Below the pieces are notes generated by a model. That model was not told the origin of the DNA. It ran no database searches and saw nothing but the letters and a program-made list of their open reading frames with translations. The position numbers and the translations under genes are program-made. From NCBI RefSeq assembly GCF_000315915.1, contig NC_020186.1, positions 620,001-684,000 on the forward strand: a stretch of DNA of 64,000 nt. Reading direction: 5' to 3'. Each line of letters opens with the position of its first letter. Positions within the stretch are counted from its first letter, which is position 1. The DNA comes from Henningerozyma blattae CBS 6284 (taxonomy: Eukaryota > Ascomycota > Saccharomycetes > Saccharomycetales > Saccharomycetaceae). Positions 1 to 64,000 of this stretch are shown in pieces.

Positions 1-286
1 ATGTGGGTTTATTTATCAATTATTACTGACAATGGGGATTCAACGTGAAAGAGCCGCAAGAGGTTCATTAATTAGTTATTTACAACTATTATTCGCCATC
101 ATGTGGGATGTTTCGCTATGGGATAAATGGCCCAATTTTTTCTCATGGATGGGGATGGTGGTAATTATAAGTAGTACGATATGGGTGATTCGAGCCAAAC
201 AAGAACGACAAGAAAAACAACACGATCTGGAAATCAGATTCGAGGGGATCTGTATGGAGGATGTGAATGCAAACAGTGATACATAA
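1..286 (+). CDS. C-terminal end of a YMR253C/YPL264C-type EamA/DMT transporter (partial)
   Basis: The window opens inside this gene; frame 2 is open from base 2 and ends at a TAA at 284-286. The visible ~95 residues contain an SLISYLQLLFAIMWDV membrane helix, a WPNFFSWMGMVVIISSTIWV helix and a charged cytoplasmic tail. The order 'R.ARGSL..Y.Q..FAI.WD......P...S..GM..I.SS..WV' is that of the last two helices of the EamA (drug/metabolite transporter) family, closest in memory to S. cerevisiae YMR253C. It is convergent with a HOR7/DDR2 gene, as YMR253C is with HOR7 in S. cerevisiae, which supports orthology. Substrate is unknown. The start lies outside the window. Confidence 0.75.
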   Translation, partial: CGFIYQLLLTMGIQRERAARGSLISYLQLLFAIMWDVSLWDKWPNFFSWMGMVVIISSTIWVIRAKQERQEKQHDLEIRFEGICMEDVNANSDT

Positions 287-501
287 TTAATTAACCCATT
301 CATAAATACTTATACATATACATATAACAAATATTCTTTCGAAGTTGTAAATATCAAATATTAAATTTTATTAGAACTTTAAAACTAGTAGTAGTAGTAG
401 TATATATACATACACGTGTATATTAATTAAATATCTTTATAAAAAACATGTTGCATATAGAGCGACGCATTGTCTATCACCAAACGCCAGACGATTCAAA
501 C

Positions 502-681
502 CTATAATAAAAAGGCAACGGCACCGGCAACAACGGCACCTGCAACACCAGCAGCCATTGGGTTACCTACGGCAGGCATAGCAGCGTTGGAAGAAGTATC
601 GTTAGACTTGTTCTTGTGCTTCTTGGCAGCAACAAGACCAGTGACAGCTAAGGCAGAGAGAAGGAGTTTAGAAGTTTGCAT
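502..681 (-). CDS. DDR2/HOR7: DDR2/HOR7 small stress-induced secretory-pathway protein, 59 aa
   Basis: A 60-codon minus-strand frame starts at ATG 681 and stops at TAG 502-504. The protein starts MQTSKLLLSALAVTGLVAA, a signal-peptide-like segment, then has a Lys/Asn/Ser-rich middle and ends in an Ala/Gly/Val-rich hydrophobic tail (VAGAVVAGAVAFLL). Length (59), the 'AVTGLVAA' core and the 'AGA.AF' end match S. cerevisiae Hor7 (59 aa) and Ddr2 (61 aa), an ohnolog pair induced by DNA damage, heat and osmotic stress. It sits between a YMR253C-like gene (HOR7 neighbour) and SPE2 (DDR2 neighbour), so it represents both. Upstream, on its strand, lie a TATA element and two CCCCT stress-response elements. 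Confidence 0.88.
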   Translation of the reverse strand: MQTSKLLLSALAVTGLVAAKKHKNKSNDTSSNAAMPAVGNPMAAGVAGAVVAGAVAFLL

Positions 682-2149
682 TGGTACGAGTGGTCACGAT
701 GTGTTGGAGGGTATAATGTGTGAATATTAGCTAGACACAAACGAAGAGCAAATAATAGAATATATATGTTTATATATATATATATATATACATAATGAAA
801 AGAAACGAAAAAAAAACAGAAGAAAGAACGAAAGAGAAATTGTTGAATGAGATATAAAGGACGGATAGCAATCTTGGCCTTATATACGGTTTAGAGTTTC
901 TAAGGCTTGCCAAGAAAAGAGGGGCTATAAACTATAATAATAATAATATACTAACTAGATAGATGCCAAGAAAAACAAAAAATAAAAATAGAAAATAGAA
1001 AATAGAAAATTTAATAATAATAAAATATGATAAAAAATGATAAAAAAAGGGGGATCGCGAAAAGACCGGGCCAGCCGTATGCTCGGGCCGTGCCTTGCTA
1101 AGACAGAGCCGCAGAAACTAAAAGGGAGTCAAGTGGCGCAAAGAAAACTCCGGAGGGCTCTGGTTGGCTGGCCCTTTTTCGGTCGAGAAAGTGGGCCTAT
1201 ATAAATAGATTACTGTATCTGGAAATTGATTATATAAACAGAAAGTGGCAGAGGGGGTAAAACACATAAATTGATGATTTCCGTTTTGGGCAGTGAGTGT
1301 TATCGGAAGACTGTTCTGTTTTGGGATTGGTGGTTTGTTTTGGAAAATGTGTCCTATTTTGGCCGAGGGAGTATGTTTTCGGAGAGCACTTGCTGTTTCC
1401 GGGTGGCGTTCCCATTTTTGGAGTGATGTTTCCATTTTAAGCCACATTCGCATATGCCAAGAAAATTTTCTATTATTAATAACACAAAAAGGGAAATCCA
1501 AAGACAATGCAAATTGCATAGTGAAATTTCTATTAGTGGTTTGATTATTATAGTATAGTAAGTGATATAATCGTTTGATATATGTATGTGTGTATGTGTG
1601 TATGTGTGTATTAGTTATATATTATATAATGTTGGTTTTGTATGGATAGTGTACTTATGTGAATAGTCAAACAAATAGGCCAAGAATTCTAAACTGTTTC
1701 TTGGATCTTTGTAAATTCGATTCATTTGGAACTGGTTTCAAGATTTGTAGATTAACGTTTTACATTTTGTATTTTGTATTTTATGCTTTGCACTTGGCAC
1801 TTGGCATTTTTCCATTACCAATTTTTTTTTGTAAATCTCAACCTATGAAAGGGGCTAATAAAAAATAACTTTCTATCCATTTATATAGAGAAACTGCACT
1901 AGGGAAGCTGCACTCTATATACATATATATTGTTTTCCCTTGTGTTAAAATACAACTTTTCATGCGTACGAACCGCGTCCACGGCATCTTTCGGAAAAAA
2001 TTGTATGTCATCGAATGATGAAAAAAAAATAGTAAGAAAAATATTTTTTTTTTTACTTAAATAAATGATTTGATAATCAACTTTTCTTGCTTTACAAGCC
2101 TTTTTTTTTTGGCATCTCACTGAGCATCAATATTCAATCATTCGAAAAG
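682..2149. promoter_or_regulatory. Divergent intergenic region between DDR2/HOR7 and SPE2
   Basis: About 1.5 kb without a convincing gene. On the DDR2/HOR7 side there is a TATA-like TATATA element in minus orientation near 880-888, and AGGGG blocks (STRE, Msn2/4 type, CCCCT on the minus strand) at 920-924 and 1048-1053. The stretch 1050-1460 is less AT-rich than its surroundings, and several 60-130 codon frames in it have no recognisable similarity. A TGTATG/TGTGTA microsatellite lies near 1580-1608 and A/T runs precede SPE2. Confidence 0.5.
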
Positions 2150-3370
2150 ATGAGTGCGTCCACAATTCCTCAGGAAACAACGAGTTTTATAGACTACGAA
2201 AAGTCCAACAACTTGGACTCCACCGACGCGTTTGAAGGACCTGAGAAATTGCTAGAGATCTGGTTCTACCCTGAAACCAAACCAGTGGATTCTCCTGCTG
2301 GCGAAAACAAGACTCTGCGTGACATCGCTTATGAAGATTGGGTCAGTATTCTTAAACTTGTCAATTGTGAAATTCTAAGTTTCAAGAAAACTTCCCAATT
2401 GGACGCTTATCTGCTAAGTGAAAGTTCCTTCTTTGTTTATGATTATAAAGTAGTCCTCAAGACCTGTGGTACCACCACCACTTTATTCTGTCTCCAAGGG
2501 TTGTTCAATTTATTATTCCGTAAATTGGAACATTGGAAAGATGATCTTTATAATCCTACCAACAATAAATACACTCCATATAAAGTTTTCTACTCAAGAA
2601 GATGTTTCATTTTCCCCTCCAAACAAAAATCCATCCATCAAAAATGGTCAGATGAAGTTAAATATTTGGATCAATTTTTCGCCAATGGTCGTAATTATTT
2701 AGTAGGGAGAAATCCAAGCGAAGCTGGCCATTGGAATTTATACATTACTGATACCAATAAAATTTTAGAAAACAAAATGGTCAATAATAATCCTCAAACT
2801 CAAATCGATCGAGAAGATGAAACCATGGAAATGTTGATGACAGGGTTGGATCAAACTCAGATGAAATATTTCCACAAAGACATTTCTTCTTCCACCTCTA
2901 CTGATGACGGTCATGAAATGGGTAATGAAATGACAAGATGTAGCAAGATCGACAAGATTTATACTCTAGACAACAATTCAACAATCATATCAGATTCATT
3001 CGCTTTTACACCCTGTGGGTATTCAAGTAATAATATCATTGATGAATCAAATTATTTCACATTGCATGTGACTCCAGAAAAGGGTTGGTCTTATGCATCT
3101 TTTGAAAGTAATATCCCTGAATCAAGATTAACAAATAATGAAACTAATAGAAACGTCATGCAAAGAGTCTTGGATATATTCCGCCCTCAAGAATTCTGTT
3201 TAACTCTTTTCCAAAATACTCGTGATCCAACCACACAAATTAGTAAGACAAGTTTGGCCCAAAGTATTCGTGAAGGTGTCCCAGGATACGTCAAGATGGA
3301 TCATATATTATATGACTTGGACGATTACCAACTCTTATATGTAAGATTGCACAGAATAACTAACAATTGA
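2150..3370 (+). CDS. SPE2: S-adenosylmethionine decarboxylase proenzyme
   Basis: Makes decarboxylated AdoMet, the aminopropyl donor for spermidine and spermine. 406 residues from the chosen start (S. cerevisiae Spe2: 396). The frame is open 63 bases further upstream to an ATG at 2087, but homology begins near the ATG at 2150 (MSASTIPQE, then LDSTDAFEGPEKLLEIWF), so the shorter form is preferred. Family marks: FEGPEKLLEIWF (residues 29-39), the self-cleavage site LLSES with Ser92 as the predicted pyruvoyl precursor, KTCGTTT downstream, and HVTPEKGWSYASFE near residue 320. Processing gives a small beta and a large alpha chain. It is the last gene before the gene-free LTR-bearing region. Confidence 0.96.
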   Translation: MSASTIPQETTSFIDYEKSNNLDSTDAFEGPEKLLEIWFYPETKPVDSPAGENKTLRDIAYEDWVSILKLVNCEILSFKKTSQLDAYLLSESSFFVYDYKVVLKTCGTTTTLFCLQGLFNLLFRKLEHWKDDLYNPTNNKYTPYKVFYSRRCFIFPSKQKSIHQKWSDEVKYLDQFFANGRNYLVGRNPSEAGHWNLYITDTNKILENKMVNNNPQTQIDREDETMEMLMTGLDQTQMKYFHKDISSSTSTDDGHEMGNEMTRCSKIDKIYTLDNNSTIISDSFAFTPCGYSSNNIIDESNYFTLHVTPEKGWSYASFESNIPESRLTNNETNRNVMQRVLDIFRPQEFCLTLFQNTRDPTTQISKTSLAQSIREGVPGYVKMDHILYDLDDYQLLYVRLHRITNN

Positions 3371-4202
3371 CATTGTCTCACATATACTTATATTTATATT
3401 ACTACGCTGCATCTGTACATGGGTCATATCAGGGAGTAAGCATGTTAATAGGTAATTTTTATATCTAGGTATGTACAACACAATCCAGGTAAACCAAATA
3501 AATTCCTTTGTACTTTCCAATGAGATATTCTCTTTGCATCATTCTCAAGGAAACTCACAACAAAAAAACGCATCATAAAATTTATCACACTTGATAGAAA
3601 TTACTAAACTAACATATACCACTTTTTTTTTAAAAAAAATAAAATTAATATAAAATTAATAACAAAACAACACAAAGTAATTAGAATTATACACTACGTT
3701 GTGAGAGTATGGTGTTGACCTTTGAGAAATTTTATATTTATTTAAATAAATCTATTATATGTTCTCTGTATTTGAATATTTATTTATTACTTAATTTGTT
3801 TCTTGTATATGTAAATACATGTTAGTTATTTTCTTGATTAATTTTTTAAATTGATCTTGGCTATATGATAATTCTATGTTTTTAAAGAAATATATATATA
3901 TATATATATATATGTATATTTGGAACTTTGTTCTTAGTTTATTAGAATGTGGTTGGATAGAAAATTAGTTGATAAACATTTCTTTGAGGGGTCGAGTTCA
4001 TAATTTTAAAGGCAATAGTTATTTTCATTTTATGTAGTTCAGATGTAGTCTCATGGTTTATTAATATTTCTACTTGTGCAGTGTTGGTGATCTGTCACAC
4101 ATGTTTAATACATGTTGGATTGTGCTCAATAATTAACTTTTTCTATAGTCGTTAACTATACCATCCTCATCTTTCTAATAGTAGTTTTATTGAAAACTTA
4201 AT
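3371..4202. other. AT-rich intergenic region downstream of SPE2
   Basis: No gene seen. Low-complexity A/T with a (TA)n tract near 3890-3912. It leads into the first LTR-like repeat. Confidence 0.5.
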
Positions 4203-4635
4203 TGTACGACATTAGAATCCTTAATATTAGTATTGCTGTTAGTCATAATTAAGAGAATAATTCTTTTTTTGTATATTGTTTATAGCATAGAAACCTCCTA
4301 CCCTTTTGAGTAGGAATTAAAATTATAAAAATATATAAAAATATATAAGATTAGATGTCGACTGAAATATTGGCAATCTATACATTATTTTTTGGACAAG
4401 AGAAGTCAATTCATCGTCGTCTATAAGTGAAAATTTTCCACCTAATCAACCTCACAAGAGATATGTGTCTCTCATGCTTAATATATCCTGTAGAAGCTAC
4501 ATGATGTACTTTAATTAACGACAACGAATTTTCTAATTGGGGTTTTTATTAGTAACGTATATTCAAGTTATACTATCCTTTATCCTAAACCAGTATATCT
4601 ACTGTTGTATGTATAAAGACCATAAATATCTAGCA
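4203..4635 (+). mobile_element. LTR-like repeat, family A, copy 1 (433 bp)
   Basis: This segment recurs in inverted orientation at 44019-44451, also 433 bp, with about 98% identity by eye (six to eight differences). Homology starts abruptly at TGTACGACATTAG and stops at TATCTAG(C/A)A. The TG start and, in this copy, CA end suggest a solo LTR of a Ty-like retrotransposon. No 5-bp target duplication is visible (TTAAT on the left, ACACA on the right). It could instead be another kind of dispersed repeat. Confidence 0.6.
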
Positions 4636-4851
4636 ACACAACTTTTTAAGAGTGTGTTTTTTTTTTTGTTCAGGTGAAATAGATTTTCTTGGTTTTAAAA
4701 CCGTTTTTACATTTATTTCGCAAATGTCTATTTTCAAATAAACAAAAGATATAATAAACACAACATTACTTAGTTTGCTACATAAAAATTACTTTTAATT
4801 AAGTTGAAGTACATTACATATATCCTTTGAACAAATATCATACTCAAGGAC

Positions 4852-5303
4852 TGTCCGAGCTGTGGCATTATGTGTCATAAGTCGTGGGTTTGTGTTAACA
4901 GCTAATAAAGTATGAATTTAGTCGTAATTGTGGCTTTATACAACAACTAATAACAACTTAATATAATAAATAATCCAACATGCATTAAGCATACGTGGCC
5001 TCACTACTAAAAATACCCAAGCAGTGATATTAAGAAGGCATTAGCATGTGATAGGTTCTATTTTAATATCAGACCATCAATTCGTTGATGGTGGATCTGT
5101 CCATTTTTTGGAGTATAAATTACCAAGAAAATATCCCAAAAGTTTACAACTGTTCATTGTATATCCTGTATATATTATATATTCCCTTTCGAAAGAAGCA
5201 AGGAGATTTTTTATAATAATAATATAATAATTATTCAAACAGATTACTTAACTAAGAATTAAACTATGAGCAACAATATGTTGAACAGTACGACCGCTGG
5301 TCA
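4852..5303 (+). mobile_element. Solo LTR of a Ty-like retrotransposon, family B, copy 1 (452 bp)
   Basis: Starts TGTCCGAGC, ends GCTGGTCA, and is flanked on both sides by AGGAC (4847-4851 and 5304-5308), a perfect 5-bp target-site duplication. A second copy of exactly 452 bp lies inverted at 44752-45203, about 97% identical by eye. An ATG at 5266 near the 3' end opens a short frame MSNNMLNSTTAGQ, matching the Ty1 layout in which Gag translation starts inside the 5' LTR just before its end. No internal gag-pol region follows, so this is a solo LTR left by LTR-LTR recombination. Confidence 0.85.
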
Positions 5304-5308
5304 AGGAC

Positions 5309-6799
5309 AATCTGTGTAAGAGCTTTATGTGTGAGAATTTTCTTTTAAATATTCTCATACATCTAAATTTTATAGAACTATCTATGTGCTTGACACTATT
5401 AATAAATCAAAAATTGCAGATTGGATAAAAATACCACTTAGTAAGCAATATTTTACATCGAATACTAATATTATTAATATATAATATGAGATATTTTATT
5501 CATTATATAAACGTATCCAATGTTTTCAGTTTTTTTTTTTAACGCTCATCCATTAATACAGTAAAATATCCTACTTCAAATTCTACTGTTAGAATTAACA
5601 TCTAACTTTAATTTTTAAAAAATATCCATACTCAATAAAGAATATATAGCTGTATTTCTCAAGTGATTAACTTGAGATATTGCTACTCTACATTATTACC
5701 CGGCCATGTACGGCAAGAACAAAACTCCGTCTTCATATTGCAACGCCAAACACGTCTAGCTTTCCTTACACGGAATTTGCCATTCAAAACTTTATACTAA
5801 GTTTCCTAAAATCTTATTAGAGTTATTTACTAAAAATATCCGGTACGTATTTTGAAAGTTGTTCAAAAATAAAAATTACTACTTGTATTTAATTCCATAC
5901 CTATAAAGTTCGAGGCTTGACAGTATTTCGCACTATTTCACAAGGACATATTACTAAAAATATTAACTTACCAATGTTTCTGATTTCAATACATTCTACA
6001 CTACTTTAATATTATTGGTTTTGTAGATTCTCAAACTCTTACGTATAGTTCAAATTATTGTTAGACATTTTTCCTGATATCCATGAGCAATCCGATTCTG
6101 GTTTATTTTCTCAACTATATACCTTACTAAGACCATATTGCAATTACTTTATTGAATATAACTTGCGTTGCAGTTATGTAACTCGGAAGTAAACTTACAA
6201 AGGAACTATCAGACATCGTATTTTAATAAATTACTTACTGTTTAAATTTTGTCAAGGTTTTTCAACATCGTTTAATTATCTTTCATCCAAACAATTTCTT
6301 CGTACTAGAAACAATACATAAATTGCACATAGCTATATCTTCCATATATGCTTAACTATAAGACTAAATACTTAAATTAACATCTCTAGATATTGGTTCC
6401 AAAATATTTTACATTGACATATTTTACTTAAATCATTTGCATATATTTATCTATTAATACTTGGCCCGTTAATCTTCAATATGCAAGCTCAATGGCTAAA
6501 TTGCTTAACATACCTAAAGGAGAAATTTCAATTTATTTCGGAATAATCAACCTAGAAGTTTTAATTTTTCCGAAACATTGTTTTTCAAATTTCCGAAAAT
6601 ATCTTCGGTTCAAAATATGGCATGTTTCTTACATTTATTTACATTTCTTTTAGCTAAGGAATATATGGTAAAAAGATTAAAAGGTATTCATCCAATAAGT
6701 GAAATATAATAGAAAAAAAAGGAGAGACTATAACTAACAAATACCAAATAACATTCATCAAAGTACCAATACCCCTTCTAAAATATCTCTACATGCAAA
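5309..6799. other. Gene-free region upstream of GNT1
   Basis: About 1.5 kb of AT-rich DNA after the solo LTR. No open frame of note, tRNA or conserved RNA was recognised. Several TTTCCGAAA-like words occur near 6570-6610 but without other centromere elements. Confidence 0.4.
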
Positions 6800-8308
6800 A
6801 TGGTAAGAATCATATCTAAGAGGAAGTTACGTTGGCTGGGTATTATTATAATGATATTCGTCCTGGCTTCTATTTCCGTAAGAATTGTGGTACAATTTCA
6901 ATTCAATAAAGAAATTGATTATTATAAGAAATTTTTTAAACAAAATAAAGATGGACTATCTGGCATTTATAATCCGTTAGAGTTGAAACAAATTCCTGAA
7001 GAAACGATTGATGATTTATATTTACATGAATTAGAAAATCATATTAAAGATATTGATTGGAATAAATATGCCTACGTGACATATATTACCGACCCTGATT
7101 ATTTATGTAATGCATTAGTACTATTCAACTCATTGATTAAATCAGAAACTTTTGCAAAACTTGTCCTTTTGGTATCTGGCTCTTTATTTGACCCTGAGAT
7201 AACACCACCTGAACAAATCGACGATATTAATTTCTTATTAGATAAATTGTCAAATATGCAAACATTCGCAGATGATCAAATTATTATTAAAAAAGTTAAT
7301 ACTATTAAAAAAGTAAATGACGATACTCCTTGGAATGATAGTTTAACAAAATTACATATTTTCAATCAAACTGAATTTGAAAGAATCATTTATTTAGATA
7401 ATGATGCAATTTTAAATCATGAAAATGAAAATTTAGATGAATTATTCTTTTTACCAACGTATATTACATTTGCTGCTCCATTAACCTATTGGTTTACTTC
7501 TATCCAAGATGTAGAAAAATCTTCCAAAGTTTTGAAAAAAAAATCTAAAGTAAATATTAATCTAAATTATTATATCAAGACTTTAAAAACAAGAATTAAA
7601 AAAGGACAAATGATCTATAATCATTTACCAAGTTTACCTGATACCCTATATTTGAATGCTAAAAATTTGGGTCAAGATATTATTAGTTCAGGTCCACTTT
7701 ATTCACCAATTTTCGATTATGGTACCGAATCAGTAGGCAATTTAAAATTTGCCACAGACTTAATGGTTATTAAACCTGATCAAGCATTCTTTGATGAATT
7801 TATGTACTATGAATTACCAAAGATATTAAAATCTAATGAAAAATACGATATGGATTTAATTAACGGAAGTTTATTTAATTTGAAAAGAATTATTTACAAT
7901 CAATTTCAATTATTCCGTAAACTTAGAAAACATTTTGTACCAAACGTTTTAATTTTACCATTTAATAGATATAATTTATTATCAGGTTCTGTTAAGAAAA
8001 ATGATGAATTAAAAATACTAAATAATGATATATTAGGCTACAAAAGATTATCTGATTCTGGTGAAGAAGTGCTGTTTGATATCGAAGATATTGTTGCTAA
8101 TTCTAAATATATTCATTTTTCAGATTATCCATTAGGTAAGCCATGGAATTATGAATCAATTGATAAAATCAAATGTGATGTTGATAATGATTTTGATTTT
8201 GATGAAGCTGATAATGAAAATAATTATGAATCAAACAAAAAGATCTGTGAATTATGGAATTCAATTTACCAAAAATATTATGATAGACGTGAAATTTGTT
8301 TTTCTTAG
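6800..8308 (+). CDS. GNT1: Golgi N-acetylglucosaminyltransferase Gnt1
   Basis: A type II membrane glycosyltransferase that adds GlcNAc to mannan side chains in the medial Golgi. 502 residues (S. cerevisiae Gnt1: 491). A short basic N-terminus is followed by one signal-anchor helix (about residues 12-31) and a lumenal GT-A domain with the DxD-type motif YLDND (residues 198-202). Conserved blocks include KKDGL.GIYNPLE, TPWN.SLTKL.IFNQTEF, FAAPLTYWF, GQMIYNHLPSLP and SKYIHFSDYPL.KPWNY, which match Gnt1 nearly throughout. It is convergent with HSH49, the same relation as YOR320C/YOR319W. Confidence 0.95.
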   Translation: MVRIISKRKLRWLGIIIMIFVLASISVRIVVQFQFNKEIDYYKKFFKQNKDGLSGIYNPLELKQIPEETIDDLYLHELENHIKDIDWNKYAYVTYITDPDYLCNALVLFNSLIKSETFAKLVLLVSGSLFDPEITPPEQIDDINFLLDKLSNMQTFADDQIIIKKVNTIKKVNDDTPWNDSLTKLHIFNQTEFERIIYLDNDAILNHENENLDELFFLPTYITFAAPLTYWFTSIQDVEKSSKVLKKKSKVNINLNYYIKTLKTRIKKGQMIYNHLPSLPDTLYLNAKNLGQDIISSGPLYSPIFDYGTESVGNLKFATDLMVIKPDQAFFDEFMYYELPKILKSNEKYDMDLINGSLFNLKRIIYNQFQLFRKLRKHFVPNVLILPFNRYNLLSGSVKKNDELKILNNDILGYKRLSDSGEEVLFDIEDIVANSKYIHFSDYPLGKPWNYESIDKIKCDVDNDFDFDEADNENNYESNKKICELWNSIYQKYYDRREICFS

Positions 8309-8542
8309 ATAAATACGATACCAATACTCTTACCAAATCCTTAAAACAGTTCACTTTTTACCCAATGCTTGCCGATATATTATTTTAATTTTCTGTATCA
8401 TATATGTACCACTATATAATCTACTATTAAATCGATAAATGATGCTACGATAATGAATTTCACAGATATGCTCAATGTGAGGAATTAAGTCTATAAATTT
8501 GATGAAGTATGCTAATAATTTTTTTTTTTTTCTTTGTAAAAA

Positions 8543-9310
8543 TTACAATAGTCCATTCTTAATAGCTTCAACATTCAACACCCTATCAATTTCATCCCCA
8601 TATCTCGTTTGTTTTTTGGATGCTGTAGATATTGTATCAGAAACGGAGTTTTTAAATGCATACTCTAATTGAATTTGTTTATTAAAGATGAACTTTTTGT
8701 TTAAACTTTTAATTGCATTATCTGAATCCGTATAGCTCCTAAAGTAAATGTATATACCAACCATCTGTGCATTTGATTTTAATGGAACTAGCTCAGGATC
8801 TTTTACCAACTCACCAAACTTATTAAAAATGATCTTCAATTGATTTAAATCTACAGTATCATCTAAACCTTTTAAAAACAATTTTGCAACGGGTAATAAA
8901 TTAACATCAACTTGTGTATTATTATTCTTTTTCAATATAAACTGTTGATTATTCTTTTTATCTTTTAGTTGATTATTTTGTGGTCTTATTTTAATTGGTT
9001 TACCATACAGTGATATTGATAGTTGATTGTTATAATTATTTTGATTATTATTTTGAAATAGTGATAAAACATAATTAGAATCCTTCGCACTTTGGAACTC
9101 AACAAATGCAAAACCTTGATAATTTTCACTAATCTTATCTCGTGGATAGTTTATCTTATAAATTTTACCAAACTGAATGAATAATTCATAAAGATCTAGC
9201 TTAGTTATTCTTGGATCTAGATTACCTACATATATAGTTGATGACTCTGTTATATCTGGAATATTTGCATTAACATTAGTTGTAGTTGTAGCTGCCTTTG
9301 GTGTTGACAT
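8543..9310 (-). CDS. HSH49: U2 snRNP SF3b subunit Hsh49 (SF3B4 family)
   Basis: A splicing factor that binds Cus1/SF3b in the U2 snRNP. 255 residues (S. cerevisiae: 213); the extra length is an N-terminal tail and Asn-rich linkers. Two RRMs: RRM1 about residues 26-110 with RNP2 IYVGNL and RNP1 QGFAFVEF, preceded by the diagnostic LDPRITK..LYELF; RRM2 about 143-220 with LFLKGL and GIYIYF. The C-terminus RYGDEIDRVLNVEAIKNGLL closely matches the end of Hsh49. It is divergent from the small gene at 9604 with a 293-bp shared upstream region. Confidence 0.95.
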   Translation of the reverse strand: MSTPKAATTTTNVNANIPDITESSTIYVGNLDPRITKLDLYELFIQFGKIYKINYPRDKISENYQGFAFVEFQSAKDSNYVLSLFQNNNQNNYNNQLSISLYGKPIKIRPQNNQLKDKKNNQQFILKKNNNTQVDVNLLPVAKLFLKGLDDTVDLNQLKIIFNKFGELVKDPELVPLKSNAQMVGIYIYFRSYTDSDNAIKSLNKKFIFNKQIQLEYAFKNSVSDTISTASKKQTRYGDEIDRVLNVEAIKNGLL

Positions 9311-9603
9311 AATTTTCCAAGGGTCTTATACTAGTATTTGTGTATATGTTTACGTATTTACTAAATATGTCTTTTTCATAGGAAATTAATTCGAATATTT
9401 TATTTTATTTTCTATATATATATATATATATTATTTTTTAAATTATTCGGAGTATTTACTGAATTAAACTAATTATAAATAATATGTATGAAGCGTCGAA
9501 AAATATATTTAGTCAAACTTAAGTAACAATCCCTTAAAAATTAGAAAATGTATTCATATACAAGAATTATTAAAAATAATAATAATAAAATTATTAAATA
9601 AAA

Positions 9604-10017
9604 ATGATTCCAACTATCAATGGTGATGAGATTGAACCGACATCAGGTACAACAAATAATATGTCGAAACCTAAAGAAAATGCAACTGATAATATAAGGA
9701 ATCCTGAAGAAGAGATTCTACAACAATTTTATACTGCTTCTACTATATATGATGATTTAAAAAAATGTCCACCTGAAATTAAAAAGTTATATCTAAATTT
9801 TTTGGTTGAACAAGATAATTCTCAAAAGAGAGATTTTATTCAGGATAAAAAATATTTGGATGTATTATTGGAATTTGTTTCAAGGGTAGAAACAGGGGAG
9901 ATCACACATATTCAAACAGATGATGGTTCCACAAAGGTCATTGGAGTTCCACCAATCTTATGGGAAACATGTTTAAAAGCAATTAAATATTGTAATACTT
10001 ATGATAGTAAAAAATAA
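9604..10017 (+). CDS. Unrecognised 137-aa protein
   Basis: A complete frame with coding-like composition between HSH49 and FAA1/FAA4. I do not recognise it. The first ~35 residues are polar and Asn/Thr-rich; residues ~36-137 look like a compact mostly helical domain (EEEILQQFYTASTIYDDLKK; LYLNFLVEQ; LDVLLEFVSRVETGEIT; PPILWETCLKAIKYC). No signal peptide or membrane segment. The S. cerevisiae counterpart interval (YOR317W-YOR319W) has only a dubious frame, so this may be a gene lost or highly diverged there. Function unknown. Confidence 0.65.
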   Translation: MIPTINGDEIEPTSGTTNNMSKPKENATDNIRNPEEEILQQFYTASTIYDDLKKCPPEIKKLYLNFLVEQDNSQKRDFIQDKKYLDVLLEFVSRVETGEITHIQTDDGSTKVIGVPPILWETCLKAIKYCNTYDSKK

Positions 10018-10457
10018 TGCGGCAAAATACGCAAGATACTTGGTGAAATATGATTTTTTTTTTATATATGTATTAAACAACTAAATAAAATCAAAAGATA
10101 GAATTTTTATTTAATGAATGACGAATGTAAATGGAACAATTAGCATATAGTTTCTTTACGTAATAAAGATGCATACGATGAATGATTGTATAATAATGAA
10201 GTAATAGAAAAATAATATAAAATAAGTTGTAGTATTGTATAATTATTTGATATATATATTTTTTTATTTTTGAAAATTGTATTTTTTTTTATTTTTTTTG
10301 TTTTTATTTTTTTTTTCCAACAAAAAAATGTATTAAACAGGTGTGGTGTATTGTAAAGTAGTTATGGTAATGAAGGTATGTGAAAAAAAAATATTTGTTT
10401 ACTTTTTTTTTTAATATTTTTTAATATTTTCAAAAATTTATGTATTTTTTTTTTAGT
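10018..10457. other. Convergent 3' intergenic region
   Basis: A/T runs between the 3' ends of the 137-aa gene and FAA1/FAA4, including several poly-T tracts suited to transcription ends. Nothing else seen. Confidence 0.4.
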
Positions 10458-12575
10458 TTAACCATACAACTTATCAACATTAGATTGAACTGTTTCCAAA
10501 ATCTTTCTCCTCTTTAGCTTTGATGCGGAAGTGACATAACCATTTTGTGGGGTCCATTCACCATCGAATAAGACGATCCCTTGTAAGAATTCTATCCCGG
10601 TTAACCCTTGTTTTTTACCAGTGTCTAACATTTCTGAATGAATTTTTTCAATTAATTTTGGATTGCTTAATAATTCTTTCATTGTATCTTCATCATCAGG
10701 CACAATTTCCAATTGTTTTGGAGTCAATAAATTCAACGATTTAGCCAAAGTAATCACTTGTGGAATATTTGGTACTACAATGCCTACTGGCTTTGTCTTT
10801 GTTTGATCAGCATAGACACAAATGTTGGCAACATACTTATTTGATCTATAAATGGATTCTAATTTTTCCAAAGCGATATATTCACCGTTTTGAGTCTTTA
10901 CCAAATTCTTCTTACGATCAATAATCTTTAATTGACCATTTGGTGTCCATTCACCAATATCACCAGTACAGAACCAACCATCTTCAGTGAAAGCGTTTTT
11001 AGTTTCTTCAGGATTCTTATAATATTCAGATGTAACGTTTGGACCTTTGATTAAGACTTCACCTTGATTGTTTCTTGCCAAATAATTCAATTCTTCACAA
11101 TCTCTTAATTTAACAGTGACACAAGAAGTTAAATCACCAGCTACACCTAAAGTAAAATGGTTTGGATATGTAATTGTAGTAGAGGCACAAGTTTCAGTTA
11201 ACCCATAACCTAACAACATTGGACAAATTAAAGTGGTGATAAATTCCTGAGCATCTCTTGAAATTGGAGACCCACCGTTCAAAATATACTTCAAATGACC
11301 ACCGGTAGCTTGTTTAACTTTACCAAAGACTAAATTACCTAGAGTGTCACCACCTGGGATATGATAATTTTTCATATTAATCTTGGAATAATACACTGAC
11401 CAAAATAATTTTTGTTTGTAACCTGGTAATTTTTCAATTTGTGACAATATACCTTTACGAACAGTTTCCCAAACAGCTGCGACACCGACCATGACAGTTG
11501 GTTTAAAAGCTTCCAAATCACCAGTACAATTTCTTACAGAAGTGTTTGTCAAAGTCTTAACGGTAGCATAACCGATGATAGACCCCCAATACAAGGCCAA
11601 CAATTCAAAGACCAATTCAAAAATATGTGCCAAGGGTAAAAAGGCAATAATACGATCACCGGCACCTACAAACCCTAAAACGTTAATACTTGCACCACCG
11701 ACACCAGCAACAATATTCTTATGAGTTAACACAACACCTTTTGGATCCCCAGTGGAACCTGAAGTATACATGATACAAGATAAGTCATCTGCCTTTGGTG
11801 GATGAATATCTATAGAATCCTTCTTTGCATCACCGTTTGAAATCAATTTATCAAAAGAAACGATTTTCAAATCTGGTCTAATCTCTTTAATCTTCTCCAT
11901 AGCATCATGAGCATCTTGGTATAACTTACCGTTGAATCTCTTATCTTTGGGGTCTATTGGTTCGGAATGAATCAAAAATTTGATATTGACTTTAGTATTC
12001 TTCAAAGGATTAATCAACGTATGTAAAAGAGCGTTATCTGTGAAAACTGCTCTAGAATCAGTTTGAATCATTGAGTGGGTCAACCCAGATTCACCTAAAG
12101 TATCATAAGCAGTCACAGTGGAGATCGATTGAGATTGAGCCCCTAAAAACATTTGCAGCCATTTTTGAGAAGTGCTTGCATAGATGTGCACTTTGTCAGA
12201 TTCGCCCGGTTTCAACCCCAAATCGATCAGCCCACGACCAATAGCATGGATGTTAGATGCCAATTGAACATAAGTAATGTACTTATAGTCACTCAAGTGA
12301 TAATAAGACCAATTTTTCTCCACTTCAGTTTCTTTACCATTGATTGTTTTTTTAATAATTTTCTTCTCTGTAACCACATCGATGATGTTTCTCCAACCAA
12401 GAGCTTTTCTATCTTTACCACGTTGGCAACATTCTAATGCAAATTCATAAACCGTCTTACTTTTGAAATCCTTAGGTCTTTCAATAGAACCTTCTTTAGC
12501 ATAAGTAGCTCTTCTTGGAGCTGTTTCAGTCTTGTCCTTTTGTGGACCTACTTCAACAGAATACAATTTAGCCAT
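10458..12575 (-). CDS. FAA1/FAA4: Long-chain fatty acyl-CoA synthetase (Faa1/Faa4)
   Basis: Activates imported and endogenous long-chain fatty acids to acyl-CoA at the ER/plasma membrane/lipid droplet. 705 residues (S. cerevisiae Faa1: 700). Motifs of the ANL superfamily in order: P-loop YTSGSTGDPKG (270-280), the block PLAHIFELVFE, GGSPISRDAQEF, GYGLTETCASTT (A5), DGWFCTGDIGEW, DRKKNLVKTQNGEYIALEKLE and a C-terminal DGEWTPQNG.VTSA.KLKRR. The FAA1 (YOR317W) and FAA4 (YMR246W) neighbours are both present on this track, so it corresponds to the ancestor of the pair. Confidence 0.95.
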   Translation of the reverse strand: MAKLYSVEVGPQKDKTETAPRRATYAKEGSIERPKDFKSKTVYEFALECCQRGKDRKALGWRNIIDVVTEKKIIKKTINGKETEVEKNWSYYHLSDYKYITYVQLASNIHAIGRGLIDLGLKPGESDKVHIYASTSQKWLQMFLGAQSQSISTVTAYDTLGESGLTHSMIQTDSRAVFTDNALLHTLINPLKNTKVNIKFLIHSEPIDPKDKRFNGKLYQDAHDAMEKIKEIRPDLKIVSFDKLISNGDAKKDSIDIHPPKADDLSCIMYTSGSTGDPKGVVLTHKNIVAGVGGASINVLGFVGAGDRIIAFLPLAHIFELVFELLALYWGSIIGYATVKTLTNTSVRNCTGDLEAFKPTVMVGVAAVWETVRKGILSQIEKLPGYKQKLFWSVYYSKINMKNYHIPGGDTLGNLVFGKVKQATGGHLKYILNGGSPISRDAQEFITTLICPMLLGYGLTETCASTTITYPNHFTLGVAGDLTSCVTVKLRDCEELNYLARNNQGEVLIKGPNVTSEYYKNPEETKNAFTEDGWFCTGDIGEWTPNGQLKIIDRKKNLVKTQNGEYIALEKLESIYRSNKYVANICVYADQTKTKPVGIVVPNIPQVITLAKSLNLLTPKQLEIVPDDEDTMKELLSNPKLIEKIHSEMLDTGKKQGLTGIEFLQGIVLFDGEWTPQNGYVTSASKLKRRKILETVQSNVDKLYG

Positions 12576-13242
12576 GATTTAATAGATGATATAAAGGTAA
12601 AAAAAATATCAAAGAATAATAATAATAATTGGGTGTAATATAAGAAGACAATGAGATGATCAGTCACTTATAGATATTAAAACGATTACAACAATAACAA
12701 AGAGACAATAAAAAAATATAAACCAAAAAACCAAATAGAAAAAAATTTAAAGAGAATCGGTAGATGAATTCTAATGTCGATCAATTAACTAGTCAAGTTT
12801 TAAAATAAAAAAAAAAAGTTTAATTAATAAAGATAAATGATTATCATTAATTTGAACCAAATTAGATAACAAACTCCAATAAAAAAAAATAACCCCGTGC
12901 CGAAAAGAGGAGAATAATGAAAGTCAAAGTGTCAGCCGGATGTTTATTTTATTTTTATTATTTTTTTTTCTTATATCCGACGGGATTCGGATATAAGACG
13001 GCATAAGCACGTGCTATTTCATGTCACGTGTATAAAAAATAAAGGTCACGTTTTTTAATTTCTCTTTTTTATTTTTAAATTTCTCTGGGCGGGAAAAATC
13101 AGACAAAAATTTGCATTGGCTATTTATACGGCTCAGAAAAACACGGGGCGGCCGGGAATAAGACTAACTCCGAAGGAAAATCATTATAGGTGATGCACGT
13201 GACATTTAATTGTTAATCATCTAGTTAATTAGCAAGTTATCA
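12576..13242. promoter_or_regulatory. FAA1/FAA4 promoter with E-boxes
   Basis: About 670 bp between the FAA start codon and the stop of the Flp-like gene. It carries CACGTG at 13008-13013 (inside the palindrome AGCACGTGCT), 13025-13030 and 13196-13201, plus CACGTT at 13047-13052: bHLH-type sites (Cbf1, Pho4 or similar). A 30-bp inverted repeat lies at 12969-12998. Confidence 0.55.
12969..12998. repeat. Perfect inverted repeat, 12-bp arms, 6-bp spacer
   Basis: Left arm TCTTATATCCGA (12969-12980), spacer CGGGAT, right arm TCGGATATAAGA (12987-12998). The arms are exact reverse complements. It is about 245 bp beyond the stop codon of the Flp-like gene and about 395 bp upstream of the FAA start. 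It has the shape of a recombinase target (FRT has 13-bp arms and an 8-bp spacer) but also contains CCG-N8-CGG and two CGGNNNTNA half sites, so it may be a zinc-cluster activator site of FAA. Confidence 0.6.
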
Positions 13243-14787
13243 TTAGTGATAACTATGACTATCATCACTACTACTACTACTACTACTAGTGTATGGCATG
13301 GAGAGTGAAGGAGTCAGTATTTCAGGTAAAGTATCCAAAGCTAATCTTGCTTCTTTAGAAGTTACAGAATATTCGAGCAGAAATGCAAGAACATCATGGG
13401 GAACTATTTTAGCCCAGTGGCCATAATGCAATTGAAGATTATCACTATAAGTGAAAGAGGTAGGTTCTTCTGGTAATGTATGCACTCGTACCATTCTTTT
13501 CTTGTTATTGTTGGTATATTTTGATATTTGATAATATCCACTAATTATAGCCCTGGTAGAATCCCGTACAGAATGACATGGGGTCAAAGTAGTAGTAAAA
13601 TTTCTTTTTTTCAATTCACTACCATCTATTGGACAAACTTTTGTCCAATTACCCAAACGATGACCTTCATTTTGCAACCCTATTTTATTCAAATAGTTGA
13701 TCATCAAATAAATACCCAAATCAGTCTTTGGAGCGTTTTTCAATTTAAATAAATGATGAGCAGGATGAACACTCATTAGTTTTGTATAAGCTGCGCCAAC
13801 ACCTTCTTTAAAGAATTGATATTTTTGATTCACATCATTAGTTGTTTGTATAGGAGACTTATTGTTTTGCATTGGCACATATTCAAATGGCCCATTCTTG
13901 TTGATTTTTAGATATTCTTCTAATAATTGTAACATATCACATCCTCTTGTATATGCAGGAATAAATTGAACAGTTCTTGGAATATTATTAAGTGTATTGA
14001 AAGTATGTCCACAAACAATAGTACCAAGATATTTATTTTTCTTCAAATGGAAACTACTAGGATCTAATCGGATCAAATCACTAATACGGCATGCATTAGT
14101 GAACGTCAATACAGAGATTAATTTATATCGGATACAACTCATTTCTCTTGAATGGTTTTCAAACATTGCAAAACATTGACTATATATATCCCATGGATCA
14201 CCATTTTTATTTAAATATTCCAATACATTTTGGTTGAATTTCAAATTAGTTTCACTATTCCGAATATGTTTTGAATTTGTATTTGGTTCATTATGATTCT
14301 TTAATGGATTTTTGTCAATGATAAATAAATTTTCTTCTTTACGTCCATCAGACAATATACGAAATTTCCATGGTTTAAAGAACGATTGTTCATTTAAAAA
14401 AGTTTGTAATTGAATTAATCTATTACCACTAATCCGATATTTAAATTGAATCTTATGTCTCGAATAATCAATTTCAAGAGAATTGATAGTAATTGCTTTA
14501 TTTTTTCGATACGTCCCATATGTGACTCTCTTAATCTTAGGGAAAGTATGCAAAATATAATATGATAATAAACTACCAAATATTCGCTTGTCAATTATTA
14601 CTTTATCCTTACCGAATAACTCTTGGAAAAGTTCCTCATAAATCTCAAATCTCACTTGAATTAAAATGATGAAATAATCTTGGACAGTCTTGCATTCTTT
14701 AAAAGCTCGAATCAATTCTCGTACATTAGAATTAGAATATGCGTCAACTTTACCACTGGCAACGATGGAATTTTTTTCTCTTGGCAT
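13243..14787 (-). CDS. Chromosomal Flp recombinase-like protein, catalytic residues lost
   Basis: 514 residues, uninterrupted. It aligns with the 2-micron plasmid Flp recombinase (423 aa) from about residue 70 to 475: IKRVTYGTYRKN..TINSLEIDYS..KIQFKYR, then TFTNACRISD..RLDPSSF.L.KNKYLG, then a gapless 59-residue stretch from YQFFKEG to LGNW. By that alignment Flp Arg191 is kept (Arg234) and Trp330 is kept (Trp381), but Lys223 is Leu266, His305 is Asp356, Arg308 is Ile359, and Tyr343 is absent; the nearest aligned residue is Phe397. It therefore should bind DNA but not cleave it. The C-terminus is a Ser/Asp tail coded by a CTA/ACT repeat. It is inserted between FAA1/FAA4 and COA6, which are close neighbours in S. 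cerevisiae. Plasmid-derived nuclear genes are known in yeasts, usually as pseudogenes. Confidence 0.85.
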   Translation of the reverse strand: MPREKNSIVASGKVDAYSNSNVRELIRAFKECKTVQDYFIILIQVRFEIYEELFQELFGKDKVIIDKRIFGSLLSYYILHTFPKIKRVTYGTYRKNKAITINSLEIDYSRHKIQFKYRISGNRLIQLQTFLNEQSFFKPWKFRILSDGRKEENLFIIDKNPLKNHNEPNTNSKHIRNSETNLKFNQNVLEYLNKNGDPWDIYSQCFAMFENHSREMSCIRYKLISVLTFTNACRISDLIRLDPSSFHLKKNKYLGTIVCGHTFNTLNNIPRTVQFIPAYTRGCDMLQLLEEYLKINKNGPFEYVPMQNNKSPIQTTNDVNQKYQFFKEGVGAAYTKLMSVHPAHHLFKLKNAPKTDLGIYLMINYLNKIGLQNEGHRLGNWTKVCPIDGSELKKRNFTTTLTPCHSVRDSTRAIISGYYQISKYTNNNKKRMVRVHTLPEEPTSFTYSDNLQLHYGHWAKIVPHDVLAFLLEYSVTSKEARLALDTLPEILTPSLSMPYTSSSSSSSDDSHSYH

Positions 14788-15291
14788 ATTAATTTTTAAA
14801 CTTTAAAAAACAACAAGAACAAAACAGACAATCCCAAAACCACCAAAAAGAATGTACAAAATAACAACTATGCAGGTACAGTTTTTTTTTTTTTTTTTCT
14901 TATTCGTATATTCAAGACTCTATAACTTGTTCTTTTCTTTGGAATTTTAACCCTAACTTTGTTTGTAATTAGTTAATTACTACCCTTACCTAAAAATTTA
15001 ACTACTTCCTATTATTCTATTTTTGGGTTTTCCGTTTTAGTACATAATTGTAATACCGTACTACCTATTTTACTTTAAAATANNNNNNNNNNNNNNNNNN
15101 NNGTTTCCTTTTTAGCATATTGTAATCCGTACACCATTTTCTTAAAAAAAATAGTAAAAATCATTTATTAGGGGTTCTGGTATTTTGATATAATAGATAT
15201 TATGCATATAATACATTACAATTATATTTAATTGTAAACGAACTATCGAGCTAGAAACTACTACTACTACTATTAATAGCCTAATATCATT
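14788..15291. other. Intergenic region with assembly gap
   Basis: Divergent interval between the Flp-like gene and COA6, with a poly-T tract at 14881-14898 and the 20-N gap. Short CTA repeats precede COA6. No gene seen. Confidence 0.5.
15083..15102. other. 20-N assembly gap
   Basis: Twenty consecutive Ns, a typical fixed-size gap of unknown true length, in the shared upstream region of the Flp-like gene and COA6. Confidence 0.99.
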
Positions 15292-15636
15292 ATGTTTGGA
15301 TTCATAACGGATTACTTCTCTACGAAGAAGTCATCTGACGATATGCTTACAAGAAGCGCAAGAGATCAATGCTGGAATGCTCGAGATGTTTACTTCTCTT
15401 GTCTAGATTCACATGATGTGATTAGTCCCAATTCAAAAAATGCAAAGGATATTTGTACTTCAGAAAAAAACAAATATAATGAAAATTGTGCCATTTCTTG
15501 GGTACGTTATTTCAATGATAAGAGACTTGTCGATTATAAAAAGAAAAAATTGATGGAAGAAAATGAAAATGTCACATTTGTTGATGTTAATCCAGCATTG
15601 TTAGAAAAAAAGATAATACTCCTCCATATGCAATAA
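15292..15636 (+). CDS. COA6: Cytochrome c oxidase assembly factor Coa6
   Basis: A twin CX9C-type intermembrane-space protein that helps deliver copper to Cox2. 114 residues (S. cerevisiae Coa6: 104). The cysteines are C27-x9-C37 and C55-x10-C66, the unequal CX9C/CX10C spacing that marks Coa6. Flanking blocks RDQCWNARD.YF.CLD and NENCAISWVRYF.DKR match the family. No cleavable presequence is expected because import is by the Mia40 relay. Strand and position fit YMR244C-A. Confidence 0.93.
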   Translation: MFGFITDYFSTKKSSDDMLTRSARDQCWNARDVYFSCLDSHDVISPNSKNAKDICTSEKNKYNENCAISWVRYFNDKRLVDYKKKKLMEENENVTFVDVNPALLEKKIILLHMQ

Positions 15637-15664
15637 TTGTATATCTACAGTTATACCCAGCTCT

Positions 15665-15695
<31 letters not shown>

Positions 15696-16239
15696 TATAT
15701 ATCTAGACTCTTATGTTCCGACTCTTTTTATATATCAAAAGTTTATATTCTAATACGCATTATTATGTTTTAAATATAAGGAAAAATATTTTCTTTATCT
15801 ACAAAAATTATAACTGAGTTCGAGAATTATTAATTTATTAAAATTATATTAAATATAGATGGATGATTATTAAAAGTGTTACTACATGAATAGAGAGGAA
15901 AAAAAATTATATGTAAAGGAGAAATAAAAAATATAGGAATATATCCTGGAATATAATCATGGTATGATTAAGAGAAGAGGGTAAAAAAAATAAAAAGAGG
16001 TAAAAAACACGATTAGTGTAATAGAATAATTTTTTCAGCCATCATTAAGGAAGACTAAGAGGTTCGAATAAATAACTGACATAGACCCAATTGGTAACTA
16101 TTCTTGACAGTATAAATTGATGTGTAATAATACACATAGCCAGAATAAAGAGGGAAGAAAGAAAAAAAGAACAAGTAGAGATTAACTCAAATTTTAGACT
16201 GTCCTGTCAAAATTAAAATTATTTCAGAAAAGAGTATTC
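15637..16239. other. Convergent intergenic region
   Basis: About 600 bp of AT-rich DNA between the 3' ends of COA6 and the MRH1-like gene, with a CTATAT/TATA microsatellite near 15663-15703. Nothing else seen. Confidence 0.4.
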
Positions 16240-17301
16240 TTAAACTGTTACAGAAGGAGCGTCACCTGCAGCAGCAGAACTAGATTCCCCTGGTTCTTCC
16301 TCATCTTCACTGTTTTCAATTTCAGTTTCATTATCACCAATGGCAGTTTCACCTGAATTTCTTGGTGACATTGGCAATTCTTTACCAGCATAACGTTTTT
16401 CTTCTGAGCTTGTTTGCTGTGGTCTTGGTAAAGAGGTATTAATACCTGGTAAACAATCATATCTGTTAATAATCCAGGATAAATAACCTGGGTAAATGGC
16501 GAATAGACATAAATCTAAAATACCGTAAAAGACAGCTTCTGCATCTGGAGTGATGGCATTACCACCTTCAGATAGACCCCAACAAACAGTGTATAGTAAT
16601 ACAATGATAGTGTGGGTAAGGAAGACGCATAATTGGAAACCTCTAATCTTCAAGTCAACAATTTGTCTCTTTAGTTTAATACCTTCAATTGTTAGCAAAA
16701 CAAAGACACCCATAACCCAATAACCCCATTTATAAGTCGAATGAATTAAAATACCAACTAGCAAACAAACAATCCAATAGGTGGTACCTAGAATTTGAAC
16801 TAATAGAGAATGTGCAATATCCCAAAAGAAGAAATCAATATTTTCACCTGCATGGACACATAGAGAAGCCATTTCATTTAAAAAGTAAAGAACAGGCCAA
16901 CTTAATACCCATCCAATAAATTTACAATAAAAGACCTGTCTAACGTTTGGATATTTATTTGTAATACTGTGACTAACATCTTCACCTCTAAATTCAGCTT
17001 GAATACCACCCCAACCTAAATTGGATGCATAAGTATAGTATGCAAATGATTCAAAAATACAAATAATAAATGGACCTGCAATGGTATATCTTTGTAGCTT
17101 ATTATATTCTTTTTTGTTTTCGACATAAAAAAACATAATAGCATAAATACCACCTAAGAACCCAAAAACTGAGAAGACAGTCCACAACCAATCTGAACCA
17201 CTTTCAGTCAAGTGAATATCGGTACCAGTTGGAGGATTTACATGAACTGCTCTATTACCTCTCTTAAACAGATTTACATAACCATTTTCTAGTGACGACA
17301 T
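16240..17301 (-). CDS. MRH1/YRO2: Mrh1/Yro2/Hsp30-family seven-helix opsin-like membrane protein
   Basis: 353 residues with seven hydrophobic segments between about residues 35 and 280 and an acidic Ser/Glu-rich cytoplasmic tail. Architecture and blocks (GSDWLW..F..F, GPFIICIFESFAYYTYASNLGW, R.VFYCKFIGWVLSWPVLYFL, WDIAHSLLVQILGT) are those of the fungal opsin-related family that includes Mrh1, Yro2 and Hsp30 at the plasma membrane. In helix 7 the segment GILDLCLFAIYPGYL keeps the Asp but has no retinal-binding Lys (Phe at the equivalent place), so it is an opsin-related protein, not a light-driven pump. Its location beside COA6 differs from the three S. cerevisiae loci. Confidence 0.88.
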   Translation of the reverse strand: MSSLENGYVNLFKRGNRAVHVNPPTGTDIHLTESGSDWLWTVFSVFGFLGGIYAIMFFYVENKKEYNKLQRYTIAGPFIICIFESFAYYTYASNLGWGGIQAEFRGEDVSHSITNKYPNVRQVFYCKFIGWVLSWPVLYFLNEMASLCVHAGENIDFFFWDIAHSLLVQILGTTYWIVCLLVGILIHSTYKWGYWVMGVFVLLTIEGIKLKRQIVDLKIRGFQLCVFLTHTIIVLLYTVCWGLSEGGNAITPDAEAVFYGILDLCLFAIYPGYLSWIINRYDCLPGINTSLPRPQQTSSEEKRYAGKELPMSPRNSGETAIGDNETEIENSEDEEEPGESSSAAAGDAPSVTV

Positions 17302-19955
17302 ATGTAATTTGATTAAAATTAATTTTTTATTTTTTTGCTTGTAGTATATTTTTTTATTTGCTATTTTAATTTTAATTATAATTATTTGGAAAATATTATG
17401 CTAATTAAAATTTAAACTATTTTTCTAATAGATATATACTAAATTGAATTTTGTTTACTTCGTTGAAACAAATAAACACAACACATAACGGGGTTGTCTA
17501 AGTAACTTAGTAAGAAACAATGCAATTACATCAAGCTTATATATTAATAATTTCTACTGTTTCCTTTTATTTTTTAAAACATCAAAATCGAAAGAAAACA
17601 AAGCATTATTGTAGGGAGTAAATAATATAGGAACGAAAGCACGCCACTTAAGTTATTTTTTTTATTTTTATTTTTTTTTTCATTTTGTAGTTCTGTGTAT
17701 TCTACTGTTTATTCTCATCTCTTATTACTAAGTTTTTTGTAAGTAATTTAATGTGTTGCAAAATAATTATTGCAATCTTCAGAAATTGCTCATAGGGTTA
17801 GGAATTGTTTCATGTAACATGGAAAATTTTGAATGGAACTGGCATAATTACCCCAAAAATAGAACCCATTGACACTTGTAGACCCAAAATAGGTAAAAAT
17901 CCATCTCCAGTCCGGGCCATTATTAGAACTCTCCAGACGTAAATTAACGGAGGGAATAATGGGAAGAGGTTGCCCTAGTTGTCATGCAGAAATATAGCTT
18001 CAACGGTTCTTCAAAAATGCCATATTTAGTATGACATTTTAATCTATAATTCTACATCAATATACTTGGTAAAGTAATTTAGGTATCTGAGCTTAAAGAG
18101 AACATTGAGCCTATTTTCCAGCATCTTCTATGGGTTATTTCCGGAGATGAGCCCCCAAAGAAGCCCACGTAGGGATGGGATTCTTCGCTCAAGTGGAAGC
18201 ACGCCCCCTTATAGGGATTCAATTGTAAAAACTGTACCTTACTACCAGATTCTTTCAGATGTGAATCAGTAGGAACTGTCCATTCTAATTAAAGGATAGA
18301 GGTGGGGGTTAGATGAAACCTTAACAGCTTTTTTCCAAAGGTAATGCAGAGTCATTTGAACCATTCAACTTAGAATTTCAGTAAGATGCAATAGGAACGC
18401 TGGTAATGGATGTTTACATTGAAGTTTTCAAATCAGGAGAAGGTTGACCCGATCCGTAATGGGATTTTATAAATATTTATATAAACTAATGTAAGATACC
18501 CATATTATTCTAACACGTATCAATACTCAAAGATAAAACACGTACATCCTTACAGTATCTGAAGTTAGATGCGAATCCTTTAGGGCAGTTTTCGTAGGTA
18601 GTGCTAGTATCAAAGGTACACTAGTGTTGATCTTTTCTTAAATAGGGAATATGTTTCCTACAGGGGATTTCATATCTACCGATTCCCTTTAATATTTATA
18701 ACTTACTTAACTCACGATAATCATCAAGGAAAAATATAACAAAAACACAATACCTTATTAGTGCTCTGATTGTTTTATCACCGGTTCGGTTATGAATGGA
18801 TTCAGCTGCCGAAGAGAAGTTACCTTAAGGAATAATCTCTTTTGAAATGAATAAACTAGTGAAAAAAGGATCAATAATAATAAACAATGCATTTACTTTA
18901 TTATGTATTAACTTATCTTTATCCCCGTAAAGATGAGCGATCGGCTGGTAAGTCTCAAGCAACCTTAAACCCTGATTAGTCTTTTTCTAAGATTTTATTT
19001 TCTCGGCAGGATCGATAGTCTTTTTACGGCATCAATAAAGGTACACGAAGCAATTGGAAACCCCTAGGAAAAAAAGGTCTTTAAAATCACTACATAATGT
19101 TTGTAGTTATTGTATACGTGTTCTACGTTTGCTGTTTTTTCGTTTTTTTAATATTCTTATCATTTTTGAAAGAAAAACAATAAAAACATATGCCATAAAT
19201 TTTTTGGTAAATATTGTAATATTAGTAAACTTTTATTCCAGTGATCCGTAATCTTTTCGTGACAGTTTATGTATGATGTTGTAAATTAATACAAATGAAG
19301 TTAATCATAGATATGTTTAGATCTTGTGATTGGATCTCGTGTCTCTTATTACAGTTAGTTATGCTATGCTTTAAATTTTTTTTAAAAAATTACAAAAATG
19401 TAGAAAAGAGCTTTTAGAAACGTTAGGTTTCAATACATTTAATGCGACTGTAAAAGAGATGGAATAGATTAAAAACATTTTTTCTCTATTATGGTAATAT
19501 AATTAATTTTTAAATAGTTAAACAATATAAGAGGTATATTGAGAATAAATAAGTTTTAAAGGAATGGATAAATAAATTCATATATAGATTAAAAGACTTG
19601 CAAAAAATAATGATAAGAAAAGTAAATTATAGTAAAGAATGTATGAATTAAAATAGCCTTAGTACCCAATTTTGATATGGAAAACCATAATAGAATGAAA
19701 AATAAAAACTAAGAGTCCTTGTACAGTCATTAATAACTGATATAAAAATTTGGAATAATATTCTAAACACTGTCAACTAATAAAAAAAAGTGTTTAATTG
19801 AAATTTGAGTAAGTGCGTGAATTGTCTAAAGTGTAAAATATATATAGTACAATGTGTAATAGAATTGAAAAAAAAACAAAAATAAAAAAAATAGAATGTA
19901 GAAGATAATTAAAGATCAATTAGTTTGGAAAGTTTGAATGATAGTCTTATTTTTT
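17302..19955. promoter_or_regulatory. Long upstream region of the MRH1-like gene
   Basis: About 2.65 kb without a convincing gene; it also reaches the 3' end of the SUN-family gene. It contains a CCCCCT block near 18203-18208 and AGGGG near 18661-18666 (STRE-like), fitting the stress control known for MRH1/YRO2. A 65-codon frame at 19054-19251 is judged spurious. The part 17850-18700 is less AT-rich than its flanks and may be an extended regulatory region. Confidence 0.4.
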
Positions 19956-20936
19956 TTATATTGAAAACACTTCAATATTAGCCTTTGCACCGTTTTTTGC
20001 AGTTACGACACAGAAGGCGGCGTCTCCAGAACCTTTACTTGCTTGATTACTAGATACTTCGTTTACCCCTTGCTTGGATGGATCGATAGTGCACGGTAGC
20101 CCATTACATTGAGATTCATCATCACATGTTATTCTTATTCCAAAGGTTGGTTTTTGTTTATTAAATGGCGACGAAGCTTCTAGATAAACAGGGTTCCAAC
20201 CAATCTTGACATAAGTATTTTGATTATCATCCATGTTTGCACCAGCAACATAAGGAGACCAATTCCCCCAAGGATTAGAAGTAGAGCCCCATTTACAACC
20301 ATCATTGGCGCTTACACCTGGTGGGTTTACGTAGTAGTGAGCAGCGGTACTGGCCCAATAATCAGTACCTGGAACAGCCAATACTTGTGAAGAACCGCTA
20401 CCAACTTCAGTAGGAATCAACATTTCTTCATTACCTGGTAATACTGTTTGGCAGAATGCTACTGTACTACCCGCACTATTCTTAGCAGATACAGTTCCCT
20501 TGCCTTGATAACAATAATCTTTATCTTTGAAACCTTTTTGTAAGTTACCATTGCTATCACAATATAACCCACCATATTGTGATTGTGGGTAAGTGTAGGA
20601 AGTAGCACTTGGATCCCATTGTGCCATTAGTTGACCTGGTTGACAAGCATATGGACACCAAGTACCAGGCTTACATTCTTGATCATCATGCATAGCCCAA
20701 CCAGCATTCTTACCACTAGTTTGAACAGCAACCATACCATTACCATTTGGAAATTGGCAATCAGAGGCAGCACGCTTAGCATATTTATGTCTATGATGAG
20801 GTGGGAACTCGTTTGGATCTGGCTTAGAAGCTTCTGAAAAGAGATTTTGCTTGTAGTCAGGGTCAGCCAATGGAGCTGTAGTAGCTAAATTTATCATAGC
20901 TACTGTACAAAAGATTAAACTTGAAATTTGAATCAT
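19956..20936 (-). CDS. SUN-family secreted cell-wall protein (YMR244W ortholog)
   Basis: 326 residues. N-terminal signal peptide (about 1-21, MIQISSLIFCTVAMINLATT), a short pro-region ending in a Kex2-type KR site (residues 54-55), then the Cys-rich SUN domain: DCQFPNGNGMVAVQ, CKPGTWCPYACQPGQLMAQWD, YPQSQYGGLYCDSNG, AFCQTVLPGNEEMLIPT, DYWASTAAHYYVNPPG, GCKWG. The family (Sim1, Uth1, Nca3, Sun4) consists of wall beta-glucanase-like proteins acting in septation. It is relatively short and lacks the long Ser/Thr region of Sun4, as does YMR244W, whose syntenic position it occupies. Confidence 0.92.
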   Translation of the reverse strand: MIQISSLIFCTVAMINLATTAPLADPDYKQNLFSEASKPDPNEFPPHHRHKYAKRAASDCQFPNGNGMVAVQTSGKNAGWAMHDDQECKPGTWCPYACQPGQLMAQWDPSATSYTYPQSQYGGLYCDSNGNLQKGFKDKDYCYQGKGTVSAKNSAGSTVAFCQTVLPGNEEMLIPTEVGSGSSQVLAVPGTDYWASTAAHYYVNPPGVSANDGCKWGSTSNPWGNWSPYVAGANMDDNQNTYVKIGWNPVYLEASSPFNKQKPTFGIRITCDDESQCNGLPCTIDPSKQGVNEVSSNQASKGSGDAAFCVVTAKNGAKANIEVFSI

Positions 20937-23061
20937 CTTGATTGATGTTTATGAAAATGAGATATTCTTAAAAGTAAATCGTTTAAATGACTATTTAAAC
21001 AATAAATTTAGAGTTAATTTATTTTATTTTATATTTGTCTATATATAAATCTAGAAAGAATTAAAATGTAAAAGAGGCATGACAACATAAGAGACTAAAT
21101 ATTCAAAATTCGACCTTACTTATATACCTTTATCCAAACGTTACGACTGGAGAAATACAAAGAAACGAATAAACTGGAATATATACTTCCAGAACTGTAT
21201 TAAGATTTACAAACACTAATAGATTCTTGTGGAGAGATACGTAATTTAATACTTATCAAAATAGTAAAAATAAACTCCACAAGACTTTAATACCCGCTAC
21301 AGTACATCTTCCTAGTAACTGCCGTAGTGATATGGTACTACTAGATTAGATGCTAAAAGAGAATATAATAATAAATACTAATATGAATACCTATTAACAA
21401 CAAAAAATTAATCACGGCTAGTTGTAATAAAGAAAAAACGGAAATACTGACACCAGCTTTTCTTAGAGATGCACTAAAAGATTTTGTTTTCTTCACTTGA
21501 ACTACAGTGTTTGTAGACACTAATTTAAAATAAACGATATTTTGAAAAAACGTCAATAAAGAATATTTAATAGAATTTTTTCTATTATGACATCTTTATT
21601 TTTTTCTCATTTCTTTTTTTACTATTTTTACTGTCATCCAGTTAATAAGTCTCCATAACACCGATTAATTTGCCAAGAAAATTCCGTCACTATTCTGAAT
21701 TACATTAGCCAGAATATGTTAATCTCTGTACTGTTTATGATTACTAGTCCCGACTCCTCTTTTCGAGATGTTATTTAATCTATATTTGGCGTATTAGATC
21801 AAACTAGTTTACGCGAAACTCCTTCTAAAGCGGAATCTTCCAGTTTCGGAGTTTCAAAACGGATAAGCCAAACTAGCGTACATTTTCAACTAGAAATCCT
21901 TACATCTAACGGATGAAAAATTTTTCTTAGAGCTAGATTTATCCTGATCACTGGTCTAGAAATGTAATATATCTGTTAATGGTAAGACGATAGCTTTTTT
22001 AAGCCATCGGAATACTGTTTTTGTAATTAACTACATCTAAAACAGATAATTTTGAGATAATATGTGATCTAATCGACAAGCCAATAACAGTTATTAATCA
22101 GCAAATTCTGTGTGGAGATAACTGATAGTATACAACTTGGCAATTATATGTACTGATCTGGAAATATGATGGCTGTGGAACTTTTACTATAGTTCACTTC
22201 TTCAAATATTACCAAAATACGTAATATCATGTGAAATGGCCCTGCCTTGATAAGTAAGCAGAACTTTTCGTAGATACTATTATAGTGTGTGAGCTGACTG
22301 TATGTCACTAGTGACGTGTAGTTGTTTTGTAGAAAGTAATGTGCCGAACATATTTGATATATATTAAACGGAATAACCGGAGGAAGACTCTAAGAGCGAA
22401 AGAACTAGATCAAAGTTAAAAGATGTAATGGTAATATTGAGGAAAAAGCCGGAATAGAGATGTTCTAGATGTCAATCAATACTATATAACACGGAGATCA
22501 ATACTAAAAAGAAAAGTACTTGAAACAGAACACGTCTTTCCGTCAGACCGTAACCGATCGAAACAATAAATATTATTACCCCAATAACTGTTAGATATCT
22601 GAATACTTCGGCTAATATCAATACTCGTCAGATGATAGTTATGGTACTAGTACTAATTATTGTGATGTATCTAAACAGCTCAAATTTATGAAGTAAAGTG
22701 ACGGGAATGTATTAAAATTTATTTATTGGTATTATATAAAGTTTATTCTTATTTATAGGTAATTTTTTGTTAGTAAATATTGTTACAACTGTTCTACAGT
22801 GAAGCCGAGGAAAAAAGAATAATGTCAGTATATGATATGAGGGAAGGGGTATTTCATAAGAGAGTAAAAGCATGATAGTAAAGCAGAGGGAAGTTTATGA
22901 AGTTTAATACAAAGTAATATACTAAATAATTGATTGTCTATCAGAATCGAATCTGGTCATATGATAGTTTTTTTTGTTTTTATTTTTTTTTCCTGTTTCG
23001 ATTTTATATTTTTTTCTTGTTTGCAGTTTTTAAAATATAAGTCTGTTTTTGTTTGTTTTTT
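20937..23061. promoter_or_regulatory. Upstream region of the SUN-family gene
   Basis: About 2.1 kb without a supported gene. It carries an exact UASINO-type word CATGTGAAAT near 22229-22238. Two short frames (21353-21556 minus, 22934-23248 plus) are judged spurious; the second is antisense to the 3' end of the next gene. Confidence 0.4.
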
Positions 23062-24389
23062 TTATTTAAGAAGTTCATCATTTTCGTCAGCCCATCTCAG
23101 GCACTTTTTTATTCCTGATATGCTTTTGTTATTTTTATTTTTATTATACAATGTAGAGGCCAATGATTGTTCAAATTCAAACCCTCTTATAATAGCGATA
23201 TCAGGAGAATCGTCATCATTATCGTCACTATTTTCATCTTCCGAGTAGTTCTCATGCTTGGCAGTGTGATATCTAGTCATTGAAGAAAATCTTGCTCCTG
23301 ATATTAAATCTCTCTTTTGTTTTTTATATTTTTTTTAACAGATGAGTTTACAGGAATAGAAACTTTCTCCAATGGAGATATGATCTTTGGAATCTTTAAA
23401 CAATCTTTACTCAGTAACATATTTATTTCTGTAGCAAAAATAGTTGCATCTTCCAAAGATTTTTTGGATGAACTTACCAAGAAATTTAACGAATTTGGAT
23501 GTATTTTTAATATAGGGTTTTTTGGTGTTTTATATCTGTGACATGGTTTATGCATATTATTATTTTCTGATGAAGAAATTAATGATGAATTTGTTAATTT
23601 TTGATCTGCCACACTTGATAAGTTATTATCAAATTTATTAAATAAAGATGATCGTATTATTCTATTCAGTTCTTGAGTGACATCGTTTAAAAGTGGTTTA
23701 TTGTTACAAGCAGTATTTGATGGTAAGCTGTCAAATATATTATTTTCTGGAATATAGTTAAAATGATCTTCATTAATTTCATCATTTCCATTAATATTCC
23801 AAGGATTCAAATTAATATTTGGTGAAAATGGACTTATTATATCATTTGAACTTATATTTGAAGTTGGAGTTGTTGAAGTTGAAGATGATACTTCATCGCC
23901 GTAAATGGGACTAAAAATTCTATTTGTATAATCTGAATCATAAATATTTCTTATTCTTGAAGGACTATAACTGAGAAGTTCATCATCTTCTGTTGGTGTA
24001 TTTTCATTATAATTAACATTTTCATAAGTGGTGGTATTGAGAGTTAAAAATTGTGGTTGAATATTTTTAGAACTAGTTTTAATTATAGGAGAGGGACTTA
24101 CTAGATTTGGTATCTTGGAGTCATTCAATTTGTTATTAATGTATTGAGATTGATTATTTTTCTTAAATTTCCTTATCTTATGTTTTCTTGAAAGTTTAAA
24201 GGCAGCTGTTACAGCAGGTGTTGTAATATTTTTAGATATAATTGTATCAGTTTCAGCATTATTAATAGTGAACGAGAGTGGTGTAGTTTTCCTTATTTTC
24301 TTATTGGGAGTTCTTGGAAGAACAATGTCAACGATTGTTTTAGATCTTGGAGTTGAAATTAAGCTTGGTTCAACATCTAGGGTATTCAT
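23062..24389 (-). CDS. SFG1: SFG1-like nuclear regulator, split by a frameshift
   Basis: Two adjacent minus-strand frames, 24389-23304 (361 codons) and 23280-23062 (72 codons), read as one protein if one base is added in the A8 run at about 23329-23336. After that point the second frame continues KRDLISGARFSSMTRYHTAKH and ends GIKKCLRWADENDELLK. The joined product would be about 445 residues, polar, Asn/Ser-rich, with many SP/TP sites (possible CDK sites) and a basic SRKHKIRKFKK stretch (nuclear localisation). No domain is recognised. The name rests on position: opposite strand to SPS4/RPL20, same strand as FAA, as YOR315W SFG1 is in S. cerevisiae. The break may be a sequencing error or a real lesion. 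Confidence 0.5.
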
Positions 24390-26439
24390 TTCGTGCGGGT
24401 AGATTTCTAGTATTATGTTTTTTTGTTTTTTGAGATGTTTTTATGGGTGGCAATTTTTTTTTTTTGGTTCTATAATAATTTATAAATTCTTTAAAAGGAA
24501 GTTTTTTCAGGATATGTATAATTTATCAAATTTATCAATCAATTTATATAAAAGCTTTAATTTTTTTTCTGTATCAATGTATTAGAATCATATATATTTG
24601 TGTAAATATTTTCTGAATAATTTTTTTCTTTTTCGTTACGTCTGATCTTTTTTTATTATTAATATTTCCAAATATTAATTAATAAATGATGCAAAAAAAT
24701 TTTAAGATCGAAAAAAGTAAAAATTTGAGAAAGACGATTAGACGTAAAAAAAAATGTAAATCTTAATGCAAAAAAAATATGATTGCTGTTTAATATATAA
24801 TCAAATTTTTTTTTTTTTAAAAACAAGAAGATCCAAAAAAATGAAAATACAAAACAAAAGCAAGACATATAGATATGTGAGCTTAAGAATCAAGAAGTAT
24901 AAGCAAATGAGACCAAAAAACAGTAGTAAACGCTGATTATCAATTTATTTTTTATTTACCTTAGTCATTGTACTATATTTTCCCAAAATGGAGAATATTA
25001 ATGGAATCAACAATAACAGAATTATTATTATTTGTCTTCCGCTGACAAAAAAAAGGCTATGGTCTAATGAAACAAGGAAGAGAAGGTGTTAGCCAAGGGT
25101 AAAAGTCAAATTTAAAAATTTAAGAATCAATTGGGATTGGAATCAAATGGATCACGGTTAAAATTCTAGTGTAGAAAGACGCGTAGAAGTTGTTTAGAAC
25201 AATGAAGAAGAATAGTAAAGCTTAGTTTTGAATAAACATGTTTTCATGTTGATACAGAACATTAGTGTTTAGAATACAATACGCAAAAATTTAAAAAAAT
25301 TAAAATATTTTGAAATCATAATATGATCAATAGTACTAGGCATCGAAAAGTTTCCTAATTAGTATATGTTGTTATTGGAAATTTCATCAAAACTAACCAT
25401 TAATTGTTTATTTTAAATTTTTTTCGGAAATTGATTTGTTTTGATTTAATATAATTCGGGAAAAAAACACTAAATTGAAAAAATTAAAAATTTCGGAAGA
25501 TGAAATTTTCATTAGATGGAAATCGGATAGAGAAATCGACAAATCAGGAAATATATACTAAAAAATAAAGATTCCCTTGTTACTAAAACGACTCGAACAA
25601 AAACAATAACAACAAAAAAATAAGGCAAGATAAGAGGGTGCTTTGGAAATGGGTCAGGTAAACAAGTGTTCAAGGTAAGACTAATAGTGTTGGGGATCTT
25701 AAGAAACGAGGGTTTTGGAGTTTTCTGGAGTTTATGTTTTGATGAGACTCGAGAGATTCGAATGGGGATAAAAATTCCACTTTAAGGCTGAGTTGAACCA
25801 CGTCACCATTAAAAAAAGAGAACGAGACCCGATTACATGAACAGAAGGAAACTCCAACATTTCACAACTCAAAATTATTTACAATTTCTTAAACATGTTT
25901 ACCTGAGGCATAGTAGTAAGCCAGGCATTTTGGGTTTCACATTTCACACCGGATTCTTGCCTAACTCAGTGTCCAATTTTTTTTCTCTCTTTCTCGCTGT
26001 AACTTAATGATGCGTTCATATAGATTCAAAATTCCGTCGGTGCTTGCCATAGCTGTGATGTAAGCAAAAGTTTTAATTAATTGTAAGCCTATTATTTCAG
26101 ATCTGGCTTGCCATAGAATTTGAAATGTGGCGTAGCACAATACATAACAAACTTTGATGTTTCCAGCATGGCATCGGAAATGATGGCTAATACATATCTA
26201 AAGTGAAACGATATACTGAATGTCTCAGTAATCATTGGAAAATGCCAGCATTCAAATTCAAAATCAAACTCAAACAAATAATTTCCAAAAAGGATCTATA
26301 CTAAACAAACTAATTGATTCTTGAACTTGCAAACATCTCTAATGCTTCGAATACAAAAGCTTGCTTGAAGTCTGCGTTGACCTTTGAAATTTAAATTTGT
26401 AATCATTAGAATTCAACACTCGTAAAAACAAACTCTTAC
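24390..26439. other. Gene-free AT-rich region
   Basis: About 2 kb upstream of the SFG1-like gene. Long A/T tracts; TTCGGAA words near 25424-25430 and 25490-25496. No supported gene, tRNA or repeat. Confidence 0.4.
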
Positions 26440-26886
26440 CTAGCATTTGGAGCCGAACTCCGCAACAATGGATCTCGTACAAGATGCATACAGATCGGAA
26501 CGCCAAAAGACCCCGCGAGACTTTCCAGATTCAGCAATTCAATATAATTAGCCATGTATTTACCCTGTTACCGTATACGGCTACGTAGACTGCTTGTTGC
26601 AGTAATTATCCGCCGTTCCACGGGACCAATTAGAGCCGTCGTAAATCCCGCGGCTTTTAAGAAAAAAAAGAGCTGCTTCGATGCTGGACAGATCCCGTCA
26701 TATTCGGAAATTTCTTCCGGGCGGCACATCGACGGTGGTTTCTAAATCTGGAAGTAGTCGCGCTCTTCCGTGGCTCGTGATCATGGCGGCACAATTGCCT
26801 AATTGGGTAGAAATTTCTCATAGACTGGGCTCAATACCTGGGTTAGAAGTTTCATTCAATGGGTTAAAGAAAAAGAAAAAGAAATA
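26440..26886. other. GC-rich island of unknown nature (candidate structured ncRNA)
   Basis: By hand count 26461-26820 is about 48% G+C, far above the AT-rich DNA on both sides. There is no long frame: the longest are 60-70 codons on the plus strand, with no similarity I recognise. Short hairpins are visible (GGAG-CCGAA-CTCC near 26449, CTGC-TTGTT-GCAG near 26590, CCGTATACGG at 26571). On the minus strand an internal T8 lies at 26659-26666. This composition is typical of large structured RNAs in AT-rich yeasts, but I could not match it to SRP, RNase P/MRP, U1-U6, U3 or telomerase RNA from memory. Confidence 0.4.
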
Positions 26887-27861
26887 AAATTAAATTAAAT
26901 TAAATTAAATTAAATCATATCAAAATCAAAAGAAATTAATATAATCAAATCAAAAGAATGGGCCTTTGGTATTGAAAAAATATATGTATAGATGAATGGT
27001 AAGGTTCCTAAGAACATTGTTTCAAAAATAAAAATTCCAATATTTACTTTTATTGCATATTCCTCTGTTGTTGCTTTTTTTTGCATTTGCACATGCTAAG
27101 GGAACTGTAACAATCGTGTCTTTAGAAAGAAGAGATGATGTATACTCAAGATTGGTTAGTATATTGTATGTTGTAGAAACATATTGAGTTTCAATCTTAG
27201 TATTGTAGTATTCTAGCTAGTTCTTGGATCATTCAACTTATTGTTATTGATTGAAATATCTTTTTGATCGCTTTAGCTACCAAGAGAAGATAATAATAGG
27301 CTTATTCGGGAATTTCTTTTTTTGGTTTTTTTTTTAATAAAAACTATATTCAAATTACCGATGGTGTCAGCTTTCGCGTGTAGTGACACAAAATCAACTG
27401 CCCCTGTGACAGCAAAACTAAAAAACAAAAACGAAATTACTTACCAAATATCAGCTATAAATATTTAAATGTCTCTTCTTGTACTTTCTCATCCACTCTA
27501 TAGCTTAAATTTTATTCTTTTTAATAATCATTCTCATTCTATTTATCAGTACCCACCTCTAACGTATCTGATAAAGTGGAGTTTGATCTGTTTTTATTTG
27601 CTACAACACATTTAGAGTCAGCACCACTTGCGTACCTTTAACTTAAGATAGCAACAGATACACAACTACAAAAAAATATAGAACTACAAAAAAAGAAAAC
27701 AAAAACAACCGTAATAAATACAATTTAAACCTACTGCCCACCACCATCCTCTACCTCACAACATAATTAGAAAAGAAAGAACAAAAACAAAACCAGAAAA
27801 TAAATCTTAAATAAATTGTTCGACAACCAGAAATTGATCAAAAGTTTGCAACCTCAAATAA
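26887..27861. promoter_or_regulatory. Upstream region of the SPS4-like gene
   Basis: Begins with an AAATT pentamer repeat (26887-26918), then AT-rich DNA. Near 27360-27420 a less AT-rich stretch with CAGCTTTCGCG and GTGACAC words precedes a long CA/AC-rich leader (27610-27860) typical of highly expressed yeast 5' UTRs. No separate gene seen. Confidence 0.35.
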
Positions 27862-29244
27862 ATGTCTATCTTCCATAGAAGACAGAATAATAATAATAAC
27901 ATAACCACCACCACCACCACCACCCGCCCATCAGGCTTCTTTCGTAAAGAAAACTCAAACACTGTTTTAGTGTCTATGCAAGCTACTAAACAATCCCGCT
28001 TTCAACCACATATCCTATTACAAAACCAAAATAACTCAAACAATTCGAACATTCCTCAGTCTGATAAAGATCCATCTCAAATTAAAAATAATACAGATAA
28101 TTCAAATACTAGAATAACTGATACTACTGATTTGAACATGGGGATTCCAAAATTAACTAAACCTACTGTGAATCGTACTTCACCACCAATTCTTAATGAT
28201 AAATCTAAATCAAAAGTTAATCCTAAAAATACTGCTGTAAAAATCCAACCTGTTAATCATATGAAGAGTGTACAAAGAGTCAAGAATTACCCCTTGGTTA
28301 GGGAAACCCGTGAATCTTTGGACAAAGTGGCTATTACAAGAATCTTTATTGCTAATACAAGATATGTAGTAAATGGTGTTTCAAATTCTAGAGTTGGTAA
28401 ATTGTTCAATCCAATTACAAAATTGGTTGACAATATTGGGAATCATACTTTGAATTTGACTGAAAAAATTGTTCCATCTATAAAGACTAAAACTTTTAAA
28501 AATTTAGAAGATGAAGCTATGATGCCATGTAGATTTGTTTCCAAGCATACAAAGAATGTTACTAATTCCACTGTTAAAGCTATTAATGATAATATCTATG
28601 AACCTACTCATTCACAAATTATTAATTGGAGAAAATATTATAATCAATATATTAATACAAAAAACAAGCCAATGTTTAGAGGTAATTTAGATCCAATCTT
28701 ATTGCCATGCAATAATTCATTCGAGAAATTTATGGTTAATTATTTGCCCAACAATAGAGCTATCTTGAACCGTAGTAACTATTGTGTGGAAAGTACAAGA
28801 TCTGTGTTTTTAGCTGGTAATTTTGTGGAAAGATTGATTCCTGTAATCATTATAGATATTGGATTAGTGATCTTCTTACCATTTAGATTTATTATCCATT
28901 TGAATAAGTTGTTTAATATCTCATTAGATGAACAAAAGGATTTGACCCCATTGAATGCAGCTAAGGCAGGTTTCAAAGTGTTTGGTAAATTAAGAGATGA
29001 AGCTTTTGGTACAAAAAAAGATACTGCTAAGGCTGAAAAAAAGAGAAATGAAAAATTGGAAAAGGAAAGAGAAAAACAATTAGAAAAGGAAAAGAAACAA
29101 GAAGAAAAGGAAGCCAAGAAGCAAGCCAAGATTAAGAGTCCAATGATCATTACTTCCCAAGTCATTGAAGCCCCTCATCTAGAACATACTACGGAACATG
29201 AAAGTCTATTAGATCCAGAAAGTCAAGCTCTTTTGACTTTTTAA
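27862..29244 (+). CDS. SPS4: SPS4-like protein
   Basis: 460 residues (S. cerevisiae Sps4: 338). The N-terminal ~140 residues are Asn/Thr/Ser-rich and low complexity. From about 145 comes a conserved-looking domain starting YPLVRETRESLDKVAITRIF, with helical blocks (KLVDNIGNHTLNLTEKIVP) and a hydrophobic segment VERLIPVIIIDIGLVIFLPF near residue 325. The C-terminal part has a highly charged Lys/Glu coiled coil (about 390-430). The call rests mainly on position next to RPL20 and on the same strand, as YOR313C SPS4 is to RPL20B. Sps4 is a sporulation-specific protein of uncertain biochemical role. Confidence 0.55.
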   Translation: MSIFHRRQNNNNNITTTTTTTRPSGFFRKENSNTVLVSMQATKQSRFQPHILLQNQNNSNNSNIPQSDKDPSQIKNNTDNSNTRITDTTDLNMGIPKLTKPTVNRTSPPILNDKSKSKVNPKNTAVKIQPVNHMKSVQRVKNYPLVRETRESLDKVAITRIFIANTRYVVNGVSNSRVGKLFNPITKLVDNIGNHTLNLTEKIVPSIKTKTFKNLEDEAMMPCRFVSKHTKNVTNSTVKAINDNIYEPTHSQIINWRKYYNQYINTKNKPMFRGNLDPILLPCNNSFEKFMVNYLPNNRAILNRSNYCVESTRSVFLAGNFVERLIPVIIIDIGLVIFLPFRFIIHLNKLFNISLDEQKDLTPLNAAKAGFKVFGKLRDEAFGTKKDTAKAEKKRNEKLEKEREKQLEKEKKQEEKEAKKQAKIKSPMIITSQVIEAPHLEHTTEHESLLDPESQALLTF

Positions 29245-29883
29245 ATGATTGAAACAATCTTATTTTTAATAACAAAACTACCAAGCCAATCCACTTTTTT
29301 TTTCTGTCTAGTATAAATACGAGTAATTGTACATGGAGTATTAACAAAAATTATATATATTCTTTTTTTAATGCTTTAAAATTTAAATTTACATTTTCTA
29401 GATATTTTTATTTTATATATATATGTGACGTATCATATCCCGTCGCACAAAATTTGTGTACCCTTTATTTTTCATTCCTGCTCTTGTTTTTCCATTCCAT
29501 CCGCACATCATTAAAAAACTTTTTATACAGGTATTTTAAAAACAATAAGAAAATCTTGAAAATTCTGAAAAATAAAATTGGAATACCACAATCACCGAAA
29601 TTCCCCCTACGAGAATTACCGTCGGACAAATATCCTGGGAAACACACCGGAACAAAAGTTTCTTTCTAAAGGATAGTGAAACTTTCTCCCAGGCAGAAGT
29701 GTCTTCCTACTAGCTTACTAGGACTTTCCCACTAACTCTAGACAGTTCTTACTGGAAGCTCCTTCTAAAGTCAGCCCGCTAGTGGGAGACAGAACGTAAT
29801 TGTTTCTCACTGCGAATTCTCGTACGGGATGATAATGCAGACGATGGACCTAGTATTACACAGCAAAACCCGCACAAGCAACA
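29245..29883. promoter_or_regulatory. RPL20 promoter region
   Basis: Contains a Rap1-type site ATCCGCACATCA at 29499-29510, followed by A/T tracts, the usual layout of ribosomal-protein gene promoters. Small frames in it are ignored. Confidence 0.6.
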
Positions 29884-30835
<952 letters not shown>

Positions 30836-31334
30836 GCTATTTATTTAGTTTTTTAGTCTTTATTATCGTCATAAATATTAAATATTAATTGATTAAATTT
30901 AAATACTCTTATAACTTTTTCCATTATTTATAGCTTTCATTATTAAAATTTAAAAAATTAGATTCAAGTACATTATCCATTTGTATTTTATTTTATCAAA
31001 TATAATCTAATAGTGAAATGTTGTAGTTCAGTATAATGATTTATTCCTATTCTCTATCCTTGTATCAAAAATATTTCCAAATAAACTATGTGTCTCCTGT
31101 TTCTAGCTTATCAACTCCGATGAAACGTTAAGTTCGGCTGATAATTCGATTATTCCGTGGAATGTTCGATGCATTCTGAAATTTCATTTGACTTAATCCA
31201 TGACGTTGAGTTTGGAAAACCTTGTTTTTATTAATACGTAGATGATAATATCTAATCTTACAAGATTTACTTTTATCTGTTCAATTGTATATATTTGCGT
31301 CTTGTTTATGTATAAGTACGAAATAATTATCTTC

Positions 31335-31365
<31 letters not shown>

Positions 31366-31648
31366 TTTTCACTGAATTGATCCTAAAAAAATAGACTTTT
31401 CATCTCAGGGAAAATAAATAAAAGCAAACAAACAAACAAAAGGAAAAATAATAAAATCAGAAATTCACAAAAAGTTTACTGAGAACGCATACATATATAT
31501 GTATTAGTATTTTTGTTATTGTTTATTCTGTATCGCTTTACCACTCCAATATCATTTCTGTTACCTAATCAACCTCCAATAGATATTAGATAAAAGTTGT
31601 GTTGCCAATACCACGGTCACTTCCCCTATTTTTTTTTCCAACTAGATT
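30836..31648. other. Intergenic region RPL20-DGK1
   Basis: About 810 bp, AT-rich, with a (TA)n tract near 31345-31365 and A-rich leader before DGK1. No gene seen. Confidence 0.4.
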
Positions 31649-32572
31649 ATGACCGTACTACAAAAAGACATATTAACATTATCAAATAACGTTTCACAGC
31701 AACACGATAATGGGGGATATGAAACCATGAAGCTTACTACTGATCAGACTGGAAATTCTTTGAAAAAGAGAACTCAAAAAAATACAAATGATAAAATATC
31801 CTCTATTTCCACCAAAAAATCAGGAAAAGAAACTATAATAGATAATAGGCATTTGCCCGTAACCGAGATACATCTACGCTCACATGAATGGTTTAGTAAT
31901 TTTGTTACAAAGTATGAAATCCCAAGAAAATTTTTGCATTCCTCAATTGGGTTTATTACATTATATCTATATACTCAAAATATCAATTATAAACATGTAC
32001 CCTTTCCATTAGAAGTGGCTTTTGTAATTATTTTTGCTATTGATTTGATAAGGTTGAATTGGTTCCGTTTTAATGAATTGTATTGTCATACCGTGGGAGC
32101 CTTGATGCGGAAAAAAGAGATTCATACATATAATGGTGTGTTATGGTATCTTTTGGGTTTAAGTTTCTCATTCACTTTTTTTTCAAAAGACATTGCATTG
32201 CTCTCAGTTTTCTTATTAAGTTGGTGTGATACTGCAGCTTCTACTTTTGGTAGAATATTCGGTCATTTAACACCAAAAGTCACAAAAAATAAATCATTGG
32301 CAGGCTCTGCTGCAGCTTTTATCGTTGGTGTTATCATCACCTACGTATTATACGGCTATTTTATCCCTCAATATCCACACGTTAATAGACCAGGAGAAAT
32401 AGAATGGTCTGTAGAAACTAGTCATCTATCATTGTTTCGATTATCCTTAGCTGTTGGATTTATTGGCTCTTTAAGTGAAGGTATTGATTTATTTAATTGG
32501 GATGATAATTTTACCATCCCTGTATTGTCTGCTATATTTTTGAAGATTGTCTTTATAACTTGTCAAAAATAA
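31649..32572 (+). CDS. DGK1: CTP-dependent diacylglycerol kinase
   Basis: Phosphorylates diacylglycerol to phosphatidate using CTP in the nuclear/ER membrane, opposing the lipin Pah1. 307 residues (S. cerevisiae Dgk1: 290). The first ~75 residues are hydrophilic; the catalytic CTP-transferase-like domain follows, with several membrane helices. Marks: EIPRKFLHSSIGFITLYLY, IDLIRLNWFRFNELYC, LSWCDTAASTFGR.FG (the conserved CDTAAS.GR block), KSLAGSAAAF.VG and FIGSLSEGIDLF.WDDNFTIP. Neighbours RPL20 and NOP58 match YOR312C/YOR310C. Confidence 0.95.
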   Translation: MTVLQKDILTLSNNVSQQHDNGGYETMKLTTDQTGNSLKKRTQKNTNDKISSISTKKSGKETIIDNRHLPVTEIHLRSHEWFSNFVTKYEIPRKFLHSSIGFITLYLYTQNINYKHVPFPLEVAFVIIFAIDLIRLNWFRFNELYCHTVGALMRKKEIHTYNGVLWYLLGLSFSFTFFSKDIALLSVFLLSWCDTAASTFGRIFGHLTPKVTKNKSLAGSAAAFIVGVIITYVLYGYFIPQYPHVNRPGEIEWSVETSHLSLFRLSLAVGFIGSLSEGIDLFNWDDNFTIPVLSAIFLKIVFITCQK

Positions 32573-33080
32573 ATAGTGATAAATAACATTCTTTCATTTA
32601 AGAAAAAAATTTAAAAATCAGAAAAAAATTCTATTTATTATAACCTCTAATTTATAACTTCTAATTTATATACATTAATATATGCTTTTATTTTATAAAC
32701 TACTCAACATCATTTTGTTTTATTATTATTTAAATTATATGTTGTTGTTTTTTCTCTTTTCATGATTTTGTGACACTGCTTCAATAATTTGCGTCATGGA
32801 CCTCGTGATCTGGCAATTTTTCTGAAATTTTTTTTTTTTCAAACGCTCATCGGGATGAAAATTTTTGAGCTCATCTCGAAAATACTACGAATAAGATTTT
32901 ATTTCTTAACGAATAAGTCTTATGAAAAAATATTAAAAATTCATTAGAAGGCTAATTAATATATTTTACTGATAGTTTTTCTGATTTTAACTCCAGCTTT
33001 AGAAGAAGATCTGTAAAGAGTGCTTATCAAGTGGTTGTGTGTGGTAATCCTTACTATAACTTAGATAGAAATCAACTAAA
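32573..33080. promoter_or_regulatory. NOP58 promoter with PAC and RRPE elements
   Basis: GCTCATCG (PAC) at 32845-32852, TGAAAATTTTT (RRPE) at 32856-32866 and a second PAC-like GCTCATCT at 32869-32876. This PAC/RRPE pairing is the standard control module of yeast ribosome-biogenesis genes (bound by Dot6/Tod6 and Stb3) and lies about 210 bp before the NOP58 start. Confidence 0.75.
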
Positions 33081-34634
33081 ATGTCCTACGTTTTAACTGA
33101 AACCCCAGCAGGTTATGCCTTATTAAAGGCTTCTGATAAGAAAATCTATAAATCCTCCAGTTTATTACAAGATTTAGATACTACTGACAAAGTTTTAAAG
33201 GAATTTAAAATTGCAGCTTTCTCTAAATTTAACTCTGCTGCAAATGCCTTGGAAGAATCTACTGCCATCATTGAAGGTAAGGTTTCTCCTCAATTAGAGA
33301 AACTTTTAGATGAAATTAAAAAAGATAAGAAAACCACTTTGATTGTTTCTGAAACTAAATTAGCTAATGCTATTAATAAATTGGGCTTAAACCTTAACAT
33401 TGTTTCTGATGCTGTCACTTTAGATATCTATAGAGCTGTTAAGGAATACCTACCAGATTTGTTACCAGGTTTGAGTGATTCTGATTTAAACAAAATGTCC
33501 TTAGGTTTAGCCCATTCCATTGGTCGTCATAAATTAAAATTCTCTGCTGATAAAGTTGATGTCATGATTATTCAAGCCATTGCCTTATTAGACGACTTAG
33601 ACAAAGAATTAAATACATATGCTATGAGATGTAAGGAATGGTACGGGTGGCATTTCCCAGAATTGGCCAAAATCGTCACTGATTCTGTTGCATACGCTAG
33701 ATTAATCTTAACCATGGGTATTAGATCTAAGGCTTCTGAAACTGATATGAGTGAAATTTTGCCAGAAGAAATTGAAGAACGTGTTAAAACTGCCGCTGAA
33801 GTTTCTATGGGTACTGAAATTACTCCAACTGATTTAGATAACATTAAAGCTTTAGCTGAACAAATCGTTGAATTTGCTTCTTACAGAGAACAATTATCTA
33901 ACTATCTATCTTCAAGAATGAAGGCTATCGCTCCAAACTTGACTCAATTAGTTGGTGAATTAGTTGGTGCTAGATTAATTGCTCATTCTGGTTCTTTAAT
34001 CTCTTTAGCCAAATCACCAGCTTCTACTATCCAAATCTTAGGTGCTGAAAAAGCTTTATTCAGAGCTTTAAAGACTAAGCATGATACTCCAAAATATGGT
34101 TTATTATACCATGCTTCTTTAGTTGGCCAAGCTACTGGTAAAAATAAGGGTAAGATTGCTAGAGTTTTAGCTGCCAAGGCTGCCGTCTCCCTACGTTATG
34201 ATGCTTTAGCTGAAGATAGAGATGATGCTGGTGATGTTGGTTTAGAAGCTAGAACTAAGGTAGAAAACAGATTGTCTCAATTAGAAGGTAGAGATCTAAG
34301 AACTACTCCAAAGGTTGTTCGTGAAGCTAAAAAGGTTGAAATAACCGAAGCTAGAGCTTATAACGCTGATGCTGATACTATTCCAGCAGCTGAAGCTGAT
34401 TCTGACGATGAAAGTGAAGATGAATCTGAAGAAAAGAAGGAAAAGAAGGATAAGAAAAGAAAGAGAGATGAAGATGAAGATGAAGAAAAAGAAGAAAAGA
34501 AGAAATCTAAGAAAGAAAAGAAGGAAAAGAAGGAAAAGAAGGAAAAGAAGGAAAAGAAAGACAAGAAGGAAAAGAAAGACAAGAAGGAAAAGAAGGATAA
34601 AAAGGATAAAAAATCCAAGAAAGAAAAGAAATAA
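33081..34634 (+). CDS. NOP58: Box C/D snoRNP core protein Nop58
   Basis: Nucleolar scaffold of C/D snoRNPs for rRNA 2'-O-methylation and pre-rRNA cleavage. 517 residues (S. cerevisiae: 511). The N-terminal domain begins [23 protein letters not shown]; the central coiled coil and the NOP domain (about 280-400: [60 protein letters not shown]) bind the snoRNA. The tail from about 440 is a KKE/KKD repeat region with Lys/Glu/Asp only. The gene uses optimal codons. Confidence 0.98.
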
Positions 34635-35240
34635 GTAAAGGATTAGCATATTTATTTTAATATAATTATTATATCTGGTCATTTTTTTTCTTAATTGTTT
34701 TTATTTTCATTTCCCCAATTCCTCCATTATGTGTCTCTTTTGTGCACCTTTCTAAATTAGTCATTAATGCTACGCTCATTCTGAAAGCAACTGGTATATC
34801 CTTTATCTTATCAAACTACACATTGTATACTCTGTAAATTAGAAGTCTCATTATATAAAATCTTATCAACTATAACTATAACTATTAAGATGATCTTTTA
34901 CGCTGTGCTTTAAACATTTATACATGATTTATCCTTTTCTAAATAATGCTAAAAAGTAAAGTAAGTAAAATTATATGACTTGTTTAAAGAAATAAAGTTA
35001 TGGACATTCTTCATTAGATATTGAGTCTAAAAACCTTTAAAGCCAAATATTTATCTGTCTATTTATTAAATTATTTTAATACCTCGGAATTTTTCCACCC
35101 GTTTTGTTTAAGTTACCGGCGTATTTTTAAGAATGTAAGAAATTTAGTTAAGAAAAACGAGTTTGCAACTGAACAATTACTAATCGTAAAAATGCATACA
35201 GACAGACACCTCCTTGAATTTATTTTTTTATTCTAAAGTA
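34635..35240. other. Intergenic region NOP58-SNU66
   Basis: About 600 bp AT-rich. A small frame overlapping the SNU66 start is not supported. Nothing else seen. Confidence 0.4.
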
Positions 35241-37064
35241 ATGGCCAAAGATATCATTATATCTATTGATGAAACTAATGAACTGAGAAAAAAACTTGGA
35301 TTAAAACTTTTAGATACTAGTAATAGTGTAGACTCTAGGAAGTCATCGTCTACAAACGATCATGACAACAATTCAAATAGCAAAATACATAACGATGATA
35401 ACGATAATGCCACTTTTAGTTTGAAACCCACTACTGATGAGCTAAATGGAAATTTTAAGGCATTAAGCGAAGAGCATTATAATAAATCTACATTAATTAT
35501 AAATAGGCTCAAATCTTTGAGAGAGAAGAAGCTACGTCTGAGACAATCAGAATCTGCATTGGCAGATTCAAATTCTGCAACTGTTGATTGGCTATCGAAT
35601 GTAGGTAAAACAAAGCATGATAAAGTAAAAATACACATTGGAGATGAACGTAATATGGAAGATGATAATAAGGATATAGGTGCTGTCTCCGATCTACCTA
35701 TAATGAATGTCTCCCATAGCATTTCCTCATTAGGGAATAATAAGCCAACCATATTGACCCTGAAAGAAAAGGACATATTAGACTATAAAAGTGAGGAAGA
35801 AGCTGACGATATTCAAGATGCTATGTTAGAAAATCAAGATTTAATCCATGAGGAAGACCATCTAAATAAACTAAAGTTGAGAAAATTAAATCAACAAAGA
35901 AAAAGACGTTTCAACTTAAATGTTTCAAGTATAGATATTGCAAAAGAAGATGATGATAAATCTGTGGTGAAAAATTCACATTCTCTTATTATAGGTGCCA
36001 AAATTGATACTTTACAAAATTTATCCAACGAATCACAGCTATCGGATAAAGATGAAACAAAATTAAAGGTAAATTTATCAAATATGAAAGATTCAGATAA
36101 TAATTCAGATGATAATAGTGATTTTAAAAAGATCAAAATTAAAAAAAGAAAGAAGATGGGTAATAACATGAAGAATAAAATGTTTAAATCGTCGGTAAAT
36201 ATACCCACCAAAATGCAAAAGGTTGAATTAGTTGACGAAGATGTGGATATAGACGATAATCAAATTGATTATATAGTTGGAGATGCTAGAATCAATAGAC
36301 ATAAAACTTTACTAAAAGCCAAGCAGCGGAGTTTAGAAGATATCGAGAAAGACATATTTATGGAAAAATTAGAAAAAAAGCAAAGAGTAAAAGATATAGA
36401 ATCATTGAGGAAACGCAGGACTAATACTTTGACTATTGATGAGAATACAGTATTTCTAGAGACATTGGAATCGAATATACTTGATAACAAATCAGAAACT
36501 GATAATGAGAAAGAGAATGAATCTGCAAAGTTGGATAGTTACAATATTCCAAAAGATGCTAGTAAAAATTTATCAATTATTAATTCAGAGCCAATTACTA
36601 AAGATGAGACTCCTACAAAATCTAATATTCCAAATTTTCATGATGGATTAGCTTCAACTCTACAATTCTTACAAGAACGGAATGCATTACCTACTAAAGC
36701 CAAAAATACTGTAAAGCCGGATGAAAGATTAAACGAGCTGTCAAAAGATTTTGTTGCGTCAGTTGACACGACACAAGAAGATTATGATAAAGTGCGGAGA
36801 AACAAGATGGAAATTAGAAATAATATAGTTAAACAAGTGAACGATATTCAAGCCGTTAGATTGAAAGATTATAATCCTGAAGTAATCTTACAGTACACAG
36901 ATGAAGATGGTAATACTTTAACAACCAAAGAAGCTTATAAGCAGTTATCACAGAAGTTTCATGGAACAAGGAGTAATGACAAAAAGAAAGCCAAATTGCA
37001 AGCTCGTATTGAGGCTAGGAAAAAAAATTCCAATCTGAAACAACTGTTCGGTTTTGAACAGTAA
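35241..37064 (+). CDS. SNU66: U4/U6.U5 tri-snRNP protein Snu66 (SART1 family)
   Basis: 607 residues from the ATG at 35241 (S. cerevisiae: 587). An in-frame ATG at 35214 would add nine residues, but MAKDIIISIDETNELRKKLGLKLL is the expected SART1 N-terminus. Charged, largely helical protein with DNNS-rich insertions. The C-terminus carries the conserved block KDYNPEV.LQYTDEDGNTLTTKEAYKQLSQKFHG and the end KKAKLQARIEARKKNSNLKQLFGFEQ. Needed for pre-mRNA splicing. Position between NOP58 and SLY41 matches YOR308C. Confidence 0.93.
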   Translation: MAKDIIISIDETNELRKKLGLKLLDTSNSVDSRKSSSTNDHDNNSNSKIHNDDNDNATFSLKPTTDELNGNFKALSEEHYNKSTLIINRLKSLREKKLRLRQSESALADSNSATVDWLSNVGKTKHDKVKIHIGDERNMEDDNKDIGAVSDLPIMNVSHSISSLGNNKPTILTLKEKDILDYKSEEEADDIQDAMLENQDLIHEEDHLNKLKLRKLNQQRKRRFNLNVSSIDIAKEDDDKSVVKNSHSLIIGAKIDTLQNLSNESQLSDKDETKLKVNLSNMKDSDNNSDDNSDFKKIKIKKRKKMGNNMKNKMFKSSVNIPTKMQKVELVDEDVDIDDNQIDYIVGDARINRHKTLLKAKQRSLEDIEKDIFMEKLEKKQRVKDIESLRKRRTNTLTIDENTVFLETLESNILDNKSETDNEKENESAKLDSYNIPKDASKNLSIINSEPITKDETPTKSNIPNFHDGLASTLQFLQERNALPTKAKNTVKPDERLNELSKDFVASVDTTQEDYDKVRRNKMEIRNNIVKQVNDIQAVRLKDYNPEVILQYTDEDGNTLTTKEAYKQLSQKFHGTRSNDKKKAKLQARIEARKKNSNLKQLFGFEQ

Positions 37065-37464
37065 GCTTCAACGATCATTGGCCCTTAAACCACCTACAAA
37101 GTGTTGTATCAAAATACTTCACATTTAATTTGTGTCACTAATTTTTAGCCTGTATTGTTGAAAAATTCGGCTCCTTTGGGTGATATTCTAGAAGGAAAAC
37201 AAGAAAAAAAACAAAGCGATGAGCACGAAAATAATTGTTGGATCTGTCAAACCTTTATACGCGTTTTGGAAAAATAAACACGAATAAAATGTGATTTTGT
37301 TATATTGTATTATAATTATTGAGAATAATGATTATTACCGTCTCATATATGTTATTTAAAAAATTGTACATTTAATACGAATAATTATTTATTCGTATGA
37401 GATAATATTTGAAATAAATGAAAATAGTTTGAATAAAATCTAATCACATTATACAGTAGTCATT
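37065..37464. other. Intergenic region SNU66-SLY41
   Basis: 400 bp of AT-rich DNA; nothing else recognised. Confidence 0.4.
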
Positions 37465-38826
37465 ATGATTTCTACAACGACTCAAGCAAGTCAGCGTCAT
37501 ACGCTCCACACAAATTTATTTGATTCATCATTATATCAAGTTAGTGAGCCTCCAAAGGGTGTTTTCAAGCCAAGTAGGTTACAATACAATAGCAAACCTA
37601 GGCCAAACATTAAATCTAATAGAGAATTATTAAATGATTATATTATAAAACTAAAATCAAAAATCAGTAGTCTACTATCAGATGATATGAAGAAGTATAT
37701 GCCGGATCTAGATTTAGATGTTACAGTATTATGTTTATTCTGGTATGTATTATCATCTATTTCCAGTAATTTAACTAAGGCTGTCCTTCGAAGATTTCCT
37801 CATCCTGTCGCATTAACTGAATTACAATTCCTTCTCAGTGCATCATTATGTGTCTCCTTTGTTACTCTTATAAATTATATCCAGAAACCACAAATTAGAA
37901 CCACGAAAATTGCTAAAGCTTTAATGAATTTTCCAGATGGTATATTACCAACTTATTTGAATGGTGATTTTAAGGCACAAGTTATTGGTAAGTTTTTATC
38001 CCCCTACAAATTAATTATTTTAACTACTTTTCCAATGGGTATCTTCCAATTTGTAGGCCATATTGCTTCTCATAACGCTACAGCTGTCATTCCAGTTTCT
38101 TTAGTTCAATCTGTTAAAGCTCTCTCTCCATTGATGACAGTATTATATTATAAAGTATTGGAGAATAAAGTTTACAATCCAATGACTTATTATACACTTC
38201 TTCTACTAGTGTTAGGTGTTATAGTCACTTGCTTTTCAACTTCAAGTAAGAAAGCTTCTAAAATTTCTGTATCATCAAGCTCAAAGTTTAGTGGCTTAGT
38301 TTATGCCTTTGTTGCAATGATAATATTTGTTTCACAAAATATTTTTGCTAAGAACATATTATCTGTTAAACAAAGTAAAAGTATACTACCATCGGGGAAA
38401 AAAAACGAAACTCATTCAGATGATAAATCTATCTCACCAACCCATTTAGATAAGATAACTATCTTGTTTTATTGTTCATGTATGGGTTTCTTAATGACTC
38501 TTCCATTATTTTTAACAAGCGAGTTAACTTGTGAAAGAAGTATTTTCCATGATTTAACAGGAAGGGTTTTTATCCTAATTGTATCACATGCATTATCTCA
38601 TTTTATTCAAGCATTATTAGCCTTTCAATTAATTGGCATGCTGTCCTCTGTTAACTATTCTGTCGCCAATATTATGAAGCGGATTGTTATTATCTCTGTT
38701 TCACTAGTTTGGGAGTCAAAACTGAATGTTATGCAAATTATTGGTTTATCATTAACCATGTGTGGTTTATATGGCTATGATAGATGGGGCGTTCAAAGAA
38801 AAAATTCGCATACACATGATATTTAA
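37465..38826 (+). CDS. SLY41: ER membrane protein Sly41 (triose-phosphate translocator family)
   Basis: 453 residues (S. cerevisiae Sly41: 453). Multi-helix protein of the TPT/nucleotide-sugar transporter superfamily, known as a multicopy suppressor of loss of the Rab Ypt1 in ER-Golgi transport. Marks: LWYVLSS.SSNLTKAVLRRFPHPVALTELQFL, the GH.ASHNATAVIPVSLVQSVKALSPLMTV block (TPT signature) and a C-terminal SVNYSVANIMKRIVIISVSLVWE. An insertion of hydrophilic sequence (SILPSGKKNETHSDDKS) lies in the central loop. Position matches YOR307C. Confidence 0.95.
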   Translation: MISTTTQASQRHTLHTNLFDSSLYQVSEPPKGVFKPSRLQYNSKPRPNIKSNRELLNDYIIKLKSKISSLLSDDMKKYMPDLDLDVTVLCLFWYVLSSISSNLTKAVLRRFPHPVALTELQFLLSASLCVSFVTLINYIQKPQIRTTKIAKALMNFPDGILPTYLNGDFKAQVIGKFLSPYKLIILTTFPMGIFQFVGHIASHNATAVIPVSLVQSVKALSPLMTVLYYKVLENKVYNPMTYYTLLLLVLGVIVTCFSTSSKKASKISVSSSSKFSGLVYAFVAMIIFVSQNIFAKNILSVKQSKSILPSGKKNETHSDDKSISPTHLDKITILFYCSCMGFLMTLPLFLTSELTCERSIFHDLTGRVFILIVSHALSHFIQALLAFQLIGMLSSVNYSVANIMKRIVIISVSLVWESKLNVMQIIGLSLTMCGLYGYDRWGVQRKNSHTHDI

Positions 38827-39092
38827 TTCTTCTAAACTTATTGTTTTACTTCATTCTATCGTTATCATCATTGGCATTGCCATCTTGCAATAGCAACTTT
38901 TTAGAACAATTATTTATTTTCTGATCTTTATTTTGTCATTTGCTGAAATGTGGAAAGCCCCCACAATATATTTATATAGATACATACAAATGTATACATA
39001 TTAATTTCGAATAATATAAATATTATAATCACCAGTTATTGCATAACTGGTATATTTGCTAGTAGAATATTAATGAAGATGATGATATTTAA

Positions 39093-39866
39093 TCAATCAT
39101 AAGCTCGCAAATTTAACCATTCTTTAATGCCACATGATTGAAGTAGCTTAGATGCATGAAGATTTTCGTAATAATTAACGATATGGCCTTGCTCTTGCAA
39201 AGTTGTTTCGTTATAAATATACTGGTTACCGAGAGAGGGGATCATATTTACACGGAGGTATATTAACGGTATTGAGACACTATTAATCAAATTTATCCCA
39301 TCTTTTGTGAGTAAATTTGGTGAACACATGAAAATTATTATAGGAGCCTTATTATATTTTCCAGAAGGATTTGCAAATAATGAAGTGTACGTTCCTACTA
39401 ATTCTCTCAAATCTCGTGGAGAAACTTTTGATGTACGGAAAGCTTTACATTGTACTGCAATATTGATAGGCTTCATGTTGGCATTCTCTTCTTCTAATTT
39501 ATTTCTCAGCGGTTTTACAAATGCTCCATTAATCTTCGTTCGCTTAAGGATTTTATCTTCTGATAATTTAAAGATTGGATTCATTTTTTCATATATTGGA
39601 TAAATTGGCCAACTTCCAACAATATCAATACCTTTGTCACCAGCTCCACCTATCTTGTTAAGATCTTTCATTAGCAATTTATTTGATAATTCTCTCATTA
39701 CAGTATATTCATATAGAGTACCTTGGAATACAGTGGACGTAGATGTTGCTTTGTTTTCCTCAATAAATTTAAGAATTATAGCATTGTAATTTGGGCTCAA
39801 AGAAGAATATAGCCTTCTTGAGATAAATGGCTTGAAATATAAAGTAAGCATTTTTCTATATTTCAA
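39093..39866 (-). CDS. RRG7: Mitochondrial Rrg7 (restriction-endonuclease-like fold)
   Basis: 257 residues (S. cerevisiae: 242), required for respiratory growth and mitochondrial genome maintenance. The basic N-terminus (KMLTLYFKPFISRRLYSS) is a plausible matrix presequence; Met6 could also start it. The body shows an Mrr-type nuclease core: Glu53 in LYEY, Asp81 in GDKGIDIVG, and QCK at 139-141, giving the E...D...QxK active-site pattern, so a DNA- or RNA-processing role is likely. Convergent with SLY41 as YOR305W is relative to YOR307C; MCH5, which lies between them in S. cerevisiae, is absent. Confidence 0.9.
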   Translation of the reverse strand: MKYRKMLTLYFKPFISRRLYSSLSPNYNAIILKFIEENKATSTSTVFQGTLYEYTVMRELSNKLLMKDLNKIGGAGDKGIDIVGSWPIYPIYEKMNPIFKLSEDKILKRTKINGAFVKPLRNKLEEENANMKPINIAVQCKAFRTSKVSPRDLRELVGTYTSLFANPSGKYNKAPIIIFMCSPNLLTKDGINLINSVSIPLIYLRVNMIPSLGNQYIYNETTLQEQGHIVNYYENLHASKLLQSCGIKEWLNLRAYD

Positions 39867-40515
39867 ATAATAGAGTTTGCCACGTTATGAATTTATAATA
39901 GCTGTTTTTTTAGTAATGTTTTTATACGTTTTTCTTATTTGATAAATGTTCAAATTTAATTCTATTTTCCGATTGTAAGTCTTATAGACATATCCTATTT
40001 TTATTTATTGTAATCTTTATCTGTGTTCAACTCATCATTGTGTCAAAAGTGGCATTGTTTAATTTTTTTCTAAAGATCTTACTCAGCAAAATACATTTAT
40101 AGATTTATATATTTAATTTTCTCACGAACTTTTAATTCTGGCATACATTCCTTATTTGATTACTAAGGATATACTAACCAAGACACTTGCTTTCTAAAGG
40201 CCAAACATTTTATAATAATACATAAACTGCTGAAGTTGTAATAAACCTTATTTTTATAAAGATAGAATAGACAGCTTTTCAAGCTATTCTATTTAAAATT
40301 GAAAAAATTTTTACCTAATCAGTTTCTTTATAACCTAAGTCCGTAAATTTGCTCATCTATTTTTCATCCTAAGAAATTTTAATATCGCATCTATTTAAAA
40401 AGAACACATCACTTTTTTTTTCAGTCTAGTTAGATAATTAGATTCTATAACTTTTGTCATCTTTTTCTAACCTATTTTTAAGAAATTTCCACAAGCTTCT
40501 TAAACTTGATTAACT
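39867..40515. other. Divergent intergenic region RRG7-RNT1
   Basis: 650 bp AT-rich. A short inverted repeat, AGAATAGACAGC near 40264 and GCTATTCT near 40281, is visible. No gene seen. Confidence 0.4.
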
Positions 40516-41961
40516 ATGAGTAAAAAGGTTTCTAAAGCGGGGAAAGGCAAAAGAAGATATACAGAAGTGGAAGACCAGGAGGTCTCATATCCTTCTAAGA
40601 AAGCTATCACTGCTATCACTAGGAAAGACGCACAAGAGGAACTAAAATCAACTACTAGCATTCAAGATTCACTTCATTGTTATGGTTATGCTCGATCTTT
40701 ACAAATAGAACATGCAGTAACCAAATTAGTCGAATCTTATCAAAAAATAATAGAATTATCTCCAAACTTGAAAATATACAAGGAAAACATTGAAAATTTT
40801 GAGAAAATCTCTCCAGAAATTTGTAACTTTTTTATGAGGCCATCATTAAAATTGGCAGCTGAATTAAAATCATTGCATGAACTTGGTAAAGATTCTGTAT
40901 TTAGTCAATTATCAAGTTTTGGAGAAACATATGATTCAAAGGATACAAGGCCAGTATTGATTGGTTTAGAAAACTCAGATATTGAAACTCTTTCAGATAA
41001 GAAATTGGAATCACCTGATGATAAAACGGGAAGTGATTTGAAAGCGAAAGATGAAGACGATGAGGATAGTTATAATCCAGAAGCATACCAGATAGATAAA
41101 GCTGGTAGCAAGAAGAAGAAGAAGAAATGGCCACCTCCATTGCCAGAAATTGAAAATCCAGCAATTAAAGCTAAAGTTTTTATTCATAAGTCAATTGTTA
41201 AGGACAAACTATTTTTATTAGAAAGTCAAATGCTTAATGCGCACAATGAAAGATTAGAATGGTTAGGTGATTCAATTTTAAATACAACTATATCCACAAT
41301 TATTTACAATAAATTTCCGAACTATTCAGAAGGAAAACTTTCAAAATTAAGAATAATGTTGATCAATAATGAAAACTTAAGGGAATGGACCTATCTCTAT
41401 GGACTAGAAAAAGGAATAAAAGCAGCTAAGAGTGGTGAACAGAAAAACGGTTCACTTAGCGCTAAGGCTTATGCAGATGTATTTGAAGCATATATTGGTG
41501 GTTTGATGGAAGATGATGCACAAAAAAATTTACCTAAAATTCGAAAATGGCTAGCAAAATTATCGAAACCATTAATTGAAAAGGTATCCAAAACAGATAT
41601 CGAATTGGAAAATACTGATAATCTTAATCCAAATGCTAAAAAGGAACTATACTCATTAATTGGTTACGCCGCTCTTAAGTTGCAATATGTAGCAACCAAA
41701 ATGCCATCACAGAGTCAACCATATTCTGTAGTTGAATGTAGAATTGGGGATGGTACTGTTCTGGGTGTAGGGGTAGGCAGGAATGTTAAACTTGCCGGAA
41801 TTAAGGCTGCAATGTCTGTTTTGGACAATTCTGAGCTTATTGAAAAATATTCACAACTCAGAGCTGCTATACCAAGATCAGAATCTTCAATCAAGGATAG
41901 CGGTGAAAAATCAAAAGCTAAAATATCTTTGAACGAAAATGGGGAGCTGTTTTTTTCATAA
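40516..41961 (+). CDS. RNT1: Nuclear RNase III Rnt1
   Basis: Cleaves AGNN-tetraloop hairpins in pre-rRNA, snRNA and snoRNA precursors. 481 residues (S. cerevisiae: 471). N-terminal dimerisation domain (about 40-140), an acidic linker and KKKKKKW stretch, then the nuclease domain with the signature HNERLEWLGDSIL (residues 243-255, catalytic Glu/Asp present) and the second motif AYADVFEAYIGG near residue 325. The dsRNA-binding domain follows (about 365-440, including GDGTVLGVGVGRNVKLAGIKAAMSVL). Neighbouring genes agree with YMR239C. Confidence 0.97.
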   Translation: MSKKVSKAGKGKRRYTEVEDQEVSYPSKKAITAITRKDAQEELKSTTSIQDSLHCYGYARSLQIEHAVTKLVESYQKIIELSPNLKIYKENIENFEKISPEICNFFMRPSLKLAAELKSLHELGKDSVFSQLSSFGETYDSKDTRPVLIGLENSDIETLSDKKLESPDDKTGSDLKAKDEDDEDSYNPEAYQIDKAGSKKKKKKWPPPLPEIENPAIKAKVFIHKSIVKDKLFLLESQMLNAHNERLEWLGDSILNTTISTIIYNKFPNYSEGKLSKLRIMLINNENLREWTYLYGLEKGIKAAKSGEQKNGSLSAKAYADVFEAYIGGLMEDDAQKNLPKIRKWLAKLSKPLIEKVSKTDIELENTDNLNPNAKKELYSLIGYAALKLQYVATKMPSQSQPYSVVECRIGDGTVLGVGVGRNVKLAGIKAAMSVLDNSELIEKYSQLRAAIPRSESSIKDSGEKSKAKISLNENGELFFS

Positions 41962-42219
41962 TTTAACGGTTGCTTTCTACATACATTTATTCAACAATCG
42001 TTGCCCATTTAAAGCATTCGGAACTTAGCGCTTAAAGGAACAATCTAAACATTGATACTAAAATCTACTTTTAGTATTCCGCATTATACATCTGGTTAAA
42101 TTATATTATATTATTTAAATAATGTATTATGTATCTATATAATATACACTATAGAAATCATGGGTCATCAAAAATTATAATTAAAAGTACTTATAAACTA
42201 TCGTATTTAAGGTTTAAAG

Positions 42220-43246
42220 CTATAATACTTTTGCCTTATTTTTCCAATAGGTTTTAATTTCCTTATGAATATATAAGTCATGGAGACTAAAAAATGATTG
42301 ACCACAACAGACAAATGTTCTTAAGTCTTCTTTATCTGCATAATTAAAAAGATGTTTTAAAATATTCAATTCATTTCTGTAAAAATCGAATTCTTCATAT
42401 TCATTATGAATAATATCATAATGATTATTAACGATCACGTCGTGGTTCAAACGTGTATTTTGTTCTTCTAGCTCGTTCTGCTAAAACATCTTGTGGGATA
42501 AGCTTAATATTCAGAAGGTGTTCAAAGCATATATTCTTTTGCGGGTAAAATAATTCATTAAGTGTAATATTTTTATGGTTATCTAACAAAACATTGGTTT
42601 CTGTAAAATTAATCTTCTTACTATATATTTTCTGGACGCTGGAAAATTCAGCTAATAGTTGTAGATTTGAGATACCAATTAATTTTTGTTTGGCACTATC
42701 GGCATCTGTATCTTTGGAGTCTTTAATATTTCTTGGATTTCTTTTCACTTCCTCTTTATTGTTTATCACAGTACTATTATTACTATTGAAGCCATCGTAG
42801 ATACAAGCAGTCTCATAGATATCTGGGACATTATTAGAATCATCATCTCCAATAAAAGCATTATTATACAAATAATCTTGCTCAACTGAATATTTGTAAG
42901 GTACATACAGTGAATCAAATAAGTTAGGATTGGTCCAATCTAAAGCGTTCTGAAGTTTTTTACTACTTTCATTTCCAGAGAATTTTGTTACTAGGACATT
43001 AACTTCTTTAGAGACATTAGTCAAAGAACACTTGGTAGTTCGTCCTAAACTTGAATTTAAATAAGTAGAAGTCTTGGTAACCTCCTTATTTATAGGTTTA
43101 CCACCATGTGTAGTTAATTGGTATTTCATATTAATGATTTGCAAGTCTTTAGATATAATAGGTTTTGAACCTTTTTTTTTTATTGGAGACGATTTGAGAT
43201 ATTTGGTAGTAGAATAACTAGATTTCATTTCAATTTTTTTATACAA
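42220..43246 (-). CDS. Putative CCG-type zinc-finger protein, broken by a +1 frameshift
   Basis: Two minus-strand frames: 43246-42428 (272 codons) and a +1 frame open from about 42482 to its stop at 42220. Past the first frame's sense end the second reads QNELEEQNTRLNHD then an acidic/aromatic stretch and DLRTFVCCGQSFFSLHDLYIHKE. The CCG...F..LHDL..H pattern resembles the split C2H2 finger of fungal Sfp1-like proteins; the rest is Ser/Asn-rich and unrecognised. A +1 shift anywhere between about 42429 and 42482 joins the parts (about 335-345 residues). It may be sequencing error, pseudogenisation or programmed frameshifting. No intron consensus was found. The same-strand S. cerevisiae neighbour is not obvious. 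Confidence 0.5.
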
Positions 43247-44018
43247 TAAATAGTATCAATTTATTGATATAGCAAGCCTTTATTAGAATTTAAGATAAGA
43301 AATATAGAAAAGATTTATATTGAGAAAGTATAGCCCAAAAATGTGAATTAGCTATATACTCTTTCAAGTTTGATATATATTTAAAAAAAATAACTAGACA
43401 AGGTTTCTACGTTTTTGTATACCTTTTTTTAAAATATTTTGGTTTTCAATTTTATACTGTATATACAGATTTTACAGATTTAAATATTGTGTCGTTCAAA
43501 AGTGTCGCAAACTTGAAAAAGAGAGAAATAGAAATATTAGAATATGAAGTTACCTTTGAAAGACCTGGAAGTATTTTAAAATTGTTTTATTATATATAGG
43601 AAAACTAGCTTCAAATTTTGTAATTATTATTATAAGTTGTAATATATTCAAGTAAAATGGGTTTTGTTAAAAAATATTTTAGAGAAGTGCTATGTGTGCA
43701 ATTAAAGTTAGCTATTAAATTTTTATATTCTCCGGTAAATTCAAAGCTAAATTTTTATAGATTTTACTACTAAAATGGAATAATATATATTATTCTATAA
43801 AGCTTTCTTTGACAGTAACGTATTTGCTTTTTTTACTCCTCTTTTACCAGCTTGTCTTTTGAAATTGTTTGTTACTTGTTTCTACCTTGATTTAATAAAT
43901 TGAAGTTATATAATGATGTTTTATATTGTTATGTATATTTATGTAATGACAAGGTTATTTGGCTTTAAAAGTATTATTATGTAGCATAGAACCTATCATG
44001 TTAAACAACAATAATTTT
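43247..44018. other. AT-rich intergenic region
   Basis: About 770 bp upstream of the zinc-finger gene; no gene recognised. It ends at the second family-A repeat. Confidence 0.4.
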
Positions 44019-44451
44019 TCTAGATATTTATGGTCTTTATACATACAACAGTAGATATACTGGTTTAGGATAAAGGATAGTATAACTTGAATATACGTTA
44101 CTAATAAAAACCCCAATTAGAAAATTCGTTGTCGTTAATTAAAGTACATCATGTAGCCTCTACAGGATATACTAAGCATGAGAGATACATATCTCTTGTG
44201 AGGTTGATTAGGTGGAAAATTTTCACTTATAGACGACGATGAATTGACTTCTCTTGTCCAAAAAATAATGTATAGATTGCCAATATTTCAGTCGACATCT
44301 AATCTTATATATTTTTATATATTTTTATAATTTTAATTCCTACTCAAAAGGGTAGGAGGTTTCTATGCTATAAACAATATACAAAAAAAAGAATTATTCT
44401 CGTAATTATGACTAACAGCAATACTAATAGTAAGGATTCTAATGTCGTACA
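44019..44451 (-). mobile_element. LTR-like repeat, family A, copy 2 (433 bp)
   Basis: Reverse complement of 4203-4635, same length, about 98% identical by eye. On its own strand it starts TGTACGAC and ends TATCTAGAA, so the terminal CA of copy 1 is not conserved. No target duplication is visible. Confidence 0.6.
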
Positions 44452-44751
44452 ACATTATTCTATGGTAAAGGTTAACAACTGTCTTGAATATTATATTCTA
44501 TTTTGGTAAGTAGTTTTTTCATCAATTCATTTACAGAATTATCGGGTTTAGAATTATTGTTAATTTTTAAGTTTAATAATATGTTGAGATTTAAGTTTTG
44601 TTCAATATAGATGTAATAAAAAAAACCATAAATAAAAAAAACAAATATAGTAAATCATTTATATCAGTTATTAGAAGATTTCACATTTGGTGTTAGTTAT
44701 AAGAAATTTAGTAATATTAGTATATTGTATCTATTTCATAGAATATAAATT

Positions 44752-45203
44752 TGACCAGCAGTCGAACTGTTCAAAATATTGTTGCTCATAGTTTAATTCT
44801 TAGTTAAGTAATCTGTTTGAATAATTATTATATTATTATTATAAAAAATCTCCTTGCTTCTTTCGAAAGGGAATATATAATATATACAGGATATACAATG
44901 AACAGTTGTAAACTTTTGGGATATTTTCGTGGTAATTTATACTCCAAAAAATGGACAGATCCACCATCAACAAATTGATGGTCTGATATTAAAATAGAAC
45001 CTATCACATCCTAATACCTTCTTAATATCACCACTTGGGTATTTTTAGTAGTGAGGCCACGTATGCTTAATGCATGTTGGATTATTAATTATATTAAGTT
45101 GTTATTAGTTGTTGTATAAAGCCACAATTACGACTAAATTCATATTTTATTAGCTGTTAACACAAACCCACGACTTATGACACATAGTGCCACAGATCTG
45201 ACA
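44752..45203 (-). mobile_element. Solo LTR, family B, copy 2 (452 bp)
   Basis: On the minus strand it starts TGTCAGATC and ends GCTGGTCA. Flanks are AAATT (44747-44751) and AAACT (45204-45208), a 5-bp target duplication with one mismatch. About 97% identical to 4852-5303 and exactly the same length. The internal Gag-like start (MSNNILNSSTAGQ) is also kept. It lies about 745 bp upstream of the tRNA-Tyr gene, the usual distance window for Ty1-type integration upstream of Pol III genes. Confidence 0.85.
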
Positions 45204-45208
45204 AAACT

Positions 45209-45947
45209 GGGCACTGTTTTGTAGGATCATTTTGATATTTATTTGATGGATATGTGTAAACTTTTATAAGACTTTTACCAAGCAATTATTCTTTTGGAGA
45301 TAATATAAGTTAACTTGCTTGTTTGAATTGCCATCTTAGTGTCTCAAAAATGTTTTCTAATAAACACAGAATTTAGACCAACCTCACAGAGATATTTAAA
45401 CATTAAGATCTTCAACTCCTTTGAATGAGAACTAATGTCCAAACTGAAAGATGACAGACTATATTACCTAGAATTAAACAATTACATATAGATTGAATAC
45501 TTTTTTGAATAAGTAGTAAGTAAATATTTTAAATACTTTGTTGTATTCTAATTATTGAGTTAAATAAAGAATACTATAGAGGAAACAAGGAAAAAAAATG
45601 TCTCAATATTTATTCACGTTCTGATACCCCTAAACTACTTTCTCTGGATATACGGTGCCTTAACAACTTCTATTGCAAAATATTATTATCAAACCATATA
45701 CAGACTTCGTAACTATTGAGCGAATATCACATTTATTCATTGATTACTTAAGGGGTCTGTAACTAATCTGTGTTGCTATATAGAGTTTTGTCTTGTACTC
45801 AATGAATAGAAAACAAAACAAAAGTGCAAAAAGGACTTCTTAAATTTCCTTATTTGCTCTTTTAATTTCTTACTTACCTAAAATTTTTATCAAGTACATT
45901 TTACTTATTACCTTATCCTTAAAGAGGTTTTCAGGAATTTCAGAATC
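45209..45947. other. Gene-free region upstream of tRNA-Tyr
   Basis: About 740 bp, AT-rich; no gene or further LTR recognised. Confidence 0.4.
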
Positions 45948-46039
45948 CTCTCGGTAGCCAAGTTGGTTTAAGGCGCAAGACTGTAATTTGAAAAAAAAGT
46001 AAATCTTGAGATCGGGCGTTCGACTCGCCCCCCGGGAGA
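45948..46039 (+). tRNA. tRNA-Tyr (GTA) with a 16-nt intron
   Basis: Starts CTCTCGGTAGCCAAGTTGG, has D-arm GCCAAGTTGGTTTAAGGC, anticodon GTA at 45983-45985, T-arm GGGCG-TTCGACT-CGCCC and ends CCGGGAGA. The intron 45987-46002 (TTTGAAAAAAAAGTAA) begins one base 3' of the anticodon, the standard place. Mature sequence matches S. cerevisiae tRNA-Tyr, except that six Cs stand where five are expected between the T-stem and the acceptor stem, giving one unpaired extra C. A T5 run near 46046 can end transcription. Confidence 0.93.
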
Positions 46040-46769
46040 GTTGTATTTTTCAACACACATGGTTATATCACGTGATCATTGACAGTCTTCATATTATACA
46101 AGCTATATGACTCTGTGATGAGGCAATTGAGCTAATATTTTAGAAAAGTGAATGTAATTAGATAATATTAAGGAATAATCTTGGAATAATTTTTTTGTTT
46201 TGCACAAATGATTTTTACGAATTCTGTAGTGGATTCTTGTTTGGCGTCATTAAATTTTTAATGATTAACAAACAATTTTATACTATAAACATATCTTAAG
46301 TCCAAGAAGTACAGTAAATGTACTAAGATCACTACGGGTCATATACTTTTAACAATATCCAATGATATCAATTTCTGAGTACAGATAATATATATTCACT
46401 AGAATTTTTCAAATATACACAGTAATAGGAAAAACATATATTGTTGTGGATTCAATAAGTAATAACTTAATAACAAGGATTATTGCATGAGAATTGACTT
46501 TTTTTTGTTATTGCTAATTGATATTAAACTCTTAAGACTGTTTTGTTTTTTTGGTTATGTTTTCTATTTTTATTTCTTTTTTTTCGGAGTTTACTGATCT
46601 AGATATTTAATGATGTTGCATTCCAAGAACTGTTTTGGTATCGATCAAAATTTAAGAAACACCCACCTATATATATTTTTCAAATTAATTCAGTTTGCTT
46701 CAGAATTTTAAAAACCATACATTGTATGCTTATTAGTAATAGAGGAAGGATTCTAATTGCTGTTACTGA
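46040..46769. other. Intergenic region tRNA-Tyr to YKU70
   Basis: About 730 bp AT-rich, with one CACGTG near 46069. No other element recognised. Confidence 0.4.
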
Positions 46770-48716
46770 ATGAGTTTCTTCTCCAATAATTCCAATCATC
46801 TAATGGATGATAATGATGCATCTAGGAACGCCTCATATAAAAAATTCCATATTCATGAAGGGATCATATTTTGTGTAGAGTTATCATCTGAAATGTTTGA
46901 AAATTTACCAGAATTAAAGGGCAAATCACAATTATTAGAAATCCTTGAGTCTTTATCTGATTTATTCGAACAGTTAATTATTAGTAGACCCAATACGGCT
47001 ATCGGTTTTTATTTGTTTCACCATACTAGCGATTCTGTAGAAAAGAATAAATTTGGTATCTATGAATTTTTCCAATTGAGTGATATTAACGTAAAGACAA
47101 TGAAAAAAGTGACAGATTTATTGGAAGATTTAAGCCATGACAGAAAAAAATTGGAAGATATTTTCAAATTTGATAATTCTAGACCAACTAAACTGGAAGA
47201 TATTTTCAATGTAGTCCAAGAACAGTTTTTAAATTTTGATAGTTTACATCATTCAAAGGGTTTCAACATTAAAAAGGTGTTTTTGTTTACAAATAATGAT
47301 AAACCAATTGAATCAGAAAATAATGAAACAAGAAAAAAATTAAGACGTATGGTGAATGATTTGAATGAAAGTGAAATATTTTTTTCTACCTTCTTTATAA
47401 ACAAACCGGATTCACAATTCGATGATACTTTTTATTCTGATATATTAAAATTACCAATAAATGATGATACTTCTGAAATCGATGTTGAAGATTATTATGA
47501 TGACGCTGGAGAGAATGGAAATCATTATCTCCTAATTAACGACCTTAAGGACACTAGTAAATCTAAAACTACAGATAGGAAAATTAATCCATCTTTAAGA
47601 AGGTTCTGTAGACCAAATACAAAACCAATTGAAGCAAGTAATATTAAGCAAAGAATTTTAAGGAAACAGGAAATAAGGAGAGTTAGATTCCAATGCCCAT
47701 TAATATTGGATGAAGCATCAAATTTTATCATTGGAATAACAGGTTACAATATTTTTAGTATTGAAAAACCGGGAACAAGATACAAGCTAGTATATGAACA
47801 TGAAAATGTTAGAAAAGAAGCTTTTTCGAGAAGGAAATTTTTAGATCCTAATACTGGCGAAGAATTAAAAGACGAAGACTTTCAAAAAGTATATAAGTAT
47901 GGTGATATAAACATAGAATTATCTGATGAAGCTACCCAAAATATTAAAAATGAATACATGGAAAATAGACCCTTTATGAAATTATTAGGCTTTCGATCTA
48001 AAGATATCTCATTAAAGTATTACAATAATATTGATAAAGCTTCCTTCGTTGTTCCTGATGAATCAAGCTACGAAGGTTCAATCAAGACAATGGCTTCCTT
48101 ATTTAGAACTCTGCATAAAAAAAAGAAAGTTGCGATAGTATGGGGAGTGTCAAGTTCAGGGGGTCACCCCACCATACATATACTATCTCCGTCTAATGAA
48201 AATGAGCACAATGAAGGACTTTATCTCTTTCAAGTTCCATTTTTAGATGAAATAAGAAGATTTCCAGCCTTAACAAGCTATAGTCCTGGAACAAACAAAA
48301 ATATATCTGAATACGAAAAAATGAAAAAACTCACTGAGTATATTTTAGGAACATTAGATTTGCGTAAAGGGTACAGACCGTCTAGTTATAGAAATCCAGC
48401 TTTACAAAAATATTACAAGATTTTACATGATTACTTATTGCAAATCGAAGACACTTCATTAACTGATACACCACAGGAGGTATTAGAAAGAGAAGTTTAT
48501 GAAGATGATACCTTGTATCGTTTAGATAAGTTACGGAAGAGAATCATCCAATCTTCACAAGCTCCTGAATTATATAACCAAAGATTGAGTAAATTCATTG
48601 AACATTGGAATAGGGTTTTCAAGAAAATAAACGAGGATGCACAAATGGATATTGAACCAACACCCGTAACTCTTAAAAAGAGGAAACAAAAAGAAAAACT
48701 AGCATTAAATCTTTGA
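46770..48716 (+). CDS. YKU70: Ku70 subunit of the Ku DNA-end-binding complex
   Basis: Binds double-strand ends and telomeres with Yku80 in end joining and telomere protection. 648 residues (S. cerevisiae: 602). N-terminal vWA-like domain (about 25-240: GIIFCVELSSEMFEN, KKVFLFTNND), beta-barrel Ku core (about 290-510: RPFMKLLGFRSKDISLKYYNNIDKASFVVPDE, KKKVAIVWGVSS), then a helical C-terminal arm. Followed by NGL2 as in YMR284W-YMR285C. Preceding S. cerevisiae neighbours are absent, so gene order breaks just upstream. Confidence 0.94.
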   Translation: MSFFSNNSNHLMDDNDASRNASYKKFHIHEGIIFCVELSSEMFENLPELKGKSQLLEILESLSDLFEQLIISRPNTAIGFYLFHHTSDSVEKNKFGIYEFFQLSDINVKTMKKVTDLLEDLSHDRKKLEDIFKFDNSRPTKLEDIFNVVQEQFLNFDSLHHSKGFNIKKVFLFTNNDKPIESENNETRKKLRRMVNDLNESEIFFSTFFINKPDSQFDDTFYSDILKLPINDDTSEIDVEDYYDDAGENGNHYLLINDLKDTSKSKTTDRKINPSLRRFCRPNTKPIEASNIKQRILRKQEIRRVRFQCPLILDEASNFIIGITGYNIFSIEKPGTRYKLVYEHENVRKEAFSRRKFLDPNTGEELKDEDFQKVYKYGDINIELSDEATQNIKNEYMENRPFMKLLGFRSKDISLKYYNNIDKASFVVPDESSYEGSIKTMASLFRTLHKKKKVAIVWGVSSSGGHPTIHILSPSNENEHNEGLYLFQVPFLDEIRRFPALTSYSPGTNKNISEYEKMKKLTEYILGTLDLRKGYRPSSYRNPALQKYYKILHDYLLQIEDTSLTDTPQEVLEREVYEDDTLYRLDKLRKRIIQSSQAPELYNQRLSKFIEHWNRVFKKINEDAQMDIEPTPVTLKKRKQKEKLALNL

Positions 48717-48939
48717 TTAGATTTTGATGTACCATATATTTAATAAACCAATAGTAAATTATACAAATCACCCAAAAGAAATATACTGCACTCTATAAAA
48801 ATGCAATTGTGATTCGGATATTTAAATATATAAACTTTGTATCTAACTGTAATTCTATCTATAAAATTGTGTAAATCAATGCATTAATGAATTCTGAAAG
48901 TAGCGATAACAAATATCAACCCAGGCATTTAGCCTTTCC

Positions 48940-50502
48940 CTATAAGCATAATTCAACTTCACAAAGCATACACAAATGGTCACTTGGGTATTCACCTTCA
49001 AATGGTTGACCATGTGATGGAAGTTCTTTTGCTGGAGGCATTCTTAAATATCCTCTGATTTTTATATCATTTTCCCTTTCAAAATCTTCTAAACTATCAA
49101 TCTCCTTATTAGGAGTAAAATCCCAACTTTTTATGTAAAATAAATAATCTAACAAACCTCTCCATATGTGAGCCCAATTAGAGATCTCAGGTTCATTACG
49201 TTCATTATCAATGCCTGAATTTTCTGGATGAACTTTAGAATAACCAGCAGAATATAATGAAATGGCTCTCATATCTAATGAATTGTGTAGCTCTTGCATC
49301 TTGGTTACAAGTAACTTTTGTTCATCATTAGCTTGATAATCATCTGGTACAGGGTGCTGTGGTTGGTCTTTACCAAATTTTTCAATGTTTCCACCTTCTT
49401 CGTCATCACCTTCTTCACCATCACGTTTTTTAGAAAATTTAAATGATGTACTACATTCAATGACAGTTTTAGACCTACCAGAATACTTAATTGGCTTGGA
49501 GGTCATGGATAAATACGGGCTATCAAAAGGTTGGGAATTAAAGTCGCCGCAAAAGAATGGATACCAATGTGAGAAGTCCTTATCTCCGTTATTTTGCAAA
49601 ATGTTTACTCTATCAATAAATTCCTTCATTTTGTTTAGAATAATATAACATTGTCTAGTTCTTTCATAAGTACCAAATGGATGCCAGAATAAATGAGTAG
49701 TACCTATTAAAATACCCGTCTTGTTTATGTTTTTAGGAAATCTTTCTGTAACTTTTTTGGAAAATTTTAACGATAATAATAAAGCAATGTTGTTAGTAGT
49801 TGTTCTTGGTTCAATATCACCTGAAAGTTCCTTATCATAATCCACTAACATTCTATCAGTCATTTCAAATAATTCCTTTTTCCAGACTACTGACACACCG
49901 TGATTTTTTGATGGTTTCTTGTAAAATTGACATTCATATCCAAGCTTTGAAAATTCTTCTTTCCAAAACGATTGATATTGAACATGATCTATTTCTTGTA
50001 AACATATAATATCTGGATTATAATGTTTGAATTCATTTAATAATACTTTTGATCTCCTATGCCATTTTAATGCATCACCACCTTCGGGAAATAATTTTCT
50101 TCGAATTAAAGCTTGAGCCAAACAGTTATATGTCATTAAACTAAATTTAAAGCCTTTAACTGGCTCATTTTCATGCATTTGCAAGATAGGCCTTTTAATA
50201 AATTGTAATTCCTTGGGACAGTCTGGGTCAATACCTTGTGCCAATAAAGCGTCTCTCTTAGCTTTCCTAGCAGCTTCTCTCTTAGCTCGAACTTGAGCAA
50301 TATGTTCTGGAGAGATATCTATTTTCTTCTGTCTTTCATTCTTCTTCTTTGATTTTTTATTTTGTTTATTGTTCTTAGTATTGGTGACAAGGTCATTAGA
50401 AGAATCATTAAGTTGAGATTGTACTAGAGTAGAATCTTTAACACTTAGTGAATTTTCAACAGTTTCAACTGGAGTTTCTACTACTACATCTACTTGTGTC
50501 AT
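48940..50502 (-). CDS. NGL2: Ngl2 endonuclease/exonuclease/phosphatase-family RNase
   Basis: Required for the last 3' trimming of 5.8S rRNA. 520 residues (S. cerevisiae: 515). Lys-rich N-terminus (30-90), then a Ccr4-like EEP domain from about 115: MTYNCLAQAL, PDIICLQEIDH (metal-binding Glu), TTHLFWHP, FFCGDFNSQPFDSPY and the terminal PSDHLCMLCEVEL. NGL2 and NGL3 (YML118W) are ohnologs; the neighbours here come from both the YMR and YML tracks. Confidence 0.95.
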   Translation of the reverse strand: MTQVDVVVETPVETVENSLSVKDSTLVQSQLNDSSNDLVTNTKNNKQNKKSKKKNERQKKIDISPEHIAQVRAKREAARKAKRDALLAQGIDPDCPKELQFIKRPILQMHENEPVKGFKFSLMTYNCLAQALIRRKLFPEGGDALKWHRRSKVLLNEFKHYNPDIICLQEIDHVQYQSFWKEEFSKLGYECQFYKKPSKNHGVSVVWKKELFEMTDRMLVDYDKELSGDIEPRTTTNNIALLLSLKFSKKVTERFPKNINKTGILIGTTHLFWHPFGTYERTRQCYIILNKMKEFIDRVNILQNNGDKDFSHWYPFFCGDFNSQPFDSPYLSMTSKPIKYSGRSKTVIECSTSFKFSKKRDGEEGDDEEGGNIEKFGKDQPQHPVPDDYQANDEQKLLVTKMQELHNSLDMRAISLYSAGYSKVHPENSGIDNERNEPEISNWAHIWRGLLDYLFYIKSWDFTPNKEIDSLEDFERENDIKIRGYLRMPPAKELPSHGQPFEGEYPSDHLCMLCEVELCL

Positions 50503-50925
50503 TTTTGATAGTTTTATTTAATTTATTCGAAATGGTAAGATATATTTTAATTATCATTAACAATAATTGTAAATAACAAAACGAACCAATCGTGTAGTCA
50601 ACTAAATGACATTGCCAAGATGGTTATATTTAGCTCTCCATATATTTGCTGCACTATTTGATATTTTTTCATTATTTCAATTCTCTCTTTGCGTTTTCCT
50701 GTTTTTCTTAAGTCACGAGAGTTCGGGATATTACCCGAAGCTCTTGAAATATTTACAATATAACTGTGAATAAAGACTTCAAAATTATTTAAGAGTGTAG
50801 TAGTAATAGTAGTTGTATATCGAAATAAAAAAGGTTTGAAATTGCAAGCAAAAACAGCTTCTAGAAATAACATATCAACTTTTACAATAATAAATACTAA
50901 ACTAGCACTCTATTATATTATTACC
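50503..50925. promoter_or_regulatory. Divergent promoter region NGL2-MRPL33
   Basis: About 420 bp. A word TCGGGATATTACCCGAAG near 50724-50741 includes a TTCGGG/CCCGAA inverted repeat (CGGGATATTACCCG), a possible protein-binding site. A frame on the minus strand here is judged spurious. Confidence 0.35.
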
Positions 50926-51183
50926 ATGTTTTACAAAATCACACTTCAAAGGTCCTTAATAGGTCTACCTCAAAAATCAAGATCTATTGTAAAGTCGTTA
51001 GGCTTAGGAAAAAGAGGTTCTATAGCGTATCAGAAGATTTCACCTTCTACTGCAGGTGCCATATTGAGAGTGAAAGAACTTGTAGATGTTGAACTGACAG
51101 ACAAAGCTTTAACAAAAGCAGAAGTTCATGATTCAAGAAGAAGTAATCCTGGCTTTATAATCGAAAAAAGGGTATCTACTTAG
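50926..51183 (+). CDS. MRPL33: Mitochondrial ribosomal protein uL30m
   Basis: 85 residues from the ATG at 50926 (S. cerevisiae Mrpl33: 86). An in-frame ATG at 50836 would add 30 AT-rich-coded residues absent from the family and is rejected. [37 protein letters not shown] is the classic L30 motif (RS.IG.P...R.....LGL....S). Followed by MSU1 on the opposite strand, as in YMR286W-YMR287C. Confidence 0.95.
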
Positions 51184-51466
51184 AAACTGACCAATTCATG
51201 TATATACAAAATTATTAGACGGTTTTTCTCTCACCCACTTCTGCTTTTCCTTGTTACACTCTATTTTAATTAAGATATCTCTTTTTATCTTTTTTTATCA
51301 AGTCTATATATTATTATTATTACATAGAAATATATAAGTAATGGAAAAAGAGCAGATGCATGCATTATATATATTCTAATATTTACAAGGATCATCAATA
51401 TATTACAAAAGGTTTTCATAGTTTTCCGCAGTGGATGCTACTATAATACATAAAGTGTAATCAAAT

Positions 51467-54400
51467 TTAAACCATTGAGAAATCTAAGCGCCCATCTAAT
51501 GCGTCTATTTTATCTATTTTACAATTTCTAATAACATCACCAATAGATGGAGTAAAATCTAAATCAGGTTTTAATTTCAAGATACCCATAGAGGAAGAGA
51601 AATTAGGCAAAATACAATGAATAAATCCTAAATTCGAAACAGATGTTATTAATACGTCAAAAGTCTGACTCGGATTCTTTTTTATTTGCTCCTTCAAATA
51701 ATTTAACAAATAATATTTATTACATTTCCCCGATAATTCTCGAATAATGATATCACGAGATTGGATAATTGGTAACATCTTTTGTATGTCAGTTGTTGAA
51801 TACTTGAATGGTTTCTTTTTTATGAAGTGCTGAATTTGCATATGGTTTACAAGATCTGGGAATCTTCTTAATGGTGAAGTTACAGTTAAATAATTTGCAG
51901 CTCCAATCATCTGATGTGGGAGTGGTAAGTCTGTATAAAAACTTGAATTTAATAATGATCCAAATTTGCTGATTTCTTTAATATTAGGTAAGTGTGAATT
52001 AACTTTAATATTCTCTCTTAATATATCAAATTCTAATTGGGCCTTTTTAGCCAAATGTAATTCATGATAACAACGGAATATACCTGGGATCTTATTCTCT
52101 TTAAAGAGTCTGGCAGCTAAAGAATTTGCCAGTATCATCATTTCAGTAACCAAAGTCACTGATTTAGTATCATTTTGATCCTTGAAATTTATAACTGGAC
52201 CTCCATCTTTGGAGCAACTTAAAGTAACCAAACCTTTATTGAAGCCTTCACCAAATATTACAGCATTACCATTTTGAATTCTATTTTTTTTTAAAAGATT
52301 AGAAATTTGAGAAAGATTTCGTAAATCATTTTGAATATCAGATGTCACACCTGATTTTAAATTTTCTTCAGTAGAATTAGATAATATTCTATCTACATTA
52401 TCATAAGTTGTATTTGAAGGGAATTTTGAAACTATACCTAACCTTACTTTGAAAGTATTATGCAAAATTTTAATAGATTCATTATTGGAATCGACTTCCA
52501 CGTTTACTGAGAAAGAGATTGTAGCTGTCTTTTGATTATCATAACCTAAATCTGATAATTTACAAAATGATTTTGGCAACATTGGAGATACTAGATCAGG
52601 CAAATAAGTGGTAAAACTTTTGGAAAGTGCCATATTTAATAAATTTTGGATATCCGAGTTCTTCTCATGATTAAGAAATATGGAAGAAGGGTCTGCAATA
52701 TGAATATGTAAAGTGAAGAGATTATTGTTTAACTTTTCGATGGAAATTCCATCATCAATCTCATGAGCTGTCTCAGAATCAATACAATATACTTTCAAAT
52801 CGTTAAAATCATGATGAAATTTGGAAAACTGAGTTAATTTAGGAGGCTCAATTAAATTATAAAATAAGGTTTGATCTTTTGTTAATTTGGAGGAGTTTGG
52901 TAACGCAATTTCTATATTATTATGCAGTAAATTAAATTGGGGATCTTGATTATTAATACCATTCGGCGTATCCTTTGACGTGCCCTGTGAAGAGTCCTTA
53001 GATGTGTTCCTTGAAGCGTCTCCTGAAGCGTCTCCTGAAGTGCCTTTTGAAGTGCCTTTTGAAGTGCATAAATCTAATAACTCCTTACATGTATCCTTCG
53101 TAAGATCCGAATCTTTAAACTTTGTTAATCTTCTTAATATTTTTGAAATTAACGCAATAATTTTTGAATTATCATCGAAATTGCCTGCACAATAATTTTG
53201 GAAAATATTAATAAATTCGGGATAATTTTGAGAGATATTTTTTGATGAATCCAATTTATTATTATTAGTGGTAGTAGTGGTAATGATAGTGGTATTATTA
53301 TTATTATTAGTAGTATTAGTAGTAGATTGATTATTAATATCATCAATAAATGAATCTAGTAACGATTTACCATTTTTTATAGCATTGTTCGAACGTTGTA
53401 GGAAATTATTATAGTAATTATGATATAATACCAAAGGTAACACGGTGACTGATATTGGAGACAATAGAGCTTTATTTACTTGTATTTTACCCCAAAGAAA
53501 ATCTTGTTGCTGTAATCTTATAGCCCAGTAAGTGGCCAAAAACGTGGAAGCATCAATCTCGGTTGATGAATTTAAACTTTCAATTTCATTGGATGATAAC
53601 AATTTTGAAAAATTTAAATTAATATCAAATTTTTTTGAATTATCGAAATCATTTAAATTTAAAATATCAATTAATTTAATTAATTTGAAAAAAGAAATTT
53701 GATACGGCCCATTACCATTTTGAATTAATCTATGAATCAATTCTAATTTTTTTAAAATTATTGATAATTTATCATTGGCAGATTTATTTAAATTATTCAA
53801 GATTGGTCGCACTACCAATTGTCTAGCAATGATTGGTAATAAGATTTTAATATTTTGAGTATTTTTAATTGTGCCGATGGAATTATTGCCATGATCGAAT
53901 TCAGTGAATAAAAGTCTAGAATCCATTAAATAATTTGGCAACTTATTGGGTATTCTAAGTGGAATATTACTTCTTGTTTTGAAAAATAATTTACCATCAC
54001 TAGAGGCAAAAGTATACCTTGGATCCTTTGTATTATGCGGTATATCGACACACATTAATAAGTTTGACGAATCCGGTAATAATATTAAGTCACCTATATT
54101 CAATGGGTCTAATTCTAATGAATGTTTGGTGAAAGTTAAATTGAATGAATTTGATATAATCTTTTGATACCAGGCATCAAAACTGAACGTAGAATTCAAC
54201 ATATATTTGGAAAATTTAGGAGTAATCGTACGAGAATCCCATTCTATAGAATTAAACCATTTACTGGATGGAATGATGAATCTTTGTAGGAATCTTTTTC
54301 GATATTCATTTGTAATTTCTGGTAATTCTTTGATGGTAATGGAAGGGTCTAGTTCTTTTATTCTAATTAAAAAAGTTTGTTTGATTTTTTCAATATCTTC

Positions 54401-54568
54401 ATTACTTAATTTATTATGCTTTGTCACATTATTATGAAGGGGCGGTGTATAAGCTTTACGAGAAGGATAATCATATTTTGTATTCTGTGAATTGGGATAA
54501 TTTTTCAATAACCAATTTGACTGATGCCAATTTAAACTTCTAGAGACTCTAACCATGGGCAAGAACAC
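51467..54568 (-). CDS. MSU1: Mitochondrial 3'-5' exoribonuclease Msu1/Dss1
   Basis: RNase II-family subunit of the mitochondrial degradosome with the helicase Suv3. 1033 residues (S. cerevisiae: 969). Met1 or Met5 may start it; the N-terminus is basic and matrix-targeting-like. The RNB domain starts near residue 590 with IDSETAHEIDDGISIE, containing the catalytic acidic cluster, and includes SP.LP..FCKLSDLGYDNQKTATISFSV and YLTVTSPLRRFPDLVNHMQ. An S1-like end follows. An Asn/Thr repeat (about 410-435) and an imperfect 12-bp tandem repeat (about 500-520) enlarge the linker before RNB. Confidence 0.95.
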   Translation of the reverse strand: MFLPMVRVSRSLNWHQSNWLLKNYPNSQNTKYDYPSRKAYTPPLHNNVTKHNKLSNEDIEKIKQTFLIRIKELDPSITIKELPEITNEYRKRFLQRFIIPSSKWFNSIEWDSRTITPKFSKYMLNSTFSFDAWYQKIISNSFNLTFTKHSLELDPLNIGDLILLPDSSNLLMCVDIPHNTKDPRYTFASSDGKLFFKTRSNIPLRIPNKLPNYLMDSRLLFTEFDHGNNSIGTIKNTQNIKILLPIIARQLVVRPILNNLNKSANDKLSIILKKLELIHRLIQNGNGPYQISFFKLIKLIDILNLNDFDNSKKFDINLNFSKLLSSNEIESLNSSTEIDASTFLATYWAIRLQQQDFLWGKIQVNKALLSPISVTVLPLVLYHNYYNNFLQRSNNAIKNGKSLLDSFIDDINNQSTTNTTNNNNNTTIITTTTTNNNKLDSSKNISQNYPEFINIFQNYCAGNFDDNSKIIALISKILRRLTKFKDSDLTKDTCKELLDLCTSKGTSKGTSGDASGDASRNTSKDSSQGTSKDTPNGINNQDPQFNLLHNNIEIALPNSSKLTKDQTLFYNLIEPPKLTQFSKFHHDFNDLKVYCIDSETAHEIDDGISIEKLNNNLFTLHIHIADPSSIFLNHEKNSDIQNLLNMALSKSFTTYLPDLVSPMLPKSFCKLSDLGYDNQKTATISFSVNVEVDSNNESIKILHNTFKVRLGIVSKFPSNTTYDNVDRILSNSTEENLKSGVTSDIQNDLRNLSQISNLLKKNRIQNGNAVIFGEGFNKGLVTLSCSKDGGPVINFKDQNDTKSVTLVTEMMILANSLAARLFKENKIPGIFRCYHELHLAKKAQLEFDILRENIKVNSHLPNIKEISKFGSLLNSSFYTDLPLPHQMIGAANYLTVTSPLRRFPDLVNHMQIQHFIKKKPFKYSTTDIQKMLPIIQSRDIIIRELSGKCNKYYLLNYLKEQIKKNPSQTFDVLITSVSNLGFIHCILPNFSSSMGILKLKPDLDFTPSIGDVIRNCKIDKIDALDGRLDFSMV
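53010..53069. repeat. 12-bp tandem repeat inside MSU1
   Basis: Five imperfect 12-bp units (TTGAAGCGTCTC / CTGAAGTGCCTT types) encode Gly/Thr/Ser/Asp/Ala-rich tetrapeptides (GTSK, GDAS) on the minus strand. The repeat stays in frame and lies in the linker before the catalytic domain. Confidence 0.8.
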
Positions 54569-54859
54569 AGTACAAATTTAGTTTTTTTTTACGTTTTTTT
54601 TTTTTTTTTTTCCGTTTTTTTTTTTTTTTTTTTTCCCGTTTTTTTTTACCCCTTTTCCCTTTCGTTCGTTTACTTTTTAACGTTTTAAATTTTAAATTTT
54701 AAATTTATTAAGTAGTAAATGTATTANAGTAANATACTATATTGTATATATATATATANATTATATATATATAAATGCTATACCTTTTTTTTAGTTGCGC
54801 GTTCGAATACTGACTGGGCCGGAATTACATAACCAATTGCCTACATATAATTATACAAT
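54569..54859. other. Poly-T region with ambiguous bases between MSU1 and GTR1
   Basis: Consecutive T tracts broken by CCG, CG and CCC (54582-54650), an AAATTTT repeat and a TA-rich stretch with Ns at 54727, 54733 and 54759. The interval is only 291 bp and must hold both the MSU1 promoter and the GTR1 terminator. Sequence quality is probably low here. Confidence 0.7.
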
Positions 54860-55783
54860 TTATTTAAAGAAAGTTTTAGCTTTATTTATATTTTCCAAAA
54901 TCATCTGAGGTGATTGAGTGGCACCTTTGTCATTCAACACAATGAAACAAACCATATTGGAAGATAATTCCGAAATGTAAATGTTATTATTTAAAATTAA
55001 CGTTTTAAACCCTGATTTCAACTTGTTACAGCTTTGTTTATAATTCTTCATTATATTTGATATTTTTTCAAACCTTTTTGGATCCAGTTTTGAATTTGAA
55101 TTAGAACTTGTAGATAAATCTTTTTCATTGGTAGAAGATATCACCAAGAATGTGGTTCTTTCAAATAGAATTATTTCGTAAGCATTTATAATTTTTTTAA
55201 AATTTTTCAGATTAGTTTGATGTGTCGATATGTTGGGGATTAAAGAACAAACGATTTGAGACCAAGCTTTATACAAAGATTCATCCCATATCGACGTGGG
55301 GAACCCCACTAGGTTGGGGAATCCGAATTCTTTAGAGGTTAGTTGTAATTTTTCCATCATGATTTGGAATAATTGACTACGCTTATCCAATTGAACTAAA
55401 TCCATCTTATGTAATAAAACGAAAATTTTGGCGTCTGGAGAATATTTCTTCAACAATTTCAACGCTCTTGTAAAAATATCTATATCTTTAATAACTTCTT
55501 GAGATTCTACATCAAAGACATGGATCAATACTTGAACCATTTGGAAAATATGATCTTTTTGTTTGGTGAAATAATTTTCCATAAAGACATCCTGACCACC
55601 ACAATCCCATAAATTCAACGTCATATTACCAAGAAACCTTAGATGAGAATGTTCTACATCGATTGTAGCCCCAAGTCTACGAGTATCGAAGGCAGAATAG
55701 TTGCTAAAGATGATGGACCTCATGGATGATTTCCCAGACCCTGAACGGCCCATCAGCAACAATTTTTTTCTATTATTTGACAT
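54860..55783 (-). CDS. GTR1: Rag-family GTPase Gtr1
   Basis: RagA/B-type GTPase that with Gtr2 signals amino-acid sufficiency to TORC1 at the vacuole in the EGO complex. 307 residues (S. cerevisiae: 310). P-loop GRSGSGKS (12-19), GATIDVEHSH.RFLGNMTLNLWDCGGQD (switch regions, DxxG), HKMDL as the base-recognition motif (NKxD in Ras proteins, HKMD in Rag proteins), then the Roadblock-like C-terminal half. Adjacent to and divergent from PHO84 as YML121W is to YML123C. Confidence 0.97.
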   Translation of the reverse strand: MSNNRKKLLLMGRSGSGKSSMRSIIFSNYSAFDTRRLGATIDVEHSHLRFLGNMTLNLWDCGGQDVFMENYFTKQKDHIFQMVQVLIHVFDVESQEVIKDIDIFTRALKLLKKYSPDAKIFVLLHKMDLVQLDKRSQLFQIMMEKLQLTSKEFGFPNLVGFPTSIWDESLYKAWSQIVCSLIPNISTHQTNLKNFKKIINAYEIILFERTTFLVISSTNEKDLSTSSNSNSKLDPKRFEKISNIMKNYKQSCNKLKSGFKTLILNNNIYISELSSNMVCFIVLNDKGATQSPQMILENINKAKTFFK

Positions 55784-57252
55784 TGAGTTTGTATATGTTT
55801 AGTGTTTTGTGTATACGTATTATTATACACGTATACATGGACATACGTGAATTTGAATAATTATATGTATATTTTCAACCAATTATACTTTAAACATACA
55901 TGTTATTATGGCGTATATATATATATATATTCCATGATGAATATTTCAAAGTCAAATCCGAAAATATTTCGGGTGCACGGGTGGACTTCTTATTACGGAA
56001 CTATAACTCCGAGGTTAAGGGTGGCGTGTATTTTTATAGTAATGAAATAAATGGACAAATATAGAAACTAATCTATCGATGAAAATATCTATGTTTATAT
56101 AAACATACAACTGTATATATTTATATATTTATATATTTATATATATATATATATATATAAATAATAAAAAACGATACTATCTGGGCAAATGGGAAATTTG
56201 AAACGGGCAACCACATATATGGGCAACTGGAAAACAATGGAAGGAATAATCATTAGGAACGAATGTAACATAGGAGATGAGCACGTGCAGGAGAAAGGAA
56301 ATGAGCACGTGCCAGCACAAGGACAGAGACAAAGACAATTGCAAAATCTAGTGAAAGGTGCTGTTCGTACAGCAGCTGCAGCGGCAGCATTGTGTTGCGT
56401 GGGCACGTGCGAGACAGCAGCAGTCCATGAATGTTTGCGTCATGGAAGTAGTGTTTTGGCAACAGCAACAGTAGTAGGAGGCTTTATTTTGCAAGGGACT
56501 GTAGTATGGCTATACTTGGGTTACTAACCTTAGTGAAAAAACAAACAAACAAACAATAAGCGCATGCGTCACGTGCCCGGCCTTCTTTACTGGCGCAAAC
56601 AATTGCGGGTGCGCGTCACATTCCCATTTGCGTCGCCAAATGCCCACAACATTGCTGACGCCACCAATTTGTGACGCGCCACCGCCCCTGGCTCGCCCCG
56701 CTCGGCAAAAAAAAACTTCACAATTCCATCTCCCTAAAATCATAAATTACGCCCCACGTGGCCCACGTGTGCTGCTAGCGCCGTGCCTTCCGGGCTCCGG
56801 CCACATGGGTTTTCAATTTTCAATATTCCAGTGCCTTTTTATCCAAATAGTAATAATACTAGATGTAAATGTTAATGTAAATGTTAATGTAAATGCAATC
56901 GTGCCTATAACTTTAAACTCGCCTACTTAAACTTGCCTTTTAAAGATTGCAGATTGCAGGAGTTCCACGTGGGCCATCTTAAAAAAGAACTCAATTCAAT
57001 TCAATTCAAAAGATGAGTTTGAAACTTTTTACCATTGCAAATTAACTAATTCGTAATGGTGATAAAGATTTCTGCAAAAAAAAAAAAAAAAAGTTTTTTC
57101 AAATAGATACATTAAAACATATAAACATACAAATATATCTATATATATATATATATAAGTAGCTCGACTCGTTACTTTTAAAAAAAATAATACTCGAAAC
57201 TTGTAATCTTGCAATCATTTCCATTCTCTAGCTCTTCGAAAGCATACAGCCA
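55784..57252. promoter_or_regulatory. PHO84/GTR1 divergent promoter with seven CACGTG sites
   Basis: CACGTG occurs at 56282-56287, 56306-56311, 56404-56409, 56570-56575, 56755-56760, 56764-56769 and 56966-56971. This is the Pho4 core site, and strong phosphate-starvation control of PHO84 by Pho4 is known. The same stretch (56260-56830) is unusually GC-rich and carries GCGTCA five times on either strand (56437, 56566, 56613, 56656, 56672). TA microsatellites flank it near 55914-55930 and 56113-56158. A 112-codon frame at 56189-56527 overlaps these sites and is not accepted. Confidence 0.85.
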
Positions 57253-59238
57253 ATGGAAAAAACTCAATCAAATACCCTAGCTAGAAAACGTACTACTGCC
57301 ACCCTTAGCGCAGGTGGTAATGCAGCTTATCACAATTATCTAAACGATTTTGCAGATATCGAAGATCCTGTGAAACGTCGTCAGTTGGCTTTACAAGAAA
57401 TCGACAATGCGAAATTCGGTTGGTACCATATCAAATCAATCTTGGTCGGTGGTGTTGGGTTCATGACCGATTCCTACGATATTTTTGCTATTAATTTGGG
57501 TATCACCATGATGAACGAAGTCTTTTGGGATGGTAATATCCCATCGTCGACTCAAACTTTGTTGAAAGTCTCGACCTCTGTAGGTACTGTTGTTGGTCAA
57601 GTCGGGTTTGGTGTTCTTGCTGATTTATTGGGTAGAAAGAAAATTTATGGTTGTGAATTGATTATTATTATTGTTTGTACCATTTTGCAAACCATGTGTG
57701 GTCAAGCCCCGGGTTTAAGTTTCACTGCAATGTTGACATTTTATAGAATTGTTATGGGTCTTGGTATCGGTGGTGATTATCCATTATCCTCTATTATCAC
57801 TTCGGAATTCGCCACCACTAAATGGAGAGGTGCCATCATGGGTGCTGTCTTTGCTAATCAAGCATGGGGCCAAATCTTTAGTGGTATCGTGTCTATTGTT
57901 TGTATTGCCGCTTATAAAGATCAATTGAAACCTGCTTATGATTCGGCGCATTGTGGTCCAGATTGTAAAAGAGCTTGTGATCAAATGTGGAGAATCCTTA
58001 TTGGGTTCGGTGCCATCCCAGGTCTTGCAGCTTTGTATTTCAGATTAACTATCCCAGAATCCCCACGTTATCAACTGGACGTTGTTGATGGTTCTCAAGT
58101 GACACATAATTCAAATCCTTCGAGCAATGAATCTTCAAACTCTTCTGCTACCCTTTCTTACGACAACAAAGATGAAAACATTATTACTAATGAACAAGAG
58201 ATACACGTACAAAAACATTCTAGTCGTGTCGAAGAAATTGAAGCCAACGAAACTTCTCCTCTTGGTAAGACTCTAACAACACCAGAAGCTGCTCCAGACA
58301 ATAAGGCCAGTTTCAAAGATTTCTGGGCTCATTTCGGTCAATGGAAATATGGTAAGATTCTTTTGGGTACTGCTGGTTCTTGGTTCATGTTAGATGTTGC
58401 CTTTTACGGGTTATCTTTAAACACTGCTATTATCTTACAAGCCATTGGTTATGCTGGTTCTAAAAACGTTTATTACAAATTATACAACTCTGCTGCTGGT
58501 AGTTTAATCTTGATGTGTGCAGGTTCCTTACCTGGTTATTGGGTTGCTGTTGCTACAATTGATACCATTGGTAGAAAACCAATTCAAGTTGGTGGGTTTA
58601 TTGTTTTGACCGGATTATTCTGTGGTATTGGGTTTGGTTATCATAAGTTAACTGATGGTGGGTTATTGGGTCTATATATTGTGACACAATTCTTCCAAAA
58701 TTTTGGTCCAAACGTTACTACTTTTATTGTTCCAGGTGAATGTTTCCCCACTAAATATAGATCTACAGCTCATGGTATCTCTGCTGCCTCAGGTAAGATT
58801 GGTTCCATCATTGCTCAAACTGCCTTAGGTACTTTGATCAATCACCACTGTGCTAGAGATGGTAAACCTAAGAACTGTTGGTTACCACATGTGATGGAAA
58901 TCTTTGCCCTATTCATGTTATTAGGTATCTTTACCAGTTTATTAATCCCAGAAACCAAGAGAATGACTTTAGAAGAAATCAGTGCCAAATACCATGATGA
59001 AAAAATACCGGGTTATGAGCATTTATGTTCAGATGCTCCAAAGGATGATTATCCAGAAGAAAATGATTTCGGAACTGAATACAATCAAGATAACGAATAT
59101 GCAAATGACATAGAGATTCAAGATTACAACGGTACAAACGATTACGAATATGAAAATAACAACCTCCATAACCAAGAAGAAGAGGATGAATATAATAACC
59201 GTAGTATTATTGAAACTGAGAATTTCAATAAAAACTAA
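57253..59238 (+). CDS. PHO84: High-affinity H+/phosphate symporter Pho84
   Basis: Plasma-membrane major-facilitator phosphate transporter. 661 residues against 587 in S. cerevisiae. Twelve helices; diagnostic blocks: GVGFMTDSYDIFAINLGITMM, GRKKIYG, FYRIVMGLGIGGDYPLSSIITSEFATTKWRG (about 158-190), WMRILIG-type turn, QWKYGKILLGTAGSWFMLDVAFYGLSLN, QFFQNFGPN.TTFIVPGECFPTKYRSTAHGISAASGKIG and CWLPHVMEIFALFMLLGI. The central cytoplasmic loop (about 275-350) is Ser/Asn/Glu-rich, and the C-terminal tail is about 50 residues longer than usual and strongly acidic (Asp/Glu/Asn/Tyr). Confidence 0.97.
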   Translation: MEKTQSNTLARKRTTATLSAGGNAAYHNYLNDFADIEDPVKRRQLALQEIDNAKFGWYHIKSILVGGVGFMTDSYDIFAINLGITMMNEVFWDGNIPSSTQTLLKVSTSVGTVVGQVGFGVLADLLGRKKIYGCELIIIIVCTILQTMCGQAPGLSFTAMLTFYRIVMGLGIGGDYPLSSIITSEFATTKWRGAIMGAVFANQAWGQIFSGIVSIVCIAAYKDQLKPAYDSAHCGPDCKRACDQMWRILIGFGAIPGLAALYFRLTIPESPRYQLDVVDGSQVTHNSNPSSNESSNSSATLSYDNKDENIITNEQEIHVQKHSSRVEEIEANETSPLGKTLTTPEAAPDNKASFKDFWAHFGQWKYGKILLGTAGSWFMLDVAFYGLSLNTAIILQAIGYAGSKNVYYKLYNSAAGSLILMCAGSLPGYWVAVATIDTIGRKPIQVGGFIVLTGLFCGIGFGYHKLTDGGLLGLYIVTQFFQNFGPNVTTFIVPGECFPTKYRSTAHGISAASGKIGSIIAQTALGTLINHHCARDGKPKNCWLPHVMEIFALFMLLGIFTSLLIPETKRMTLEEISAKYHDEKIPGYEHLCSDAPKDDYPEENDFGTEYNQDNEYANDIEIQDYNGTNDYEYENNNLHNQEEEDEYNNRSIIETENFNKN

Positions 59239-59705
59239 CTCGCCTATCCCCTAAAATAAATACATTTTTAATCCCCTAAAAATAAAATATAAACTCCTCT
59301 CCTTCCTTTCCTCCATGAACAAAAAAAAATATTCCTTCAATTTATGCAATTTGCTTGTACTTTCGTTTTTTATATAGCTTTTTTATCATTTTTTGGTATC
59401 TAGATATCTCTTTATTTCATTTTGTATATTATGATCATTTTAACAGAAAAAAAATTTCAAAATTTCAAAATTTCAAGATTTTGAATCTATTCAAGTCTAA
59501 TCAAATTGAATCTATTCAATTCGAAAAAAGGCATCCCCTTATTTTCCTTGTGTTCGGAGATCTTTAGGAGCATTTCCTATTCAGGGCGGTATAGTTTACG
59601 TCACCGGTTAGTTACTTAAGCGACACGGAACATTATTTTTTTTATCAATATATCTTGATTTAATAAATAATAATATTTACAGGTTGCTTTGTTTGGAGGG
59701 TTGTA

Positions 59706-59831
59706 AAAGTTAACGTCACCGTTCTTAAAGTTAACGTCACCGTTCTTCAAGTCAAAATCACCGTTCTTAAAGTCAAAATCGCCGTTCTTAAAGTCAAAAT
59801 CGCCGTTCTTAAAGTTAAAATCACCGTTCTT
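59706..59831. repeat. 21-bp minisatellite, six tandem units
   Basis: Units of AAAGTTAACGTCACCGTTCTT (1-2), CAAGTCAAAATCACCGTTCTT (3), AAAGTCAAAATCGCCGTTCTT (4-5) and AAAGTTAAAATCACCGTTCTT (6). The CRCCGTTCTT half is nearly constant. The period is a multiple of three, and the minus strand reads as KNGDFDF-type heptads, but in-frame stops lie immediately upstream and no start codon is present. Confidence 0.95.
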
Positions 59832-61334
59832 TTTTATTTATTTTTATTAATCGATTGTAAATAAAGAGGTGTAAGGAAATAATAGGGTACACTTTGTCTT
59901 GAAATGTTTGAAATTACTTTATCTTGCAGAAAAACAAAAAAATAACAACAGCTGTTAGTTACTAGCCCAGCATGTGAAACGATGATTCAAGTTTTTAGAA
60001 GGGCAGTAGAGGCAGGGGATCTTTTACTACGGTAATCTAGAACAGACATATATCTTTTTAGGTGATAAATGTAAGGATTATAGAATTGAAATAAAGTAAC
60101 TACAACAATTATAACGTAGAGCTGATGCCACGATATTTTCACCACTCGATCTTTAATTTGACGAGTCCCTTTTTTTTTTTTTTTTTTTTTTAAATTTACA
60201 AGTTAACTTGAAGTAAACACAGGGCCCGTCAAATTATCCATCATCTATTAATGGTGATTGTTTGAATGTACTTTTTTCTTTCTCTAGGTTTACTTTTGTT
60301 TGGTATATATAATATTGTAACAAATCTGTAGGAAACATATATATGCAATGAAAATGACACATGCTATTACAACATCCCATATACTTTGTTTAGGCTAACT
60401 TCCAACACCTTACTGTTGTATCGGAATACACTTCCAAATCTTATATATATATAGAACGTTAAGAATAACTTAACACCAGCTAATTCCGTCTAAAAGATAT
60501 AATTTATCTTGAGCCCCACATTTTTTTTATCGTTGCCTGTGCGAATAAGGCTTGTCCGCATCACTTCCTAAATTAGTAGTTTAATTCAGTAGTATAATAA
60601 CTATATTTGAGAGGACATTTTTTTATCATATACCATGGGAATTACAAACCCTATCTATATACTTGATTTGGATGTGTAAGGAATAGGCACGAATTACCTT
60701 CAAGACAACATTTGAAACGCAATATTACAAAAGCATCACCGATTAAAAATACGGTTCTTTCCATTATCAATATCCAATATAACTAATTGTACGGTAACAA
60801 CTAAATAGGTTTCGATAATGTCCTTTAAATATTTTTATCATAATCTTCATCTCGTAGCACAATATATATATATGAGGTTAAATTTTCAACTCATCTTTTT
60901 TATCTGTCTTTAATATTTGAACATAGAAATAAAATACAACTTCAAAAAATAACAACAACAGAAAATGAAAGCATCACATCCATACATGCTACATTTAACC
61001 TTGTATAACCAACCTTAAATATCCTCTTATTACAAACTCAAAACTATATAAATATAATAAAATATAATTCTATTCCTCTTGCATAACATTATATGACATC
61101 TCACATTTATTATTTCCCGTCATGCATCGTTTTGCGACGCGCATAATTGTTTTAGGAAAACGCGTGAACCAAAATGGCTGAAAGCAAAACAAACAAAACA
61201 AAACACCAAACACAGAAACGGCGAATCTCAATTACATAGAAATCTCGAAAAATTACATTTTGATTCTTCCATCAAATAATAACAACTTCACCATCTCTTA
61301 ACCTAACAACTTTATACATTCATTCCTTCATCCA

Positions 61335-61411
61335 TCCATACATACATACATACATACATACATACATACATACATACATACATACATACATACATACATA
61401 CATACATACAT
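61335..61411. repeat. (CATA)n microsatellite
   Basis: About 19 almost perfect CATA units in the tubulin upstream region. Confidence 0.97.
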
Positions 61412-61801
61412 TCATCATCCTCTATTAGCTTGTGGAGAAACACGAAACTTACCTTTATCTTCTCTTAATCAATCCCTCATTTCAATTTACATAGTTGATA
61501 TATACATTACAAGGTTATCGTTGGATAATACACTTTTAAATTTAAGTTTTAAAATCAATCCATTACTAATCATTTTTTTTCTGTTTGATATAACTTTCCA
61601 ATAACTTTAATTAAAAGAAAAGGAAAAAGTTTTGTTCTATTGTTGTTAACATTACTATACAGATAGATCATCACTTTACATTTTTCATTTTTGAAATTAC
61701 AGATCAAGGTCAAACTTTATTAAAATAAAGAACCCCCTTTCAAACAAATTAGCTACAAAAAAAATTTTTTTACATCAAACCAAATCAAATCAAAGCAAAC
61801 C

Positions 61802-63142
61802 ATGAGAGAAGTTATCAGTATTAATGTCGGTCAAGCTGGTTGTCAAATCGGTAACGCCTGTTGGGAATTATATTCTTTAGAACATGGTATTAGACCAGAT
61901 GGTTATTTACAAGAGGGATTAACCAGACCAAAAGGTGGTGAAGAAGGGTTTTCTACTTTCTTCCAAGAAACTGGTAATGGTAAATATGTCCCACGTACCG
62001 TTTACGTTGATTTAGAACCAAATGTCATTGATGAAGTTCGTACCGGTAAATACAAGGATCTTTTCCACCCAGAACAATTGATCAGTGGTAAAGAAGATGC
62101 TGCCAACAATTATGCAAGAGGTCATTATACTGTTGGTAGAGAATTATTAGATGATATCTTGGATAGAATTAGAAAAATTGCCGATCAATGTGATGGTTTA
62201 CAAGGTTTTATTTTTACTCATTCCTTAGGTGGTGGTACTGGTTCAGGTTTAGGTTCTTTATTATTGGAACAGTTATCTATGGATTACACTAAGAAGGCTA
62301 AATTAGAATTTGCTGTATACCCAGCTCCTCAAGTTTCTACTTCTGTAGTGGAACCTTATAACACTGTTTTGACTACTCATACTACTTTAGAACATGCCGA
62401 TTGTACATTTATGGTTGATAATGAAGCAATTTATGATATGTGTAAAAAAAATCTAGACATTTCAAGACCAAGTTTCTCCAATTTAAATAATTTAATTGCT
62501 CAAGTCGTTTCCTCAGTTACAGCTTCTTTAAGATTCGATGGTTCATTGAATGTTGATTTAAATGAATTTCAAACCAATTTAGTCCCATATCCAAGAATAC
62601 ATTTCCCATTGGTATCTTATGCTCCAATCTTATCTAAAAACAAAGCATTCCACGAAACTAATTCTGTGTCTGAAATTACCAATGCTTGTTTTGAACCATC
62701 AAATCAAATGGTTAAATGTGATCCTAAGACCGGGAAATATATGGCTAACTGTCTTTTATATAGAGGTGATGTTGTTACAAGAGATGTTCAAAATGCTGTT
62801 TCACAAGTTAAAAATAAAAAAACTGTTCAAATGGTGGATTGGTGTCCAACTGGTTTCAAAATTGGTATTTGTTTTGAACCTCCACATGCTACTCCAGATT
62901 CTCAATTAGCTAAAGTTGATAGAGCTGTTTGTATGCTATCAAACACTACAGCTATTGCTGATGCTTGGAAGAGAATCGATAGAAAGTTCGACTTGATGTA
63001 TTCAAAGAGGGCTTTCGTTCATTGGTATGTTGGTGAAGGTATGGAAGAAGGTGAATTCACTGAAGCTAGAGAAGATTTATCTAATTTGGAAAGAGATTAT
63101 TTGGAAGTAGGTGCTGATTCTTACCAAGATGAAGAATTTTAA
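61802..63142 (+). CDS. TUB1/TUB3: Alpha-tubulin
   Basis: 446 residues, essentially the family length (S. cerevisiae Tub1: 447, Tub3: 445). GTP-binding GGGTGSG (143-149), [23 protein letters not shown] start and the acidic tail ending in EEF, whose terminal aromatic residue is recognised by Bik1/CAP-Gly proteins. S. cerevisiae TUB1 and TUB3 both carry an intron early in the gene; here the frame is continuous from the ATG. The position beside PHO84 matches TUB3 (YML124C). Confidence 0.98.
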
Positions 63143-64000
63143 GTTAAATCAAATTCGAAATTACCTCCACAAGTAGTCATCCAAGAAAATAAATAAATAA
63201 AAAAAAAAGAAAAAAAATAATAATAATGATAGATAATATCAAAGCATTTCCCTATAATACTTAATAATATTAATATCATTTCCATCATTTAAAATAATAA
63301 TAATAATATAAAAAAAAAAAAGAAAAATTAAGAGAACAAGTAATTAATTCATATCTGTTTATTAATTATATCCTTCCTGCCAAATCATAAAAATTACCGA
63401 CTGCTTCTACGGAAAAAAGAATGAGAACTAATGTATTCATTTCTCTTTAAATTAGTATCACAATTCCTACTAATATTTGATCTTTTTTTTTTATCCTTCT
63501 CTTTTTATATTTCCTATATTTTATACCGTATTAGTATCTATATATATATATATATATCTTTATGTATAATTTTTATACCCTTTCTTTATTCCCACTCACT
63601 TTTTTAAGTAAATTATTTCCATAACTAAATAGACATATTAGTAAATGATAAATCAAATAGGAAAGATGTATCATTAAATTGGATAAGTTATATATTTATT
63701 ACAGGAAAATACGCAATTGAATCGATGAATTTAAGAATTTTTTTTTATCTTTCTTTGATTTTGTTTAATTAATGACCCTGAAAATTTTCGAACACATGAC
63801 TCTTTTCTCCGAGATAATATCCTCGTGAACTTAAATTACATTTAAAGGCAACGAACCCTTAGCGATATCTAAATCTTCCAGAAACGAACTTGGGATCCAA
63901 ACTGAAAGAAAAAAAAAAAAATTATTCACTACATTCATTAGAAGGGGTAAATTAATCAATCGCAACGACACAAATATTTTTTTTTAACGACGACATCTCT
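63143..64000. other. Region downstream of alpha-tubulin
   Basis: AT-rich with A/T homopolymers and a (TA)n tract near 63541-63556. No gene is recognised before the window ends. Confidence 0.4.

Follow-up and report, generated by a model that had tools for sequence, protein, structure and literature searches.

The Flp-like gene described here lies on chromosome B of Henningerozyma (Tetrapisispora) blattae CBS 6284, at contig positions 633246-634787. It was analysed within a 64-kb stretch of DNA (620001-684000 of the same contig), referred to here as the window, and the features of the locus are listed in Table 1. The gene runs from an ATG to a TAA with no internal stop across its 514 codons, and the surrounding open frame of 519 is just 5 residues longer. 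In codon use and GC3, the gene is not separable from the 23 other tabulated genes of the window. A perfect short inverted repeat read by eye, AGTTATCA-TTAG-TGATAACT, spans its stop codon at 13235-13254.

Table 1. Features at and around the Flp-like gene (window positions).
Feature	Position	Strand	Basis
AMP-binding gene (FAA1/FAA4-type, presumably), flanking; its start points toward the Flp-like gene	10458..12575	(-)	domain match
Perfect palindrome with arms of 12 bp and a spacer of 6 bp	12969..12998		repeat scan
Flp-like gene, 514 aa, K/H/R/Y catalytic residues replaced	13243..14787	(-)	ORF and alignments
Flp_C domain, aa 183-433, whole profile 1-254	13489..14241	(-)	Pfam
Span with the six active-site positions: R234 (kept), L266, D356, I359, W381 (kept), F397	13597..14088	(-)	alignments
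Weak Flp_N match, aa 84-148	14344..14538	(-)	Pfam, 20.8 bits
20-N run, either a gap in the assembly or masked sequence, beyond the Flp-like gene on the COA6-type side	15083..15102		sequence
COX6B-domain gene (COA6-type, presumably), flanking, divergent	15292..15636	(+)	domain match

The two flanking genes, presumably of the FAA1/FAA4 and COA6 types in line with an earlier note on this DNA, are both transcribed away from the Flp-like gene between them. In S. cerevisiae, COA6 presumably adjoins FAA4, with nothing substantial separating them. From the FAA-type gene to the Flp-like gene the sequence contains no N, and a misjoined plasmid contig is therefore an unlikely source of the gene. No tRNA genes were found in the window, and no second copy of the intergenic DNA of the locus was found. 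A relic of REP1 was also sought with a typed-in Rep1 sequence; there was no match, and the query had no positive control, which makes the result uninformative.

A genome of 14.0 Mb on 10 chromosomes has been described for this species (PMC5499181). The assembly used here comprises 14.04 Mb (14,041,469 bases) in 10 contigs, in which the protein itself, the Pfam Flp_C profile and a typed-in S. cerevisiae Flp, used as queries, recovered a single Flp-like locus. All ten contigs are chromosome-sized, 0.49-2.70 Mb, and none has the size of a plasmid. The plasmid location with FRT-type inverted repeats that marks an active Flp was thus not found, the gene being chromosomal. Nuclear sequences of plasmid and viral origin, known as NUPAVs, are mostly pseudogenes, and a tRNA gene is the neighbour of many of them. 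Like these, the gene is a plasmid-type sequence inside nuclear DNA, on a chromosomal contig that carries TBLA_0B genes, and its assignment to the NUPAVs implies a putative origin from a plasmid by capture. It differs from them in its intact frame of 514 codons and in the absence of a detected tRNA gene from the window.

Similarity to Flp and state of the active site

Comparisons were made with the Flp recombinase of the S. cerevisiae 2-micron plasmid, and with the R recombinase of plasmid pSR1 of Zygosaccharomyces rouxii, both entered as typed-in sequences. The protein matches the Pfam Flp_C profile over all of its positions (1-254 of 254) with 492 bits (E 4.2e-148; cut-off 25), more than the typed-in S. 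cerevisiae Flp (446 bits), and the typed-in R scores only 147; since it outscores S. cerevisiae Flp, the protein or a near twin probably belongs to the Flp_C seed, and therefore the 492 bits are not evidence of unusual conservation. The Flp_N match remains under the cut-off of 25, and the typed-in references reach 101 (S. cerevisiae Flp) and 112 (R). The relationship is also recovered by phmmer with the Flp of PDB entry 1m6x (E 9.7e-28) and by hhalign against a two-row profile of Flp and R (probability 99.5, E 7e-23). Some 27-28% of the aligned residues are identical to S. cerevisiae Flp (114/410 or 112/411, depending on the alignment), and identity to R amounts to 98/457. Two stretches, of 67 and 65 residues, align with Flp without a gap, and the gapless block of 59 residues given in the earlier note is compatible with these.

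In Flp, Lys223 is the general-acid lysine and Tyr343 the nucleophilic tyrosine of an active site with the residues R-K-H-R-W-Y. Four alignment methods (phmmer, MAFFT pairwise, MAFFT three-way and hhalign) agree on the corresponding positions: R191 is R234, K223 is L266, H305 is D356, R308 is I359, W330 is W381 and Y343 is F397. Two of the six residues are thus retained, namely the first arginine and the tryptophan, and all six are present in the typed-in R recombinase. The anchors N-x-P-K-x-x-x-G and G-N-W are common to Flp and the Flp-like protein, and Phe397 stands in register with Tyr343. Two checks are independent of any alignment: Lys294 and Lys297 are the only lysines in residues 253-300, with none in 253-293, and tyrosine is absent from residues 366-417. 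Because the lysine, histidine, second arginine and tyrosine are lost in all four alignments and in these residue-presence checks, Flp-type catalysis by this protein is considered very unlikely as judged from its sequence.

These results bear out what the earlier note had read from the letters: an unbroken Flp homologue of 514 codons in which Arg191 and Trp330 are kept and the other four residues replaced. The note named Phe397 only as the nearest residue to the missing tyrosine, and the alignments place it in register. It had also held that an alignment restoring His, Arg and Tyr at the active site would speak against its reading, and none of the four methods produced one.

The protein contains one HxxR, at residues 405-408, followed by Tyr418 and Tyr419, and on these grounds one could imagine a still active recombinase whose catalytic centre has been rebuilt. 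This is hardly credible: the HxxR lies downstream of F397 and of the GNW motif, which is the wrong order, no alignment sets the catalytic His and Arg there, Y418 and Y419 align with a YY pair of Flp itself, and D356, I359 and F397 occupy the active site in all four alignment methods.

Taken as a whole, the protein resembles 2-micron Flp in its full Flp_C domain, GNW motif, first catalytic arginine and tryptophan, and basic C-domain. Unlike 2-micron Flp, it is encoded on a chromosome, has 514 rather than 423 residues, has the K/H/R/Y residues replaced and has an Flp_N match under the cut-off. With the R recombinase it shares membership of the family, although R retains all active-site residues.

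Retention of the reading frame

Loss of catalytic residues together with a kept frame, the combination that marks a domesticated recombinase, was found in this gene. Neutral decay was modelled from the present sequence with a codon model and A+T-rich mutation, the event of interest being an open frame with at least 4 of the 6 active-site positions changed. The joint probability under neutrality peaks at 1.5e-5, 1.9e-6 and 4.9e-7 for 0, 0.05 and 0.1 indels per substitution, respectively, and a separate simulation of 4000 genes under each of 27 settings produced the event in 0 of 108,000 cases; these figures assume the mutation parameters, count as changed any residue differing from the present one, are silent on what selection targeted and leave room for selection on a plasmid before capture. 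Selection on the reading frame after the catalytic loss is therefore likely by calculation, and at least most of that loss should have occurred while the frame was being maintained.

The divergence of the protein is considerable. In a three-sequence tree, the branches measure 1.68 (Flp-like), 0.58 (Flp) and 1.18 (R) substitutions per residue. The Flp-like branch is faster than that of Flp (74 against 33 unique changes, p 9e-5) and not significantly faster than that of R (74 against 55, p 0.11). Of the columns shared by Flp and R, 53/127 non-catalytic and 2/6 catalytic ones are retained (Fisher p=1.0). Since catalytic and other shared residues were lost at an equal rate, the active site does not appear to have been singled out for loss, to the extent that a comparison with just two references can show it. 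Retention differs among residue classes, with 16/20 of the shared aromatic residues kept against 37/107 of the others (p 3e-4), and just 6/20 of the shared K/R/H residues kept. On this pattern, the fold looks better retained than the basic contacts, and the aromatic retention could predate the capture. The excess of K+R over D+E is +15 in the C-domain of both the Flp-like protein and Flp (+21 and +16 in the whole proteins) and 0 in that of R (31 K+R, 31 D+E; +10 in the whole protein); because R is an active enzyme with a C-domain charge of 0, net charge alone proves little.

The equal rate of loss would also suit a decaying NUPAV, that is, a functionless captured plasmid gene that is still unbroken by chance. 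NUPAVs have been recognised in 40% of 20 Saccharomycotina genomes (PMC5499181), and no orthologs of the gene were found by searches whose results lacked S. cerevisiae Flp as well. This explanation is nevertheless rather unlikely, as it has to accommodate 514 codons without a stop and the neutral probability and simulations given above.

In a collection of 5.8 billion proteins, a single-sequence query returned only the gene itself among 6132 candidates, and S. cerevisiae Flp was missed. An alignment query that included the typed-in Flp and R likewise returned only the gene itself among 6343 candidates, again without S. cerevisiae Flp. A control search with the neighbouring HSP30/MRH1-type gene returned 231 proteins, and those listed include proteins of Naumovozyma, Kazachstania, Zygosaccharomyces, Torulaspora and Lachancea. 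The absence of orthologs is weak evidence against domestication because the searches missed S. cerevisiae Flp, though other Saccharomycetaceae were covered. Among viral contigs, 92 pattern matches were obtained, of which zero were confirmed as Flp-like relatives, and none were found in plasmid records.

Selection on the frame may also have acted elsewhere. The catalytic loss and much of the divergence could have occurred on a plasmid that kept the gene for a non-catalytic role, with the chromosomal copy being recent; the long branch, which is not divisible into plasmid and chromosome portions, leaves room for this. However, we know of no plasmid with an Flp kept for a non-catalytic role, and this course of events appears quite improbable. 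Flp-driven amplification counters plasmid loss (PMC6594588), which also speaks against it.

Possible roles of a non-cutting Flp-like protein

The sequence of events that would best explain the locus begins in the lineage of H. blattae, where a chromosome would have taken up an FLP gene from a plasmid of the 2-micron family at the point where the FAA-type and COA6-type genes diverge. The recombinase chemistry would then have been lost with the general-acid lysine, the histidine, the second arginine and the nucleophilic tyrosine, and selection would have maintained the reading frame and probably also the fold. The host may be using the product in the nucleus, as a protein that no longer cuts DNA and still attaches to DNA or chromatin, or pairs with partner proteins, by way of its Flp fold. 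On balance, it seems probable that a captured and catalytically dead FLP has been kept in this way. We infer that the gene came from a plasmid by capture, is expressed, and encodes a protein that binds DNA and benefits the host.

The retained frame suggests that the host kept the protein for another job, and binding of DNA, chromatin or proteins through the Flp fold would be the most economical function, as in the Crypton-derived proteins Cbf2/Ndc10 and Gcr1 and the animal DUF3504 proteins (PMC3212892). These are tyrosine recombinases that became host proteins without their catalytic residues. The DUF3504 proteins have lost the tyrosine and the second arginine, and also the histidine except in KCTD1, and are still expressed and conserved (PMC3212892). 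They and the Cbf2/Ndc10 and Gcr1 proteins differ from the present case in being derived from Cryptons and not from Flp, in being conserved across species and in that several have known roles.

The earlier note had proposed domestication as a DNA-binding protein. The calculations on the frame favour a chromosomal Flp homologue that lacks catalysis and whose frame has been kept, and its domestication as a DNA-binding protein is putative. According to PMC4381057, association with FRT is nearly abolished in the Flp mutant K223A, where a response is seen in only about 3% of DNA molecules. Binding is weaker in R308A, and the H305A mutant retains both binding and cleavage. Since Flp needs Lys223 for FRT association, the loss of this residue counts against a DNA-binding reading, and, with K223 and R308 both missing, tight binding of DNA would depend on newly acquired contacts. 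The equal loss of shared residues, the low Flp_N score, the losses of K223 and R308 and the C-domain charge of 0 in R count against a simple domestication.

The main functional rival to a host role in binding DNA, chromatin or proteins is interference with plasmids: when a 2-micron-type plasmid invades, the dead Flp would join its active Flp or compete with it and block copy-number amplification, acting as a trans-dominant restriction factor derived from a gene of the parasite itself. Flp subunits share their active site, and R191A and Y343F complement each other in cleavage, so that mixed Flp assemblies do form (PMC6594588). Plasmid amplification depends on Flp (PMC6594588; PMC7652418), and hosts evolve plasmid restriction, as in the case of MMS21 (PMC7652418). 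The assembly shows no plasmid, as all ten of its contigs are chromosome-sized, a point in favour of this reading. To our knowledge, though, no plasmid has been described from H. blattae, and hetero-assembly at 27-28% identity to Flp is putative. The losses of K223 and R308 should also weaken binding to FRT (PMC4381057), and overall plasmid interference is judged unlikely. A wider version, in which the dead Flp either poisons the Flp assemblies of invading 2-micron-type plasmids or binds chromosomal DNA or chromatin, as a younger and independent rerun of the route by which Ndc10, a protein of point centromeres, came by its tyrosine-recombinase fold, is conceivable but doubtful.

The claim of the earlier note that an inactive domesticated Flp had not been described was not contradicted by a literature search of titles and abstract openings, with few subscription papers, in which no catalytically dead chromosomal Flp was found; Frank and Wolfe 2009 may list related loci of other species. 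The general kind is already known, namely non-catalytic domesticated tyrosine recombinases (PMC3212892), and Flp as their source appears to be new. Chromosomal capture of 2-micron genes together with cis-acting elements has been proposed as the origin of point centromeres (Malik and Henikoff, cited in PMC5499181), and Ndc10 is related to tyrosine recombinases (PMC6077249; PMC3212892). If the preferred reading of a captured, non-cutting host protein is true, an inactive and retained Flp would represent an experimentally accessible case of a capture step of the point-centromere type, in one culturable strain. The gene would also allow the reuse of Flp by the host to be tested, as a chromatin protein as opposed to a factor in plasmid immunity.

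The palindrome and the HSP30/MRH1-type neighbour

The perfect palindrome of Table 1 lies 244 bp beyond the stop codon that ends the Flp-like frame, and the ATG of the FAA-type gene follows 394 bp downstream of it. In a first scan (13-bp arms, at most 2 mismatches, spacer 6-10), 2 overlapping matches were obtained, where 60 shuffles averaged 0.93 and reached 4 at most, and by this looser scan the palindrome is therefore not unusual. Restricted to at least 4 G/C per arm, the same scan gave 2 matches against a mean of 0.08. It is also the sole perfect inverted repeat in the window with arms of at least 11, a spacer of 0-20 and at least 4 G/C per arm. In 200 kb from 20 other stretches, three comparable repeats were observed, all with 11-bp arms and with spacers of 3, 4 and 12, and zero repeats with arms of at least 12 and a spacer of 5-9. 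When the flanks were simulated as 3000 Markov sequences, 20 of these contained a perfect repeat with arms of at least 12 and a spacer of 5-9, none of them with at least 4 G/C. Most of these counts thus mark the palindrome as rare.

The geometry of 12+6+12 fits a site of a tyrosine recombinase, and the palindrome was considered as a captured FRT. It was rejected as such because its left half, TATATCCGACGG, recurs: 6 genomic copies were counted, and the reversed control had 0. These are located at 12972-12983 of the window and at C1:2082410, C2:402870, C2:1103179, C7:208220 and C10:447989. Three of the six continue as TATATCCGACGGATAT, a fourth has AATATCCGACGGATAT about 25 bases off, and a second similar stretch, read by eye, is close by at each of the five other loci, which points to a promoter-type motif. 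The full palindrome has one genomic copy. If up to 3 mismatches are allowed, it matches at one further position, compared with 3 matches of its reversed control. For the shorter core ATCCGWCGGAT, 4 sites were counted and 2 for its control, while no genomic enrichment is seen for the 10-base half-site TTATATCCGA, with 24 matches against 35 for the control. The palindrome is thus more likely to be a host promoter site pair before the FAA-type gene than a captured FRT, as far as these sequence counts go, and a role as target of the dead Flp would be speculative.

The HSP30/MRH1-type gene of the control search encodes a membrane protein and lies at 16240-17301. Nine more H. blattae proteins are among the matches listed (TBLA_0B01690-01720, 0B06820-06890 and 0D00670-00690), and these genes represent a family expansion in H. 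blattae. The closest of the matches listed is protein P0003, which is encoded on a contig of 30,235 bases and is 62% identical to the product of 16240-17301; judging from this identity, its source is perhaps a sequenced close relative of H. blattae.
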